NCBI RefSeq assembly: GCF_019216885.1
Contig: NZ_JAAQRC020000001.1
Span: 4,188,001 to 4,252,000, forward strand
Length of the DNA stretch: 64,000 bases
From: Methylobacterium sp. SyP6R
GTDB lineage: Bacteria > Pseudomonadota > Alphaproteobacteria > Rhizobiales > Beijerinckiaceae
Direction: 5' to 3'
How positions within the stretch are numbered: position 1 is the stretch's first letter; each line of letters starts with the position of its first letter. The notes below the pieces were generated by a model, which was not told where the DNA came from, searched no databases, and was given only the letters and a program-made list of their open reading frames with translations. Positions 1 through 64,000 of this stretch are shown piece by piece. Both the position numbers and the translations under genes were made by a program.

Positions 1-635
1 AGGGTGCGCTCCTCCGGCGTGAACCCCCCCTCCGGTCCGATCACAACGGCCAGCGGGACGGCGGCGTTCCCGGGTGCCGCCTGCCGCAACGCCATGACCG
101 GATCGGCGAGCGGCGCGTCCTCGTCGCAGAACACCAGCAGGCGCTCCGGCGCGAGGCCGGCCAGGGCCTGCCCGAGCGGCGTCGCGTCCCGGATCTCCGG
201 CAGGCTCAAGATTCCGCATTGCTCGGCGGCCTCGATCGCGTTGGCCCGCAACTTGTCGAGCTTGATCCGGTCGCCCTGCGTGCGCCGCGTCACCACCGGC
301 TGGATCAGGCTCGCACCCATCTCCACCGCCTTCTGGGCGACGTAGTCGAGGCGGGCGGCCTTGAGCGGGGCGAACAGGTAATGCAGGTCGCCCGGCGGCG
401 TCTGCGGCCGGGTTTGGGCCCGCAGCACCAGGTCCGCCGCCTTGCGGCCGGTGGGCTCGATCTCGGCCCGCCACTCGCCGTCGCGGCCGTTGAACACCAG
501 CACCGGCTCGCCCGCATCGCGCCGCAGCACCGAGAGCAGGTAATTCGCCTGCGCCCGGTCGAGGGTGTGCCGTGCCCCCTCCCGCATCGGGATGTCGAGG
601 AAGAGCCGGGGAGCGTTGAAATCGTAGGCTGCCAT
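1..635 (-). CDS. rsmE: 16S rRNA (uracil(1498)-N(3))-methyltransferase RsmE, 3' part off the left edge
   Basis: RsmE methylates N3 of U1498 in 16S rRNA using S-adenosylmethionine; it is a SPOUT-class (knotted) enzyme. About 211 N-terminal residues are in the window. The N-terminal PUA-like part reads RLFLDIPMREGARHTL then YLLSVLRRDAGEPVLVFNGR, followed by the SPOUT part with QKAVEMGASLIQPVVTRR, then EAAEQCGILSLPEI, and near the edge VVIGPEGGFTPEE, the conserved SAM-binding motif of the family. The ATG at 635 is followed at once by the conserved N-terminus, so the start is fairly safe. The missing C-terminus lies to the left of the window. The family assignment is secure from these motifs. Confidence 0.93.
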   Translation of the reverse strand, partial: MAAYDFNAPRLFLDIPMREGARHTLDRAQANYLLSVLRRDAGEPVLVFNGRDGEWRAEIEPTGRKAADLVLRAQTRPQTPPGDLHYLFAPLKAARLDYVAQKAVEMGASLIQPVVTRRTQGDRIKLDKLRANAIEAAEQCGILSLPEIRDATPLGQALAGLAPERLLVFCDEDAPLADPVMALRQAAPGNAAVPLAVVIGPEGGFTPEERT

Positions 636-893
636 GGCCGCCCTGCTCGCCGAGTCGGGGGCGGGATGTCAATTGCCGGTCCTGTTGCGCCCACCATGTT
701 GCTGGTCTGCAACAGCGAGCGCCGACCGTGGCCGGAGCGCCTGCCATCGGGCGCATCCCGCATGAAGGCGCCACATTCCTGTGCAGAAAGCACGACGAGG
801 CCGGGAGCGGCACGGAATTCTTCACTATGCCGGGCGCGCCGCGAAAGAATGCGGCCAGACGGTTCGGGGCTGACAGCTTTGGGGGGTTGGGAG

Positions 894-1379
894 ATGACTC
901 GCATGCGTGTGACCGTGGCGGCGCTGGCCGGAAGCCTGCTCGGCGCGACGCTCCTCGGCGGGGCCGCCCAGGCCCAGGGCGCCGATTGCTCGGCGATCCA
1001 GAAGACCCTGACCGAGCGCAAGGACATCGTCGGCAAGGTCAACGCCGCCTCCCAGGGCAAGAAGGCGAAGATCACCGCGGCCGCCGCCTGCACCCTGTTC
1101 ACCAAGCTCCAGGCCAACGGCACCGAGGGCCTGAAGTGGATCACCGCCAACAAGGATTGGTGCTCGATCCCGGATTCCTTCGTCGAGGGCTTCAAGGCCG
1201 ATCACGGCCGTGTCTCGACCCTGCGCACCAAGGTCTGCCAGGCGGCGGTGCAGCAGGCGGCGATGGAGAAGAAGGCCCGCGCCATGGCGGCCCAGCAGCA
1301 GCAGGGCGGCGGGGGCGGCGGCCTCCTCGGCGGGCCCGGCCTGACCGGCAGCTTCCGGGTGCCGCAGGGCGCCCTGTGA
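894..1379 (+). CDS. secreted hypothetical protein, Gly-rich C-terminus
   Basis: A 161-residue protein. Residues 1-30 form a signal peptide (MTRMRVTVAALAGSLLGATL, then cleavage near AQAQG). The mature part is helical with conserved-looking cysteines (ADCSAIQ, AAACTLF, KDWCSIPD, TKVCQ), which suggests a periplasmic protein with two disulfides. The tail has a QQQQ run and a poly-Gly segment. An alternative ATG lies three codons downstream (903). It resembles small secreted proteins annotated as hypothetical in Methylobacterium; I know of no function. It ends 40 bases before ubiA. Confidence 0.75.
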   Translation: MTRMRVTVAALAGSLLGATLLGGAAQAQGADCSAIQKTLTERKDIVGKVNAASQGKKAKITAAAACTLFTKLQANGTEGLKWITANKDWCSIPDSFVEGFKADHGRVSTLRTKVCQAAVQQAAMEKKARAMAAQQQQGGGGGGLLGGPGLTGSFRVPQGAL

Positions 1380-1419
1380 GCCCGATGCCGATGACGGCCC
1401 GGGCGACTCACGCCGAGAG

Positions 1420-2361
1420 ATGAATCCAGCCCCCGACCGTCCGGTCGCCGATGCCGTCACCGGGCACTGGGTCGACCGGCACGCCCCCGAGGCGGTCCGG
1501 CCCTACCTGCGGCTCGCCCGCATCGAGCGGCCGATCGGCTGGTGGCTGCTCCTGCTGCCGTGCTGGTGGTCGGCGGCGCTCGCGGCCATCGCGGCGGGGC
1601 GCCCGGGCCCGAGCCTGTGGCACCTCGCCTTGTTCCTGGTCGGCGCGGTCGCCATGCGGGGGGCGGGCTCGACCTACAACGACATCGCCGACCGCGACCT
1701 CGACGCCCGCGTCGAGCGCACGCGCCTGCGGCCGCTGCCCTCCGGGCGTATCCGCGTGCGCCACGCCCTGACCTTCCTGGTGCTGCAGGCGCTGATCGGC
1801 CTTACGGTGCTGCTGCAATTCAACAGGACGGCGATCCTCGTCGGCATCGCCTCGCTCGCGCCCGTCGCCATCTACCCGTTCATGAAGCGGGTGATGCCGG
1901 TGCCGCAAGCCGTGCTCGGCCTTGCCTTCGCTTGGGGCGCGCTGATGGGCTGGGTCGCCCTGTTCGGCCGCCTCGATGCCCCGGCCTACTGGCTCTATGC
2001 CGGCGCCATCGCCTGGGTCATCGGCTACGACACCATCTACGCGGTGCAGGACATCGAGGACGACGAGATCGCCGGCATCAAGTCCTCGGCCCGCTTCTTC
2101 GGCACACGGGTGCGCCTCGCGGTGGCGGGCTGCTTCCTGGCCTGCGTCCTGTTCATCGGCCTTGCCCTGTCGGGGGCCGGGGCCGGGCCGATCGGTCTTG
2201 CCGGTCTCGCGCTGTTTGCCGGCCACCTCGCCTGGCAGGTCGGGCGGCTCGATCCGCGCGACGGCGCGGAGGCGTTGCGGCTGTTCCGCAGCAACCGGGA
2301 TGCGGGGCTGATCCTGTTCTGCGGCCTCACGCTGGACGCGCTCTGGCAAGGCTTGATGTAG
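1420..2361 (+). CDS. ubiA: 4-hydroxybenzoate polyprenyltransferase UbiA
   Basis: An integral membrane prenyltransferase that attaches the polyprenyl tail to 4-hydroxybenzoate in ubiquinone synthesis. The protein has 313 residues, normal for the family, with multiple hydrophobic segments. Both Asp-rich Mg-diphosphate motifs are visible: the first in STYNDIADRDLDARVERT (NDxxDxxxD) at about residues 87-104, the second in GYDTIYAVQDIEDDE at about 200-215. The N-terminal LARIERPIGWWLLLLPCWW is also typical. Ubiquinone made by this pathway is the natural acceptor for the Mqo, PoxB and CydAB proteins encoded downstream, although these genes are not in one operon. Confidence 0.95.
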   Translation: MNPAPDRPVADAVTGHWVDRHAPEAVRPYLRLARIERPIGWWLLLLPCWWSAALAAIAAGRPGPSLWHLALFLVGAVAMRGAGSTYNDIADRDLDARVERTRLRPLPSGRIRVRHALTFLVLQALIGLTVLLQFNRTAILVGIASLAPVAIYPFMKRVMPVPQAVLGLAFAWGALMGWVALFGRLDAPAYWLYAGAIAWVIGYDTIYAVQDIEDDEIAGIKSSARFFGTRVRLAVAGCFLACVLFIGLALSGAGAGPIGLAGLALFAGHLAWQVGRLDPRDGAEALRLFRSNRDAGLILFCGLTLDALWQGLM

Positions 2362-2374
2362 CCGTCGGGAGCGC

Positions 2375-2977
2375 TCAGACGCTCCCGCCCTCGGTCATCA
2401 GCGCCTCGTCGCGGTAGACCAGCGGGCGCAGCGGCAGGCGGCCGGTCTTGCGGCGGGTGAGGAAGCGCGGCCGGCGGTGGTTCAGCAGCCCGTGCCGGCG
2501 GCGGATCCGCACCGCGCCGAGCTTCACCCGGCCGAGCTGCTCGCCCATCGGGGAGACCGCGCCGTCCTCCTGGATCACCACCAGGGGCAGGCCCGATTCG
2601 GCACCGAGCCGGCGCCACACCGCCACCACCTCGTCGTCGCCGTAGAGGCCGAGCCGCATCAGCGGGTCGCCGCTGCGGTCGAGCACCATCACGGCGAAGC
2701 GGTCCTCGCCGGCGGCGTCGCTGGCATCGCCGTCGAGGCACAGCGCGAGGCTGCCGGCGGTGCTGGCGCCCGGCATGCGGCCGATCATCGGAAGCGCCGT
2801 CGGCTCGGCCTGGACAGGGCCGCGATGGATGACGGGGAGCCCGACATCGCGACGGGCGGCGCTGCTGCTCGAAGACCGGCTGTTCGACGAAGGGAATCTG
2901 GTGATCATGGTTCTGCTCGACGCCCTGTCCGCGTGAGGCGGCGACCTCTGTCGTGTCGTCCGCTGTTGATCCGACAT
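2375..2977 (-). CDS. DUF6101 family protein
   Basis: A 200-residue protein, convergent with ubiA with 13 bases between stops. The recognisable part is the C-terminal two thirds (SLALCLDGDASDAAGEDRF, then RMGLYGDDEVVAVWRR-like and RVKLGAVRIRRRHGLLNHRR, RFLTRRKTGRLP), which I associate with the DUF6101 family restricted to Hyphomicrobiales. The function is unknown. The N-terminal 45 residues are low-complexity, Ser/Arg-rich. The start is uncertain: ATG at 2977 gives 200 residues, ATG at 2908 gives 177; neither has a strong ribosome binding site. Confidence 0.72.
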   Translation of the reverse strand: MSDQQRTTRQRSPPHADRASSRTMITRFPSSNSRSSSSSAARRDVGLPVIHRGPVQAEPTALPMIGRMPGASTAGSLALCLDGDASDAAGEDRFAVMVLDRSGDPLMRLGLYGDDEVVAVWRRLGAESGLPLVVIQEDGAVSPMGEQLGRVKLGAVRIRRRHGLLNHRRPRFLTRRKTGRLPLRPLVYRDEALMTEGGSV

Positions 2978-3286
2978 TGGACCCGCACCGCCTCAGAACG
3001 CCTTAAAAGGCAGCGTTAAGCGATAGTTGGCGCGGCACAGATGAGCCGAATGCTCAACGGATCCTTGTCGCGACCCGATTCATTTATCGTTCACCGCCAG
3101 TACAAGGCAGAGCCGCGGAGTGAAACGGTTCGATAAGACGATGCGGCATCGCCATCACCGGGCGCGCCGCGACGAATCCTTGTGGCGCCCGGTGCCGGAG
3201 CCTACAACGAAGGAAATCCCGCTTCGGCTCGACCCGTGCCCGCCGCGGGGCGCCGGGCACTCCCCTCGAATCAGCGGCGGCCCTTC
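2978..3286. other. intergenic region between two divergent genes
   Basis: This 309-base stretch separates the DUF6101 gene (minus) and the cysQ-like gene (plus) and should hold both promoters. The AT-richer part near 3060-3115 is the most likely promoter area. I see no clear gene, RNA or repeat in it. Confidence 0.4.
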
Positions 3287-4099
3287 ATGCCTCTCTCCGA
3301 CGACCTGCGTCCTCTCCTGCCTCAGGTCAGGGCGATCATCCGCGAGGCCGCCCTCCTGGCGCTGCCGTATTTCCGGCAGGGCGAACGCACCTCTGCCCGG
3401 GTCTGGAACAAGGCCGGCGGCTCGCCGGTGACGGAAGCCGACGTGACGGTGGACACCTTCCTGAAGGTGCGCCTGAGCGAGCTGATCCCCGGCGCCGCCT
3501 GGCTCTCGGAGGAGACCCGCGACGATCCGGTCCGCCTCTCCCACGATCTGGTCTGGATCGTCGATCCGATCGACGGCACCCGCGCCTTCCTGTCCGGCGA
3601 TCCCGACTGGTCGATCGCCGTGGCCCTGCTCGCGAACGGCCAGCCGGTCCTCGGTCACGTCGCCGCGCCGGTCACCGCGACCCTCTACGAGGCCGTGGCC
3701 GGGGAGGGGGCCACCAAGGACGGCGTGCCGATCCGGGTCTCGGCCCAGGCGGCCATGGCGGGGGCCCGCGTCACCGGCCCGAAGCCGATGGCCGACCGGC
3801 TCGAGCGCCAGCTCGGCCTCGGCGGGACCCCGGGCGCGCTGGTGCGGCTGCCGCGGATCCCCTCGCTCGCCCTGCGCCTGGTGCGGGTGGCGGAGGGCCT
3901 CGTCGATGTCGGGCTGGTCTCGTCGGATGCCCGGGACTGGGACCTCGCCGGGGCCGACCTCATCCTGCGCGAGGCCGGCGGCGCCGTGCTCGGCCTCGAC
4001 GGGCAGGCCCCGGTCTACAACCGGCGCGACCCGATCCATGGCGAGCTCGTCGCCCTGCCGCAGGCGTTGCGGGAGGCGGTGCTGGCGGGGCTTGCCTGA
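3287..4099 (+). CDS. cysQ: inositol monophosphatase family phosphatase, probably 3'(2'),5'-bisphosphate nucleotidase CysQ
   Basis: A 270-residue Mg-dependent phosphatase. All family signatures are present: WLSEETRDDP (metal-binding Glu pair, about residues 65-75), WIVDPIDGTRAFLSGDPDWS (DPIDGT motif) and ARDWDLAGADLILREAGG (the C-terminal WD motif). CysQ removes the 3'-phosphate from adenosine 3',5'-bisphosphate made during sulfate assimilation; the RAFLSG extension after DPIDGT and the length suit CysQ or a histidinol-phosphatase/IMPase paralogue equally well, so substrate is inferred. The ATG at 3287 is preferred to the in-frame ATG at 3182 because the family N-terminus begins only after it. 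Confidence 0.82.
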   Translation: MPLSDDLRPLLPQVRAIIREAALLALPYFRQGERTSARVWNKAGGSPVTEADVTVDTFLKVRLSELIPGAAWLSEETRDDPVRLSHDLVWIVDPIDGTRAFLSGDPDWSIAVALLANGQPVLGHVAAPVTATLYEAVAGEGATKDGVPIRVSAQAAMAGARVTGPKPMADRLERQLGLGGTPGALVRLPRIPSLALRLVRVAEGLVDVGLVSSDARDWDLAGADLILREAGGAVLGLDGQAPVYNRRDPIHGELVALPQALREAVLAGLA

Positions 4100-4145
4100 A
4101 TGGCGGCGGCCGTCAGGCCACGCGTGGAAGTCTCCAGGTAGAATT

Positions 4146-4365
4146 GAGGCACGGGCTCCCCCCCTTTCCCCGCGGACGGGGAGAGGGTTGCGTCCCCGTC
4201 CAGGGGATGCGGCAAGCCCGAAGGGCGAGGGTGAGGGGGGGGCCCGGACGAGACTCCGCCGGCACCACCCCCTCACCCTCGCTCCGGCTTTCGCCTGCGC
4301 TCCTTTCGCACCCGGCAAGGGGTGGCGAAAGCCTCTCCCCGCCCGCGGGGACAGGAGCAGACCAG
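4146..4365. repeat. large imperfect inverted repeat (family F)
   Basis: The space between cysQ and fumC (4100-4610) carries no gene. Its centre is a long imperfect palindrome: a left arm with a C-run, CCCCGCGGACGGGGAGAGGG and an AAGGGCGAGGGTGAGGGG segment, and a right arm with CCCCTCACCCTCGCTCC and CTCTCCCCGCCCGCGGGG in mirror order. This is the form of a dispersed intergenic repeat found in many high-G+C alphaproteobacteria. No second copy was seen in this window. Positions 4480-4560 are AT-richer and may hold the fumC promoter. Confidence 0.7.
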
Positions 4366-4610
4366 CACCTTTTCCTTTTCCCGATCGCCCTTCGCCAGTC
4401 GCGCTCATGCGGTTTGCCGGCGCAGAACGGTCGTGGAGCGGTCTCCCGCGTCGCAGTCGCGGCATCCGGCCGTTTCAAATGTTAAAGCCAAGCCGCGTAT
4501 CTGCATCAATATATCCAAAACTCCATCAGATCATTCAAGAAGGCCGGCGCCGGCCGGTCTAGTTGGCGTGCAGCGCGTACCTCACCCTCGATTTCTCGCG
4601 CGGAGGCACG

Positions 4611-6095
4611 ATGACAGCGAACGAAGCGGGCGACATCCCGGTCTCGCAGGAAATCCCGCCGGTCCTGCAGGAGGTCCCGATCGGCCTGGCCGAGACCGGC
4701 ACGCGGACCGAGTTCGATTCGATGGGCCGGGTCGAGGTGCCGGCCAATCGCTACTGGGGGGCGCAGACCGAGCGTTCGCTGCACCATTTCGACATCGGCG
4801 GCGACCGGATGCCGAAGGCGGTCTACCACGCCTACGGGACGGTCAAGAAGGCCTGCGCCCTCGTCAATGCCGCGGCGGGCCGCCTGCCGGGCTGGAAGCG
4901 CGATGCGATCGTGCGGGCCGCCGACGAGACCATCGCGGGGGCGCTCGACGCGCATTACCCGCTCTTCGTCTGGCAGACCGGGTCCGGCACCCAGTCCAAC
5001 ATGAACGTCAACGAGGTGATCGCCAACCGGGCGATCCAGCTCCTCGGCGGGCGTCTCGGCAGCCAGCAGCCGATCGGCCCCAACGACGACGTCAATATGG
5101 GCCAGTCGTCGAACGACACCTTCCCGACCGCGATGCACGTCGCCACGGTCGAGGCGATCGATGCGCTCCTCTTGCCGCAGGTCGGCCGCCTGGCCGAAAC
5201 GATCGAAGCCAAGGCCGATGGCTGGATGGACGTGGTCAAGATCGGCCGCACCCATCTCGAGGACGCGGTGCCGCTCACCGTCGGCCAGGAATGGCACGGC
5301 TGGGCCGGGCAGATCCGCGCCGCGCTGGCCGAGATCGAGCGCAGCCGGGAAGGGCTCTATGAACTGGCGGTCGGCGGCACCGCGGTCGGCACCGGGCTCA
5401 ACGCGCCGGCGGGCTTCGCCGCCGCGGTGGCGAAGACGATCGCCGAGCTCACGGGCAAGCCCTTCGTGACCGCGCCGAACAAGTTCGCCGCGCAAGGCTC
5501 CCTCGACCCGATGGTGCGGGCGCATGCCGGTCTGCGCGGCCTCGCCGTGGCGCTGATGAAGGTCGCCAACGACATGCGCTGGCTCGCCTCGGGCCCGCGC
5601 TGCGGCCTCGGCGAACTGATCCTGCCGTCGAACGAGCCGGGCTCGTCGATCATGCCCGGCAAGGTCAACCCGACCCAGTGCGAGGCGATGGTGATGATCG
5701 CCATCCAGGTCCTCGGCAACGATGCCGCCGTGGCCTTCGCGGGCAGCCAGGGCAATTTCGAACTGAACGCCATGCGCCCGGTCATCATCAGCAACGTCCT
5801 GCACTCGATCCGCATCCTGGCCGATGGCTGCGCCCGGTTCCGCGAATTCTCGGTCGAGGGGACGGAGCTGAACCGGGAGCGGATCGCGGCCTATGTCGAG
5901 GGCAGCGTGATGCTGGTCACCGCGCTCTCGCCGGTGATCGGCTACCAGAACGCCGCCCACATCGCCGAGAAGGCGATCGCCGACGGCACCACGCTGCGCG
6001 AGGCGGCGCTCGCCTCCGGCAAGGTCGACGCGGCGCTGTTCGACGGGACGATCCGGCCGCTCGACATGGTGGGGCGGGGTCTCGCGGGCGCGTGA
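4611..6095 (+). CDS. fumC: fumarate hydratase, class II
   Basis: A 494-residue enzyme that interconverts fumarate and (S)-malate in the TCA cycle. The lyase-1 superfamily signature [15 protein letters not shown] is present at about residue 346, with the class II motifs [26 protein letters not shown] and [16 protein letters not shown] in order. The N-terminus carries about 35 residues more than E. coli FumC before [14 protein letters not shown]. The start at 4611 has GGAGG nine to thirteen bases upstream; an upstream in-frame ATG at 4563 has none. Its product, malate, is the substrate of Mqo encoded 0.7 kb downstream. Confidence 0.96.
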
Positions 6096-6150
6096 CCTTC
6101 GGTCGAGGGCATCTGCTTCGATCGAGAATTCCAGGCCATCCGCGACCTTG

Positions 6151-6275
6151 TCCTGAGGTGCGAGCGAAGCGAGCCTCGAAGGAGGGCTCCGGATATCCCA
6201 GAGACCTCTGGAGTCCTGCTTCGAGGTCGGTCGATCTTCGATCGTATGCGATCTGCGATAGCCGACACCTCAGGA
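6151..6275. repeat. palindromic repeat family D, copy 1
   Basis: In the 314-base space between fumC and the cupin gene. The ends are inverted repeats TCCTGAGGTG (6151-6160) and CACCTCAGGA (6266-6275), with inner mirrored segments around CCTCGAAGGAGGGCTCC and GGAGTCCTGCTTCGAGG. A second copy lies at 42111-43161, where it is split by an insertion sequence. It could form a long hairpin in RNA after fumC. The AT-rich stretch 6290-6350 after it probably holds the cupin promoter. Confidence 0.8.
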
Positions 6276-6409
6276 CGGGATTGCGGGTGTGATGATAAAG
6301 GTATCGTCGATGTTGGTATCGCAATAATAATTCGTATTTTTATTTAAGACATCTGAGATTGCGAACGAGACGAACGACACCCGTCGACCACCCTCCAAGG
6401 AGAGGCACG

Positions 6410-6805
6410 ATGATCCGTTGCGTCAGGATGTGGACCGGTCCCGACGGCGATTCCCTGTTCGAGGAAGGAACGATCGCGCTCGACGAGGGCGAGCGCGGCG
6501 ACCTGATCGGTGCAGGCGTCGCCGCGAAGGAAATCTCGTTCCGGGAGACCGGTTCTGGCGGGTCCTTCGCCTGGCACCAGGACCCGGTGCCGCGCTTCGT
6601 GCTCACCCTGTCGGGCACGCTCGAATTCGAGACCAAGTCCGGCCGGACCTTCACCATCCGCCCCGGCGACGTGCTGCTCGCTGAGGACAACAGCGGCTCC
6701 GGCCACCGCTGGCGGCTGATCGGCGACGAGCCCTGGCGGCGCGCCTACGTCGTCTACGAGGACGGGGCCGCGCTCCCGTTCACGCCCGCCGTCCGCAACG
6801 ATTGA
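6410..6805 (+). CDS. small cupin-domain protein
   Basis: A 131-residue single-domain cupin. The barrel is visible from residue 45: SFAWHQDPVPRFVLTLSGTL is the first cupin motif with few metal ligands, and FTIRPGDVLLAEDNSGSGHRW is the second with its PGD turn and His. Such proteins are usually annotated only as cupin-domain containing; no substrate can be assigned. ATG at 6410 has AAGGAGAGG just upstream, which decides the start. It lies 13 bases before mqo, so it is probably cotranscribed with it. Confidence 0.8.
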   Translation: MIRCVRMWTGPDGDSLFEEGTIALDEGERGDLIGAGVAAKEISFRETGSGGSFAWHQDPVPRFVLTLSGTLEFETKSGRTFTIRPGDVLLAEDNSGSGHRWRLIGDEPWRRAYVVYEDGAALPFTPAVRND

Positions 6806-6818
6806 GCGCGAGGGGATC

Positions 6819-8315
6819 ATGGCCTTTCATCCCAACGACAATCCCGACATCGTCCTGATCGGGGCCGGGATCATGAGCGCGACCCTCGGTACCGTGCTCA
6901 AGGAACTCGATCCTGCGCTCACCGTGGCGATGATCGAGCGGCTCGGCGACTGCGCCCGGGAGAGCTCGGAGGCCTGGAACAATGCCGGCACCGGCCACGC
7001 CGCCAATTGCGAACTGAACTACACGCCCCAGCGGCCGGACGGCTCGGTCGACATCGCCAAGGCCCTCGAAGTCAACACCGAGTTCGACCTGTCGCGCCAG
7101 CTCTGGGCCCATCTCGTGAGGAAGGGCGCCATCCCCGATCCGCGCGCCTTCCTGCATCCCTGCCCGCATATGAGCTTCGTCTGGGGCCGGGAGAATGTGG
7201 ACTTCCTGCGCACCCGCTACCGGGAGATGTCGGCGCATCATTGCTACCACGGCATGGACTACAGCGAGGACCGGGCGACGATCGCCGCCTGGGCGCCGCT
7301 CGTCATGGAGGGGCGCGAGCCCGGCCAGCCGGTAGCGGCGACCCGGATCGTCACCGGCACCGACGTCGATTACGGTGCGCTCACCCATCTGCTGGTGGCG
7401 CAGCTCTCGGCCCAGGACGGGTTCTCGGTCCATTACGACCGCGAGGTCGTGGGGCTCGACCGGGAGCCGGACGGGCGCTGGCGGGTGACCGTCACGGATA
7501 CCTACGACGGCACGCAGGAGATCCTGCGGGCGAAGTTCGTCTTCATCGGTGCGGGCGGAGCCGCCCTCGACCTCCTGCAGACATCCGGCATCCCGGAGGG
7601 GAGGGGCTATGGCGGCTTCCCGGTGAGCGGGATCTGGCTGCGCTGCGACTCTGATGCGGTCTCGCGGCGCCACCACGCCAAGGTCTACGGCAAGGCCGCC
7701 AGCGGCTCGCCGCCGATGTCGGTCCCCCATCTCGACACGCGGGTGATCGGCGGCAAGACCTCGCTGCTGTTCGGCCCCTATGCAGGCTTCTCGTCGAAGT
7801 TCCTCAAGCACGGCTCGGTGACCGATCTCTTCCGCTCGATCACGCCCGGGAACGTCGTGCCGCTCCTCGAGGTCGCCAAGGACAACGTGGCGCTGACCGA
7901 GTACCTGATCGGGCAGGTGCTGCAGAGCGCGCACCACCAGTTCGCGACCTTGCAGCAATTCTTCCCGCAGGCCCGCCGCGGCGACTGGCGGGAGGCGGTG
8001 GCCGGCCAGCGGGTGCAGATCATCAAGCCGGATCCGGAGCGGGGCGGCGTGCTCGAATTCGGCACCGAACTCGTCTCGGCACAGGACCGCTCCCTCGTCG
8101 CGCTGCTCGGCGCCTCGCCCGGGGCGTCGACGGCGGCCTCCATCGCCATCGCGGTGCTGGAGCGCTGCTTTCCCGACCGCCTTAGCGGGGACGGTTGGCT
8201 GCCGGCGCTCGAACGCATGATCCCCACCTACGGCATCGACCTCAAGGTCGATGCCGAGGCCTGCCGGCGCAGCCGTGCGGAGACCGCCGCCCTGCTGCGC
8301 ATCGAGAATGTCTGA
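6819..8315 (+). CDS. mqo: malate:quinone oxidoreductase
   Basis: A 498-residue FAD-dependent peripheral membrane enzyme that oxidises malate to oxaloacetate and passes electrons to quinone. The N-terminal Rossmann motif DIVLIGAGIMSATLGTVLKE is the Mqo form of GxGxxG; next come NNAGTGHAANCELNYTP, then FIGAGGAALDLLQ, FGPYAGFSSKFLK, and the C-terminal LLGASPGASTA, all hallmarks of the family. Length is normal. It sits close behind fumC and the cupin. With UbiA (quinone) and the bd oxidase downstream it can feed electrons to oxygen. Confidence 0.96.
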   Translation: MAFHPNDNPDIVLIGAGIMSATLGTVLKELDPALTVAMIERLGDCARESSEAWNNAGTGHAANCELNYTPQRPDGSVDIAKALEVNTEFDLSRQLWAHLVRKGAIPDPRAFLHPCPHMSFVWGRENVDFLRTRYREMSAHHCYHGMDYSEDRATIAAWAPLVMEGREPGQPVAATRIVTGTDVDYGALTHLLVAQLSAQDGFSVHYDREVVGLDREPDGRWRVTVTDTYDGTQEILRAKFVFIGAGGAALDLLQTSGIPEGRGYGGFPVSGIWLRCDSDAVSRRHHAKVYGKAASGSPPMSVPHLDTRVIGGKTSLLFGPYAGFSSKFLKHGSVTDLFRSITPGNVVPLLEVAKDNVALTEYLIGQVLQSAHHQFATLQQFFPQARRGDWREAVAGQRVQIIKPDPERGGVLEFGTELVSAQDRSLVALLGASPGASTAASIAIAVLERCFPDRLSGDGWLPALERMIPTYGIDLKVDAEACRRSRAETAALLRIENV

Positions 8316-8323
8316 GCGCGAGA

Positions 8324-9622
8324 ATGTCTGAGGGAATGTCCGATGCCGCGGCCGGCCGGGTGGCCGGAACGGGCCTCGAGGCCTTCGCCCGCCTCGCCCT
8401 GCGGCTCGGGCGGCTCCTCCTCGCCAGCGGGTCCGACGCCGACCACGTCGTCGCGCGGATCGAGGCCGTCGCCGCCCGGCGCGGGATCGTCGCCCAGGTC
8501 TTCGCCGGCAGCGAGCGGCTGCTGCTCACGGTCGAGGCCGGCGGCGCCTTCCGCACCCGGATCGGGCACGCGCTGCCCGGCGGCGGGGTCGATCTGGGGC
8601 GCCTGTCGGCGCTGGAGCGCATCCTGGACGATCTCGCGGCCGGCGCAATCGACCTCGTCGAGGCCGGGAGCCGGGCCGATGCGGTCGAGGCTGCAGCCCC
8701 GACCTATCCGGCCTGGCTGGTGGTGGCCGCGGTGGCGACCACGACCGCCTGCCTCGCCCGGCTGTTCGAGGCCGCCTGGACTGTGGTCGCGGCGGCCTTG
8801 GCGGCCGGGATCGTCAACACGCTCCTGCGCCGCGCCTTCGCGGCCCGGCACCTCAACCCGATCGCCGCCGCCTTCCTCACCGCCGCGGCGAGCGGGCTCA
8901 CGGGCGCGCTCCTCCTGAAGCTCGTCCCCGGCGCCTCTCCGGCTTTGTGCCTGGCGGCGGCCGGGATGATCCTGGTGCCGGGCGTGCCGCTGATCAACGC
9001 GATCGACGACCTCGCCCATGGCCATGCGGGGATCGGCCTCGCGCGGCTCGCCACCGGGACGGTCACGATCCTGGCGATCGGCTTCGGGCTTTTCTTCGCA
9101 GCCTCGCTCGCGGGCGATGCCCTGCCGGTGGCGGCGGGCGGCGGGCGTCTTCCCGTGCCGGAGGACGCCCTGGTCTCGGGCCTCGCGGCGATCGGCTACG
9201 GGCTGCTCTTCGGCGTACCGCCCCGCGCCCTGCCGGCCTGCGTGATCTGCGGGATCGCCGGCCATGGCGGCCGCACGGCGCTCGCCGTCACCGGCCTCGA
9301 CCTCGCCGCCGCCACCCTGGCGGCCTCCGCGCTCGTCGGCCTCCTCGCCACGGGCCTTGCGGAACGCCTGTCGTTGCCCTGGACCACCTTCGCGTTCCCG
9401 GGCGTCGTCGCGATGATCCCCGGCTCCTACGCCTTCCGGGCCGCAACCGGCGCCCTCGCGGTGATGGAACAGGGAGCCGCCGCACCCCCCGGCCTCGTGG
9501 CGGAGACGCTCGGCCTCGCGGTCGCCGCCATGGTCATGACCGCCGCAGTGGGGAGTGGCCTCCTCCTCGCCGTCTCGGCGCGGCGGCTCCTCGGGAACCG
9601 GCGCCGTCACGCCCGCGGGTGA
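8324..9622 (+). CDS. threonine/serine exporter (ThrE) family membrane protein
   Basis: A 432-residue protein with the two-part layout of the ThrE family: a soluble N-terminal domain (LALRLGRLLLASGSDADHV, about residues 20-140, formerly DUF1212) with a likely hydrolase-like fold, then about ten hydrophobic segments. The conserved NPIAAAFLTAAASG and MILVPGVPLINAIDDLAHGH motifs are clear. In bacteria that have one, ThrE exports threonine and serine; the substrate here is inferred. The starts at 8324 and 8336 are both possible. A short direct repeat, GAGAATGTCTGAG, spans the mqo stop and this start region (8304-8331). Confidence 0.85.
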   Translation: MSEGMSDAAAGRVAGTGLEAFARLALRLGRLLLASGSDADHVVARIEAVAARRGIVAQVFAGSERLLLTVEAGGAFRTRIGHALPGGGVDLGRLSALERILDDLAAGAIDLVEAGSRADAVEAAAPTYPAWLVVAAVATTTACLARLFEAAWTVVAAALAAGIVNTLLRRAFAARHLNPIAAAFLTAAASGLTGALLLKLVPGASPALCLAAAGMILVPGVPLINAIDDLAHGHAGIGLARLATGTVTILAIGFGLFFAASLAGDALPVAAGGGRLPVPEDALVSGLAAIGYGLLFGVPPRALPACVICGIAGHGGRTALAVTGLDLAAATLAASALVGLLATGLAERLSLPWTTFAFPGVVAMIPGSYAFRAATGALAVMEQGAAAPPGLVAETLGLAVAAMVMTAAVGSGLLLAVSARRLLGNRRRHARG

Positions 9623-9890
9623 GGGGATCATGCCTGCGTATGATCCGCCCAACCCTGCATCCGGTATTCATCGCATCCGCCGGCTGCCAGAATCGCCATC
9701 GATCGGATGCAGCCGATCCGAGGAGCAAACCGTCCAAATCCACGCCGATCGTCACAAGACGGGACGGGCCTGCAACGCCGAGACTTCATGACAAGACTTC
9801 ACGAATCGTGTGCGCCTCGCGCGCTGCCGGCCGCGACCGGTCTTCGCGAATGTTCAGATCGTCGCTTTCAGATCATGATGGAGGATGCCG

Positions 9891-11627
9891 ATGTCGACGG
9901 GCAATGTGGCCGAGCTGATGCTGGACGTGCTCGAGGAGGCCGGGGTCGCGCGCATCTACGGCGTGGTCGGCGACAGCCTCAACGGCCTGACCGAGGCCCT
10001 GCGCCGCCGCGGGACGATCGAGTGGATCCATGTCCGCCACGAGGAGGTGGCGGCCTTCGCGGCTGCCGGTGAATCACAGGTCACCGGCCAACTCGCCGTC
10101 TGCGCCGGCTCCTGCGGGCCGGGCAATCTCCACCTCATCAACGGGCTCTACGACGCCCAGCGCACCCGCACCCCGGTCCTCGCCATCGCGGCGCAGATCC
10201 CGTCGGCCGAGATCGGCGGCGGCTACTTCCAGGAGACGCATCCGCAAACCCTGTTTCGCGAGTGCAGCGTCTATTGCGAGCTGGTGACCGAGCCGCACCA
10301 GTTGCCCTACGTGATGGAGAACGCCGTCCGGGCGGCCGTCGGCCAGCGCGGCGTCGCGGTGATCGTCGTGCCGGGCGACGTCGCCCTGAAGCCGGCGCCG
10401 GGCCGCGGCGTCTCGGCCCGGGCGGGCCTCCTGCCGCCGGCCCCGGTTGTCAGGCCCTCGGAGCCTGAGCTCGACGCGCTGGCCGGGCTCCTCGACGGCG
10501 CCGAGCGGGTCACCCTGTTCTGCGGCCGGGGCTGCGCCGGGGCACACGCGCCGTTGATGCGGCTCGCCGAGACCCTGAAGAGCCCGATCGTCCACGCGCT
10601 CGGCGGCAAGGAGCACGTCGAGTACGACAATCCCTACGATGTCGGCATGACCGGCTTCATCGGCTTCTCGTCGGGCTACGAGGCGATGCATGCCTGCGAC
10701 GTGCTGCTGATGCTCGGCACCGACTTTCCCTACAAGCAGTTCCTGCCGAGTGCCTGCCGGATCGCCCAGGTCGACATCCGGCCCGGGCAGCTCGGCCGCC
10801 GGGCAAAGCTCGATCTCGGGATCGTCGGCGACGTCGCCGAGACGATCGCCGCGCTGCTGCCGCGTCTGTCGGAGAAGACCGACCGCCTCCACCTCGACGA
10901 CAGCCTCGCGCGCTACCGGGAGGCGCGGCGCGGGCTCGACCACCTGGCGCAAGGAACGCCCGGCCGCGCACCGATCCACCCGCAATACCTCGCCCGGCTG
11001 GTGAGCGAGGCGGCGGCCGAGGACGCGGTCTTCACCTTCGACGTCGGCACGCCGACGATCTGGGCCGCGCGCTACCTGGCGATGAACGGGCGCCGCCGCC
11101 TCGTCGGCTCACTCGCCCACGGCTCGATGGCCAATGCCCTGCCGCAGGCGATCGGCGTGCAGGCGGCGCAGCCGGGCCGGCAGGTGGTCTCGCTGTCGGG
11201 CGATGGCGGCTTCACCATGCTGATGGGCGATCTCATCACCCTGACCCAGCAGAGGTTGCCGGTGAAGGTGGTGGTGTTCAACAACGGCACCCTCGGCTTC
11301 GTCGCCCTGGAGATGAAGGCCGCGGGCTTCGTCGAACTCGGCACGAGTCTTGAGAACCCGGACTTCGCCGCCATGGCGCGGAGCATGGGGATCCACGCGA
11401 TCCGCGTCGAGGATCCGGGCGACCTGCCCGGCGCGGTGGCCGAGATCCTAGCCCATGACGGACCGGCCCTCCTCGACGTGGTGACGGCGCGCCAGGAATT
11501 GTCGATGCCGCCGACGATCGGACTGGAGCAGGTCAAGGGCTTCAGCCTCTGGTTGATCCGCGCCGTGATGAGCGGGCGCGGCGACGAAGTCCTCGACCTC
11601 GCCAAGACCAACCTCCTGCCGCGCTGA
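9891..11627 (+). CDS. poxB: thiamine-diphosphate-dependent pyruvate:quinone oxidoreductase (PoxB type)
   Basis: A 578-residue ThDP enzyme of the acetolactate synthase/pyruvate oxidase fold. The N-terminal PYR domain has [16 protein letters not shown] and the catalytic Glu in [14 protein letters not shown]; the middle FAD-binding part has [15 protein letters not shown]; the C-terminal PP domain has the ThDP motif [16 protein letters not shown] ending in FNNGTLGF. PoxB decarboxylates pyruvate to acetate and CO2 and reduces ubiquinone at the membrane. GGAGG at 9880-9884 fits ATG 9891 better than ATG 9885. It is followed 56 bases on by cydAB, a quinol oxidase, in the same direction. Confidence 0.88.
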
Positions 11628-11683
11628 CGCAGACGCCCGCCTCGCCCTAGGTAAGCCATCACGACCGACCCGAGGAGGCCGCT

Positions 11684-13108
11684 GTGGACCTGACGCCGCT
11701 GATGCTGTCGCGGATCCAGTTCGCGTTCACGATCTCGTTCCACATCATCTTCCCGGCCTTCACGATCGGGCTCGCCGCCTGGCTCGCCTTCCTGGAAGGC
11801 TGCGGGCTCGTCACCGGCCGGCCGATCTACCGGCGCCTGTCGGATTTCTGGCTCCGGATCTTCGCCGTCGCCTTCGGCCTCGGCGTCGTGTCGGGGATCG
11901 TGATGGCGTTCGAGTTCGGGACGAACTGGAGCGAGCTGTCGCGGCGCACCGGGCCGATCCAGGGCCCGCTGCTCGGCTACGAGAGCTTCACCGCCTTCGC
12001 GCTGGAGGCGGGCTTCTTCGGCGTGCTGATGTTCGGCCGCAACCGCGTGCCGCGCTGGGTCTACTTCCTGGCCTGCCTGATGGTCTGCCTCGGCACCAGC
12101 CTGTCGTCGTTCTGGATCATGGTGAACAACACCTGGATGCAATGGCCGACCGGCTTCACCACCGGGGCGGACGGGGTGTTCGTGCCGACCGACTGGTCGG
12201 CGATCATCTTCAACGAGGTGGTCTGGGTGCGCTTCCCGCACATGATGCTGGCGGCCTACGTCACCTCGGCCTTCTGCATCGCGGCGACCGGGGCCTGGTA
12301 CATGCTCCGGGAGCACGGCGCCTACGAGGGCCGGGTGATGCTGACGATGGCGCTGCGCCTCGCGGCGATCCTGGTGCCGATCCAGATCGCCTTCGGCCAC
12401 CTCGCCGGCGACTACGTCCACGACAAGCAGCCGGCCAAGTTCGCCGCCATCGAGGGCCGCTGGCAGGACGAGCAGCCGGCCTCGGAAATCCTGATCGGCT
12501 GGCCGGACGAAGCCGCCGAGACCACGCGCTATGCCGTGGCGATCCCCTATCTCGGGAGCGTGATCGGCTCGATGAGCCTGACGGCCAAGGAGATCGGCCT
12601 CAAGAGCTTCCCGCCGGACCAGCGCCCGCCGGTCGTCATCCCGTTCTTCGCCTTCCGGGTCATGGTCGGCTGCGGGCTCGTGATGCTGGGGCTCGCCTGG
12701 CTCGGGGCCTGGCTGAGCCTGTCCGAGCGCATCCGGCACGCGCGGTTTTTCCTGTGGTGCACCTTCCTGTCCTTCCCGCTCGGCTTCGTGGCGACGCTGA
12801 CGGGGTGGTTCACCGCCGAGGTCGGGCGCCAGCCCTGGGTCGTCTACGGGCGCTTACGCACCGCCGACGCCGTGACCCCGTTCCTGACCGCGCCGCAGGT
12901 CGGCACGAGCCTGACGGTCTTCGCCGTCGTCTACGCGCTGATCTTCGCCTTCGGCACCTTCTACATCTACCGCCAGCTCCGGGCAGGGCCGGTCCCGGCG
13001 CCCGACCTGCCGGACCGCGCCACCAACCCGAAGCGCCCGCTCTCGGTCCCCGGGGCGAGCCCGGGACTTGCGAGAACCTCTGCCGGAACCATGGAGGCCG
13101 GGGAATGA
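11684..13108 (+). CDS. cydA: cytochrome bd ubiquinol oxidase subunit I (CioA-like)
   Basis: Subunit I carries the quinol site and the haems of bd oxidase, which reduces oxygen to water. The 474-residue length and the short loop between the sixth and seventh helices point to the short Q-loop, cyanide-insensitive (CioA) branch. Motifs: FTISFHIIFPAFTIGLAAW with the haem ligand His of helix I, FAVAFGLGVVSGIVMAFEFG, NNTWMQWPTGF, and the diagnostic EVGRQPWVVYGRLRTADAV. It uses a GTG start at 11684 with CGAGGAGG upstream. It overlaps cydB by four bases (ATGA), so the two are translationally coupled. Confidence 0.95.
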   Translation: MDLTPLMLSRIQFAFTISFHIIFPAFTIGLAAWLAFLEGCGLVTGRPIYRRLSDFWLRIFAVAFGLGVVSGIVMAFEFGTNWSELSRRTGPIQGPLLGYESFTAFALEAGFFGVLMFGRNRVPRWVYFLACLMVCLGTSLSSFWIMVNNTWMQWPTGFTTGADGVFVPTDWSAIIFNEVVWVRFPHMMLAAYVTSAFCIAATGAWYMLREHGAYEGRVMLTMALRLAAILVPIQIAFGHLAGDYVHDKQPAKFAAIEGRWQDEQPASEILIGWPDEAAETTRYAVAIPYLGSVIGSMSLTAKEIGLKSFPPDQRPPVVIPFFAFRVMVGCGLVMLGLAWLGAWLSLSERIRHARFFLWCTFLSFPLGFVATLTGWFTAEVGRQPWVVYGRLRTADAVTPFLTAPQVGTSLTVFAVVYALIFAFGTFYIYRQLRAGPVPAPDLPDRATNPKRPLSVPGASPGLARTSAGTMEAGE

Positions 13109-14097
13109 CCCTCGTCGATTTCTGGGCCGCCGCGCTCGCGCTCTCGATCCTGCTCTACGTCCTCCTCGACGGCTTCGACCTCGGCGTCGGCATGCTGTTT
13201 CCGTTCGCCCCCGGCGAGGCCGGGCGGCGGCAGATGCTGGCGGCGATCTCGCCGGTCTGGGACGGCAACGAGACCTGGCTGGTGGTGGCTGCCGCGACCC
13301 TGTTCGGGGCCTTCCCGACCGTCTACGCGCTCCTGCTCTCGGCCTTCTACCTGCCGCTCCTCCTGATGCTCGCCGGGCTGATCCTGCGCGGCGTCGCCTT
13401 TGAGTTCCGCTACAAGTCGCAGGCGATGCGTCCGCTCTGGGATGCCGGCTTCGTCGCCGGCTCCTATGCGGCGGGCTTCGTGCAGGGCACCGCCGTCGGC
13501 GCGATCGTCGAGGGCCTGGCGGTCGAGAACGGGCGCTATGTCGGCAGTCCCTTCGCCTGGGCGACGCCCTTCGCGCTCCTGTGCGGGATCGGCCTGTGCA
13601 TCGGCTACGCGCTGATCGGCGCCTGCTGGCTTGCCGGCAAGGGCGCGTTCGACGTGCGCGCCTTCAGCCTGCGAATCCTGCCCCGGCTGATGGCGGCGCT
13701 GGCGATCTTCCTGGTCGCGGTGTTCGTCCACGCGGCGATCCTGCACCTGCCGGTGCTGCACCGCTGGAGCGAGCGGCCTTACCTCGTCCTGTTCCCGATC
13801 GTCGGGCTCGCGGCCTTCGCCACGATGGCGCTCGCCCTGCGCCGGGACCACGACCGCCTCCTGTTCCCCGCCGCCGCCGCGATCTTCTGCGCCGCCTTCG
13901 CCACCCTGGCGGTGTCGTTCCTGCCCTACATGGTGCCGTTCACGGTCACGATCGCCGAGGCGGCGGCGCCGGAGAGTTCCCTGCGCTTCCTGTTCTGGGG
14001 TGCCGGCCTCTTCGTCCTGCCGATCACGCTCGCCTACACCGCCGCGGTCTATTTCATCTTCCGCGGCAAGGTCGACACCGATGTCGATTACCACTGA
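13105..14097 (+). CDS. cydB: cytochrome bd ubiquinol oxidase subunit II
   Basis: The 330-residue membrane partner of CydA. The family N-terminus is clear: VDFWAAALALSILLYVLLDG followed by FDLGVGMLFPF, then SPVWDGNETWLVVAAATLFG and ILRGVAFEFRYKSQ. About eight hydrophobic segments follow. The C-terminus is short and basic (FRGKVDTDVDYH). Its ATG overlaps the cydA stop. No small CydX-like reading frame was seen after it; instead a palindromic repeat (family A) begins at once, between this stop and the convergent b561 gene. Confidence 0.95.
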   Translation: MTLVDFWAAALALSILLYVLLDGFDLGVGMLFPFAPGEAGRRQMLAAISPVWDGNETWLVVAAATLFGAFPTVYALLLSAFYLPLLLMLAGLILRGVAFEFRYKSQAMRPLWDAGFVAGSYAAGFVQGTAVGAIVEGLAVENGRYVGSPFAWATPFALLCGIGLCIGYALIGACWLAGKGAFDVRAFSLRILPRLMAALAIFLVAVFVHAAILHLPVLHRWSERPYLVLFPIVGLAAFATMALALRRDHDRLLFPAAAAIFCAAFATLAVSFLPYMVPFTVTIAEAAAPESSLRFLFWGAGLFVLPITLAYTAAVYFIFRGKVDTDVDYH

Positions 14098-14207
14098 AAC
14101 GGTTTCCGACGGATCGCGTCGCGATGCGGAAACCGGCTCCGCTCAGGCGCCGCGCGGGCCTGCGATACGGGTTCCGGAACGTCTTCCGGAACCCGCATCA
14201 TCCGCGC
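14098..14207. repeat. palindromic repeat family A, copy 3 (diverged), at convergent gene ends
   Basis: Fills the whole space between the cydB stop and the b561 stop. Two hairpins are visible: GGTTTCCG paired with CGGAAACC, and an 11-base perfect stem GGGTTCCGGAA/TTCCGGAACCC (14169-14179 and 14184-14194) with a four-base loop. It is homologous to 16012-16139 and 28157-28283 but has compensating changes in both stems. It may act as a two-way terminator. Confidence 0.78.
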
Positions 14208-14209
14208 GT

Positions 14210-14773
14210 TCAGCCCCGCCCGGTCCCCGCCCGCCACGACGCCATGCTGGTGAACACGCCGTCCCGGCGGATCAGCCCGTGCAGCAGCGCCGCCCCGAGA
14301 TGGGCGAGGACGATCCCGAACAGCGCGTAGGCGAGCACGGTGTGGAGGACCCGCAAGGCCGCATAGAGCATCGGGCTGCCCGGCAGGATCGGCGGCAGCA
14401 CCAGCGGGCCGGCGAGCGCCACGGGATAGCACGCCGCCGAGAGCATGCCCCAGCCGACGAGGGGCAGGGCGAGCATCAGCCCGTAGAGCGCGACGTGCGA
14501 GGCATGCGCGGCCCGTTTCTGCCAGGCGGGCAGGTCCGCCGGCAGGGGCGGCGGGGCATGGCGCCGACGATAGGCGAGGCGCAGGAGCGCCAGGACCAGG
14601 ATCGCGGCGCCGAGCGGCCGGTGCAGCGAGACGAGCGCGTGGTAATGGCTCAGCGACGTCACCATCGCGACGCCGATCAGCAGCATGGCGAGGATCAGGA
14701 CCGCCATGCTCCAGTGGAGCAGGCGTGCCGGCCAGGTGAAGCGTGCAGCGTCGGTCCGGACGGAACTCGTCAC
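14210..14773 (-). CDS. cytochrome b561 family membrane protein
   Basis: A 187-residue di-haem b561-type protein with four hydrophobic segments. Candidate haem-ligand histidines sit in WPARLLHWSMAVLI (helix 1), HYHALVSLHRPLGA (end of helix 1/start of helix 2), HASHVALYGLMLALPLVGW (helix 3) and LHTVLAYALFGIVLAHL (helix 4), the normal prokaryotic b561 pattern. Such proteins take electrons from quinol. Its GTG start at 14773 overlaps the stop of the catalase-like gene (GTGA), so the two are coupled and b561 is the likely electron donor or membrane anchor for that periplasmic peroxidase. Confidence 0.88.
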   Translation of the reverse strand: MTSSVRTDAARFTWPARLLHWSMAVLILAMLLIGVAMVTSLSHYHALVSLHRPLGAAILVLALLRLAYRRRHAPPPLPADLPAWQKRAAHASHVALYGLMLALPLVGWGMLSAACYPVALAGPLVLPPILPGSPMLYAALRVLHTVLAYALFGIVLAHLGAALLHGLIRRDGVFTSMASWRAGTGRG

Positions 14774-15882
14774 AGGGCGGCTCCATGAAGCGATGCGCCG
14801 GTGACGGCCGAGGGCGTCTTCGCCTCGCCGGAGCGCCGGGTGAAGGACTGCGAATAGGCGGCCGAGCGGGCGCTCAGGAGGGGATCGTCGGAGGGCGCGA
14901 TCCCGTCAGGCAGGACGAGGGGATCGAAGTTGATGTCCCGGCAATCGCCCGGAGCCTCGGGCGCGGCGCCGGTGAGCGTGAGGGTTCCGGCATCGACGGT
15001 CTCGCGCTCCGCCGGCCACGGAATCGTCGCGTCGTCGGTCGCGTCGCCCGGCCGGCCGATCGTGACCACGAGGTGCCAGCGCACGGGCTCCCGCCGCAGG
15101 GTCGCCGCGAACTCGCCGAACAGGAAATTCGTGTCGGCGCTCGCCGCGGTCGCGCCCGCCTGCGGCGCGGCATCCCGCTCGGGAATGTAGGCGAAGCGCA
15201 CCGGCGTGGCATGGCCGTCGGTCGCCACGAACCGGAATGCGTTGAGGCTCCGGTAGGTGTCCTCGGAAAAGCCCGCGGTGATCGTGCGGGCCTTGATCAG
15301 GGCGGCGGCCTTCGCGCTCTCCGGATGCGCCGCCAGGAAGGCGTGCATCCGTTCGGGATCGGGCTTGCCGGTGGCCGGATCGGGCCTGGCGGCGCGCAGC
15401 TGCTCGTAGAAGGCTTCGGGTGTCCCGACCGGGAAGACCGGGATGTCGTTCATGGCGGTGCGCCACTCCTCGCCGTCCGGCAGCCGGAAGCGCAGGGCGA
15501 GGCTGCGCACGGTGGCCTCGGCATCCGCCGCATAGGGCTGGCCGCCCGCGAGCGCGACGCGGCCCTCCACCGGGGTGACCCGGCCCGCGGCGAACAGGGA
15601 GGCTTTCGAGAGCCGCGCGCCCGCACCGCTCGCCGCGAATTCGCCGGTCACGCACAGCCCCTTGGCGTGGTTGCGCCGGAAGCCGGGATGCGGGCCGTTC
15701 ACCGCCTCGAACCGGTCGATCAGCCGGGCCGGGGTGAGGGCCCCCGGCGTGAGCCAGCCGCCCGCATACGCGAAGGTGCCGGCAGTCCCGGCGAGCACCG
15801 CACCGATGGCGCAGAGGCGCAAAGCCAGGGCGCGCCGGGACAGGCCGGGCGGTGCCCCGATCAGGTCGTTCAGCCTCATCAT
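14770..15882 (-). CDS. catalase-family haem peroxidase, exported (SrpA-like)
   Basis: A 370-residue protein of the small catalase-related subfamily. After an N-terminal hydrophobic segment (ALALRLCAIGAVLAGTAGTF, residues 15-35) the catalase core starts: ALTPARLIDRFEAVNGPHPGFRRNH-region with the distal His (split here to stay short), FAASGAGARLSKASLF, GRVTPVEGRVALAGG, NDIPVFPVGTPEAFYEQL, and SLNAFRFVATDGHATPVRFAY. These are peroxidases rather than true catalases. ATG 15882 or 15879. It precedes and overlaps a b561 gene, which suggests a quinol-linked periplasmic peroxide-reducing pair. The segment after the stop region is the b561 gene itself. Confidence 0.85.
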   Translation of the reverse strand: MMRLNDLIGAPPGLSRRALALRLCAIGAVLAGTAGTFAYAGGWLTPGALTPARLIDRFEAVNGPHPGFRRNHAKGLCVTGEFAASGAGARLSKASLFAAGRVTPVEGRVALAGGQPYAADAEATVRSLALRFRLPDGEEWRTAMNDIPVFPVGTPEAFYEQLRAARPDPATGKPDPERMHAFLAAHPESAKAAALIKARTITAGFSEDTYRSLNAFRFVATDGHATPVRFAYIPERDAAPQAGATAASADTNFLFGEFAATLRREPVRWHLVVTIGRPGDATDDATIPWPAERETVDAGTLTLTGAAPEAPGDCRDINFDPLVLPDGIAPSDDPLLSARSAAYSQSFTRRSGEAKTPSAVTGASLHGAAL

Positions 15883-16011
15883 CGGAATCCTCGAAGGGGA
15901 GCGTCGCGCCGTGCACGACCGATGGATGATCCGTCCTCGACATCCTCCGGCCCGTCCCGGACCCGGCGGGCGGTCCCGCCGGGCCTGCAACCGAATGCCG
16001 GAGGCGCCGCG

Positions 16012-16139
16012 TCATACGCTTTCCGATTGATCGCTTCGCGATGCGGAAAGCGGCTTCGCTCAGGCGTGTGAAGCCTACGGCTTCACCGCGCGGGCTGATG
16101 ATACGAAATCCGGAAGTGATCTTTCGGATTTCGTATCAT
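16012..16139. repeat. palindromic repeat family A, copy 1
   Basis: About 128 bases. Hairpin 1 is GCTTTCCG/CGGAAAGC; then GTGAAGCC/GGCTTCAC; hairpin 3 has a 12-base stem ATACGAAATCCG/CGGATTTCGTAT near 16100-16136. The right end (16136-16138 read on the minus strand) is the TGA stop of the next gene, so the repeat supplies that stop codon. A second, inverted copy is at 28157-28283. Confidence 0.88.
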
Positions 16140-16486
16140 TCCGGGATCAGGGCATCCGCCGGGCCGCCCGCATGGCTGCCGCTGTAGCGATAGTCGGGGT
16201 TCACCGTCCGGCGAACCAGCGGGGCCGGCGTGCCCTCCGGGATGAGCGCGTCCGCGGGACCGCCCGCATGGCTGCCCGGATAGGCATAGGCCGGGTTCAC
16301 CGCCTTGCGGCGCACCGGCTGCGGGACGCCGTCGGGGATCAGCGCATCGGCCGGCCCGCCGGCATGGGTGCCGGAGTAGGCGTAGGCGCCGGCGGGGCGG
16401 CCATGGTCCTGGGCGTTATCCTGAGCGGTCGCGGCGCCCGTCGAGGCCAGGAGGAGCAGGACCGGGAGCAGATTTCGCGTCGTCAT
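16136..16486 (-). CDS. small secreted protein with three HAGGPADALIP repeats
   Basis: A 116-residue protein with a signal peptide (NLLPVLLLLASTGAATAQ). The mature part is almost entirely three imperfect repeats of about 27 residues, each with Y-x-Y-(S/P)-G-(S/T)-H-A-G-G-P-A-D-A-L-I-P, separated by PVRRKAVNP-like linkers. ATG at 16486. I do not recognise a function; the repeats suggest a periplasmic binding or structural role. The TGA stop lies inside the end of the family A repeat, so the natural C-terminus ended at ALIPE or was cut by the repeat. Confidence 0.7.
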   Translation of the reverse strand: MTTRNLLPVLLLLASTGAATAQDNAQDHGRPAGAYAYSGTHAGGPADALIPDGVPQPVRRKAVNPAYAYPGSHAGGPADALIPEGTPAPLVRRTVNPDYRYSGSHAGGPADALIPE

Positions 16487-16767
16487 GACAGTATCCTCGT
16501 CCGTGAGGTTGCGAGATCTCCGGCTGGAGATGCGATCGTTGTACCGGCCGTTCCGCATTCCCGCAGTCAGACCAGGATTTACGGGACTCACAACAAAGGA
16601 CGGGACAGTCATACGTCGGTATGGTCGTCTGTCCGGTGCGCCGTCGCACGCGCGCTTCGACGGACCATCCCTAAACCTCCGTATGGTTTCGAACGATCAC
16701 GGTGCGGGGCATGGTCCGGCTCAGCCGCAACGGCCGGGATGGTGCGGGCGAGGAGGAGGGGACCGAC

Positions 16768-17559
16768 ATGGCGCTGGACATGACGATGGACACGGCAATG
16801 CCCTCCTCGGCGATGGCGCTCCCCGGCGGCGGACAGGCGGCCGGCGAGGCCTTGCGCCGCGCCGAGGCCGCCCGCAGCGCCATGGCGCGCCTCCTCGCGG
16901 TCGCCGGCCACGACCTCAAGCAGCCCCTGCAGGTCGCCCTGATGGCGATCGAGTGCGCGGTCTCGGACGGCGTGGCGCCCCGCGCCGCCACGCGGCTCGG
17001 CATGGCGAGCGACGCGCTCCTGCGCCTCGGGCGCGAGCTCGACGACCTCGCCCGCACCTCGCAGGCCGGCGAGGCGGTGCCGCATCTCGGCCCCGTGCCG
17101 CTCGGCCCGCTGCTGGCGACGGTGGCGGAGGAATGGCGGGCCCTCGCCGATGTCCGCGGCATCGCCCTGCGCGTGCACCCGACCGGAGCCTGCGCGGCGA
17201 CGGATGCGACGATGCTCGCCACCATCCTGCGCAACCTCGTGGGCAATGCCGTGAAATACGGGCGGACGGGCGGGCGGGTGGTGATCGGCTGCCGCCGCCG
17301 CGGCCGGCGCCTCGCGATCGAGGTGCACGACGACGGTGCGGGCATCGCGTCCGAGCGGCTCGCCACGATCTTCGAGGCCTTCGACCGGGCCGGGCGCCGG
17401 GACGGCGCGGGCCTCGGGCTCGGACTCCACATCGTGCGCCAGACCGCGCAGGCGCTGCGGGCGCCGGTGCGCGTCGCCTCGGTCCTCGGGCGCGGCACGG
17501 TCTTCGGCGTGACCCTGCCCCGCGCCGAGCCCCGGTCCAAAGATGCGTACGACGCCTAA
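16768..17559 (+). CDS. soluble histidine kinase without a sensor domain
   Basis: A 263-residue cytoplasmic kinase. After a short variable N-terminus comes the phospho-acceptor helix VAGHDLKQPLQVALM (His about residue 51), then the ATPase domain: N box LRNLVGNAVKYG, G1 box DDGAGI, F box region EAFDRAG, G2 box GLGLGLHIV. The GHDLKQPL form of the H box is typical of kinases that work with FixJ- or hybrid-type partners. No transmembrane, PAS or GAF segment is seen, so its signal must come through a partner. ATG 16768 follows GAGGAGGAGGGG. The TAA stop is the first codon of repeat C1. Confidence 0.87.
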   Translation: MALDMTMDTAMPSSAMALPGGGQAAGEALRRAEAARSAMARLLAVAGHDLKQPLQVALMAIECAVSDGVAPRAATRLGMASDALLRLGRELDDLARTSQAGEAVPHLGPVPLGPLLATVAEEWRALADVRGIALRVHPTGACAATDATMLATILRNLVGNAVKYGRTGGRVVIGCRRRGRRLAIEVHDDGAGIASERLATIFEAFDRAGRRDGAGLGLGLHIVRQTAQALRAPVRVASVLGRGTVFGVTLPRAEPRSKDAYDA

Positions 17560-17655
17560 GCAGATTTCGCAAAAATGGCCGCCGGTTTTGCGGAAAAAAT
17601 CTGCGACAAAACAAGGATCTGAGCGGACGAAGCGTTGGCCTGCCAACGCAAGCCT
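17557..17655. repeat. palindromic repeat family C, copy 1
   Basis: About 99 bases between two kinase genes. It begins with TAAGCAGATTTCGC, whose TAA is the stop of the upstream gene. GCAGATTT (17560-17567) pairs with AAATCTGC (17597-17604), and the right end is a perfect hairpin GCGTTGGC/GCCAACGC (17632-17639, 17642-17649). The inverted copy is at 28504-28602. Confidence 0.88.
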
Positions 17656-17656
17656 G

Positions 17657-19546
17657 ATGAGACCCGAGATTACCACCGGGGCCGGTCCCCGGGTCGCGGC
17701 GCTGGCCATCGCGCTCGCGGTCTTCCTGTTCGACGTGCTCTCGCCCATCGAGGGCGCGGTCGCCGTGCTCTACGTCGTGGTGGTGCTGATCGCCGCCCGG
17801 GCCTTCAGCCGGCGTGGCGTGGTGCTGACCGCGGTCGGGTGCCTCGCTCTCACGGCGACCGCCTACCTGATCTCCCATGGCCCGAACGAGACGGGGGCGC
17901 CGCTGCTGCGCTGCCTCGTCAGCCTCGCGGCGACCGGCATCGCCACCGCGCTGGCCTTGCGTCACAAGGCCGATGCCGCGATCCTGGCCGAGCAGGCCCG
18001 CCTCCTCGACCTCACCCACGACGCCGTCTTCGTGCGCGATGCCCGCGAGGTGATCACCTTCTGGAATCCGGCCGCGGAGGCGCTCTACGGCTGGAGCGCC
18101 GCCGAGGCCGTCGGCTGCGTCGCGCACGACCTCCTGCGCACGCGGTTTCCCGCCGAGAAGGGGGCGATCCTGGCCGAGCTGCACCGCACCGGCCGCTGGG
18201 AGGGCACCCTCGTCCAGCACGTGAGCACCGGCGGGACCATCACGCTGGAGAGCCGCTGGGCACTGCAGCGCGATGCGGCGGGCGCGCCGCTCGCCGTCCT
18301 TGAGACCAACACCGACGTCACCGAGCGCGAGCGCACGCATGCGCGCCTCGTCGCCAGCGAGCGGCGCTACCGCTCGATCTTCGACAACACCCAGGTCTCG
18401 ATCCTCCAGCAGGACTGGTCGGCGGTGCAGGCCGAGCTCGACCGGCTGCGCGCCGACGGCGTCGCCGACCTCGCCGCCCGCGCGGCGGACCCGGCCTTCG
18501 CCGCGCGGGCGCGCCGGCGCGTCGCCCTCGTCGACGTGAACGCCGCCACCTTGCGCATGCTGCGGGCGACCGATCGCGAATCCCTTATCGGCCCCCTCGC
18601 GGATCTCCTGCCCGAGACGGATCAGAGCTTTCCCAAAGCCCTCGCGGCGCTCGCCTCCGGGGCCAGGACCTTCGAAGGCGAGGCGCAGATGCGCGCCCGC
18701 GACGGCACCCTCGTGCCGGTCCTGTTCGGCATCCGCTTCCCGGCCGATCCGGCCGAGCTCGACGCGGTGCTCGTCCACGCCCTCGACATCACCGACCGCA
18801 AGGCGGCGGAGGCCGCGCAGCTCACCCTGCAGGCCGACCTCGCCCACGCCGCCCGCGTCGCCACGATGGGCGAGCTCACCGCCACCATGGCGCACGAGAT
18901 CAACCAGCCGCTGGCCGCCGTGGTGACGAACGGCGAGGCCGCCCTGCGCTGGCTGAAGCGCCCTGTGCCGGATCTGGGCGAGGTGACGGACGCGCTCGGC
19001 CGGGCGGTGGCCAACGGCAAGCGGGCCGCCGAGATCGTGGCGCGCATCCGCGGCTTTCTCAAGAAAGCCCCGCCGCGCCGCGAGAGCCTCGATCTGCCCG
19101 AGATGATCGCCGAGGCCGCGCAACTTCTCGACCGGGAGCTGGCGCGCCAGGCCGTCAGCCTCGTCACCGAGGCCGGGCCAGACCTGCCGCGGGTGCGCGG
19201 CGACCGGGTGCAACTGCAGCAGGTGGTCGTCAACCTGATGGTCAACGGCATCCAGGCGATGGCGGCCACATCCGGCCGGGCGCGGGTGCTCACCCTGCGG
19301 AGCACGTGGCAGGACGACGGACAGGTGCGCGTCGACGTGACCGATACGGGCGACGGGATCGCCCCGGAGGCGCGGGAGCGGATCTTCCAGCCGTTCTACA
19401 CGACGAAGGCCGACGGCATGGGCATGGGGCTGGCGATCTGCCGCTCGACGGTCGAGGCCCATGGCGGCCGGCTCTGGATCTCGGAGGCCGGGCCCGGCGC
19501 CGCGTTCCACATGCTGCTGCCGGTGGACGGGGAGGACGTGCCGTGA
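17657..19546 (+). CDS. membrane PAS-domain sensor histidine kinase
   Basis: A 629-residue kinase. Residues 10-95 hold about three hydrophobic segments (VAALAIALAVFLFDVLSP, AVAVLYVVVVLIAARAF, ...). A PAS domain follows (LLDLTHDAVFVRDAREVITF, WNPAAEALYGWSAAEA), then a second, longer PAS-like region (ERRYRSIFDNTQVSILQQDW). The kinase core has H box MAHEINQPLAAVVTNGEAAL, N box NLMVNGIQAMA, G1 DTGDGIAPE and G2 GMGMGLAICRSTVEAHGG, i.e. the FixL/DctB type. ATG 17657 comes right after repeat C1. It overlaps the response regulator gene by four bases, so they form a pair. Confidence 0.93.
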   Translation: MRPEITTGAGPRVAALAIALAVFLFDVLSPIEGAVAVLYVVVVLIAARAFSRRGVVLTAVGCLALTATAYLISHGPNETGAPLLRCLVSLAATGIATALALRHKADAAILAEQARLLDLTHDAVFVRDAREVITFWNPAAEALYGWSAAEAVGCVAHDLLRTRFPAEKGAILAELHRTGRWEGTLVQHVSTGGTITLESRWALQRDAAGAPLAVLETNTDVTERERTHARLVASERRYRSIFDNTQVSILQQDWSAVQAELDRLRADGVADLAARAADPAFAARARRRVALVDVNAATLRMLRATDRESLIGPLADLLPETDQSFPKALAALASGARTFEGEAQMRARDGTLVPVLFGIRFPADPAELDAVLVHALDITDRKAAEAAQLTLQADLAHAARVATMGELTATMAHEINQPLAAVVTNGEAALRWLKRPVPDLGEVTDALGRAVANGKRAAEIVARIRGFLKKAPPRRESLDLPEMIAEAAQLLDRELARQAVSLVTEAGPDLPRVRGDRVQLQQVVVNLMVNGIQAMAATSGRARVLTLRSTWQDDGQVRVDVTDTGDGIAPEARERIFQPFYTTKADGMGMGLAICRSTVEAHGGRLWISEAGPGAAFHMLLPVDGEDVP

Positions 19547-20178
19547 CCCAGACATCCGCGCCTGCGCCGACCGTGTTCGTGGTCGACGACGACCCGGACC
19601 TGCGCGCCGCCCTGGCCTCGCTGTTCCGCTCCGTCGACCTCGCCGCCGCGACCTTCGCCTCCGCGGCGGAGTTTTTGGCGGCGAAACGCGGCGACGGGCC
19701 GGGCTGCCTCGTCGTCGACGTGCGGATGCCGGGCCTCAGCGGGCTCGAGTTCCAGGACCGGCTCGCGGGTCTCGGGATCCCCCTGCCGATCGTCCTGATG
19801 ACCGGCCACGGCGACATCCCGATGTCGGTCCGGGCGATGAAGGCCGGTGCCGTCGACTTCCTCGCCAAGCCTTTTCGCGATCAGGACATGCTGGACGCCG
19901 TCTCGGCGGCGCTGGCGCGCGACGCGCAGCGGCGCAGCCGCGACACCGGCCTCCAGGCGCTCAGGACGGCCTACGAGACGCTCACCGCACGCGAGCGCGA
20001 GGTCCTCGCCCAGGTGACGGCGGGGTTGATGAACAAGCAGATCGCGGGAAACCTTCACTTGAGCGAGATCACCGTCAAGATACACCGCGGCAACGTGATG
20101 AGGAAAATGGCGGCGCGCTCGCTCGCCGATCTCGTGCGCATGGCCGAAGCGCTGGGGATCGACCAAACCTCAGTATGA
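19543..20178 (+). CDS. FixJ-family response regulator (receiver + LuxR HTH)
   Basis: A 211-residue regulator. The receiver has FVVDDDPDLRAAL (acidic pocket), VVDVRMPGLSGLE with the phospho-acceptor Asp about residue 57, and FLAKPFRDQDML with the conserved Lys. The C-terminus is a LuxR/NarL-type helix-turn-helix: LTAREREVLAQVTAGLMNKQ then LSEITVKIHRGNVMRKM. It starts with GTG at 19543, overlapping the kinase stop (GTGA), and is therefore the cognate partner of the PAS kinase. Target genes cannot be seen. Confidence 0.93.
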   Translation: MTQTSAPAPTVFVVDDDPDLRAALASLFRSVDLAAATFASAAEFLAAKRGDGPGCLVVDVRMPGLSGLEFQDRLAGLGIPLPIVLMTGHGDIPMSVRAMKAGAVDFLAKPFRDQDMLDAVSAALARDAQRRSRDTGLQALRTAYETLTAREREVLAQVTAGLMNKQIAGNLHLSEITVKIHRGNVMRKMAARSLADLVRMAEALGIDQTSV

Positions 20179-20308
20179 TGTCAAAGCGCCGGGGGTGGGC
20201 CCATAGTCGCCGACAGGCACCCTCCCTCTCGGTCAGCCGGATCCGCTCAGGCCGCCGGACCGGGTCGGCCGGGCTTGGTTGGCCGGATTTGGCAGCGCAA
20301 GGCACACG

Positions 20309-20716
20309 ATGTTCCGCACCCCGACGATCGCGATCGTGGACGACGACGAGGCCGTCCGTACCGCCACGGCGAGCCTCGTGCGCTCGCTCGGCTACGCGGC
20401 GCAGACCTATGCCTGCGCTCAGGACTTCCTCCGCGCGGCGCCGGCCACTTCGCCCGATTGCCTGATCACCGACGTGCAGATGCCCGGCATGACCGGGATC
20501 GAGCTTCAGGAGCGCCTGCGGCAGGAGGGTCGTACGCTCCCGGTCATCGTCGTCACGGCCTTCGCGAGCGACGCCCTGCACCGGCGCGCCTTGGCGAGCG
20601 GCGCCTGCGCCTTCCTCGAGAAGCCGGTCGGGGGCGACCTGATGGAGCATTCCCTGCAGGTGGCGCTGGCGGAGGGCGGGCGCCGGCAGGGGGCCGCGGT
20701 GACGGGCGGCGCCTGA
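20309..20716 (+). CDS. single-domain FixJ-like receiver protein
   Basis: A 135-residue protein that is only a receiver: IAIVDDDEAVRTATASLV, the phospho-acceptor site LITDVQMPGMTGIELQ (Asp about residue 54), and CAFLEKPVGGDLM with the Lys. There is no DNA-binding domain. It follows the FixJ-type regulator by 130 bases in the same direction. Such proteins may act as phosphate sinks or through protein contact, here perhaps with the sensor-less kinase at 16768. The stop TGA (20714-20716) is the start of repeat B1. Confidence 0.88.
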   Translation: MFRTPTIAIVDDDEAVRTATASLVRSLGYAAQTYACAQDFLRAAPATSPDCLITDVQMPGMTGIELQERLRQEGRTLPVIVVTAFASDALHRRALASGACAFLEKPVGGDLMEHSLQVALAEGGRRQGAAVTGGA

Positions 20717-20872
20717 TACCAACGGTCGTTGAAAACGACCTTTGGTTCCGTTCTCGAATTGTTGCCAAGCCTCTGGCCTGGTGTCGAAGATTCGAGATGG
20801 GTCAACGGCCCCGTCGATCTCGGGCTGCCCGAGATCGAATCGATGCGTCGGCATCTTGGGCCGTTGGCATGA
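20714..20872. repeat. intergenic repeat family B, copy 1
   Basis: About 159 bases, starting with TGATACCAACGGTCG (the TGA is the receiver gene's stop) and ending with GGGCCGTTGGCATGA, giving inverted ends ATACCAACGG/CCGTTGG(C/T)AT. An inner hairpin lies around GATCTCGGGCTGCCCGAGATC. The second copy is at 28281-28455, about 16 bases longer in the middle. Confidence 0.86.
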
Positions 20873-20966
20873 GCCGGCATCGGGAGAGGGCCGCGCTCGT
20901 CGGGCGACGACCCTCGGCTGCGCGCCGTCCCGGGCCCCGGAAGGTCCGCGATCGCCCGACGGCCTT

Positions 20967-22718
20967 TCAGCCGAAGGTGAAGGCGTAGACGCGGATGCCG
21001 GAGCCGTGGAAGCGGACCGCGAAGGTGCGCTCGCGAGCCGGGTCGGACTGGCGGACGAGCTGGTAGAGGCGCGTCTCGACGATCGTCCCGCCGCCGTCCG
21101 GGCCGGCATCCGTTCCGTGGTCCTCCCCCGGCGGCGCGCCGTCGAGGGTCACGTCGAAGCGCACCGGACGCCCGTCCGGCCCGGGCCCGGCGACGAGGTG
21201 GAGGTCGCGGGCGCGGAAGCGGACGGTCACGCTGCCGCCCTCCGCCGCGAGGCGCGCATGGTCCGGCTCCACGGCCCAGGTTCCGGCGAGCGACCACTGG
21301 TTCGGCCGCAGCCGGCCGGGACTATAGACGCGCGGGCCGAAGGACAGCCCCTCGGGCGAGGCGAAGGTCGCCGCCTTGTCGGAGCCGAGATAGATCTCGC
21401 CGGAGCGCAGATGGGCGAGATCGGGCGCGGCCTCGGCCCCGGCCGCCCGCGTCGGCGTCGCGCCCCGGTCGGTGGCGCGCCGTCCCGCGGCCTCGGCGAG
21501 CAGGTCCTGGATCGCGGCTTCGGACCGGGCATAGCCGCCCTCGCCGAACTGGTGGTGACGGATGCGCCCCTCCGCGTCGACGACGTAGAGGGCCGGCCAG
21601 TAGCTGTTGCGCAGGCCGCGCCAGAGCCGGAATTCGTTGTCGACCGCCACCGGATAGGGCAGCCCGTGGCGACGGATCGCGGCGGCGACGGTTCCGACAT
21701 CGTGCTCGAAGGCGAATTCCGGCGCGTGGATGCCGATCACGGCAAGCCCCTGCTCGCGGTAACGCTCGGCCCAGGCCCGCAGGTACGGCAGCGTGCGGAT
21801 GCAGTTGATGCAGGACGAGGTCCAGACATGGACCAGCACCACCCGGCCGCGCAGGCCCTCTTTCGTCAGCGAGCCGCCGTTGAGCCACTGCGTGGCGCCC
21901 GCGAGGTCCGGCAGGGCGCCCTCGACCGGCAGAAGACTGCGAGAGGGCTCGGCCCGGGCGGGCTCCACGCCGAGCGCCGTCAGGATCGACTCCTCGGCGG
22001 CGACGGTGCCCGCTGCGGGATAGCGTGCCAGCAGGTCCGCATCGGCCCCGAGGGCGAGTGCCGCGAGCCAGGCGAGCAGGCCGGCCCCGACGGCCCGACG
22101 GAGCCTGTCCCCGAGGCCGAGATGCCGACGCAGGACCGCGGCGAGCGGGCGGCCGAGCCGGGCGGCGCCGGCCAGGACCGTCGCGGCGCCCGCCGCATAG
22201 GTGGCGATGAGCGCCGTCGTCTGCCAGCCGGCCCCGTTCAGGGCCGCGCCGGTGAGGACGAGGCCGAGGATCGGCCCGGCGCAGGGCGTCCACAGGAGGC
22301 CCGTCGCCGCGCCGAGGCAGAGCGAGCGGAAAGGTCCCGGGATGCCGGTCCCCCTGCGCGACGATGGCGCCGCCGAAAGTCCCGCGACGGCTGCGCCCAG
22401 CCGCACGAGCGGCCGGTGGAGCCGGTCGGAGACCCGGTGCGACAGGAGCGAGACCGCGAAGGCGGCGAGCAGGCCGAAGGCGAGCAGCCGTCCGGCCGTG
22501 CCGAGCCGCGCGACGAGGCCGCCCCCGACAGCTGCGGGTCCCGCGGCCGCCGTGAAGGCGAGGCCGAGGCCGGCCAGGAACGGCAGCGTGCCGGCGACGA
22601 GCGGGCGGCCCGACCGTGCCGGGACGAAGGACACCAGGACGAAGGGCAGCACCGGGACGATGCAGGGGCTCAGCAGGGTCAGCACGCCCGCCAGGTAGGC
22701 GGCGAGGAAGAGGGTCAT
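20967..22718 (-). CDS. dipZ: DipZ-like protein: CcdA membrane domain fused to a thioredoxin-like domain
   Basis: A 583-residue fusion that carries reducing power across the inner membrane to the periplasm. Residues 1-230 are the CcdA part with six or more helices; the two redox Cys lie in LLSPCIVPVLPF and LLWTPCAGPILG. Residues about 275-420 are a redoxin domain with the active site WTSSCINCIRTLPYL and the YPVAVDNEFRLW region. Residues about 430-583 are the C-terminal beta-sandwich of DipZ proteins (SDKAATFASPEGLSFGPRVY, EPDHARLAAEGGSVTVRF). Length matches known DipZ. It is divergent from the OmpR-type regulator gene at 22953. Confidence 0.9.
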   Translation of the reverse strand: MTLFLAAYLAGVLTLLSPCIVPVLPFVLVSFVPARSGRPLVAGTLPFLAGLGLAFTAAAGPAAVGGGLVARLGTAGRLLAFGLLAAFAVSLLSHRVSDRLHRPLVRLGAAVAGLSAAPSSRRGTGIPGPFRSLCLGAATGLLWTPCAGPILGLVLTGAALNGAGWQTTALIATYAAGAATVLAGAARLGRPLAAVLRRHLGLGDRLRRAVGAGLLAWLAALALGADADLLARYPAAGTVAAEESILTALGVEPARAEPSRSLLPVEGALPDLAGATQWLNGGSLTKEGLRGRVVLVHVWTSSCINCIRTLPYLRAWAERYREQGLAVIGIHAPEFAFEHDVGTVAAAIRRHGLPYPVAVDNEFRLWRGLRNSYWPALYVVDAEGRIRHHQFGEGGYARSEAAIQDLLAEAAGRRATDRGATPTRAAGAEAAPDLAHLRSGEIYLGSDKAATFASPEGLSFGPRVYSPGRLRPNQWSLAGTWAVEPDHARLAAEGGSVTVRFRARDLHLVAGPGPDGRPVRFDVTLDGAPPGEDHGTDAGPDGGGTIVETRLYQLVRQSDPARERTFAVRFHGSGIRVYAFTFG

Positions 22719-22952
22719 GACGGCTTATCCGATCCGACGCGCCGGGAAGGCCGCTTTCCTCATCAGCCCCGCATATCCCGCCTGTGTACGGCGTCCGGCC
22801 GCTTCGTATCGGTCTGTAGCGGGTGGGAGCGATCCTCCTCCGGGCGCGGCCCACCCGGCTACGTTGCGTGACACGCGCCGTCTCGCCGGCCGGCGCCGGG
22901 CCGGCTATCCCGGGCATGAGACGAGGACGCGCGGGCACGGGCCGAGGGCGGA

Positions 22953-23699
22953 ATGGCGGAGCACATCGATCACGTCCTGATCGTCGACGACGATCGCGAC
23001 ATCCGCGAGCTGGTCTCCGCCTATCTCAGGAAGAACGGCCTGCGGGTGAGCGTGGCCGCCGACGGCCGCCAGATGCGGTCCTTCCTGGAGGCGGACCGGG
23101 TCGACCTCGTGGTGCTCGACATCATGATGCCGGGCGACGACGGCCTCGTCCTGTGCCGGGACTTGCGGGTGGGCAAGCACAAGGCGGTCCCGGTCCTGAT
23201 GCTCACCGCCCGCAGCGACGAGACCGACCGGATCGTCGGCCTCGAGATGGGGGCCGACGATTACCTGGTGAAGCCGTTCGCCGCGCGCGAGCTGCTCGCC
23301 CGGATCAAGGCGGTCCTGCGCCGGACCCGGATGCTGCCGCCGAACCTCCAGGTGACCGAGGCCGGCCGGCTCATCGCCTTCGGAACCTGGCATCTCGACA
23401 CCACGGCGCGGCACCTGGTCGACGAGGCCGGGACCGTCGTGCCGCTCAGCGGCGCCGAGTATCGGCTGCTGCGCGTGCTGGTCGACCATCCCCAGCGCGT
23501 CCTCACGCGGGACCAGCTCCTCAACCTCACGCAGGGGCGGGAGGCGGAGCTGTTCGACCGCTCGATCGATCTCCTCGTCAGCCGCCTGCGGCAGCGCCTG
23601 CGGGACGATGCCCGCGAGCCGGCCTACATCAAGACGGTGCGCAGCGAGGGCTACGTCCTCGCGGTCCCGATCACAATCGTGCAGGCGCGCGAGGCATGA
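22953..23699 (+). CDS. OmpR-family response regulator
   Basis: A 248-residue regulator. The receiver shows VLIVDDDRDIRELVSAYL, the acceptor Asp in LVVLDIMMPGDDGL and GADDYLVKPFAARELL. The C-terminal winged helix starts at about residue 150, with LSGAEYRLLRVLVDHPQRVL, RSIDLLVSRLRQRL and YIKTVRSEGYVLAVP. Its stop overlaps the start of the kinase gene (ATGA), so they are a translationally coupled pair. It is divergent from dipZ, which may be a target; that is inference from position only. Confidence 0.95.
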   Translation: MAEHIDHVLIVDDDRDIRELVSAYLRKNGLRVSVAADGRQMRSFLEADRVDLVVLDIMMPGDDGLVLCRDLRVGKHKAVPVLMLTARSDETDRIVGLEMGADDYLVKPFAARELLARIKAVLRRTRMLPPNLQVTEAGRLIAFGTWHLDTTARHLVDEAGTVVPLSGAEYRLLRVLVDHPQRVLTRDQLLNLTQGREAELFDRSIDLLVSRLRQRLRDDAREPAYIKTVRSEGYVLAVPITIVQAREA

Positions 23700-25036
23700 C
23701 GGCGCCCGTTCCCCCCCGGCGGCCTCGGCCCAGCCTCCCTCGTCCTCGGATTCCTTGGCCCCGCAGCCTGCGCGGCCGCCTCTTCGCGATCCTGCTCGCC
23801 GGCCTGCTCCTGGCGCAGGGGCTCTCCGCATCCGTCATGGTGCTGGAACGGGACCGGTCGGCCCGCGCGGTGATGCTGACGACGCTCCAGCGCGACGTCG
23901 TCGTCGCCGTCACCCTGCTCGACCGCCTGCCCGCGGCGGAGCGGCCGGGATGGCTCGCGCTCCTCGACCGGCCGACCTACGGCTTCGACCTCGGCACCGG
24001 GCTGCCGGGCGGGGCCGCGCTCACCCCGCGCCTTCGCGTCATCGCCGACGAGATTCGTCCAGCCCTGGAGCCCCGCTTCCCCGTCCGGTTCGAGGCGGTG
24101 CCGGGAGGGCGCGAACGCCTCCAGGGTCGCGTCGTCCTGTCGGACGGCGCCCCCCTCACCATCGACGTCCGCCCGGCCGCGCGGCCGATGGCCTCCTGGC
24201 TGCCGGTCGCTCTCGCCGGACAGCTCCTCCTCACCCTCGGCTGCGTCTGGCTGGCGGTGCGCCTCGCGGTGGCGCCGCTGACGCGGTTTTCCCGCGCGGC
24301 CGAGACCCTGGTGCCCGGCCGGCCGGCCGTGCCCTTCCCGGAGACGGGGCCGGACGAGCTCGCGCAAGCCGGGAAGGCCTTCAACGCGATGCAGCACCGC
24401 ATCGCCCGCCATCTCGACGAGCGGGTGCGCATCCTGGCGGCGATCTCCCACGACCTGCAGACGCCGATCACCCGCATGCGGCTGCGCGTCGAGACCGGCC
24501 TCGACGGGCCGGAGCAGGACCGGCTTCTGCACGACCTCGACGGCATCGAGGCGCTGGTCCGGGAGGGGATCGCCTATGCGCGGAGCGGGCACGAGGGAAT
24601 CGAGGAGCCGGCCCGCCTCGACCTGCGCGCCTTCGTCGAGAGCCTCGTCTTCGACTACCAGGATACCGGCCGGGACGTGACGGCCGAGGCGCTGCCGCCG
24701 GTCACCGCGGTGACGCGCCCGAAGGCGCTGCGGCGCATCCTCACCAACCTGATCGACAACGCGCTCCGCTATGCCGGCCGGGCCGAGCTCTCCCTCAAGG
24801 CGGGGCCTGCAGGCTTTACCATCGCGGTGCTCGACCGCGGCCCGGGCATTCCGGCCGACAAGCTCGACGACGTCCTCCTGCCCTTCGTCCGGCTGGAGGA
24901 ATCGCGGAGCCGGGAAACTGGCGGGACGGGCCTCGGCCTCGCCATCGCCGACCAGCTCGCCCGGGCGATCGGCGGCAGCCTCACGCTCCAAAGCCGCGAG
25001 GGCGGGGGCCTGCGGGCGATGGTGCACCTGGACTGA
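23696..25036 (+). CDS. membrane sensor histidine kinase (HAMP, EnvZ type)
   Basis: A 446-residue kinase. A hydrophobic segment at about 32-52 (LFAILLAGLLLAQGLSASVM), a periplasmic loop of about 110 residues, a second segment (LPVALAGQLLLTLGCVWLAV), then HAMP (RFSRAAETLVPGRPAVPFPE) and the kinase core: H box AAISHDLQTPITRMRLRVE, N box LTNLIDNALRYAG, G1 LDRGPGIPADKLDD, G2 GGTGLGLAIADQLARAIGG. The N-terminal 30 residues are Pro/Arg-rich. It is the partner of the upstream OmpR-type regulator, with which it overlaps by four bases. Confidence 0.93.
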   Translation: MTAPVPPRRPRPSLPRPRIPWPRSLRGRLFAILLAGLLLAQGLSASVMVLERDRSARAVMLTTLQRDVVVAVTLLDRLPAAERPGWLALLDRPTYGFDLGTGLPGGAALTPRLRVIADEIRPALEPRFPVRFEAVPGGRERLQGRVVLSDGAPLTIDVRPAARPMASWLPVALAGQLLLTLGCVWLAVRLAVAPLTRFSRAAETLVPGRPAVPFPETGPDELAQAGKAFNAMQHRIARHLDERVRILAAISHDLQTPITRMRLRVETGLDGPEQDRLLHDLDGIEALVREGIAYARSGHEGIEEPARLDLRAFVESLVFDYQDTGRDVTAEALPPVTAVTRPKALRRILTNLIDNALRYAGRAELSLKAGPAGFTIAVLDRGPGIPADKLDDVLLPFVRLEESRSRETGGTGLGLAIADQLARAIGGSLTLQSREGGGLRAMVHLD

Positions 25037-25051
25037 CCGCGTGGTCCGTCC

Positions 25052-25074
25052 GTATCACGGCAGGACCGTGATAC
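25052..25074. terminator. perfect hairpin after the kinase gene
   Basis: A 9-base perfect stem GTATCACGG/CCGTGATAC with loop CAGGA starts 15 bases after the kinase stop. There is no U-run, so it could be a weak terminator or a dyad operator for the next gene. Confidence 0.5.
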
Positions 25075-25255
25075 ATGCGCTTACAAGATCGCATGTCGCG
25101 CACACATCCGGCACACTCGCCGCCGGCTCAATGCGGACGAACGCACGGGGGCGCAATGATCCGCCAGAGCCTCCGTCCGCCATCGGGCGATGCGCCGGAC
25201 CCTCGACGACGGGCCGCGCGTCGGCCCCGTGATCGTCGGGATCGGGAGCCACGAC

Positions 25256-26323
25256 ATGGAACGGATGACAGGACCGGCCCGCCGGCAACTGCTCGGGGGC
25301 CTCGGTGCCGCCCTCGCTCTCGGCGCCGCCTCGCGCATCGCGCCCGTTGCTGCGCAAGGGTCTGCCGCCGCGCAAGGGTCTGCCGCTGCGCAAGGGTCAC
25401 TCCCCGGCGCGGGGTCCGGCTCCCCCGCCTTCGGCCCGCTGAAGCGGGTCCGGGCCGGGGATCTCGACATCGCCTACGCCGAGGCCGGACCGGCGGAGGG
25501 GCGGCCCGTCCTGCTCCTCCATGGCTGGCCCTACGACATCCACAGCTACGTCGAGGTCGCGCCGGTGCTGGCGGATGCGGGCTACCGGGTGCTGATCCCG
25601 TACCTGCGGGGCTACGGCGCGACCCGCTTCGTCTCGGAGGCGACGCCGCGCAACGGCCAGCAGGCGGCGCTCGCGGTGGACGCGGTCGATTTCCTCGACG
25701 CGCTCAAGATCGAGCGGGCGCTGGTGGCCGGCTACGACTGGGGCGCGCGTACCGCCTGCATCCTCGCGGCCCTGTGGCCGCAACGGTGCCGGGCCCTCGT
25801 TTCGGTCAGCGGCTACCTGATCGGCAGCCAGCAGGCCAACGCCATGCCGCTGCCGCCGAAGGCCGAGCTGCAATGGTGGTACCAGTTCTATTTCGCCACC
25901 GAGCGGGGGCGCGAGGGCTATGCCCGCTACACCCGGGACTTCGCCCGGCTGATCTGGGAACTCGCCTCGCCGCGATGGCACTTCGACGATGCCACCTTCG
26001 CCCGGTCGGCCGCGGCCTTCGAGAATCCGGACCACGTCGCGGTCTCGATCCACAACTATCGCTGGCGGCTCGGGCTGGCGCCGGGCGAGGCGCGGTACGA
26101 CGCGATCGAGAGCAAGCTCGCGACCTTCCCGAGGATTGCGATTCCGACCATCACGCTCGAGGGCGACGCGAACGGTGCGCCGCATCCCGAGCCCGCCGCC
26201 TATGCCAGGAAATTCAGCGGGCCCTACGCACACCGCACCCTCACGGGCGGCATCGGGCACAACCTTCCCCAGGAGGCGCCGCGCGCCTTCGCGCAGGCCG
26301 TGGTGGACGTCGATGGCCTCTGA
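25256..26323 (+). CDS. exported alpha/beta hydrolase (epoxide hydrolase-like)
   Basis: A 355-residue protein. The N-terminus ARRQLLGGLGAALALGAASR looks like a twin-arginine (Tat) type signal, with a following AQGSAAAQGSAAAQGS segment coded by an 18-base tandem repeat (25352-25398). The alpha/beta hydrolase fold starts at about residue 75: VLLLHGWPYDIHSYVEVAP with the HGWP oxyanion motif, RGYGATRF, nucleophile elbow VAGYDWGARTACILAALW (Asp nucleophile, as in epoxide hydrolases and haloalkane dehalogenases), and the late His in GGIGHNLPQEAP. Substrate unknown. It overlaps the P460 gene by 11 bases. Confidence 0.85.
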   Translation: MERMTGPARRQLLGGLGAALALGAASRIAPVAAQGSAAAQGSAAAQGSLPGAGSGSPAFGPLKRVRAGDLDIAYAEAGPAEGRPVLLLHGWPYDIHSYVEVAPVLADAGYRVLIPYLRGYGATRFVSEATPRNGQQAALAVDAVDFLDALKIERALVAGYDWGARTACILAALWPQRCRALVSVSGYLIGSQQANAMPLPPKAELQWWYQFYFATERGREGYARYTRDFARLIWELASPRWHFDDATFARSAAAFENPDHVAVSIHNYRWRLGLAPGEARYDAIESKLATFPRIAIPTITLEGDANGAPHPEPAAYARKFSGPYAHRTLTGGIGHNLPQEAPRAFAQAVVDVDGL

Positions 26324-26894
26324 TCCGCATAAACCCGTCCTGCTCCTCGCCGGTGCTCTCTGCCTCGCCCTGGTCGCGGCCGGGGCGGCCGGCCAGGATG
26401 CCAATGACCAGGCCAAGGAGAAGGCCAAGGACCAGGCCAAGGAGAAGGCCAAGGACCAGGCCAAGGAGAAGGCGAAGCCCGCTTCGCCGATCTACGGCGT
26501 CACCGTCCCGGACGGCTTGCGCGACTGGCGCCTGATCGCCCCGGCGCTGGAGGATGCCCCGCTGAACGAATTGCGGGCGGTGCTCGGCAACGACCTCGCG
26601 GTGGCGGCCTATCGGGACGGTACGCGGCCGTTCCCGGACGGCACGGTCCTGGTGAAGCTCGCCTGGGAACGGATGCGCTCCCCCGACTTCGAGTCGGCCA
26701 CGGTCCCGGGCCGCGCCACGACGGTGCAGGTCATGGTCAAGGACTCCCGGCGCTATCCTGAGAGCGGCGGCTGGGGCTTCGGCCGCTTCGTCGACGGCCA
26801 GCCGGTCGACGCGGGCCAGCACGAGACCTGCTTTGCCTGCCACGAGGCGCGGGTGAGTGACCGCGACTTCGTCTTCACCCGCTATGCCCGATGA
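26313..26894 (+). CDS. cytochrome P460 family haem protein with Lys-rich repeats
   Basis: A 193-residue periplasmic protein. A signal peptide (LLLAGALCLALVAAGAAG) is followed by three exact 8-residue repeats DQAKEKAK coded by a 24-base tandem repeat (26406-26477), likely a charged linker. The P460 domain then runs to the end: YGVTVPDGLRDWRLIAPAL, ELRAVLGNDLAVAAYRDGTR, VKLAWERMRSPDFESATVPG, GWGFGRFVDG, and the c-type haem site CFACHEARVSDRDFVFTRYA close to the C-terminus. P460 proteins include hydroxylamine and cytochrome c'-beta members; the reaction here is not known. It overlaps the alpha/beta hydrolase gene, so both are in one operon. Confidence 0.88.
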   Translation: MASDPHKPVLLLAGALCLALVAAGAAGQDANDQAKEKAKDQAKEKAKDQAKEKAKPASPIYGVTVPDGLRDWRLIAPALEDAPLNELRAVLGNDLAVAAYRDGTRPFPDGTVLVKLAWERMRSPDFESATVPGRATTVQVMVKDSRRYPESGGWGFGRFVDGQPVDAGQHETCFACHEARVSDRDFVFTRYAR

Positions 26895-26970
26895 CGGTCC
26901 GACGCTCGGGCGGCGAGGGCGTCGCCGAGAATCGGGATCCCGGAGGGAGTGGTTCGCGACGATCGATGCT

Positions 26971-28035
26971 ATGACGGCCGGGTCGGGCGATGTGCGGACC
27001 ACGATGCTGACCCTCCGAGCCGGATTCTGGATCCTGGCGCCCGTCGCAGGCGCGCTGGCGGGCCTCGTCTACGGCCTTGCCTTCGACATCGAACCGCTGG
27101 TCTCCGCCATGCGCGGCGCGTTCATCGGGGCGCCCGTCCTGCTCTACGAGCGCGGCGTGCTCCTGCGGCGCTGGCGCGACCTGATCCGCCGGGCCGCGAC
27201 GCCGGTCTTCGGCCTGGCGACGCTCGCGACCTATATCGGCATGATCGTGCTCGGCAACGCGGTCGCCGGCACCATTCTCCACCGCGGCTTCGGCTACATG
27301 GCGAATGCCCAGGTGGCGATGCGGATGTCCGAGACCGGCTTCGCCTACGCCCTCGGCATCTCGGCGCTCGCCACCTTCGTCCTGCGCGTGCGCGACCTGA
27401 TGGGCCCGCGGGTCTTCGCCAGCCTCCTCGTCGGCCGCTACCACCGGGCGATCACCGAGGAGCGCATCTTCCTGTTCCTCGACGTGGCCGGCTCGACGCG
27501 CTTCGCCGAGGAGCACGGCGACCTGGCCGCCCAGGTCTGGCTCGGGGCGATCTTCGCCGCTTTGGCCGCGCCGGTGCGCCGCTCGCAGGGCTCGATCGAC
27601 GATTACATCGGCGACATGGCGCTGGTGAGCTGGTCGATGGATCGCGGTCTGCGGAATGCGGCCTGCCTGGACTGCGTGTTCGATTTCCTGCGCCTCGTCG
27701 AGGCGGATGCCGAACGCTGGACCGCCCGGTTCGGCCAGGTCCCGACCTTCCGCGCCGCCATCCATTGCGGCCCCGTCGTGACGGCGGAGATCGGGTTGGA
27801 GCGGCGCAAGATCGCGTATTTCGGCGACACGCTGAACACGACGAGCCGGCTCGAAGGGCTGGCGAAGGAACTCGGCGCCGGGATCGTCGTCTCGGGCGAT
27901 CTGCTCGACAGACTGGCCGAGCTGCCCCCGCACATGATCGTCTCCGATCTCGGCCTGCGCCCCTTGCGCGGCCGCAAGGAGCCGCTGCGGATCGCGGCGG
28001 TCCGTACCCGTGAAAGAGTGGGGAGCGGCCTGTAG
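26971..28035 (+). CDS. membrane class III adenylate/guanylate cyclase
   Basis: A 354-residue protein. The N-terminal half has four or five hydrophobic segments (AGFWILAPVAGALAGLVYGL, VFGLATLATYIGMIVLGNAV, ETGFAYALGISALATFVL). The cyclase domain begins at about residue 160: IFLFLDVAGSTRFAEEHGDL with the first metal Asp, IDDYIGDMALVSWSM with the second, then FRAAIHCGPVVTAEIGLERR and YFGDTLNTTSRLEGLAKELG, where the purine- and transition-state-binding residues lie. ATP versus GTP use is not clear. Start uncertain: 26884 (adds an Arg-rich 29 residues, overlapping the P460 gene) or 26971. Confidence 0.88.
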   Translation: MTAGSGDVRTTMLTLRAGFWILAPVAGALAGLVYGLAFDIEPLVSAMRGAFIGAPVLLYERGVLLRRWRDLIRRAATPVFGLATLATYIGMIVLGNAVAGTILHRGFGYMANAQVAMRMSETGFAYALGISALATFVLRVRDLMGPRVFASLLVGRYHRAITEERIFLFLDVAGSTRFAEEHGDLAAQVWLGAIFAALAAPVRRSQGSIDDYIGDMALVSWSMDRGLRNAACLDCVFDFLRLVEADAERWTARFGQVPTFRAAIHCGPVVTAEIGLERRKIAYFGDTLNTTSRLEGLAKELGAGIVVSGDLLDRLAELPPHMIVSDLGLRPLRGRKEPLRIAAVRTRERVGSGL

Positions 28036-28156
28036 GGTGGGGTTCAGGAGCCCTGCGTGCAGGGCCGTTCGGGAGAATGCGCGGGAGAAACAGAAGGCGC
28101 CGGTTTCCTCCTCTCCCCGCGGGCGGGGCTATGGCATTCTCACCTCTCGGTCGGAG

Positions 28157-28283
28157 TGATACGAAATCCGGAAGATCACTTCCGGATTTCGTATCATCAA
28201 CCCGCGCGGTGAAGCCGTAGGCTTCACACGCCTGAGCGATGCCGCTTTCCGCATCGCAAAGCGATCAATCGGAAAGCGTATGA
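28157..28283. repeat. palindromic repeat family A, copy 2
   Basis: Inverted relative to copy 1. It has a 16-base perfect stem ATACGAAATCCGGAAG/CTTCCGGATTTCGTAT (28159-28174, 28179-28194) with a four-base loop, then the GTGAAGCC/GGCTTCAC and CGCTTTCC/GGAAAGCG stems. It joins repeat B2 directly, sharing the bases TGA at 28281-28283. The preceding stretch from 28036 holds nothing else recognisable. Confidence 0.88.
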
Positions 28284-28455
28284 TACCAACGGTCGTCGAA
28301 AGCGACCTTTGGTACCGTTCTCGAATTTTCGCCAAGCCCGAGGTCCCGGACTTCTGGGCGTGGTGTCGACAATTCGAGATGGGTCGACGGCCCCGTCGAT
28401 CTCGGGCTTGCCCGAGATCGAAGCGATGCGTCAGCATCGTGGGCCGTTGGTATGA
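28281..28455. repeat. intergenic repeat family B, copy 2
   Basis: Same direction as copy 1 (20714-20872). Ends TGATACCAACGG and CCGTTGGTATGA are inverted repeats. It has a 16-base insertion near 28345 relative to copy 1, and shares the hairpin GATCTCGGGC...GCCCGAGATC in the right half. Confidence 0.86.
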
Positions 28456-28503
28456 CCCGTGCCGCGGATGCATCACCGCGGGCGAGCGCGACGCGCGTTG
28501 AGC

Positions 28504-28602
28504 AGACTTGCGTTGGCAGGCCAACGCTTCGTCCGCTTAGGTTCTTGGTCTGTCGCAGATTTTTGTCGTGAAACCGGCCGCCACTTTTGCGAAATCTGCT
28601 TA
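28504..28602. repeat. palindromic repeat family C, copy 2
   Basis: Inverted relative to copy 1 at 17557. Read on the minus strand it starts with TAAGCAGATTTCGC, and this TAA (28602-28600) is the stop codon of the neighbouring minus-strand gene, just as in copy 1. The GCGTTGGC/GCCAACGC hairpin is at its left end. Confidence 0.88.
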
Positions 28603-29583
28603 GTCCTTCGCCGGCTCGTCCTTACCCGGAACCTGAGTGATGCCGCCGATCACCCGGACCGGGCGGTTTCCCTCGGGCGGGGTCTTCCAGCCGCCGTCCT
28701 TGGCCTCCGCCGGCTTCGGCGGCGCGGCCTCGGCCGCCTTGGCGGGCGGAGCGGCCGGCTTCGCGGCGGGCTGCGGCGCCAGGGGCGGGACGAGGGCCGA
28801 GGGGGTCTCGATCTTCTCCGGCGGCTTGGTGCGGGCGGCGGTCTTGCGGGGCGCCTCGTGCTTGGCGCCCTCGGGGGCAACGCTCTCCCGGCGCGGCGCC
28901 GCGCCGGTGCGGGCGGCCGGGCTGTCGGGATTGAGGCCCATCGGGTTCGGTCCGGCGGCGCGCGGCATGCGCGGGGAGGGCGCTTCGGCCGGCGGCACGG
29001 CCTGGAGATCCTGCGGCGGCTGCGGACGGGCGGCGACGCGGCGCTCCTCCGGCCGGCGCTCGACCGGCGGCAGCGGCTCGGCCCGGGAGAGCGGCACGGG
29101 GGCGTAGGTCCCGCCGTCGCGCCAGGCGTTGTCGCGCCGGGGAGGTTCGCGGAACGCGTCGTCCCGCGGCCAGGGCTGGCGCGCCTCGGCCTCGGTCCAG
29201 CCGTAGCCCGGCCGCCGGCCGCCCGGGACCGTGCCGGGGGGAATCAGCGGCGCCTCCAGGCGCTCGCGGTCGAGGATGCGGCCGGTGCGGGCATCCACGA
29301 CCAGCTGCACCCGGTTGCCCCAGGGGCTGTCGGCCTCGACCCGGTAGGTCTCGCCGTCGAAGCGCGGATGAGTCATGCCGGTGAAGCCGGCCCGGCCGAG
29401 GCGGAAGATCACCGCCCGCGGCGGCAGGATCACGGCGTCCTCGTCCTCGACGGTGAAGCCGTAGCCCTGCGCCCGCGCAGGACCGGTCGGCACCGCTCCC
29501 GCGAGCAGCGTGGCGGCGAGCGCAGCCATGAGCGCCGCGCCCGTCACGGACCGCTTATCCGTCTTCGACGGCAGTGCAGTCAT
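28600..29583 (-). CDS. secreted proline-rich hypothetical protein
   Basis: A 327-residue protein with a signal peptide (ALMAALAATLLAGAVPTGPA, cleavage near ARAQG). Residues about 45-120 form a small globular part (DAVILPPRAVIFRLGRAGF, FDGETYRVEADSPWGNRVQL, VVDARTGRILDRE) that looks like the PepSY-type fold seen in many alphaproteobacterial envelope proteins. The rest, about 200 residues, is Pro/Ala/Arg/Lys-rich and probably unstructured. ATG at 29583. The stop is inside repeat C2. It is divergent from the gene at 29767. Function unknown. Confidence 0.75.
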   Translation of the reverse strand: MTALPSKTDKRSVTGAALMAALAATLLAGAVPTGPARAQGYGFTVEDEDAVILPPRAVIFRLGRAGFTGMTHPRFDGETYRVEADSPWGNRVQLVVDARTGRILDRERLEAPLIPPGTVPGGRRPGYGWTEAEARQPWPRDDAFREPPRRDNAWRDGGTYAPVPLSRAEPLPPVERRPEERRVAARPQPPQDLQAVPPAEAPSPRMPRAAGPNPMGLNPDSPAARTGAAPRRESVAPEGAKHEAPRKTAARTKPPEKIETPSALVPPLAPQPAAKPAAPPAKAAEAAPPKPAEAKDGGWKTPPEGNRPVRVIGGITQVPGKDEPAKD

Positions 29584-29766
29584 CGTCCCGCATTCCCTTG
29601 TTTCCGGGGTCGTGTCGGGGGGTGAGCCCCGCATTCCCCTCGTGCTCGGACAAAGTTCTGTTAACCGTGGGAATGAGGCGGGATTGCGGGAGCGGGGCCG
29701 TCGTGGGCATCGCCTTTCGGGTAAAGGACTGACAGGCGACCGATCGCCCGTCCCGGAGACCCCACC

Positions 29767-30387
29767 ATGTCGCGTCTGCTGCCCGCCTGCCTCGCCGCCC
29801 TCCTGCTTGTGCCCGGCGTCGCCCGTGCCGAGGACAGGCTGCCGACGATCCCGCCGGCCCAGTACAGCCCGGAGCAGAAGCAGGCCGCGGAGGCCTTCGA
29901 GGCCACCCGCAAGACCCCGGTCTTCGGGCCGTTCGAGCCGCTGATGCACTCGCCCGAGGTGATGAGCCTCGCCCGCTCGATGGGCGACTACCTGCGCTAC
30001 AAGCCGAAGATCGGCACCACGCTCTCGGAACTCGTCATCCTGGTCAATGCCCGTCACTGGACGCAGGATTACGAGTGGTACGTCCACGCGCCGATCGCCA
30101 AGAAGGTCGGCATCGCGCCGGAGACCATCGCGGCGATCCGCGACGGCCGGCGCCCGACCGGCCTGCCGGAGGACCAGGAGACGGCTTACGACTTCACCGC
30201 CGAGCTGTTGCAGAACAAGCGGGTCTCGGACGCGACCTTCGCCCGGGCCGAAAAGCTCTTCGGCAAGCCGGGCGTCGTCGATCTCACGGCGGTGAGCGGC
30301 TACTACACCTTCCTGGCGATGGAGCTGAACGTCGCTCGCTATCCGCTGCCGAAGGACGGCACGCCGCTGCCGCGCCTGCCGGAGTGA
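29767..30387 (+). CDS. secreted carboxymuconolactone decarboxylase-like protein
   Basis: A 206-residue protein with a signal peptide (LLPACLAALLLVPGVARAED). The all-helical AhpD/CMD fold follows: FGPFEPLMHSPEVMSLARSM, TTLSELVILVNARHWTQDYE, WYVHAPIAKKVGIAPETIAA, and DFTAELLQNKRVSDATF. The usual AhpD CxxC pair is absent: the equivalent site reads ARHWTQDYEW with His but no Cys, as in the non-redox CMD branch. Export to the periplasm is unusual compared with the cytoplasmic enzyme. Substrate unknown. Confidence 0.85.
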   Translation: MSRLLPACLAALLLVPGVARAEDRLPTIPPAQYSPEQKQAAEAFEATRKTPVFGPFEPLMHSPEVMSLARSMGDYLRYKPKIGTTLSELVILVNARHWTQDYEWYVHAPIAKKVGIAPETIAAIRDGRRPTGLPEDQETAYDFTAELLQNKRVSDATFARAEKLFGKPGVVDLTAVSGYYTFLAMELNVARYPLPKDGTPLPRLPE

Positions 30388-30398
30388 GCCTGACCGGG

Positions 30399-30420
30399 GA
30401 TCGGCCACGGCCGGCCGATC
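30399..30420. terminator. hairpin between convergent genes
   Basis: An 8-base stem GATCGGCC/GGCCGATC with a six-base loop lies between the stop at 30387 and the TonB receptor stop at 30438. It could end transcription from both sides; no long U-run is present. Confidence 0.5.
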
Positions 30421-30437
30421 ACCCGGACGCGGGACCG

Positions 30438-32597
30438 CTACATCCGCGCCGTGAGCGTCGCGAGAACCGAGAACGGCGCCCCCGGGATGTTGTTGAACTG
30501 GTTGAACGGCGCCTCGATGTACCGGGCGTCGGTCAGGTTCTTCAGGTTCAGCGAGAACCGGGCGTGCTCGTTGAGGTCGTAGAAGACCGCGGCGTCGACG
30601 CGGGTATAGGCACCGACCTTGTAGGTGTTGGTGATGTCGCCGAAGCGCGAGCCGACATGGGTCACGCCGGCACCGATTCCGAGCCCGCGCCAGGGCCCTT
30701 CCTGGACCTGGTAGGTGGTCCAGACGCTGCCGCTGACCTGAGGCGCACCGTCGAGGCGGTTGCCGACCGGAATGGTGGTGTCGCGCGTCACCCGGGCATC
30801 GGTGTAGCCGATGCCGCCGATGACCTTCCAGCCCGGCAGGATCGTGCCGGCGAGGTCCGCCTCGACGCCCTTCGAGCGCTGCTGCCCGGTGATGATCGAG
30901 AAGCCGCTATTGACTGGATCGTTGGCCGAGACGTTGTTGCGGGTGATGTCGAACACCGAGGCGGTCAGGCTCAGGTCGGGCGAGAGGTCGAAGCGGGTCC
31001 CGACTTCGATCTGCTCGCCGGTCTCCGGCGGCGGGTTGGCGACGCCGAGGACGTTCGCCGTCTGCGGCTTGAACGAGGTCGTGTAGCTCGCGTAGAGCGC
31101 CAGCGGCTCGGCCACCCGGTAGATCAAGCCGACCCGCGGCGAGATGCCGGAGAGTTCCTGCTCCGGCGGGATCGTGCGCGAGGTCGGCGTGCGGCTGAAA
31201 TAGAACTGGTTGCCGGTGTCGTAGCGCACCCCGAGCAGCAATTGCAGCCCGTAGCCGAGCTCGATCTGATCCTGGGCGTAGAGCCCGGTCAGCTCGTTCT
31301 TCTGCTTCAGGTCGCTCTGCAGCGACAGCGCCCCCGGCAGGGCCAGGCCCGGGACCGGGTCGAAGAAGCTCACCGAGGCGAGCGGCCCCTGCGTGGTGAC
31401 GGCCCGCCGGTAGCCGTTGAAGTACTCGATGCCGACGAGTGCGGTGTGGCGCAGGCCCAGGAAGTCGAACTTGGCCACCAGCTCGGTCTGGCTGTCGACG
31501 GACGCGTAGGTCGAGGTGGCGGCGGTGGTGCGGCGCTGGACCGTGAGGCCGTTCGCCGAGAGGCCGGTGGCGCGGGACGCGAATGCGTCGAAGCTGCCGC
31601 TCTGGGCGTTCAGCACCTGGCGCAAAGTCAGGTTCTCGCTGAAGTCGTGCTCGATCTTCAGCGTGCCGAAATTGGCGTTGGCGTTGTAGCGCGAGAACGG
31701 CTCGCCGTAATAACGCGAGATGTTGTCGAGCGGCACCCGGCCGTTCCGGGTGATCAATCCCTCGTCATAGACCGTGTCCTGCCGGGTGAACTCGCCGATG
31801 AACGAGACCCGGGTATCCGGGCTCGGGTTCCAGGTGATGGCGGGCGCGGCGAAGAAGCGGGAATTGTCGCGGCCGGCGAGATCGCGGAACGTCGGGTCGA
31901 CCTGCGTCGCGACGCTGAGGCGGGCGGCGAGCCCGTCGGCGCCCGGCACCGGGCCGGAGACCGAGCCCTGCACCCGCCGGAAGCCGAAGCTGCCGCCCTG
32001 GATGCTGGCATCCGCCGTCGGCACCAGGCTCGGCTGGCGGGTGACGATGTTGATGACGCCGCCCGGATCGCCGCGGCCGTACAGCACCGAGGCCGGGCCC
32101 TTCAGCACCTCGATCCGCTCGACATCGGCGAGGTCGCGCTGGACCGGATAGAAGTTGCTGGCCTGGTTCATGAACACGCCGTCGATGGCGTAGGTCTGGG
32201 TCCGGAAGCCGCGGATGATGAAGGTGTCGCTGCGGCCCTGGATCGTGCCGCCCGGCTGCACGTTGCTGACGTTGAACAGCGCGTCGGCGAGCCGCGTCTC
32301 GGCACGGTCGACGATCACCTCGCGCGGCACGACGTTGACGGTCTGGGGCAGGTCGCGGAGCGCCGTGTCGGTCTTGGTGGCGGTGGCGCTGCGGGTCGCG
32401 CGGTAGCCCTGAACCGGACCGGTCGCGGTCTCCCGGAAGGCCGGCGCGCCGGCCACCGTGATCGTGTCGAGGGCGATGGCTTCGCCGGATTCCTGCGCGT
32501 CCGCTCCCCCGGCCGCGAGGATCGGCGCCACCCCCGCGAGCAGCGCGAGGAACAGCGGCGACCGGCGCCGGACCGCGGGGCAGGGGGGTGAGCGCAC
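30438..32597 (-). CDS. TonB-dependent siderophore receptor
   Basis: An outer-membrane receptor of about 719 residues for ferric siderophores. Signal peptide (PLFLALLAGVAPILAAGGAD); TonB-box-like segment ALDTITVAGAPA; plug domain with ALRDLPQTVNVVPREVI, TFIIRGFRTQTYAIDGVFM and VERIEVLKGPASVLYGRGDP then GGVINIVTRQP; barrel to the end with LTGLYAQDQIELGYGLQLLL, LALYASYTTSFKPQT, KGVEADLAGTILPGWKVIGG and LNLKNLTDARYIEAP. This is the FhuA/FpvA-like siderophore subfamily. A GTG at 32597 with GAGG upstream is preferred; ATG 32654 would add 19 residues. No clear Fur box was recognised upstream. Confidence 0.9.
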   Translation of the reverse strand: MRSPPCPAVRRRSPLFLALLAGVAPILAAGGADAQESGEAIALDTITVAGAPAFRETATGPVQGYRATRSATATKTDTALRDLPQTVNVVPREVIVDRAETRLADALFNVSNVQPGGTIQGRSDTFIIRGFRTQTYAIDGVFMNQASNFYPVQRDLADVERIEVLKGPASVLYGRGDPGGVINIVTRQPSLVPTADASIQGGSFGFRRVQGSVSGPVPGADGLAARLSVATQVDPTFRDLAGRDNSRFFAAPAITWNPSPDTRVSFIGEFTRQDTVYDEGLITRNGRVPLDNISRYYGEPFSRYNANANFGTLKIEHDFSENLTLRQVLNAQSGSFDAFASRATGLSANGLTVQRRTTAATSTYASVDSQTELVAKFDFLGLRHTALVGIEYFNGYRRAVTTQGPLASVSFFDPVPGLALPGALSLQSDLKQKNELTGLYAQDQIELGYGLQLLLGVRYDTGNQFYFSRTPTSRTIPPEQELSGISPRVGLIYRVAEPLALYASYTTSFKPQTANVLGVANPPPETGEQIEVGTRFDLSPDLSLTASVFDITRNNVSANDPVNSGFSIITGQQRSKGVEADLAGTILPGWKVIGGIGYTDARVTRDTTIPVGNRLDGAPQVSGSVWTTYQVQEGPWRGLGIGAGVTHVGSRFGDITNTYKVGAYTRVDAAVFYDLNEHARFSLNLKNLTDARYIEAPFNQFNNIPGAPFSVLATLTARM

Positions 32598-32971
32598 GGG
32601 GACCTCGGGTGGAAGGAATGGCTTCCTGCGGCGTAATCGCCCGGTCAGCGGCAATCAATCGCCTCATCCCGCTAAGGTCTGGAACGATTCCAGGGCCGGT
32701 CGCAATCGTCCGTCCTGTTGCCTTTGCGCATCTTCCGCAATGTTCGTCATGGGGCGGAAGCGGTGGACAACTCGGCCTCCACTGCATAAATTAGAATAGA
32801 TACAAAAAGAACCGAGGACTTGCACGCCATCGGGCCTCGACATCCCACCGCCCCGGTTCCGCCCGGCCTGGGACCCGAACGAAAGCGGGACCCGCCCCGG
32901 AAGGAGCGGATCCCGCATGTCGTCGATGACAATCCGGACCGGCGGGGAAGCGCCCCGCCGCCGACCCCCGT
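32598..32971. other. intergenic region upstream of the TonB receptor
   Basis: Holds the receptor promoter and the gltD terminator (32879-32916). A small dyad CTGGAA/TTCCAG with loop CGA lies near 32681-32695, and 32786-32812 is unusually AT-rich for this genome; either may be regulatory. No gene is seen. Confidence 0.4.
32879..32916 (-). terminator. rho-independent terminator after gltD
   Basis: On the minus strand a 14-base stem (32903-32916 with 32885-32898, two G-T wobbles, loop TTCC) is followed by TTTCGTT. It starts 56 bases after the gltD stop and probably ends the gltB-to-gltD operon. Confidence 0.75.
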
Positions 32972-34396
<1,425 letters not shown>

Positions 34397-34441
34397 CGGT
34401 GAAGTGCTCAGTTCATGAAGTGATCGGGCCGACGGTGGGTC

Positions 34442-35044
34442 TCAAGCGACCCCGGCGACGGTGGCGGATGTGGGGAGCGCATCCCCGCAGCGGGTGAGCC
34501 AGGCCCGGATGGCGGGCCGGGCCGAGAGATCGAATCCGCCCTCGTCGGCGAATTGCGTATAGGCGAAGAGTGCGACATCCGCGATGCTGACCGCACTCCC
34601 GACGAACCAGTCGGCGGCGGTCAAGTGTCGCTCCATCCGGTCGAGGGCGGCTTCGCCCCCGGCGACCTTCTTCGGGTCGCGGGTCTCGGCCGGTTCGCCC
34701 TCGTAGCGCATGTGGAAGCGGCAGACCGCGATGGTCGGCTCGTGGCTGTACTGTTCCCAGAACAGCCATTCGTCGATCTTCGCTTGGGTCCAAGCGTCGT
34801 CCGGAAGCAGGGCGGAGCCGCGGGCGAGGTATCGGATGATCGCGTTCGACTGGGCGAGCATCCGCCGGTCCGGGAACTCGACGCCCGGGACCTGGCCGGC
34901 GGGGAAGCGGGCCAGATATTCGGGCGTGCGGCTCTCACCCTTCATGATGTCGACCGGGATCCAGTCATAGGCGAGCCCGAGGTGATCGGCGACGTACCGC
35001 ACCTTCAGGCAGTTGCCCGACATCATGTCGCCGTAGACCTTCAC
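34442..35044 (-). CDS. glutathione S-transferase
   Basis: A 200-residue cytosolic GST. N-terminal thioredoxin-like domain: KVYGDMMSGNCLKVRYVADH (Ser/Asn/Cys region where the catalytic residue lies), FPAGQVPGVEFPDRRMLAQS with the cis-Pro and NAIIRYLARGSALLP for glutathione binding. The C-terminal helical domain has ADWFVGSAVSIADVALFAYT, the N-capping box motif. It sits between brnA and gltD in the same direction, with 15 bases to brnA; nothing suggests a direct role in glutamate synthesis. Substrate unknown. Confidence 0.9.
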   Translation of the reverse strand: MKVYGDMMSGNCLKVRYVADHLGLAYDWIPVDIMKGESRTPEYLARFPAGQVPGVEFPDRRMLAQSNAIIRYLARGSALLPDDAWTQAKIDEWLFWEQYSHEPTIAVCRFHMRYEGEPAETRDPKKVAGGEAALDRMERHLTAADWFVGSAVSIADVALFAYTQFADEGGFDLSARPAIRAWLTRCGDALPTSATVAGVA

Positions 35045-35059
35045 CTCTGGGAGCTCCCT

Positions 35060-35350
35060 TTACTCAGTGTCATGAAGGCTGTCGTGCCGTCTCAGCCATT
35101 GCCGTAACGCCGTATCGAGAACCATCTCCCAATTATCCCCGAAGGCACGGAAGCGATCGACCAGCTCGACCGGCAGCGATACGGTTTCGAGTCGACCGCT
35201 CTCGCCGGCGTGACGGCCGCGGCGGATCAGCCTGCCGCCTTCGTAGTGGAAGGCGCGCTCGGCCATCTCATCGGTGAGTTCCGGCGCGTCGTCCGGGTCG
35301 TGCCAGGTCTCACCCGAGGAGGTGAGCGTATCGTGCTTGCTCGCGCTCAT
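35060..35350 (-). CDS. brnA: BrnA-family antitoxin
   Basis: A 96-residue protein. The C-terminal half carries the ribbon-helix-helix motif used for DNA binding: ETVSLPVELVDRFRAFGDNW then EMVLDTALRQWLRR. The middle has DDAPELTDEMAERAFHYEGG, common in BrnA. BrnA neutralises BrnT and represses the pair. The start at 35350 has GAGGAAGG upstream on the minus strand and overlaps the end of brnT by 41 bases, a normal arrangement for the module. Confidence 0.86.
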   Translation of the reverse strand: MSASKHDTLTSSGETWHDPDDAPELTDEMAERAFHYEGGRLIRRGRHAGESGRLETVSLPVELVDRFRAFGDNWEMVLDTALRQWLRRHDSLHDTE

Positions 35351-35582
35351 TGGCCTTCCTCATGCTGATGATTCGCCGGTCGCTTCCGCGGTCGGTCCAC
35401 ACGACGACAACCATGCGGCCGTCGAGACGGCCATAGGTCAGCGTGCGTACCTCTCCGTAGTCTGCCCGCGTATCCTCGACCTCGAACACGCGGCCGGCAA
35501 ATACCTCCTCACAACGCGCGAAGTCCAAGCCCCGCTCATGCAGGGTCCGCTCCCGCTTGGCCGGGTCGTAGACGAGTGTCAC
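35310..35582 (-). CDS. brnT: BrnT-family ribonuclease toxin
   Basis: A 90-residue RelE-fold toxin. The BrnT pattern is complete: VYDPAKRERTLHERGLDFAR at the start, VFAGRVFEVEDTRADYGEVR, then LTYGRLDGRMVVVVWTDRGS and RRIISMRKANEREQARY. The Arg/Lys residues in RIISMRKAN are in the catalytic region. BrnT cuts RNA and is held by BrnA. It begins 23 bases after the gltB stop, so it is read from the gltB operon or from its own promoter inside gltB. Confidence 0.9.
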   Translation of the reverse strand: MTLVYDPAKRERTLHERGLDFARCEEVFAGRVFEVEDTRADYGEVRTLTYGRLDGRMVVVVWTDRGSDRRIISMRKANEREQARYAHLLG

Positions 35583-35605
35583 GGCCCGGCCTCACGGATG
35601 CGTCG

Positions 35606-40297
<4,692 letters not shown>

Positions 40298-40986
40298 GGT
40301 CTGGTCTCCCAAGGTCCGGTCGTCGTGGCGAGGCGCGCGGGCGCGCTCGATGAGGGTCGAGAAGGGCCGGACGCGCCGGCCGTCGAAAGGGTCTCCTGCC
40401 GCAAGGACAGGCATCCTGCCTCGGCGGCAGGCTATCCCACCGTCACCGGTGGGCGAAGTGGCGCGGACGGCCGCAGGGCCTCCGCCGGCATGCGGGCCGA
40501 GGGCCCGGCCGCTGCCTTATCGTTCTTCAGCCGCGGGAGGGTCGGTCGCGTCTCGCGAAGGGAGCGCCCGCACCTCGCGAGCGCCCGGCAGGCCTGGTTT
40601 CAGGCCGCGTGCGCCCGCACCGCCCGAATGGCGGCGCGTTTGGTATCTCGTTTGGCCGTCGTGCAAGCCACAAGCCAGCGCCCTTGCGACCCGGGGGCAC
40701 GGGGCCCGGCCGGGAAAATGGGACAGCGGTACTGTCCTAACTCGGGGAACCTGCCAGATTTCAATCGGTCCAGCAAGAGGCCATTCGGTCGGGGCTTGTG
40801 CTTTTCTTGCGTATCGCGTCGGAGCGCCGCAACGAAATGCCGAATCCGGGTGGTATCACGCATCATTCCCCCGCAAAGCGCGCAGCATGATCGGCGGGGC
40901 ATGCCGGGCATGAGCGGGGATGCCTCGTCTGCCTCTGTCCTTCCCGGCATGATGACATCCGCACGATCGAGGGAGCGCAGGGACCG
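40298..40986. other. long intergenic region upstream of gltB and the aldolase gene
   Basis: A 689-base gap between divergent genes with no credible reading frame on either strand. It holds two short hairpins: CACCGGTG within 40443-40450 and GGACAG/CTGTCC (40721-40726, 40732-40737; loop CGGTA). It must carry the gltB promoter and leader and the promoter of the aldolase gene. No known riboswitch was recognised. Confidence 0.45.
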
Positions 40987-42048
40987 ATGAACTTCGCGAG
41001 CGACAACGTGGTGGGGGCGAGCGCTCCGGTGCTGGAGGCGATCGTGCGCCACAACGGTGGGGCGATGCCGGCCTACGGCGCCGACCCGCTGACGCTCGGG
41101 CTGACCCCGCGGTTCCGGGCCTTGTTCGAGCACCCCGACCTCGCGGTGTACCCTGTCGCGACCGGCACCGCGGCGAATGCGCTGGCGCTCTCGGTGATGG
41201 TGCCGCCCTTCGGCCTGTGCGTCTGCCACGAGGAGGCGCACGTGATGGAGGACGAGTGCGGCGCGCCGGAATTCTACACCCATGGCGCCAAGCTGCACGG
41301 CCTGCCTGGGGCCGGCGGCAAGATCGCCGCCGACACCCTCGATGGATTCTTGGGCGGCCTGACCCGGCACGTGAAGCAGATGCCGCCCCACGCGCTGACC
41401 CTGTCGCAGCTGACCGAGAGCGGGCAGGTCTACACGGTCGAGGAGATCGCGACCCTCGCGGACATCGCCCATTCCCACGGCCTCACCGTCCACATGGACG
41501 GGGCGCGCTTCGCCAACGCGCTCGTGGCCCTCGGCTGCTCGCCGGCCGAGATGACGTGGCGGGCGGGCATCGACATCCTGTCCTTCGGGGCGAGCAAGAA
41601 CGGCGCGCTCGCCGCGGAGGCCATCCTGGTCTTCCGCCAGGACCTCGCCGAGACCCTGGACTTCCGCCGCAAGCGCGCCGGCCACATCCTGTCGAAGGGC
41701 CGCTTCCTCGCCGCCCAGCTCGACGCCTATCTCGCCGACGACCATTGGCTGGCCAATGCCGCCCATGCCAACCGGATGGCGGCGCGCCTCGCCGCGGGTC
41801 TTATCGAGATTCCCGGCGTGCGCCTGGCCTGGCCGGTCCGGGGCAACGAGCTGTTCCCGATCCTGCCGGCCGGGCTCGATGCGGCCCTGCGCCGGGGCGG
41901 GGCGGTCTATTACGACTGGGCGAGCCGCAGCCTAGCGGAAGGGGAGAGCGTGGAGGAGGGCGAGCGGATGATCCGCCTGATCACGGCCTTCTCGACCAAG
42001 GAGGCGGAGGTAGAGGAGTTTCTGGTGCTCGCTCGTCGGGGCAGCTGA
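40987..42048 (+). CDS. ltaE: low-specificity L-threonine aldolase-type PLP enzyme
   Basis: A 353-residue PLP enzyme that splits threonine (and beta-hydroxy amino acids) into glycine and an aldehyde. N-terminus NFASDNVVGASAPVLEAI is diagnostic; the PLP contacts are in HMDGARFANALVALG (conserved Asp/Arg) and DILSFGASKNGALAAEAILV, where the Lys of SKNG is the Schiff-base residue. The related beta-eliminating lyases share this fold, so substrate is inferred. Length is normal. The gene starts at ATG 40987 with GGGAGCGCAGGGACC upstream. It ends just before a family D repeat. Confidence 0.92.
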   Translation: MNFASDNVVGASAPVLEAIVRHNGGAMPAYGADPLTLGLTPRFRALFEHPDLAVYPVATGTAANALALSVMVPPFGLCVCHEEAHVMEDECGAPEFYTHGAKLHGLPGAGGKIAADTLDGFLGGLTRHVKQMPPHALTLSQLTESGQVYTVEEIATLADIAHSHGLTVHMDGARFANALVALGCSPAEMTWRAGIDILSFGASKNGALAAEAILVFRQDLAETLDFRRKRAGHILSKGRFLAAQLDAYLADDHWLANAAHANRMAARLAAGLIEIPGVRLAWPVRGNELFPILPAGLDAALRRGGAVYYDWASRSLAEGESVEEGERMIRLITAFSTKEAEVEEFLVLARRGS

Positions 42049-42221
42049 GGGCCTGTTCGAGCAATTTTGCCGAATGTTCGATAGCAACGGTGCTTCCCTT
42101 CCTCACCCCTCATCCTGAGGTGTTAGCCCATCGAAGATGGGCTGACCTCGAAGGAGGGCTCCAGGGACTGCGGAGAGTTCTGGAGCCCTCCTTCGAGGTC
42201 AGTCGATCCCTGATCGACTAA

Positions 42222-43148
42222 GTGTCTGTCCGGGATCATGCTGATTGTTGGCAGAGTTTTCTGAGCATGATGCGGATGGAAGCAAGGCGCAGGAAAGCCA
42301 GCGCCTTGCGGGTGCGGCACTCCCAATCCTTCGCCAGCCGCCGGCAGCGATTGAGCCAACCAATCGTCCGCTCCACGATCCAGCGCTTGGGCAGGACCTC
42401 GAACCCGACCGCCTGATCCGACCGCTTGACGATTTCCACCGTCACAGACCGGCAGACCCGTTCCAACGCCTCCCGGAACACCGGCCCCTGGTAGCCGCCA
42501 TCTGCATACAGCTTCAGCAGGAACGGGTAGAGACTAAACAGCGTCGCCATGACCCATACGCCGCCATCACGATCCTGCACGTCGGCCGGATGCACCAGAG
42601 CATGCATCAGCAGACCTTGCGTATCGACGAGGAGATGGCGCTTCTTGCCTTTGATCTTCTTGCCCGCATCATAGCCGGACGGGTCGATCGTGCGCCCCCT
42701 TTTTCCGCGCTCTTGACGCTCTGGCTGTCAATGATCGCTGCCGTTGGGCTGGCCTCACGTCCTGCCTGTTCGCGGCAGAGAACGTAGAGGGTGTGATGGA
42801 TGCGCAGGAGAGTTCCGTCGTAATCCCATAGATCGAAGTAGCCATGCACCGTCGAGCGAGGCGGTAGATCTTTTGGGATAGCGCGCCATTGGCACCCCGT
42901 TCCAAGGACATACATCAAGCCGTTGACCACCTCGCGCAGATCAACCGTTCGTTTGTTTCCCCCGCGTCGAGCCGGCGGGAGAAGGGGAGCAACAAGCGCC
43001 CATTCCTCATCCGTCAAATCAGTGGGATAGCGAAGCTTGCTGCGGTCGTACCGCTGGCGGTTCTCAGGCGTCCACATCGCTCAAGCATACGCCTGTCAGC
43101 GCGAACCGCAACGCGCTCCGAAAAAACAAATTCTTCCCGGACATACTC
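42222..43148 (-). mobile_element. IS5-family insertion sequence (IS427/IS1031-like group), 927 bp
   Basis: Terminal inverted repeats of 14 bases with two mismatches: GTGTCTGTCCGGGA at 42222-42235 and the complement of GAGTATGTCCGGGA at 43135-43148. A 3-base target duplication TAA flanks it (42219-42221 and 43149-43151), as expected for the TNA-duplicating IS5 subgroups. The two transposase reading frames fill the element. Ends and duplication are intact, which suggests a recent and possibly active copy. No other copy is in the window. Confidence 0.9.
42236..43077 (-). CDS. IS5-family DDE transposase in two frames (-1 frameshift)
   Basis: ORF A (43077 to 42607) carries the N-terminal DUF4096-like part (YPTDLTDEEWALVAPLLPPA) and the first catalytic Asp in AAIIDSQSVKSAEKGG. 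ORF B (down to 42236) carries the second Asp in LYADGGYQGPVF and the Glu in RWIVERTIGWLNRC. The frames join by a -1 shift at the run AAAAAGGGGG (42695-42704 on the plus strand as CCCCCTTTTT): after the shift the product continues GRTIDPSGYDAGKKIKGKK, the usual sequence of these transposases. The fused protein has about 280 residues. Such shifts are programmed in this IS group, so the element need not be dead. Confidence 0.88.
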
Positions 43149-43238
43149 TAACGCCTCAGGATGAGGTCGCGGTTGGGACTATGTGCCTGTAATCAAGTAT
43201 GTGATAGCAAACCCTGCTCGAACAATCTCCGAATATCC

Positions 43239-44630
43239 TCACCCCCGCGGCCAGCGGAAATCGTCCGCCCGGCCGGGCTGGGGCGTCGGCGCCGCGCCGC
43301 GGATCAGGCTGCGCTCCAGGGTGTAACCGGTGTCGCGGTCGATCCGCGGCCGGCCGGTGACGAGCTGGCCGCCCGGGGCGATGTCGTTGCGGGTGAGCGG
43401 CAGGACCGGGCCGGCGGCGGGCTTGACCGGCAGGGCCGGGATGCCCGGCGGCTCCGGCAGGCTCGGCAGCATCGCGGTGATGAGCCGGTCGATCGCCGCG
43501 TCGTCGTCGAGCTTGGCCTCCCCGGCGGGGGCCGGCGGCGCCTCCGGGGTCAGCGGCGTGACCGCGTCCGGCAGGGCAGGGGCGCCGGTGGTCGCCTCGA
43601 TCAGCCGCTTGATCTCGACATCGGCGAAATGCGCCGCCTTGCGGGCGCCCGCCTGGGTGAAGTGCACCCCGTCGGAGGTGCGCAGGCGCGCCTGCTGCCC
43701 TTCGAGGTCGGGCCCGTTTACGGCGTAGCGGTTGTCCTCGCCGACGAAGGCCGGCCAGATGTCGACGTAGACGCCGCCCGCCCGCTGCACCCGATCGCGA
43801 AACATCTCGTTGAGCGAGGTGATGTCGGCCGACAGGGTCTCGCTCTTCATCGGCGGCTCGCCGACCCAGACTACCGGCACCTTGCGGTCGGTGAAGACCT
43901 TCAGGAGCGCATCGATCCGGTCGCGGTAGAGGGCGCGCCAGCGCTCGCTCAGGGGCTCGACGGTCTGGTCGCCGTCGCGCAGGGGCTGACGGTCGTTGGC
44001 GCCGACCATGACGACGGCGTAACTCACCTTGGGGTTGGACTTGAGGTAATCCTCCGCCGCCTTCGGCCAGTCGACCACGTCCTTGCGCACGAGGCCGCTA
44101 TCGCCCTTGGCGCGGCGGATCACCACCACATCCGGGTTCGCCTCGTAGACGGTGTCGAGGCCCTGGCCCAGCAACTCGGCGAGGGAATCGCCGAACACCG
44201 CGATCTGCGTGCGCGGGTCGGTCTTCGGCTTCGGGGCGGCGGGCCTCGCGACGACCGGGGCCGGGCGGGGCTTGGGCCGCTGCACCGAGCGGCCCTCGCG
44301 GCTGTGCACCACCTCGCGCTCCCGCTCCCGACGGGGACGGGGGGTGCGGTAGGCGCCGCGATAGGCGGGCCGGCCCGGATCCTGCGCCTGGGGCTGGGCC
44401 GAGGGGCGGTCCTCCCAGGGCCAGTAGAATTGCCGCTGCGGCTCGGGGGCCGGCACCGGCCGGGTGGCGGGCGCGCGGCGGTAGCCGTAGCCGTCGTCGT
44501 AATATTGCGCCCGGGCCGCCTCCGGCGCCCCGACAAGGCCCGCGAGCAGGCTCCAGAGGACGAGGCGCGGCAGCCTCCGCCCCGTCGGCCACCCCATCGG
44601 CATGTTTTTCGGCTCCGCCCGCATCCTCAT
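43239..44630 (-). CDS. SGNH/GDSL hydrolase of the DUF459 family, exported
   Basis: A 463-residue protein. A hydrophobic N-terminal segment (LPRLVLWSLLAGLVGAPEA) is followed by about 120 Pro/Arg-rich residues, then the SGNH domain: block I QIAVFGDSLAELLGQGLD with the nucleophile Ser, KVSYAVVMVGANDRQPLRDG (block III Asn), VPVVWVGEPPMKSETL, and DGVHFTQAGARKAAHF with the catalytic Asp-x-x-His. The tail of about 100 residues is Ala/Pro-rich. DUF459 members are periplasmic, thought to act on envelope glycans; no substrate is known. ATG 44630. Confidence 0.87.
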   Translation of the reverse strand: MRMRAEPKNMPMGWPTGRRLPRLVLWSLLAGLVGAPEAARAQYYDDGYGYRRAPATRPVPAPEPQRQFYWPWEDRPSAQPQAQDPGRPAYRGAYRTPRPRREREREVVHSREGRSVQRPKPRPAPVVARPAAPKPKTDPRTQIAVFGDSLAELLGQGLDTVYEANPDVVVIRRAKGDSGLVRKDVVDWPKAAEDYLKSNPKVSYAVVMVGANDRQPLRDGDQTVEPLSERWRALYRDRIDALLKVFTDRKVPVVWVGEPPMKSETLSADITSLNEMFRDRVQRAGGVYVDIWPAFVGEDNRYAVNGPDLEGQQARLRTSDGVHFTQAGARKAAHFADVEIKRLIEATTGAPALPDAVTPLTPEAPPAPAGEAKLDDDAAIDRLITAMLPSLPEPPGIPALPVKPAAGPVLPLTRNDIAPGGQLVTGRPRIDRDTGYTLERSLIRGAAPTPQPGRADDFRWPRG

Positions 44631-44904
44631 GGCTCGAGTATAGCGCGGCGACGGGGCCCGGCCCACCCCGGCCGGGGCGGGTGATTTTCGGGTTCGCGCT
44701 CTATCAAGGTTAGGGAATGATGCAAGGTTAGGGGATGATGAAGGCCAGTGTAAAACCTCCGTTCAGCATCCCTGAACATCGCCTGTGCGCGACGAGACGA
44801 CGAACCGCGGCGACGACCGGCCGTTAAGCGGCGCCGGCGGATAGTCTGCCTCACGCGAGCGACGGACGAACAACACGTCGCCGCACGACAGGCGGGTGAT
44901 CCTC

Positions 44905-45186
44905 ATGTTTCGGACCGTACGGCGGCTGGGTGCCCAGGCCGCGCTCATCCTGGCGATCGGGTCGGCGGTGCTGCTGAGCCGGGGCGGACGGGAGGCCGTG
45001 GCCGTCCCGTTGCGCCCGGCGCTCGATCCGGCGCCGATCACCGCACCGATGGCGCGGCCGGCCGTCCCGGCGCCGGCTCCGGGCGTGCGGGTGGTGCTGG
45101 CCCTGCCTTGGACCAACGGCAGCGCCGAACTGGCGAGCGAGGTTCTAGCCGCCCAATACGGCGCCAGCCTCAGCGATTCGCGGTGA
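44905..45186 (+). CDS. possible small secreted protein
   Basis: A 93-residue reading frame with a hydrophobic start (AQAALILAIGSAVLLSRGG) and an Ala/Pro-rich body (PAPITAPMARPAVPAPAPG). It runs divergently from the DUF459 gene and its last 17 bases overlap the end of the convergent peptidase gene. No family is recognised and the ribosome binding site is weak. The position in an otherwise empty gap and the signal-like N-terminus are the only support. Confidence 0.4.
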   Translation: MFRTVRRLGAQAALILAIGSAVLLSRGGREAVAVPLRPALDPAPITAPMARPAVPAPAPGVRVVLALPWTNGSAELASEVLAAQYGASLSDSR

Positions 45187-45814
45187 CGACCGGCGACACC
45201 GCCCGGCCGAGGGAGACCCAGCGCGTGCTCTCGTCGCCCTCGCGCTTGATGTAGGTGTAGCCGGTCTTGTGCCAGGGCAGGATGGCACTGGTCTTGTTGT
45301 CGAGAACAAGGTCGCCGCGGTCGGTGCGCAGCATCAGCACGGCGTGGCCCTCGCCCTTCTCGTCGATCACCACGGTCATCCGCATCGCCCGGCGCGGCAG
45401 GCCGGCCTGGGCGAGCAGCTTGCGCTTGAGGAGCTGGAAATCCTCGCAATCGCCCGAGCCGTCCTCGGCCAGGTCCCAGCGGTCGGGCACGCCCCAATGC
45501 TCCTGGTCGGTGACGGCGCGGAGCGAGGTGTTCACCTGGCGGTTGACGCTGGTGACCGTGTGCCACAGCCGCGGGGTCAGGGTGACCTGGGCCGGCTCGC
45601 TGACGTCGACCGCGCATTCGGAGGCGTAGCGGGCGCAGAACTCGGTCCAGGCCGGGACCGGCCGGGCCTCGCCGACCGTGGCGGCCGGGATGGTGACCGC
45701 GGGGAGCGCCGCCAGGGTCTGGCTGCCCGCCCCGCTCGCGGACGCCAGGAGCCCGGCGACGACCGCCGCGGCCTGCGCGATTCCGAACACGACCTTGCGA
45801 CCCGCGATACGCAT
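45170..45814 (-). CDS. bacterial transglutaminase-like cysteine peptidase (BTLCP, LapG-like)
   Basis: A 214-residue periplasmic peptidase. Signal peptide (FGIAQAAAVVAGLLASASGA). The catalytic Cys is in DGSGDCEDFQLLKRKLLAQ, the His in EKGEGHAVLMLRTDRG and the Asp in DLVLDNKTSAILPW, the order of the BTLCP/LapG family. LapG cuts large adhesins at the outer membrane under c-di-GMP control through LapD; no LapD or adhesin is nearby, so that role is inference. WHTVTSVNRQVNTSLRAVTD is also typical. Confidence 0.88.
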   Translation of the reverse strand: MRIAGRKVVFGIAQAAAVVAGLLASASGAGSQTLAALPAVTIPAATVGEARPVPAWTEFCARYASECAVDVSEPAQVTLTPRLWHTVTSVNRQVNTSLRAVTDQEHWGVPDRWDLAEDGSGDCEDFQLLKRKLLAQAGLPRRAMRMTVVIDEKGEGHAVLMLRTDRGDLVLDNKTSAILPWHKTGYTYIKREGDESTRWVSLGRAVSPVVTANR

Positions 45815-45958
45815 CCGACCCGTACCCGCAACCGTTAAGCTCTCGTTAACGAGTTGGTCGCACGTCGGGTCCGCCGGGGCAACGGCCGAGTTAAGAAAAG
45901 GTTAACGTGTGTTCACAGGCACGCGCAGGGGGCAGGCGAAGGGCTCAGGTGAGCCGGC

Positions 45959-47236
45959 TCACGCCCGCCGCAGCGAGAGCGCGGCGATGATGGCGGCGCC
46001 GATCAGGGTCGCCGCTACCGGGGTCGCCGAGCCGTCGTGCCAGGTCGCGACCACGAGGGTGAACAGGGCGCCGAGCGCCATCTGGGTGAAGCCGTAGAGG
46101 CTCGAGGCCGCGCCGGCGGCCTGGGGATCGACGTTCATCAGTCCCGTCACCGCGTTCGGGCCGAGGAGCCCGATGCCGACCGCGTAGACCACAAGGGGGC
46201 CGAGCAGCGTCACCACCGTGAGGGATCCGCTGCGGTCGACCGCCAGCAGGACCAGGGCCGAGGCCAGGCAGATGCCGTTGCCGACCTTCGCGGCGCGCAG
46301 GATCGGCATCCGGCCGGCGAGGCGCCCGGCGGCAGCCGACCCGACCACCATCCCGGCCACCACGATCAGGCAATCGAGCCCCACTTCCTGCGCCGAGCGG
46401 CCGAGCCGGTCGACGAGGAGGAACGGCGCCACCGCCAGGAAGGCGTAGAGGCTGGTTCCGGCGCAGGCCCCGGCAAGCAGGTAGGCGCGATAGGCGGGAT
46501 GGCGCAGGAGGCGCCAATAGGCGCCCGCGACGGCGCCGATCCCCGGCAGCGCCACCGGCCGCCGGTTGGTCTCCGGCAGCGTCACGACCACCAGCGCGGC
46601 CAGGGTCGCCACCAGGGCGGCCAGCACCACGAACACCGCCCGCCACCCGAAGGCTCCGGCAACGAGTCCGCCGATCGCCGGGGCGAGGGCCGGGGTCAGC
46701 GTCATCGCCATGGTGAGGATCGCGATCTTGCGGGCGGCGTCGGTCGCGGTCGAGACGTCGCGCACCATCGCCCGGCCGAGCACCAGCGAGCCGCAGGCGC
46801 CGAGCGATTGCAGGACCCGGGCGACGATCAGCACCTCGATCGAGGTGGCGGGGATCGCGAGCAGCAGCCCGGCGAGGTAAAGCGACAGGCCGGCGATCAG
46901 CACCGGGCGGCGCCCGAACCGGTCCGAGAGCGGCCCGTAGACCAGCTGGCCGCAGGCGAGGCCGACGAGGTAGAGGGTGATGGTCAGCTGCGCCGCCACC
47001 GGCGTGGTGCCGAGATCGGCGGCGGCCGCCGCGAGCGCCGGCACGAAGATGTGCAGGGCCACCGTTCCGGTCATGGTGACGGCGACGAGGAGCGGCAGCG
47101 AGGCTCGGCCGGGGCCTCCCCGGCCGGACTCCACTTGGCCGGACTCCACTTGGCAGGGTTCCACTTTGCAGCGTTCCACTTGGCCGAACGACGCCTGGCC
47201 GGTCGCTCGGTCGGGACGCCTCGGTGACATCTTCAT
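45959..47236 (-). CDS. MFS drug-efflux transporter, Bcr/CflA family
   Basis: A 425-residue inner-membrane exporter with 12 hydrophobic segments. Family motifs: LYLVGLACGQLVYGPLSDRF then GRRPVLIAGLSLYLAG (MFS motif A), ARVLQSLGACGSLVLGRAMV and MTLTPALAPAIGGLVAG (motif C of drug antiporters). The N-terminal 45 residues before SLPLLVAVTMTGTVALHIF are unusual: they contain four 5-residue repeats (QVERC, KVEPC, QVESG, QVESG) from a 15-base tandem repeat at 47124-47183. ATG 47236 or a start just after the repeats is possible. Substrate unknown. Confidence 0.87.
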   Translation of the reverse strand: MKMSPRRPDRATGQASFGQVERCKVEPCQVESGQVESGRGGPGRASLPLLVAVTMTGTVALHIFVPALAAAAADLGTTPVAAQLTITLYLVGLACGQLVYGPLSDRFGRRPVLIAGLSLYLAGLLLAIPATSIEVLIVARVLQSLGACGSLVLGRAMVRDVSTATDAARKIAILTMAMTLTPALAPAIGGLVAGAFGWRAVFVVLAALVATLAALVVVTLPETNRRPVALPGIGAVAGAYWRLLRHPAYRAYLLAGACAGTSLYAFLAVAPFLLVDRLGRSAQEVGLDCLIVVAGMVVGSAAAGRLAGRMPILRAAKVGNGICLASALVLLAVDRSGSLTVVTLLGPLVVYAVGIGLLGPNAVTGLMNVDPQAAGAASSLYGFTQMALGALFTLVVATWHDGSATPVAATLIGAAIIAALSLRRA

Positions 47237-47512
47237 CGCGGGGTCAACTCACGGTTCGTCGGGGCCTCCTGCTTGTGTAAGGCGAGCCCGGCCGTGGGAG
47301 GCATGCCGGTCGCGAATGGCTGGGCCTTGCCGCCGGTGCCGCCCCTCGCGTCTCCGCCGGATGGAACCGGCCTGCCCATCACATCCGGGTGAGGGCGTTC
47401 ATCTCGTTTGTCTGCGAACGAACGGGCCGGTAACCTGCGTTCAATGGTGCGGGGATCGGATCGGGCGCAGCATCGGCGAGCGCAGGGGCGGGCCCGATTG
47501 CAGGAGGTGACG

Positions 47513-47782
47513 ATGTCCGATGGCGTGTTCCGTTCCGGCAGATGGCCGAAGCATTCTCGCGGAGACGACGCGGTCACGGCCGACAGTCTGTCGGCGCAGC
47601 GCCTGCGCGAGATCGAGGGCGTGCTCGGGGTGGCGATCGATCCGTCGGAGGCGGGCCTCCCGCAGGGGAGGGAGTTCGAGCGTCAGGCGATCGAGCTGCT
47701 GCGCGCCTTCGGCCGGATCACCGATCCGCGCACCCGCCGCGACGTGCTGCATTTGGTCCAGGCCGCGTCGCGCGAGGCGTAG
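47513..47782 (+). CDS. small hypothetical protein
   Basis: An 89-residue cytoplasmic protein. The N-terminus is Ser/Arg-rich; residues 30-89 look helical: LREIEGVLGVAIDPSEAGLP, EFERQAIELLRAFGRI, TRRDVLHLVQAASREA. A strong ribosome binding site CAGGAGGTGACG precedes ATG 47513. The C-terminal pattern resembles small regulatory proteins common in Methylobacterium but I cannot name a family. It is followed 119 bases on by another small gene. Confidence 0.65.
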   Translation: MSDGVFRSGRWPKHSRGDDAVTADSLSAQRLREIEGVLGVAIDPSEAGLPQGREFERQAIELLRAFGRITDPRTRRDVLHLVQAASREA

Positions 47783-47901
47783 AGCGAGGATGGTGCCGTG
47801 CGACACCGGCGCCGCGCCCCGTCGCCCGAACCGGAGGTGAGGTCATCCGTTGCCCGGGGCTGCCGCCCGCGAGAGGCGGCTCATGGCCGGAGGACACCCC
47901 G

Positions 47902-48249
47902 ATGCGAGGGACGTTGCAAGGACTTCTGATCTCGGCATCCGTTCTGGTTCCCGTCGCCGCCGCGGCGACACCCTGCGCCGAGCAGATCGCCACGATCGAG
48001 CGCCGGCTCGAGAGCCCGGGAGTCAAGGCGGTGACCGGCGGCACGCCGACGAGCACGGGCTCGCCCAAGGCCCTGGCGGCCCCGCCGCCGGGACGGCCGA
48101 GCGACCCCGCGACGGTGCCGCAGGCGGACCACGTCGCCGAGGCGCGCGGCCTGATCGCCACGGCACGCGAGCAGGATCGCGCCGGCAACGCTCAAGGTTG
48201 CAACGACACGATGACCCGCGCCAAGGAACTGATCGGCGCGCTGCCCTGA
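47902..48249 (+). CDS. small secreted hypothetical protein
   Basis: A 115-residue protein with a signal peptide (LQGLLISASVLVPVAAAATP). The mature part has two Cys (TPCAEQIATIERRLESPG near the N-terminus and AQGCNDTMTRAKELIGALP near the C-terminus), likely a disulfide linking two helices, and a Pro-rich middle. CCGGAGG precedes ATG 47902. The pattern recurs in small periplasmic proteins of Hyphomicrobiales; function unknown. Confidence 0.7.
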   Translation: MRGTLQGLLISASVLVPVAAAATPCAEQIATIERRLESPGVKAVTGGTPTSTGSPKALAAPPPGRPSDPATVPQADHVAEARGLIATAREQDRAGNAQGCNDTMTRAKELIGALP

Positions 48250-48280
48250 CCCGGCGCAGGACGCCGTCCGGGACCCGGCG

Positions 48281-48898
48281 TCAGACGGCCTCCCTCATGC
48301 GCCGCATCGTATGCGCCCAGTCGCTCGGGCCGAGGCCGGCGGCGATGCCGATCGGGTTCAGGCCTTCGCGGGCGCGGTTGCGAGCCTCCCGCGGGCTCAT
48401 CGCGAACCGGGCCCGGAACGAGCGGCTGAAATGGGTCTCGCTGGTGAAGCCGCTCCGGAAGGCCACCTGGGCGATGCTGCTGCGCCCGTCGTCCGACCGG
48501 CACAGGGCCACGAACGACCGGTCGAGCCGGCGCCCGGCGACATAGGCCATGACGCTTCCGTCGAAGCCGAACAGCCGGTACAGGGTCGCCCGCGACACCC
48601 GGCAGGCCGGCGCGATGCCGGCGGGGCTCGAGGCCGGGTCGTCGAGGTGGCGATCGATATAGGTGCGGATCCGCTCGCGGACGCTGGCGCAGGTTGCCGC
48701 GCGGGCCAGCGGGTCGGCCTCCCGCAGGTCGCTGCCCGAGATCAGCAGGCACAACGCCTCGAGGGCGTCGCTGGCCTCCCGCGGCGCGAGCGAGCCGGCA
48801 TGCTCGGCGAGGCTGCGCATGTGGCTCCCGATTCGCGCTTCGACCCATCGACCGTCCCGGTCCGCTGGGGCACGGACGGCCCCAAGGAGGGAAGCCAT
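48281..48898 (-). CDS. short AraC-family transcriptional regulator
   Basis: A 205-residue protein with a complete C-terminal AraC domain: first helix-turn-helix around PAGIAPACRVSRATLYRLF, second in SIAQVAFRSGFTSETHFSRS followed by FRARFAMSPREARN. The N-terminal about 95 residues correspond only to the end of the usual sensor/dimer domain, so it is about 100 residues shorter than typical relatives. A good site, CAGGAGGCG, precedes ATG 48898, so the short form is likely the real product rather than a fragment. Target unknown. Confidence 0.83.
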   Translation of the reverse strand: MASLLGAVRAPADRDGRWVEARIGSHMRSLAEHAGSLAPREASDALEALCLLISGSDLREADPLARAATCASVRERIRTYIDRHLDDPASSPAGIAPACRVSRATLYRLFGFDGSVMAYVAGRRLDRSFVALCRSDDGRSSIAQVAFRSGFTSETHFSRSFRARFAMSPREARNRAREGLNPIGIAAGLGPSDWAHTMRRMREAV

Positions 48899-48949
48899 GG
48901 CGGATCGCCTCCTGGCGGTCGCGAAAGCCCGGCGTTCCGGGCCTTCGGA

Positions 48950-49456
48950 TCAATCGTCTTGCGCCACGCGGGGACCGACCACCCGGATCACGTCCGCGGC
49001 GTCGAGGGCGTCGGGCGGCAGCGGGCCGGCGGATTTCGCGAGCAGGCGCACATACGAATCCTCGCCCGGCCGCACCACGGTGTTGACGAAGCCCGGCGTC
49101 GTGGTGACGACGCGGGAATCACCCCGCCAGACCGTCTCCGATCGGGATGGTCCGCGGTAATGGCTGCGCTCGGTGGTGTCGCGGGAATCCGTGATGAGGA
49201 AGTGCGTGCGGCCGTTGGCGAGGGTGATCTCGGCCGCCTTCATCATCACGAAGTCCTGCACCCGGCCCTTGCTGGTGAAGCCGTTGCCGCGCGCCTCGAT
49301 GCGGTAGAGGTCCGGCGTCACCGCCTCGGCACGCACCCCGCCGGTGAGGCCGATGCCGTTGCTGTTGCCCTTGTAGGAGGTCTGGCAGGCGCCGGCCGCC
49401 AGGGCGAGGAGGAGCGCCGCGCCGGCCGTCAGCCGGCGCATGAGGGTCGGGGACAT
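48950..49456 (-). CDS. putative lipoprotein (CC0125/CC1285-type)
   Basis: A 168-residue protein with a lipoprotein signal: RRLTAGAALLLALAAGACQT, where Cys24 is the lipid site. The mature part (GIGLTGGVRAEAVTPDLYRI, EARGNGFTSKGRVQDFVMMK, AAEITLANGRTHFLITDSRD) fits a family of alphaproteobacterial lipoproteins known only as hypothetical. It follows the next lipoprotein gene by 15 bases in the same direction, so the two may form an operon. Confidence 0.8.
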   Translation of the reverse strand: MSPTLMRRLTAGAALLLALAAGACQTSYKGNSNGIGLTGGVRAEAVTPDLYRIEARGNGFTSKGRVQDFVMMKAAEITLANGRTHFLITDSRDTTERSHYRGPSRSETVWRGDSRVVTTTPGFVNTVVRPGEDSYVRLLAKSAGPLPPDALDAADVIRVVGPRVAQDD

Positions 49457-49471
49457 CGAGGGGATGTCCTT

Positions 49472-49894
49472 TCAGCTCTGCGGCGCCGCACGGCGGCGGC
49501 GCGCCGGCAGCGGCGAGGAGAACGGGACCATCCGGCCGATGACCGGGTTCGGCGTGTGGTCGTAGGCGGTCCCGTTATAGGCGTCGACGCCGGCGCCGAT
49601 GACGCCGCCCGCGACGAGGTTGCCCGCCATGCTGGCGCCGCCCGTCCCGCTCACCTTCGTGACGACCGGCACGTCCACGTCGGCGTGGCCGGGCAGCGAG
49701 AAGGTCGAGACGAATTCCTGCTTGCGCGGAATGTCGAGCGTGCAGGGCGTGATCGGGCAGGTCGGCCCGAACGAGGTGCGCATCGCGGCACCCGGCGGTT
49801 CCGACAGGAAGGTGATCTGTTCGGTCGTGCCGCGGGTCACGGTCCCACAGGCGGTCAGGGCGAGGAAGCCCAAGGAGGCGGCGATGATGCGCAT
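49472..49894 (-). CDS. putative lipoprotein with a PEGA-like segment
   Basis: A 140-residue protein with a lipobox: IIAASLGFLALTACGTVTRG, lipid-modified Cys about residue 16. Next comes a PEGA-like stretch (ITFLSEPPGAAMRTSFGPTC, PITPCTLDIPRKQEFVSTFS) with two Cys that may pair, then VSGTGGASMAGNLVAGGVIGAG, probably membrane-near, and a basic tail. Relatives occur widely in Hyphomicrobiales with no assigned role. Confidence 0.78.
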   Translation of the reverse strand: MRIIAASLGFLALTACGTVTRGTTEQITFLSEPPGAAMRTSFGPTCPITPCTLDIPRKQEFVSTFSLPGHADVDVPVVTKVSGTGGASMAGNLVAGGVIGAGVDAYNGTAYDHTPNPVIGRMVPFSSPLPARRRRAAPQS

Positions 49895-50429
49895 GACGTC
49901 GGGCTCGCGCGGAGGGCCGCCCGGCGGCCGGTCCACTGGTAAGAGGGTGGGAGATGACGAGGAGGGTCCCGGCCCGGTCGCAGCAAGCTCGACCGTTGGG
50001 GCCATTCCGCTTGTTTCGCAACGATATCCGGCCGTCCAGTGCGGCCGTCCCGTTTGAGACGTCGAGTTCTGACAATGAGACGGAGGAGCCGGTCGATGCG
50101 GCCGGCACCCCGAAGACCATCGTCCCGCTCCGCTGGAGCATTTTCCGACGACGCGGATACCGGTTCGCCGTAGAAAATACGGCAAAATCAGAGACCTCGA
50201 GCACTTCGCGATTGCACCGCGATCGTGACGTGCTTGAGGTCGACCGACGGATAGTCCCATGGCGGACGATCAGGACGGGCGCCGCCCGGCATCGCCGACT
50301 TGCCCGCCGCGCCGTCGTGAGACGCCCGATAAGACTTTTGGGACGCCGCGCATGGATTTCAGCCCCTGTCGTCTTGCGGATCATGCTAATGCGGCCCCGA
50401 ACATCCATGCGTCGGCCACCAGTCCCGTC
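49895..50429. other. intergenic region with a RIME-like palindrome
   Basis: No credible gene. Positions about 50131-50210 hold a palindrome of the type dispersed in Rhizobiales: GGAGCATTTTCCGACGACG, ATACCGGTTCGCCGTAGAAA, then ATACGGCAAAATCAGAGACC and CTCGAGCAC. Its plan (TTTTCCG ... CGGTT ... GAAAAT) resembles repeat family C. The rest looks non-coding. Confidence 0.55.
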
Positions 50430-50573
50430 ATGATCAGCCCGAATCTCGAACGGTTGCCCTGGACGGCAACGGGGCGCCCGCCGGCCGGGCGAACGATCTC
50501 CCTGGTGCTGGCCGCCGCGCTCGCCCTGGCCATCGCCCTCGTGGCCGCCGTCCCCCTCGTCGGGGCGCTCTGA
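50430..50573 (+). CDS. possible small membrane protein
   Basis: A 47-residue reading frame with one strong hydrophobic segment (ISLVLAAALALAIALVAAVP) at the C-terminus and a polar N-terminus (SPNLERLPWTATG). It is convergent with the channel gene, stopping 13 bases before its stop. An upstream ATG at 50352 would give 73 residues. No family is recognised; length and hydrophobicity are the only support. Confidence 0.4.
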   Translation: MISPNLERLPWTATGRPPAGRTISLVLAAALALAIALVAAVPLVGAL

Positions 50574-50586
50574 GCCACGGGCCGTC

Positions 50587-52914
50587 TCAGGCCGGCGGCG
50601 GCCCGCCGAGCTTGATGCCGGCGCGGCGAAACAGCGTCAGCCAGATCGTGTTCAGCTCGCTGCGGGTCGCGTCGCCCGCCGCGAGATCGACGAGGAAGCA
50701 GCGCACCTCGTATTCGAGGCCGTGCTCGCCGATCCGCATCAGAAGGGCGCTCGGGGCGGGCGTTGCCGCCACGTTGGGATGGCGCTCCACCACCTTCATC
50801 AGGATCTCGTGCAGCACCTCGAGGTCGGTCTCCTTGTCGAGGAGCAGCGGCACGCGCAGGCGCTGGGTGTCGTCGGTGAGCGTCTTGTTGCGGACGATCG
50901 AGGTGATGAGGTCGGTGTTCGGCACCACGAGGTCGGTGCGGTCGCCGGTGGCGATCAGGGTCGATCGCACGCTGATCTTCTTCACCCGGCCCTCCTCGCC
51001 CTTCACGGTGACGAGGTCGCCGACCCGCACCGGCCGCTCGGCGAGCACGATCAACCCCGAGACGAAGTTCGACACGATGCTCTGCAGGCCGAAGCCGATG
51101 CCGACCGAGAGGGCACCGGCGATCACCGTGAGGCTCTGCGGGTTCACCCCGAGCTGGCCGAGCGCCACCACCAGCGTCAGGGCGAGGCCGCCATAGCCCA
51201 CCACGGTGATCACCGAGTAGCGCGCCCCGGCATCGAGCCGCGTGTGGGGCAGGAAGCGCCGGTCGAGCCAGCCGGTGGCGAGCCGGGTCGCCAGCAGGCC
51301 CGCCGCAAAGGCGAACAAGGCGAGGCCGGCGGCGCCGATCCAGCCGCGCAGATCCGCCACCGTCGTGCCGAGGAACGCGTCCTGGAACGGGTTCAGCTCG
51401 CCGTGCGCCAGGCTCCACGGGCCGACGACCACGAACAGCATCGCGCCGACGACGAGGGCGTGCAGAAGGCCCGAGACCACGATCGAGGCGAGTGCCAGCG
51501 TCCCGGGCCGGAGCGTGAAGGTGCGGCACAGCCGCGACAGCCTGGCCGAGCGCCCGACGTCCTCGGGTGTGACCGAGAGCGTGTCGACGCCGATCAGGAC
51601 GATCCAGCCGAAGGCCACCAGCACACCGGTGACGAGAAGCCGTCCGATCAGGAAGGAGCCGAGCGCCGTGAGGCCGAGAAGCGTGCAGGCGAAGGCGGCG
51701 GCGGTCACCACCCAGGCGATGGGCGCGAGCGCGCCGAGGAAACCCACGGGGACGGCTGCCGGCATCGCCGCCGCCTCGTCCGCATCCGGGGGCTCGGCAT
51801 GGGCGAGCCGCGCCAGGGCGAGGCCGAGGAGGGCGCAGCAGGCGAGGACGGCGAGGATCGTCGCGGCATCGCCGATCGCCGCCCGCAGCTGCGCCATGAC
51901 GGTGAACTCGGCGAGGACGAGGCTCGCCGCGTAGATCAGCAGCATCGCCGTGCCGGTGCGATGGATGGTCCGGGCCGCCGAATCGCCCACGGCCAGCAGC
52001 CGCACGGAAGGGTCGCGCGGCGCCACCAGCGCCCGCAGGATGCCGGTGCCGAGGACCACGCCGGCGATCGCCGCCACCAAGCGCACCAGCACGGAATCGA
52101 GGCTGCCGGAGCCGAGATCCAGCTCGTCGTCGAGCAGGATCACCAGCGCGACCGCCACCGGGACCGGCGCCACCATGATGCCGAGCGCGATCAGGGTATG
52201 GACCGCCGCCGCCCGTCGCGGCCCGATCCCGGCCCGCTCGGCGAAACGGCGCCAGCGCCGCGTCAGGCGCCGGCCGATCGCGCGGCAGGCCCAGTAGACG
52301 AGGAAGCTCGCGACCAGGAAGGCCGCGAGGCCGAGGAGATCCTCGTCCCAGTCGTTCGCCGCCCCCTTCGCGCGGAGCGCCGCCATCCGCTCCCCGATCT
52401 GCGGCACCGCCCGGTCGAGGAGCTCGCTCCAGAAGGCCGGGCCGAGGGGGCTCGGGCCCGGGGCGAGGAGGCGCTGGGCGAACAGCGACCGGCGCGCCTC
52501 GGTGACGCGGTTCAGCACGTCCTCGGCGGCGCGCAAGGCCTGCCCGTCCTGCCGCAGGCGGGTCTCGACCTGCGCCAGCTCGGCCTCGGCTTGCCGTTTC
52601 TCGGCACCGGCGGCCTCCGGCACGGCGGCGCGCGCGATCTCGGCGATCTGCGCCTGGAGCCGGGTCCGGGCTGCGTCCGCCTCCCGCCGCAGCGCCTTGG
52701 CCTCGGTGATCAGGGCCTCGGTCCGCTCGCGCACGCCGAGCAGGCCCTTGAAGTCGCCCTGCAACCGGTCCGCCTCGGCCCGGGCCGTGGCGATGCCGGC
52801 ATTCAGCGCGGCCCGGCGCGCGTCGTCAGCCCGGGCCGGGAGCGCCAGGGCGAGCAGCACGGCCAGGAGACCGAGGACGGCGCCGCGACGGAGGGCGGGG
52901 ACGGGAATGGGCAT
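50587..52914 (-). CDS. large mechanosensitive channel of the MscS/MscK type (DUF3772)
   Basis: A 775-residue channel that releases solutes on osmotic downshock. Signal peptide (GAVLGLLAVLLALALPARAD); a periplasmic coiled-coil-like DUF3772 region to about residue 190 (RRAALNAGIATARAEADRLQ, EKRQAEAELAQVETRLRQ); about ten transmembrane segments; then the MscS core with the pore helix ALSVGIGFGLQSIVSNFVSG, the beta domain LIVLAERPVRVGDLVTVKGE, EGRVKKISVRSTLIATGDRT and VVPNTDLITSIVRNKTL, and the cytoplasmic part to the end. ATG 52914 is chosen because the signal peptide follows it; ATG 52998 adds a basic stretch. Confidence 0.92.
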   Translation of the reverse strand: MPIPVPALRRGAVLGLLAVLLALALPARADDARRAALNAGIATARAEADRLQGDFKGLLGVRERTEALITEAKALRREADAARTRLQAQIAEIARAAVPEAAGAEKRQAEAELAQVETRLRQDGQALRAAEDVLNRVTEARRSLFAQRLLAPGPSPLGPAFWSELLDRAVPQIGERMAALRAKGAANDWDEDLLGLAAFLVASFLVYWACRAIGRRLTRRWRRFAERAGIGPRRAAAVHTLIALGIMVAPVPVAVALVILLDDELDLGSGSLDSVLVRLVAAIAGVVLGTGILRALVAPRDPSVRLLAVGDSAARTIHRTGTAMLLIYAASLVLAEFTVMAQLRAAIGDAATILAVLACCALLGLALARLAHAEPPDADEAAAMPAAVPVGFLGALAPIAWVVTAAAFACTLLGLTALGSFLIGRLLVTGVLVAFGWIVLIGVDTLSVTPEDVGRSARLSRLCRTFTLRPGTLALASIVVSGLLHALVVGAMLFVVVGPWSLAHGELNPFQDAFLGTTVADLRGWIGAAGLALFAFAAGLLATRLATGWLDRRFLPHTRLDAGARYSVITVVGYGGLALTLVVALGQLGVNPQSLTVIAGALSVGIGFGLQSIVSNFVSGLIVLAERPVRVGDLVTVKGEEGRVKKISVRSTLIATGDRTDLVVPNTDLITSIVRNKTLTDDTQRLRVPLLLDKETDLEVLHEILMKVVERHPNVAATPAPSALLMRIGEHGLEYEVRCFLVDLAAGDATRSELNTIWLTLFRRAGIKLGGPPPA

Positions 52915-52986
52915 GGGGAAAGCTCGGGACGCCGCGCCGTTGCGAAGCTTGGCCGCACGCTGCGTAGCACGGCCGACCCGATCGGC

Positions 52987-53020
52987 AAGTGCTTGCACAT
53001 GATAAGTGCTTGCAAATGAT
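52987..53020. repeat. 17-base tandem repeat upstream of the channel gene
   Basis: Two copies of AAGTGCTTGCAMATGAT (52987-53003 and 53004-53020, one mismatch), followed by a partial third (AAGTGG). It lies 73 bases upstream of the channel gene's ATG, where a promoter or operator would be expected. The remainder to 53184 holds no gene. Confidence 0.7.
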
Positions 53021-53184
53021 AAGTGGCGGTCACCGACAGGTGTCGGCCGATGAACAGTGTCGGTCCATGATCGGCCGACGACACGCGCCCGGCGAGCGGC
53101 TCGGATCCGGGCCGGTGCCGCGGGGACAAGCCTTGCACCGGTCGGCCGGTGCGCAGGCCGCCTCGTCCCCGGGCGCGGCCTTCC

Positions 53185-53898
53185 TCAGTCGCCCTCGACC
53201 GGGCGCGTCGCGATCCAGACCACGTGCGGGGTCCGCCCGGGGCGCTCGGAGCGAATGCGGTGCTCGGCGACCGCAAAGCCGGTGCGCTGCAGGCGGGCCT
53301 TGAACTGGCGGTCGGGGCAGCCCGACCAGACCGCGAGCACGCCGCCCGGCCGCAGGGCCCAGAACGCCCGCTTCAAGCCCCAGGAATCGTAGAGCCGGTC
53401 GTTCGCCCGGCTGACCAGGCCGCGCGGGCCGTTATCGACGTCGAGCAGGATCGCGTCCCAGGCCTGCGGCCCGGACTGGATCACCCGGTTCACGTCGGCC
53501 TCCCGGATCGCGACCCGCGGATCGTCGAGGCAGCCGCCGAACACGTGGGCGAGGGGGCCTCGGGCCCAGCCTAAGACCGCCGGCACCAGCTCGGCGACGA
53601 CGATCGTCGCGTCGGGGCCCAGTTCGGCCAGGGCCGCCCGCAGGGTGAAGCCCATGCCGAGCCCGCCGATCAGCATCCGCGGGCCGGCATTGTCGCGCAG
53701 GGCCGCGCAGGCCAGGGCCGCGAGCTCCCGCTCGGAGCCGCTGCGATGGCTGCCCATCAGCTCCATGCCGGCGACGACGATCAGGAATTCGTCGTCGCGC
53801 CGCACCAGCCGCAGGGAGCCGCCCCCGCCCGGAATCGGGCCGGTGTCGAGTTCGGTCCAGGCCGTCAGCGCTGCGCCGGGCGCGAGGGATCGCCTCAT
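53185..53898 (-). CDS. spermidine-synthase-like methyltransferase-fold protein
   Basis: A 237-residue protein with the Rossmann fold of spermidine synthases. Substrate-side motif ELMGSHRSGSERELAALACA; SAM-like binding motif PRMLIGGLGMGFTLRAALAE (GGxGxG); TIVVAELVPAVLGWARGP; catalytic-region Asp in DAILLDVDNGPRGLVSRAND; and GGVLAVWSGCPDRQFKARL. The N-terminal tetramer domain of true spermidine synthases is missing, so the reaction is uncertain. Relatives are annotated as spermidine synthase or as SAM-dependent methyltransferase. Confidence 0.82.
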   Translation of the reverse strand: MRRSLAPGAALTAWTELDTGPIPGGGGSLRLVRRDDEFLIVVAGMELMGSHRSGSERELAALACAALRDNAGPRMLIGGLGMGFTLRAALAELGPDATIVVAELVPAVLGWARGPLAHVFGGCLDDPRVAIREADVNRVIQSGPQAWDAILLDVDNGPRGLVSRANDRLYDSWGLKRAFWALRPGGVLAVWSGCPDRQFKARLQRTGFAVAEHRIRSERPGRTPHVVWIATRPVEGD

Positions 53899-53991
53899 CG
53901 GTCTCGTCTCTCGGGTCTCGTCTCTGACGGTCCGCCTGTCGGCGGCACCGGCTGAAGATTCGCGTTGCCGACGATCCCCGCTGGCGGTCGC

Positions 53992-54237
53992 TCACGCCTC
54001 CCCGTCGCCCGAGGGCTCGGCGGGCGGCGGCCGGAGGAGCACGGCCTTGCGGATCATGTCGGTGGAGCGGCTGTACCCGTCGGCGCGCTCCTCGTACAGC
54101 GCGCCGGCGGCTGGGCGGCCGGCCTCGCGCCCGTCCCGTGCCATGCGCCGGACGAGCTCCGCCCGCTCCTCAATGATCCGCAGGGCCACCGGAGCCGCGC
54201 GGCGGAGCGGGGCCCGACAGGCTGTAGGCGCCGCCAC
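53992..54237 (-). CDS. small hypothetical protein
   Basis: An 81-residue reading frame, strongly charged and probably helical: LRIIEERAELVRRMARDGRE, then AAGALYEERADGYSRSTDMI and RKAVLLRPPP. The internal part looks like a coiled or helical signalling segment but no family is certain. It is the last gene with host-like base composition before the island; the start codon is not certain. Confidence 0.5.
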   Translation of the reverse strand: MAAPTACRAPLRRAAPVALRIIEERAELVRRMARDGREAGRPAAGALYEERADGYSRSTDMIRKAVLLRPPPAEPSGDGEA

Positions 54238-54423
54238 GCTCGCCCGCTGCGGCCAGAGACAAGCCTTAATGCTTGCCTACTGCGCTTCGATCATCAGGAC
54301 TCACCTCGGGCCGCTTACCGTTCACCGGCCGCGGGCTGGCCGCTGCCCGCCTGTGACCAGAGGTCAAGATTGTCACGAAGCTTTCAACGAACGTTGGTCA
54401 GTTCGTAACAGGCGTGACCGTCC

Positions 54424-54840
54424 ATGGCCGAAGGCAAGTTCATCTCCTACCTGCGCGTCTCCACGGCGAAGCAGCGCGCGTCCGGCTCGGGCTTGAGGCG
54501 CAGCGCAAGGCGGTGACGGATTATCTCAACGGCGGTCGGTGGAGCCTCATTCAAGAGGTAGTCGAGATGGAGAGCGGTAAGCGGTCGGACCGGCCGAAGC
54601 TGGCAGAGGCTTTACGCCTCTGCCGCCTCCACGGCGCCACGCTGGTCATTGCGAAGCTGGACCGGCTGTCTCGCGACGCGGCCTTTTTGCTCAACCTCCA
54701 GGCGGCAGGCGTGCGTTTCGTCGCCGCCGATATGTCCGAGGCAAATGAATTGGTGGTGGGCACCATGGCCGTAGTCGCTCAGGCCGAGCGGAAAATGATT
54801 CCCGCCCGCACCAAGGCAGCCCTCGCGGCGCTAGATACCG
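54424..54840 (+). pseudogene. serine recombinase (resolvase) remnant, frameshifted and truncated
   Basis: The start MAEGKFISYLRVSTAKQ, with the catalytic Ser in RVSTAKQ, is read from ATG 54424. At about 54480-54486 the frame changes: the expected ASGLGLEAQRKAVTDYLNGG continues only after restoring one lost base in TCCGGCTCGG. The new frame runs through GKRSDRPKLAEALRLCRLHG, LVIAKLDRLSRDAAFLLNLQ and AERKMIPARTKAALAAL, then homology stops near 54838 where the next gene's end begins. So both a 1-base deletion and a 3' truncation remove the C-terminal DNA-binding part. It marks the left side of the island. Confidence 0.85.
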
Positions 54841-54850
54841 GGAGAACTTC

Positions 54851-55801
54851 TTACTCACCTGATGGCTTTTTGAGCCCCATAAGCGGAACAGTTGGGATCG
54901 TGCATTCGTCGTTATCTTCACCGCCGATGCGGGTGAAAATTTCTTCCAATTCGTCATCAGAACGCTCACCCACTTGGACAGCCTCTCCCGACCACCCACA
55001 GTTATCGCAAACCGGCCGCTCCCAAACAATTTCGGGGCTTTCCTCCTCCATTTCTTCTTCGGGAAAAAGGCTTGATGATCCACATTCCGGGCACGTCTCG
55101 GGCACCGCGCGGCAATGCCGGATCACAAGCGACATCGCCAAACCTAAAACGTGCTCTGTCGTACATTGAGCGGCTTCGGCATCATGCCATGTCGCAGAAC
55201 GGGCGTGAGTGAGCCAATTGGTAAACACCCATGCTTCGCTGAGTAGGGACTTCAAGAGGCGCCGACGCTCTTTTTGTTCCAACCCCGCAAGAGCCGTGTT
55301 GCAAATTATTTCGATCCATGCCCGAAAATCAGCACGCTTGGGCTTTTCATCTGCCGGCCATTCCGCTGCGTCTTGCGCAGCCGCAACGAACGCGAGCAAG
55401 GCTTCTCGGCTTCGCACTCCAATCGCCTGATAGTCACCGACGTTTCGGGTTTGTGTGAGGGCGTCAGAAACCTCCCGCATCATCTCGAAGACAGCAGCGA
55501 AGGGCTTTAGGCGTCTGACCGGCGCGTTATGGCGTTCGCCGCGTGGGATTCGCAAACACAATCCCATGTGGAACGTGACGGCCAAGTCCATGTTCGGAAA
55601 TTGGTCCTGCGAATATAAATTCGTCGGGTTAGTAATTACCCACCAGCGCCCATCTGTTGCGTGCACGTCCCATACGTCGTGCTGGTGGCCAATTATGGCT
55701 TCGGAATAGACTTTTTGCAGGAAATTGACGGTCGCGCTGGGAGATTGCGATAGGTAATACGCCGCAACATCCATCCGCTCTTTTTCGGTCGCAGGCAGCA
55801 T
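54851..55801 (-). CDS. island-borne protein of unknown function with a C-terminal zinc ribbon
   Basis: A 316-residue protein with no recognised family. Residues 1-100 look alpha/beta (AAYYLSQSPSATVNFLQKVY, GRWWVITNPTNLYSQDQFPN, MDLAVTFHMGLCLRIPRGER); residues 100-230 are mostly helical; residues 237-268 carry two Cys pairs, CPECGSSSLF and CDNCGWSG, the pattern of a zinc ribbon; the tail is acidic (RSDDELEEIFTRIGGEDNDE). Its end abuts the truncated recombinase, and base composition is lower in G+C than the flanking core genes. Lone genes like this beside recombinases are often cargo of mobile islands, including defence genes, but no defence domain is seen. Confidence 0.72.
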   Translation of the reverse strand: MLPATEKERMDVAAYYLSQSPSATVNFLQKVYSEAIIGHQHDVWDVHATDGRWWVITNPTNLYSQDQFPNMDLAVTFHMGLCLRIPRGERHNAPVRRLKPFAAVFEMMREVSDALTQTRNVGDYQAIGVRSREALLAFVAAAQDAAEWPADEKPKRADFRAWIEIICNTALAGLEQKERRRLLKSLLSEAWVFTNWLTHARSATWHDAEAAQCTTEHVLGLAMSLVIRHCRAVPETCPECGSSSLFPEEEMEEESPEIVWERPVCDNCGWSGEAVQVGERSDDELEEIFTRIGGEDNDECTIPTVPLMGLKKPSGE

Positions 55802-56212
55802 GCGAGACCTCCGGCGCTACCGCGCAAAGCGCCACTTTTCTCTAAACCCGAAAATTTCGGCGGCGCGGCGATTATGCATGCCGAGAAGCATGGCCGACAA
55901 GAGAGGGGAGTGGGCAATTAGCGAAGCGGCAGCGTCGGACTACGGCCGGTCTGGACCGCCATCACGAGCCTACAACGATTGAGGAGTCTGTCCTGATGCG
56001 CCGCCCGACGCTTCCCATGCGCTTCCCAACTCGGTTTTCTGGGAAGCAAGCAACGGCTGATTTCCATCTAAACCATTGAAAAATAATGGTGCCGCAAGAG
56101 GGAGGCGACACCAAGCGCCATCCACAGCATTATGTTCTTTGAAATCATTGAGGAATTGCTGTCTGACAATGTGTCTGACAATGCTGCCCCACATCACTGT
56201 CGGAGAAACACG
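55802..56212. other. intergenic region upstream of the integrase with possible attachment signals
   Basis: No gene is seen. TGGTGCCGCAAGAGGGA (56087-56103) reads on the minus strand as TCCCTCTTGCGGCACCA, which looks like the 3' end of a tRNA with its CCA, the usual attachment site of tyrosine integrases; no complete tRNA is present. A perfect 12-base tandem repeat TGTCTGACAATG lies at 56160-56183, just before the integrase start. Confidence 0.5.
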
Positions 56213-57469
56213 ATGGCGGGGCGGCATGGGAAGTACCTCTACCGGCGGGCGGGGAGCCCGAACTGGTATCTCCGGTTGGTCAAGCCGTCGAGCATCCCAG
56301 CGGAGCAGGGATGGAGTCGCCGGCGGGAAGAGATCTCGCTCAAAACAGCCGACCGCGACGAGGCGCTGGCCATCGCCGCGCCACTGATCCGCACCCACAA
56401 GCTGATGCTGATTTCAGCCCGCTCGCGCCGAGTGGGCAAAATGACCCAGAAGTACGACTACGAGCCGAATCGTGAGCACCCGCAGAAGGACGGCTCGAAG
56501 ATCATCGCCACGCCTGCTCAGGCCATCCACGTGGATGCGTCCGGGAACGTGGTCGAGATCCGGCCGAATCGGTCGCGCGAGGTCGTCGAGTGGCAGGCGA
56601 CCGCCGCGGAGGCGAAGGAGCACGGGCTGAAGGTCAAGAAACTGAAGGGGCCCGACCCAGATATCCAGATCCTCGACGACTACCTCGGTCTGAAGGCCCG
56701 GAACAAGTACTACGACGCCGAGGCCCGTCGCACCTGGGCGGAGTTCAAGGAATTTGTTGGCGGAAAGCTGATCAAGGACTGCACCCGCAAGGAAGGCCGT
56801 GCTTTTGCCGAGCATTTGCGTGCCAAGGGTCTGAAGACCGCGACCATCGTGAAGCTGATCAACTACCTCGCCGCGCCGATCAACCACGCGAACGAGACCG
56901 GCGACCTGAAGGGGAATCCTTTCTTCCGAGTCATCGCGCACGAGGACGACGCCAAGGAGATGCTCGACTTCTCCGAGGACGACATGCGGCTGATGCGGGA
57001 TCACGTGCTGCCGAAGCTCGGTCGGGATGAGCGGTTGATGTGGCTCATGCTGGCCGCAACTGGAATGCGCCATTCCGAGGTGTACTCGATCCGGGAGGAG
57101 TTTGAGGAACAGGGCGTGCGACACGTCAAGGTCGGGAGCAAGACCGAGAGCAGCAAGCGTAAGGTACCGCTGCCGGATTGCCTGATTCCTTACCTGCCCA
57201 TGCGGATCACCGGGCCGTTGTTCGAGGACCCGAGCCTGAAGAATATCTCCAAGAATCTGCTGCGGGCGGTCCGGCGGGCCGGAATTACCGACCCGCGCAA
57301 GGTCGTCTACTCGACGCGCCACCGCGCCCACACCCGGCTGCGGAACGCGGGCTGCGACCGCGATGTCCAACGTGAGATCGTCGGGCACGAGACCGGCGAA
57401 GCCCACGTCAAGTACGGCCAGTTCCCAATTCTTGTGCTCCAACGGTGGATCAACGAAATCGGGTTCTGA
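56213..57469 (+). CDS. tyrosine-recombinase integrase
   Basis: A 418-residue integrase of the DUF6538/phage-integrase kind. The N-terminus AGRHGKYLYRRAGSPNWYLR and LKTADRDEALAIAAPLI is typical of island integrases. A core-binding domain follows (EFVGGKLIKDCTRKEGRAFA). The catalytic domain has Arg in LAATGMRHSEVYSIREE (about residue 285), Lys in GSKTESSKRKVPL, His-x-x-Arg region VYSTRHRAHTRLRNAGC (about 368), the late His in EIVGHETGEAHV and the nucleophile Tyr in VKYGQFP (about 403). All catalytic residues are present, so it looks active. ATG 56213 follows CGGAGAAACACG. Confidence 0.9.
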   Translation: MAGRHGKYLYRRAGSPNWYLRLVKPSSIPAEQGWSRRREEISLKTADRDEALAIAAPLIRTHKLMLISARSRRVGKMTQKYDYEPNREHPQKDGSKIIATPAQAIHVDASGNVVEIRPNRSREVVEWQATAAEAKEHGLKVKKLKGPDPDIQILDDYLGLKARNKYYDAEARRTWAEFKEFVGGKLIKDCTRKEGRAFAEHLRAKGLKTATIVKLINYLAAPINHANETGDLKGNPFFRVIAHEDDAKEMLDFSEDDMRLMRDHVLPKLGRDERLMWLMLAATGMRHSEVYSIREEFEEQGVRHVKVGSKTESSKRKVPLPDCLIPYLPMRITGPLFEDPSLKNISKNLLRAVRRAGITDPRKVVYSTRHRAHTRLRNAGCDRDVQREIVGHETGEAHVKYGQFPILVLQRWINEIGF

Positions 57470-57589
57470 CGCTGCGCATTAACCATTCGGCAAGATGTTC
57501 GGTATAGCGACCAAATTCGCTGTTTTTGCCCGTTCTGAAGAACTCGTCCGTCCTGTAGGATGCTCGCATTAACGAAGGGCGACCGACAG

Positions 57590-57952
57590 ATGTCAGTGAA
57601 GGACTACGACCCGCCTGGGTTCATTAAGGACTGCTTCATGTTCCGGGTGCGCGACGACGCCTGGAAGGCGAGGGGTCTTGGTCCTCTGACCCGTTACCTG
57701 ACCGATCAACTCGGTCCAGAGAACGTCTCGTTCGCCTACTACCGGAGCAAGGGTCACAAGCGGGTGTACGTCCGGGACGACCGCACCGCGACGTTGCTGC
57801 GGATGCTCATCTCCGACTGCCTGCGCCCAACAGATCTGGGGACAGGCGAGACGTACGAGCGGATCGAGCGCTTCGTCTTCAACTCCGAACTACCCGAGCA
57901 GTACCAATCCGCGGACTACTCTCTAAGCGCCGGGAGTGGTTCCAGCCATTAA
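57590..57952 (+). CDS. hypothetical protein in the island
   Basis: A 120-residue protein (129 if ATG 57560 is used). It is alpha/beta by pattern: DYDPPGFIKDCFMFRVRDDA, LTDQLGPENVSFAYYRSKGH, KRVYVRDDRTATLLRMLISD, ERIERFVFNSELPEQ. No motif or family is recognised. It follows the integrase by 121 bases in the same direction and may be cotranscribed, as accessory proteins of integrases often are; that is inference only. Confidence 0.6.
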   Translation: MSVKDYDPPGFIKDCFMFRVRDDAWKARGLGPLTRYLTDQLGPENVSFAYYRSKGHKRVYVRDDRTATLLRMLISDCLRPTDLGTGETYERIERFVFNSELPEQYQSADYSLSAGSGSSH

Positions 57953-58295
57953 AGCCGCCCATTTGGGGCTTGGTTAAATAGCGAGTGACCCTTATTCTTT
58001 TACAGGCCAGGGCCCACAGCAAGTTTGAAATCAAGCTTCTGGGCGAGATTCTGGCCTGAGTCCCCGAGATCGCGCCGGCCACGGTTGCCTTCCCTGTTTT
58101 ATTGAATCGACATGTTCTGACAATACATCGTCACCAGCCACGAAAAGTACAGCGGAGTCCGCCCAGGCGATCGCTGATGAGACTACTCTAGGGACGGAGC
58201 AGACGCTTCACTCTAGTCGCCGCCACTGGCTAAATGTGATCAGTGGATATACCGCCCCGAGCACCAGCAGTCTGCGGTGCCAGGGTAAATAGTCG
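57953..58295. other. intergenic region in the island
   Basis: A 343-base gap with no credible gene. TTCTGACAAT at 58115-58124 repeats the core of the tandem TGTCTGACAATG found before the integrase (56160-56183), so it may be a further integrase-binding site. Otherwise I see nothing in it. Confidence 0.35.
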
Positions 58296-58496
58296 ATGAG
58301 ACTCCGAGAAATCACATCAGCACCCGCGGTCCGTCGCCCTGAACCACCTTCGGGTACGAAACCGCCCCTCTCACCGGAACAGGCCCGCCGCGCCTCCGAG
58401 CGCAAGGCTACCGTAGCGAGACAGATGCGCGATGAGGACATGCGCCACAACGTCAAGCTAGGCGACCTGCGAGACAAACTGAATCAGAGCACCTGA
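58296..58496 (+). CDS. possible small basic protein
   Basis: A 66-residue reading frame, Pro-rich at the start (APAVRRPEPPSGTKPPLSPE) and charged, helical at the end (QARRASERKATVARQMRDED, MRHNVKLGDLRDKLNQ). The second half could be a coiled coil. No family or ribosome binding site of note was found. It lies between unrelated island genes; coding is plausible, not proven. Confidence 0.45.
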   Translation: MRLREITSAPAVRRPEPPSGTKPPLSPEQARRASERKATVARQMRDEDMRHNVKLGDLRDKLNQST

Positions 58497-58714
58497 TTTC
58501 GGTTGCCAGGAGGGAGCTTCGACGAGCCGCCTTGTCGAGTGAATCTGCGACATTGGCGGTGCCGCGCCACCGCATCTGTCCCGTCCGAAGCGCGGCGGCG
58601 TTGAGGTTCACAGGCGCGTAGAACGTCTTAACACCCGTAAATCTGAGTGTGTGCAACAATCAATAAATACATTTATCCCGGTCGATTTCCCGGCGTGCAA
58701 ATTGTAGGAAGGTC

Positions 58715-59017
58715 ATGTACGGATACCAACTACTCAACACATTCGAGCGCGCGCAAGCCCTCGGTTTGACCGACTCCCGAGCCGCATTCTCGATCCGGTG
58801 GTGCGGGATGAGCGAGGATCTACTTCGCGACTACGGCCGGCGGGACGGTAGCGTGGCACGGGTGAATCATCGTGTGGTTGAGCGCGTACGTCACCGGCTC
58901 GCTGAAGCTGCCGACCTGTTGCCAGACGAGGTCGCTTCTCAGGTGCGCGAGATCGATGCGACCATCCTCCGGGATGTACACGTCGCTGACCTTCTCGGAA
59001 GGCGCGCGGTTCGATGA
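58715..59017 (+). CDS. DUF6626-like small protein
   Basis: A 100-residue protein. The first half, YGYQLLNTFERAQALGLTDS then RAAFSIRWCGMSEDLLRDYG, recalls the small DUF6626 proteins of Hyphomicrobiales; this link is from memory and not certain. The second half is helical and charged (VNHRVVERVRHRLAEAADLL). GTAGGAAGG sits seven bases before ATG 58715. Its stop overlaps the next gene's start (ATGA), so the two are coupled. The role is unknown. Confidence 0.65.
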   Translation: MYGYQLLNTFERAQALGLTDSRAAFSIRWCGMSEDLLRDYGRRDGSVARVNHRVVERVRHRLAEAADLLPDEVASQVREIDATILRDVHVADLLGRRAVR

Positions 59018-59250
59018 CGGCGTTCCGAATTTCCCTCGTCGTCGCAGCGACCGACCTCGTGAATCTCGTAGCCGTCCTGAATCTGAAAACCAGTGATGGA
59101 TACGTCGAGAGGGAAGTCCGAATCGATGAGGAGCGGTGGTTGGTGATGGTGGCGGTGACGGACCGTGAAGCGGCAGCAATGGTGCGACGCTGGGTCAGTA
59201 ATGGTCTGTGTCTACGTCCAGTATTTGCGCTTAGAGCACAAGAAGTGTGA
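59014..59250 (+). CDS. small hypothetical protein, coupled to the preceding gene
   Basis: A 78-residue protein: ISLVVAATDLVNLVAVLNLK, VEREVRIDEERWLVMVAVTD, REAAAMVRRWVSNGLCLRPV. The strand-strand-helix alternation suggests a compact alpha/beta fold. ATG 59014 overlaps the DUF6626-like stop by four bases, which supports both as real genes of one operon. No family recognised. After its stop, 59251-59480 is AT-rich and empty. Confidence 0.6.
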   Translation: MTAFRISLVVAATDLVNLVAVLNLKTSDGYVEREVRIDEERWLVMVAVTDREAAAMVRRWVSNGLCLRPVFALRAQEV

Positions 59251-59480
59251 GCGGCCACTCCGGACGGCTTCCAGGCCCTTGCGAATAAAATCTCAACAGT
59301 CTTCACCCCAGATTTTTTATGTACAACTGTAGACACTTGGATTGATTGTAGTTAGACAACAGATCATGACCAACTCTTGAATTTTGTAATATCGTCTATG
59401 AATATAGAATATTATTGTGAAAACGAGGCTATTATATGCAAATGACTAAGCGCACGGGACGATCCAGGCTGAGGCTGCCA

Positions 59481-60317
59481 TTATTTGGTCTCAGATTTCC
59501 GTCGCGATGGGCTGCGTCGGCGACGAGGAGCGCGATGTGGCATTCGAGGTCTTTCCGGCAATGCTTGATTGCGCACCCAGCAATGCCAAAAATCGGAAGC
59601 AAATTTGTTGAGAATTGATACAGATTTCTCAAGATGGTATAACTCATCCACTATTCTCATATTGTTATTCCGAAGTTTTTCGACAAACGCTTGTGCTCTG
59701 AAGTTTTCTCGATCAAGGTAAACATTAAAATGATCAATTGAATAATTTATTTTTATTGGACTGTGGATGGCATTGTTGCGAATGTCTTCTAATTTTTCAG
59801 CCTGATCCAATAGAAAAATAATGTGATCGAAAATGGCGTAAGAGCGTTCTGCTTGATCGTCAGTAAGCATATCGGGATGATGCGCTCGCACGATAAATTT
59901 TATTTTGGCAGCCTCTCTCAACATGTATCTTTGAGTGCGGTCGGAAGTAGTTACATTCCAAACTGCCACAGCCTCCTCATTATTGCCTTCAAATATCGTC
60001 CAGAAAAAAGTAGAAAACCATTGCTGAAGTTTGTTCCATTGAATATTGGCTTGACCAATTGCCTCAGCATACGGCCGAAGTGCAGATAAAATTTCCGTTT
60101 TGGTAGGTGGTTTTTCGGAGAAATTAGCTACCCTCTTTGATGGAGCCTCACGACGCTCGAAGCGATTGATGTTTATAATGTCCTCATACGATTGGATGTT
60201 TTCTTGAAGCAATTCGCTGCGCAGCTTGATTTTGTTGATCGGGCGTCGAGATTTGCGCAGCTTCGTCTCTGAACCTTGGCGATGGTCCTTTTTGGTTGCT
60301 TCATCACCGCCCGCCAT
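59481..60317 (-). CDS. AT-rich orphan protein of unknown function
   Basis: A 278-residue, mostly helical protein with clearly lower G+C than the core genome. N-terminus is basic (KKDHRQGSETKLRKSRRPIN); the middle reads ALRPYAEAIGQANIQWNKLQ, QWFSTFFWTIFEGNNEEAVA, REAAKIKFIVRAHHPDMLTD, then FLLDQAEKLEDIRNNAIHSP with a RNxxxH pattern that recalls the catalytic motif of HEPN nucleases. That motif (RNNAIH, about residue 187) makes a HEPN-like fold plausible. The last 25 residues are Arg/Pro-rich and of different composition, as if the 3' end were fused to host DNA. GGGGAAAC precedes ATG 60317. Confidence 0.62.
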   Translation of the reverse strand: MAGGDEATKKDHRQGSETKLRKSRRPINKIKLRSELLQENIQSYEDIININRFERREAPSKRVANFSEKPPTKTEILSALRPYAEAIGQANIQWNKLQQWFSTFFWTIFEGNNEEAVAVWNVTTSDRTQRYMLREAAKIKFIVRAHHPDMLTDDQAERSYAIFDHIIFLLDQAEKLEDIRNNAIHSPIKINYSIDHFNVYLDRENFRAQAFVEKLRNNNMRIVDELYHLEKSVSILNKFASDFWHCWVRNQALPERPRMPHRAPRRRRSPSRRKSETK

Positions 60318-60402
60318 GTTTCCCCAGCCGCAATCGTTAATGTGTACATAGAAGAGCAGTGTCACATTCTGAAAACAAGCCTTAATTGAAGGCTGACCTT
60401 AA

Positions 60403-60513
60403 ACTAGTGCACTGACACGGACAAACGTGCCATGCGCTCCTCAGCCAACTGCCTGCGATCATGAAGGAATTCGACGCGTGCTGTGTACCTTTTGAAGGCG
60501 TCAGTGCACTAGT
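60403..60513. repeat. 111-base element with perfect 14-base inverted ends
   Basis: ACTAGTGCACTGAC (60403-60416) and GTCAGTGCACTAGT (60500-60513) are exact inverted repeats around 83 bases without a gene. Each arm holds the palindrome AGTGCACT. It lies 94 bases beyond the stop of the serine recombinase gene, so it may be a recombination site or a miniature transposable element. No clear target duplication was found. Confidence 0.75.
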
Positions 60514-60607
60514 CGGCCGATTTGAGACGGAGTGCCCCCCTACTGAGCAGCGAGTCCGGTCCACTTCCGACCCCCAGCGCTCCCTCCGATCACCATGAGC
60601 CCAGTAC

Positions 60608-61234
60608 CTACGCTGGCACCTCACCTCGCAACCGGACCGCGATCTTCGCCACCGTGGCCCGGCTACACCCAGTTCCCGCTTGAATCTGTGTCCACGAGAT
60701 CCCTTTAGAGAGCATGGCCGCGATGATGGCGTTCCGTTTGGAATCTTCAGGGCGGCCCTTGTAGCGGCCCTCCGCCTTCGCCTTCGCCTGTCCCTGCTCC
60801 TGCCTTCGACGGCGGTCCTCGTAGTCCTTACGGGCCACAGCGGCGAGAACGTCGAGCATCATGCCGTTGACCGCCTCGAACACCCGAGCGGTGAAGTCAT
60901 CCGGGCCGGCAGTCGCCATCATGTGCGAGGTCGGTAGATCCAGGGCGACGATACGAATGCTACGTGCCGCGATCTCCACCTTCAGCTTCTCCCAGTCATC
61001 GGATGTGAGCCGGGAAAGGCGGTCCACCTGTTCGACGAGGAGCACGTCCCCGGCGCGGGCGTCCTTCAGCAGGCGGAATAGTTCGGGGCGGGCCAGCTTT
61101 GATCCGCTCTCGTTCTCGACGTACCAACTCGCGATGTGCAGGCGATGCTCGCTGGCGAACGCCTCAAGCGATGCCCTGGCGCGCAGGGCATCCTGCTCGG
61201 AGGTGGAAGCCCGAAGGTAGGCACGGACGAACAT
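60608..61234 (-). CDS. serine recombinase (resolvase/invertase family)
   Basis: A 208-residue recombinase. The catalytic domain starts at once: FVRAYLRASTSEQDALRARA with the nucleophile Ser about residue 10-12, ENESGSKLARPELFRLLKDA, DVLLVEQVDRLSRLTSDDWE with the conserved Arg of DRLSR, and the long E helix FEAVNGMMLDVLAAVARKDY. After GRYKGRPEDSKRNAIIAAML comes the C-terminal helix-turn-helix (SKGISWTQIQAGTGCSRATV). It is complete, so probably active, and should act at a site such as the inverted-repeat element downstream. Its relation to the recombinase remnant at 54424 is only at family level. Confidence 0.92.
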   Translation of the reverse strand: MFVRAYLRASTSEQDALRARASLEAFASEHRLHIASWYVENESGSKLARPELFRLLKDARAGDVLLVEQVDRLSRLTSDDWEKLKVEIAARSIRIVALDLPTSHMMATAGPDDFTARVFEAVNGMMLDVLAAVARKDYEDRRRRQEQGQAKAKAEGRYKGRPEDSKRNAIIAAMLSKGISWTQIQAGTGCSRATVAKIAVRLRGEVPA

Positions 61235-61539
61235 CAGAAGGCCCAGTGGTTCATTTGGGATGGTTCACATCATGCCGGTCTGTTTTAAATGGTCAAGATG
61301 GTTTTATAGACTGGCTTGGCTGATGGTGTAGGATGGGCATACCCAAACTGCGGATATGGAGCAGAGGTTCTAATTGGGACAAGCCAAAAATGTTTAGCAT
61401 TTCCTGCCGAACGGTGCTGTAGTGGTGTTATACCGCCTGGGCAACGCCGATAGAGTATCAAACGACTAAGAGTTTGGTGATCACATAAAGCAGGAAGATC
61501 TATCAGGTAAAAAACAAAATATTTGAATGGAGACAGTAA
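61235..61539. other. intergenic region upstream of the AT-rich cassette
   Basis: This 305-base gap separates the divergent recombinase and cassette genes and gets progressively AT-richer toward 61539. It should hold both promoters. A loose direct repeat GGTTCATTTGGGAT / GGTTCACATCAT is at 61247-61275. No gene is seen. Confidence 0.4.
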
Positions 61540-61905
61540 ATGAAAGTGCATCAGAAGGCGACAGGTATCAAGTCTGGTCGTGATGTTGTACAGAAATCGA
61601 ACATCGCGGCGAATCAAATTCTGCATGACGTAGATGCTGCCGGGAGCGTTGAGCAAATCATTGATATTGTGGATAAAAATAGAGATAAAATTACTGAGCA
61701 ATTGCAAATTGTCAAGGAATTTATCGAAAAACAAGCGCGTGAGGATACTATAGCGATAGAAAATGCGATAAGAGAAGCGCAATCTGGTAGTAAGAATAGT
61801 GTTACTAGTATTATAGGTAAACTTTCTCATAACATAGGCGAAATCGCCCAGAAAGTTGGCGCTACTGTCGTAGCGAAGTTAATCGAAAAGCAAATAGGAT
61901 TATAA
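61540..61905 (+). CDS. small helical protein of an AT-rich two-gene cassette
   Basis: A 121-residue protein of unknown family, about one third G+C in sampled stretches against roughly 70% in the core. The N-terminus HQKATGIKSGRDVVQKSNIA has a GxxSGRDVxQ pattern like that seen at the start of some defence- and signalling-associated adaptor proteins; this is a resemblance only. Residues 35-80 are a likely coiled coil (IIDIVDKNRDKITEQLQIVK, EFIEKQAREDTIAIENAIRE); the C-terminus GKLSHNIGEIAQKVGATVVA may be an amphipathic or membrane helix. GGAGACAGTAA precedes the ATG. The next gene starts 31 bases on, so they form an operon. Confidence 0.7.
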   Translation: MKVHQKATGIKSGRDVVQKSNIAANQILHDVDAAGSVEQIIDIVDKNRDKITEQLQIVKEFIEKQAREDTIAIENAIREAQSGSKNSVTSIIGKLSHNIGEIAQKVGATVVAKLIEKQIGL

Positions 61906-61936
61906 TGAGGTCGTCGCATATCGAAGGAGTCTGTTA

Positions 61937-63037
61937 ATGCAAAACAAAAATCGTTCTGAGGGTATTGCTGTTATCGACACATCTAGCCTGTACGCTGCCA
62001 GTCAGTATTTGCAAGAAATGGTTGGACTGGAAAGTTACATTGATAGTACGTACGACAGATGGGGCTCGGATCGTAGAAACATTAAGAAACGTATCGAATC
62101 TCGTTTAAACAGTTTCCTGATGGTGCTTCATAATTTACTTTTGTACAAGGAAATCAGAACGGATTTCGATGTATTGAGTATAGAAAGCGAGTTTTACCGA
62201 GATAATATTGAGTACTTGACTCGTTTGCTATCTGGGACTGTAGAGGTCCGGCCGATGCCTGTTACAATTACAGATGAGGAAATTGCGTTATCTATTATGC
62301 CTATTTTTAGGAAAAACATACGAATTTCTGAGTTCAATGAAACAGAAGAAACGTTTTACGAATCCTATCTCCAATCGCGATTATTCAGAACACAAAAGTC
62401 ATTAGAAAAGTTTGTCAATTTATTTTCGCTTAAAAACCGGGGGGAAGAGTCGCGGAGGCAACTAATGATTGCCGCGAGAACCTTAAGATATTCTGCTCAC
62501 AGCAAATTCATTCAGAGCACGGAAGGGATAGCATCGGCCTTCTGTGCTTCGCCATCAAGAATTGATGTATTAAAAGATTATCTTGATCCAAACAGTTTCA
62601 ATAGGTCAAAAAACGTCCATAACAAATCCGTCGATTTGTTTAGTAAGCTCGGATTGCCTGAAAGTGGATATGATTTTACTGGGTTCGTAACTAAGCCGCT
62701 CACATTGAGCGACCTTAGCAGGTACATTAAACATTTGCATCCACGTGCTGCACTTGAGCTTGTTTTGAAATTACGTGAAACCGATGAGGGGCAATTAATC
62801 CGTGAAACTTGGGCGGAGCGTCTGTGGTCAGCAGGTCCCCATGCTATCGAAGGTTTAAGCGCCCGCGAGCCTACAATCAATGCTTCAATGGAAAATATAA
62901 CGGCCCACCAAGGTGATATATATCAGATAATTGCTGTTACAAGTGGTGCAAAATTCGAAAATTCCCAACAGCCTACGTTGAACGTAGTCGAAGCCAAGAG
63001 TTACATCATAGATAAATTAAAAAATATGGGGCGGTGA
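61937..63037 (+). CDS. PIN-like N-terminus, unknown protein of an AT-rich two-gene cassette
   Basis: A 366-residue protein. It begins EGIAVIDTSSLYAASQYLQE; hydrophobic strand plus DTSS (Asp14) is how PIN-domain nucleases start, but the later acidic residues of the domain cannot be placed with confidence, so this is tentative. The rest is helical and charged: SRLNSFLMVLHNLLLYKEIR, YRDNIEYLTRLLSGTVEVRP, RTQKSLEKFVNLFSLKNRGE, TLSDLSRYIKHLHPRAALEL. No signal peptide or transmembrane segment is seen. AAGGAG lies seven bases before the ATG. It follows the coiled-coil gene in one operon and shares its foreign base composition. A nuclease effector with a small partner is the hypothesis. Confidence 0.7.
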   Translation: MQNKNRSEGIAVIDTSSLYAASQYLQEMVGLESYIDSTYDRWGSDRRNIKKRIESRLNSFLMVLHNLLLYKEIRTDFDVLSIESEFYRDNIEYLTRLLSGTVEVRPMPVTITDEEIALSIMPIFRKNIRISEFNETEETFYESYLQSRLFRTQKSLEKFVNLFSLKNRGEESRRQLMIAARTLRYSAHSKFIQSTEGIASAFCASPSRIDVLKDYLDPNSFNRSKNVHNKSVDLFSKLGLPESGYDFTGFVTKPLTLSDLSRYIKHLHPRAALELVLKLRETDEGQLIRETWAERLWSAGPHAIEGLSAREPTINASMENITAHQGDIYQIIAVTSGAKFENSQQPTLNVVEAKSYIIDKLKNMGR

Positions 63038-63826
63038 TGTTGATCAAAAAATAAATATAATAAATTTATCGTTTATTGCACCAATATATCCTGATTGTTC
63101 TGTTTAAAATGTATTCGCCTTACGCCGGAATTTGATTTGGTAATATTTGAAATATTTTGATGGTTCATTCCGCGTTCCTGACGAGAAAAGCGAGATATTG
63201 GATTAGAACTGTATTCCGTATCCTTGGCGGGCAGAGCGAGACATCAGGGTCAGAGGCGTATTTCGCTTCCGCGCCTAGAAATTTGCAACAATGGCGCGTC
63301 CGAAACTGGCCGATGGGGCCTCGGCCGGTGCGAATCACGGGCCGGTGTGCCTTCGCCTGGGCGATAACGCCGGTCTCCCTTGAGATGTGATGTGCGGGTC
63401 AGGGACAGTCAGGTGTGCTCCACGCTGCTCAAGCTCGTGCACGATGCATTGCGCAGACGTGCATACAGGAACAAATACAGCGACCCTTTCCCGACAGGGC
63501 TGGAGCCTGCGGGGCGGTCGCCGGAGCGAGCGCGTCGTCTGACTAGGGCCATCCTAATAGCCGCCATGGCCATGGGACCTCTGAATCAGCCATTCGCGAG
63601 TTCCTGAATCTAGCGGCGACGATGATCACGACTCGTCGAGCGCGATCATTGCCATGCGGTAGCCGTTCTGAAGAAGGCGAATCAGATTCGAGGACTCGCC
63701 GCCGGTGGCATGAGGAAAGGCGGAAGCTCATCCGGCTTTCCGCCGCCCTGCGAAGGCGGTGAATCAGCCGACTGCTGCCGGCGGATTTTGAACCTGTGAA
63801 CCGCGGCTTCCGAAGCTTCTCGGACC
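63038..63826. other. right edge of the island: non-coding, with a gene remnant
   Basis: No intact gene in 789 bases. G+C rises again from about 63180. On the minus strand 63727-63626 an open stretch reads HATGGESSNLIRLLQNGYRM then AMIALDES and a stop, which looks like the 3' end of a gene whose 5' part is lost. An imperfect hairpin, GGCGGAAGC/GGCTTTCCGCC, lies at 63719-63750. This may be the scar where the island meets the core genome. Confidence 0.4.
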
Positions 63827-64000
63827 CTAGTCCACGATAAAGAGCCGGGCACCATCCTTCGTCCACGATCGATGCGCTGCGTCGCCGAAATCCGACACCG
63901 TGTAGCCCATGCCCTGTTTCATGATGAAGCTGCGACCATCTTTCAGTTCACTCGTCACCTCTCCCTCAATCACGTAGACGATGTGCCCACGATCGCACCA
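63827..64000 (-). CDS. cupin-fold protein, C-terminal part (runs off the right edge)
   Basis: The last 57 residues of a small cupin, ending at TAG 63829-63827. The visible part is WCDRGHIVYVIEGEVTSEL, then KDGRSFIMKQGMGYTVSD and AHRSWTKDGARLFIVD. This matches the C-terminal half of small cupins with a DHCW motif; the W-C at the window edge would be the end of that motif. The metal-binding His of the second motif is AHRS. The 5' part lies outside the window. It has host-like composition, so the island ends before it. Confidence 0.75.
   Translation of the reverse strand, partial: WCDRGHIVYVIEGEVTSELKDGRSFIMKQGMGYTVSDFGDAAHRSWTKDGARLFIVD

Follow-up and report, generated by a model that had tools for sequence, protein, structure and literature searches.

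An AT-rich gene pair beside a small serine recombinase in Methylobacterium: a candidate mobile conflict cassette

What are two AT-rich genes doing beside a serine recombinase in the G+C-rich genome of Methylobacterium sp. SyP6R? They lie in a stretch of 64,000 nucleotides, which we call the window, and are named genes A and B here (Table 1). A first-pass annotation had described two genes 31 bases apart, each with a good ribosome binding site (RBS), next to a serine recombinase, the smaller product starting with SGRDVVQ. All of this was borne out: A and B share a strand with a gap of 31 bases, GGAG (A) and AAGGAG (B) each end 7 bases before an ATG, and both the recombinase and the SGRDVVQ stretch are present. 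Its figure of about one third G+C, however, was too low, as we measure 0.393 for A and 0.409 for B against 0.681 for the window. An open reading frame of B's length appeared in none of 2000 first-order Markov simulations of a 2166-base stretch, and one of at least A's length in 275 of the same 2000; because A's length alone is within chance, its status as a gene relies on its RBS and weak homology. An antisense open reading frame of 181 aa overlaps A. In a scan of positions 61200-63400, two promoter-like sites were found against 5.3 expected, neither placed to drive A or B from the 5' side on the + strand, and no terminator was detected. Given their layout (strand, 31-base gap and RBS), we read A and B as a single operon that a mobile region with a recombinase carries as cargo; this is part of the explanation favoured below, which we place slightly below an even chance.

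Table 1. Positions of the features discussed. Plain numbers refer to the window; the prefix L marks other loci.
Feature	Position	Strand	Remarks
Gene A	61540-61905	+	121 aa; N-terminal SGRDVVQ stretch; tail ends IAQKVGATVVAKLIEKQIGL
Gene B	61937-63037	+	366 aa; unclassified, PIN-like first strand
PIN-like first strand of B	61961-61999	+	residues 9-21, GIAVIDTSSLYAA; D14 invariant
C-terminal motif of B	62879-62938	+	residues 315-334, NASMENITAHQGDIYQIIAV; Q330 invariant in 13/13
Small serine recombinase	60608-61234	-	PF00239, E 1e-20; divergent, 305 bases from A
Candidate res-like site	61235-61364	.	130 bases before recombinase start; repeated GGTTC/GAACC elements
294-aa protein	59481-60365	-	43% G+C; contains RNNAIH
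Tyrosine recombinase	56132-57469		PF00589
DUF6602/NucC-like gene	L007:12525-13325		start ~10.5 kb from B; PADLOC PD_DExK E 1e-24, NucC E 2e-13
ApeA-like gene	L007:13799-15433		start ~12 kb from B; PF18862 E 8e-12
AIPR/AbiU gene	L007:18010-19743		start ~16 kb from B; PADLOC AbiU E 6e-69
342-aa unclassified protein with tail module	L004:796-1824		same genome; adjoins recombinase 78% identical to the window's
Azospirillum DUF4145 gene, IS5-like element, unannotated tail-module piece	L012:3561-5246		in this order
TIR gene beside recombinase copy	L046:286-1320		other genome of the genus
Leucine-rich-repeat gene beside recombinase copy	L030:1-1287		other genome of the genus
EVE-HNH gene beside recombinase copy	L048:2135-2962		other genome of the genus

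B matches no family in Pfam, NCBIfam, PADLOC or PHROGs, and the PADLOC 2023 models give nothing for it at E<=1. Protein database searches, one of which scored only the 8000 candidates sharing most words, returned at least 12 relatives, all unnamed, giving a family of at least 13 members with B itself. When 13 aligned members were compared with Pfam, no family was matched by more than two of them (best E 0.037), and sequence searches of the PDB gave nothing useful. B is single-copy in its own genome; no relative was found in 98 other related genomes or 397 other genomes of the phylum (overlapping sets), in plasmids or phages, in viral contigs by protein, alignment and DNA pattern searches, or in genome contigs by alignment and by a DNA pattern that does recover the window itself. 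The C-terminal motif of B (GGDVxQ in the family; GDIYQ) resembles the N-terminal GRDVVQ of A. The score of A for this motif, which is the sum of two short pieces, is reached by 8 of 5000 shuffles, and two other tail proteins tested score below zero. A true motif common to A and B is only suggested by these comparisons.

The larger product had also been likened to a PIN nuclease from its opening residues, and here the outcome is divided. The first-strand motif is present, and a low-confidence model of B ranks AF1683, which we take to be a PIN domain, and AF0591, whose entry is titled a PIN domain, first and second at weak Z (5.2 and 5.1). Profile comparison did not agree: hhalign of B against 18 PF01850 hits aligned 10 columns at a probability of 0.3%, with 100 shuffled controls reaching up to 1.5%, and Pfam gave no PIN match for B and none of significance across the 13 members. 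B resembles the PIN ribonucleases (PF01850; structures of AF0591, VapC20 and VapC11) in its N-terminal hydrophobic strand followed by DTSSL, and PIN entries stand high in the ranking for its model. It differs from them in that those proteins have about 130 aa, whereas B has 366, shows no profile match and carries several invariant basic residues; PIN domains from related genomes, too, are only about a third as long as B. Set against the null profile comparison, the first-strand motif and the low-Z top ranks weakly suggest that B could be PIN-like.

The conserved residues of the B family raise a further question, namely whether B would act as a nuclease. PIN active sites contain three to four conserved acids. 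In all 13 members D14, E72, D76 and E196 are invariant, positions 14, 72, 76, 113, 196 and 305 are acidic, and R74, R181, R184, H188, R208, R289 and R295 are invariant as well; between residues 197 and 304 the 13 members share no acidic position. Since R181, R184, H188 and R208 stand invariant beside D14, E72 and D76, a standard catalytic site is doubtful. One could go further and propose that B is a sensor or scaffold built on a PIN-like core that lacks the standard site, with R181, R184, H188 and R208 binding nucleotide or RNA. Such a protein would suit the seven invariant basic residues, the region without a shared acid and the null PIN profile comparison, but a mere scaffold need not retain D14, E72, D76, E196 and an acid at 113, and we regard this proposal as unlikely.

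A is not altogether without a family, as the first-pass annotation had held for both proteins; its claim stands for B, whereas A is matched over residues 31-120 by PHROG 28570 (E 4e-7), a group whose function is unknown and which occurs in 2 of 299 genomes of the phylum, one of them this genome. Pfam gave A no match above its cut-off, hence no antitoxin domain, and PADLOC 2023 gave partial ZorA matches only (E 0.001). A genome search found one clear relative of A in the same genome, a 342-aa protein whose C-terminal 107 residues align with it (G000:C1:5920851-5921171, E 2.3e-4; 26% identity over 117 aa). Two genomes of the genus encode further proteins with this tail at the C-terminus, a pentapeptide-repeat protein and a protein of 308 aa, and it is C-terminal as well on a Hymenobacter plasmid protein (E 2e-4) whose N-terminus is TIR-like below the Pfam cut-off (TIR_2 E 0.066). 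A weaker tail match in Azospirillum (E 1e-3) and a DUF4145 gene lie on either side of an IS element, and the two may once have formed one gene. At that locus, a recombinase-family gene upstream shows no similarity to the recombinase of the window.

One small module therefore terminates a variety of proteins (the TIR-like one, with TIR_2 below cut-off, and the pentapeptide-repeat, 342-aa and 308-aa ones), A's own membership being weaker. When five tails were modelled with A left out, A obtained 9.9 bits over residues 21-121, a score equalled by 6 of 2000 shuffled versions and far from the 1.1 of reversed A. With moderate confidence, we consider A probably a free-standing member of the tail module. 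The tail models match 3 of 111 genomes within the genus, this one included, and this genome alone among 297 genomes of the order and 398 of the phylum. A protein search for relatives of A returned only a fragment identical to A, none were found in plasmids, phages or viral contigs, and the Hymenobacter tail as query retrieved only itself from plasmids and nothing from phages.

It is in this light that a toxin-antitoxin function has to be weighed. VapBC is a type II toxin-antitoxin operon type, and the cassette likewise has two genes, the small one first, a PIN-like second product and a setting in mobile DNA. If the parallel held, A would be an antitoxin wrapping and blocking B, and B a PIN-like RNase toxin, as gene order, gene sizes, the start of B and the mobile setting would allow. 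However, B is larger than the VapBC-type toxin, does not align to the profile of the PIN domains of related genomes and matches no family, while A has no antitoxin domain in Pfam and is like the tail of other proteins; we judge this explanation improbable. Of the original suggestion of toxin-antitoxin or anti-phage cargo, mobile conflict-type cargo still fits the recombinase, the low G+C, the neighbouring genes and A's likeness to the tail. Among the models of PADLOC 2023, the pair matches no known system.

Other precedents come from work on conflict systems. The effector-associated domains (EADs) of Kaur et al. (2020, 2021; PMC7159879, PMC8195603) are small modules common to varied conflict proteins, with copies on core and effector proteins. 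By description, the tail that A resembles is similar, being small, non-enzymatic and joined to a range of other proteins. The cassette differs in that the tail-like module forms a protein of its own and is absent from B. The EAD10/TPR-GreA/B-C-PIN system (PMC8195603) includes a previously undetected version of PIN proposed to be a conflict nuclease, and thus shares with B the proposal of a divergent PIN in this role. Its PIN is C-terminal in a protein that also has TPR and GreA/B-C (PMC8195603). In B the PIN-like strand is N-terminal, and Pfam finds neither TPR nor GreA/B-C.

The small recombinase beside the pair has matches with E<=1e-70 in 33 of the 110 genomes searched in the genus, a count to which this genome contributes. 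The GGTTC/GAACC elements are present across 31 aligned recombinase loci, some near-identical and two from this genome, and DNA similarity between the window and the locus of the 342-aa protein extends to about 61310. The 130-base stretch with these elements is most likely a res-like recombination site. Among ten open reading frames beside recombinase copies, three have above-cut-off TIR, LRR or EVE-HNH matches; the ten were picked by eye from 8 of 30 loci, a biased sample for which we claim no rate. We rejected the idea that the recombinase is regularly accompanied by AT-rich upstream cargo, as the upstream side is lower in G+C than the downstream side at only 19 of the 31 loci, with means of 0.572 and 0.595. 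This irregularity favours the view that A and B are unrelated AT-rich cargo, neighbours by chance, but the two genes share a strand, lie 31 bases apart, agree in G+C and each have a good RBS. These features and the weak GRDVVQ/GDIYQ likeness run counter to it, and we give it little credence.

Further out, G+C drops from about 55 kb onward in the window, and a VapE-like gene beyond the window starts about 6 kb from B. The stretch with the DUF6602/NucC-like, ApeA-like and AIPR/AbiU genes, also beyond the window, is, by its domain matches, defence-rich; genes for a TetR protein and an amidase lie in between. The recombinase, the low G+C, these genes at 10.5-16 kb and the tail likeness of A together led us to read the pair as conflict cargo.

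The explanation that we favour, although with less than even confidence, is that the two genes form a mobile conflict cassette, A assembling or controlling B, and B being a divergent effector of PIN-like type whose target is probably RNA. In this scheme, A would be a free-standing version of the helical tail module that elsewhere forms the end of other proteins, and would probably assemble or tether B into an active or controlled complex. B, which on this view is very divergent from known PIN domains, would attack some component of the cell, most probably RNA, and growth arrest or cell death would follow when infection or a different stress occurs. The two genes, their spacing, the recombinase and the rarity of B are direct observations; we infer that A binds B, that B is a nuclease and that phage is the trigger, and the pair is probably an unstudied defence cassette.

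Earlier work has already described small modules shared by conflict proteins (PMC7159879, PMC8195603), as well as conflict systems that contain PIN nucleases (PMC8195603); the B family and the separate tail module would be new. General searches of open-licence papers yielded neither of these, a result that is no proof of their absence from print. If the favoured explanation is true, it would add an effector family absent from PADLOC 2023, Pfam, NCBIfam and PHROGs, and a small tail module linking TIR-like, pentapeptide-repeat and PIN-like proteins that could be used for finding further systems. A bolder version, which we think rather unlikely, would make B a new PIN-like family whose active site mixes acids with invariant Arg/His and an SPxR motif, and A a free-standing promiscuous tail module acting in trans, the two forming a new immune cassette moved by the small serine recombinase.

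Two minor observations concern the other side of the recombinase. Just behind its gene, at 60403-60513, lies a 23-base inverted repeat that is 83% complementary with 65 bases between its arms, possibly an element end. For the 294-aa protein encoded beyond it, searches of Pfam, PADLOC, NCBIfam and PHROGs gave nothing convincing, and its gene is possibly a second conflict gene near the cassette. The HEPN RNase motif is R-x4-H, and RNNAIH in this protein resembles it.
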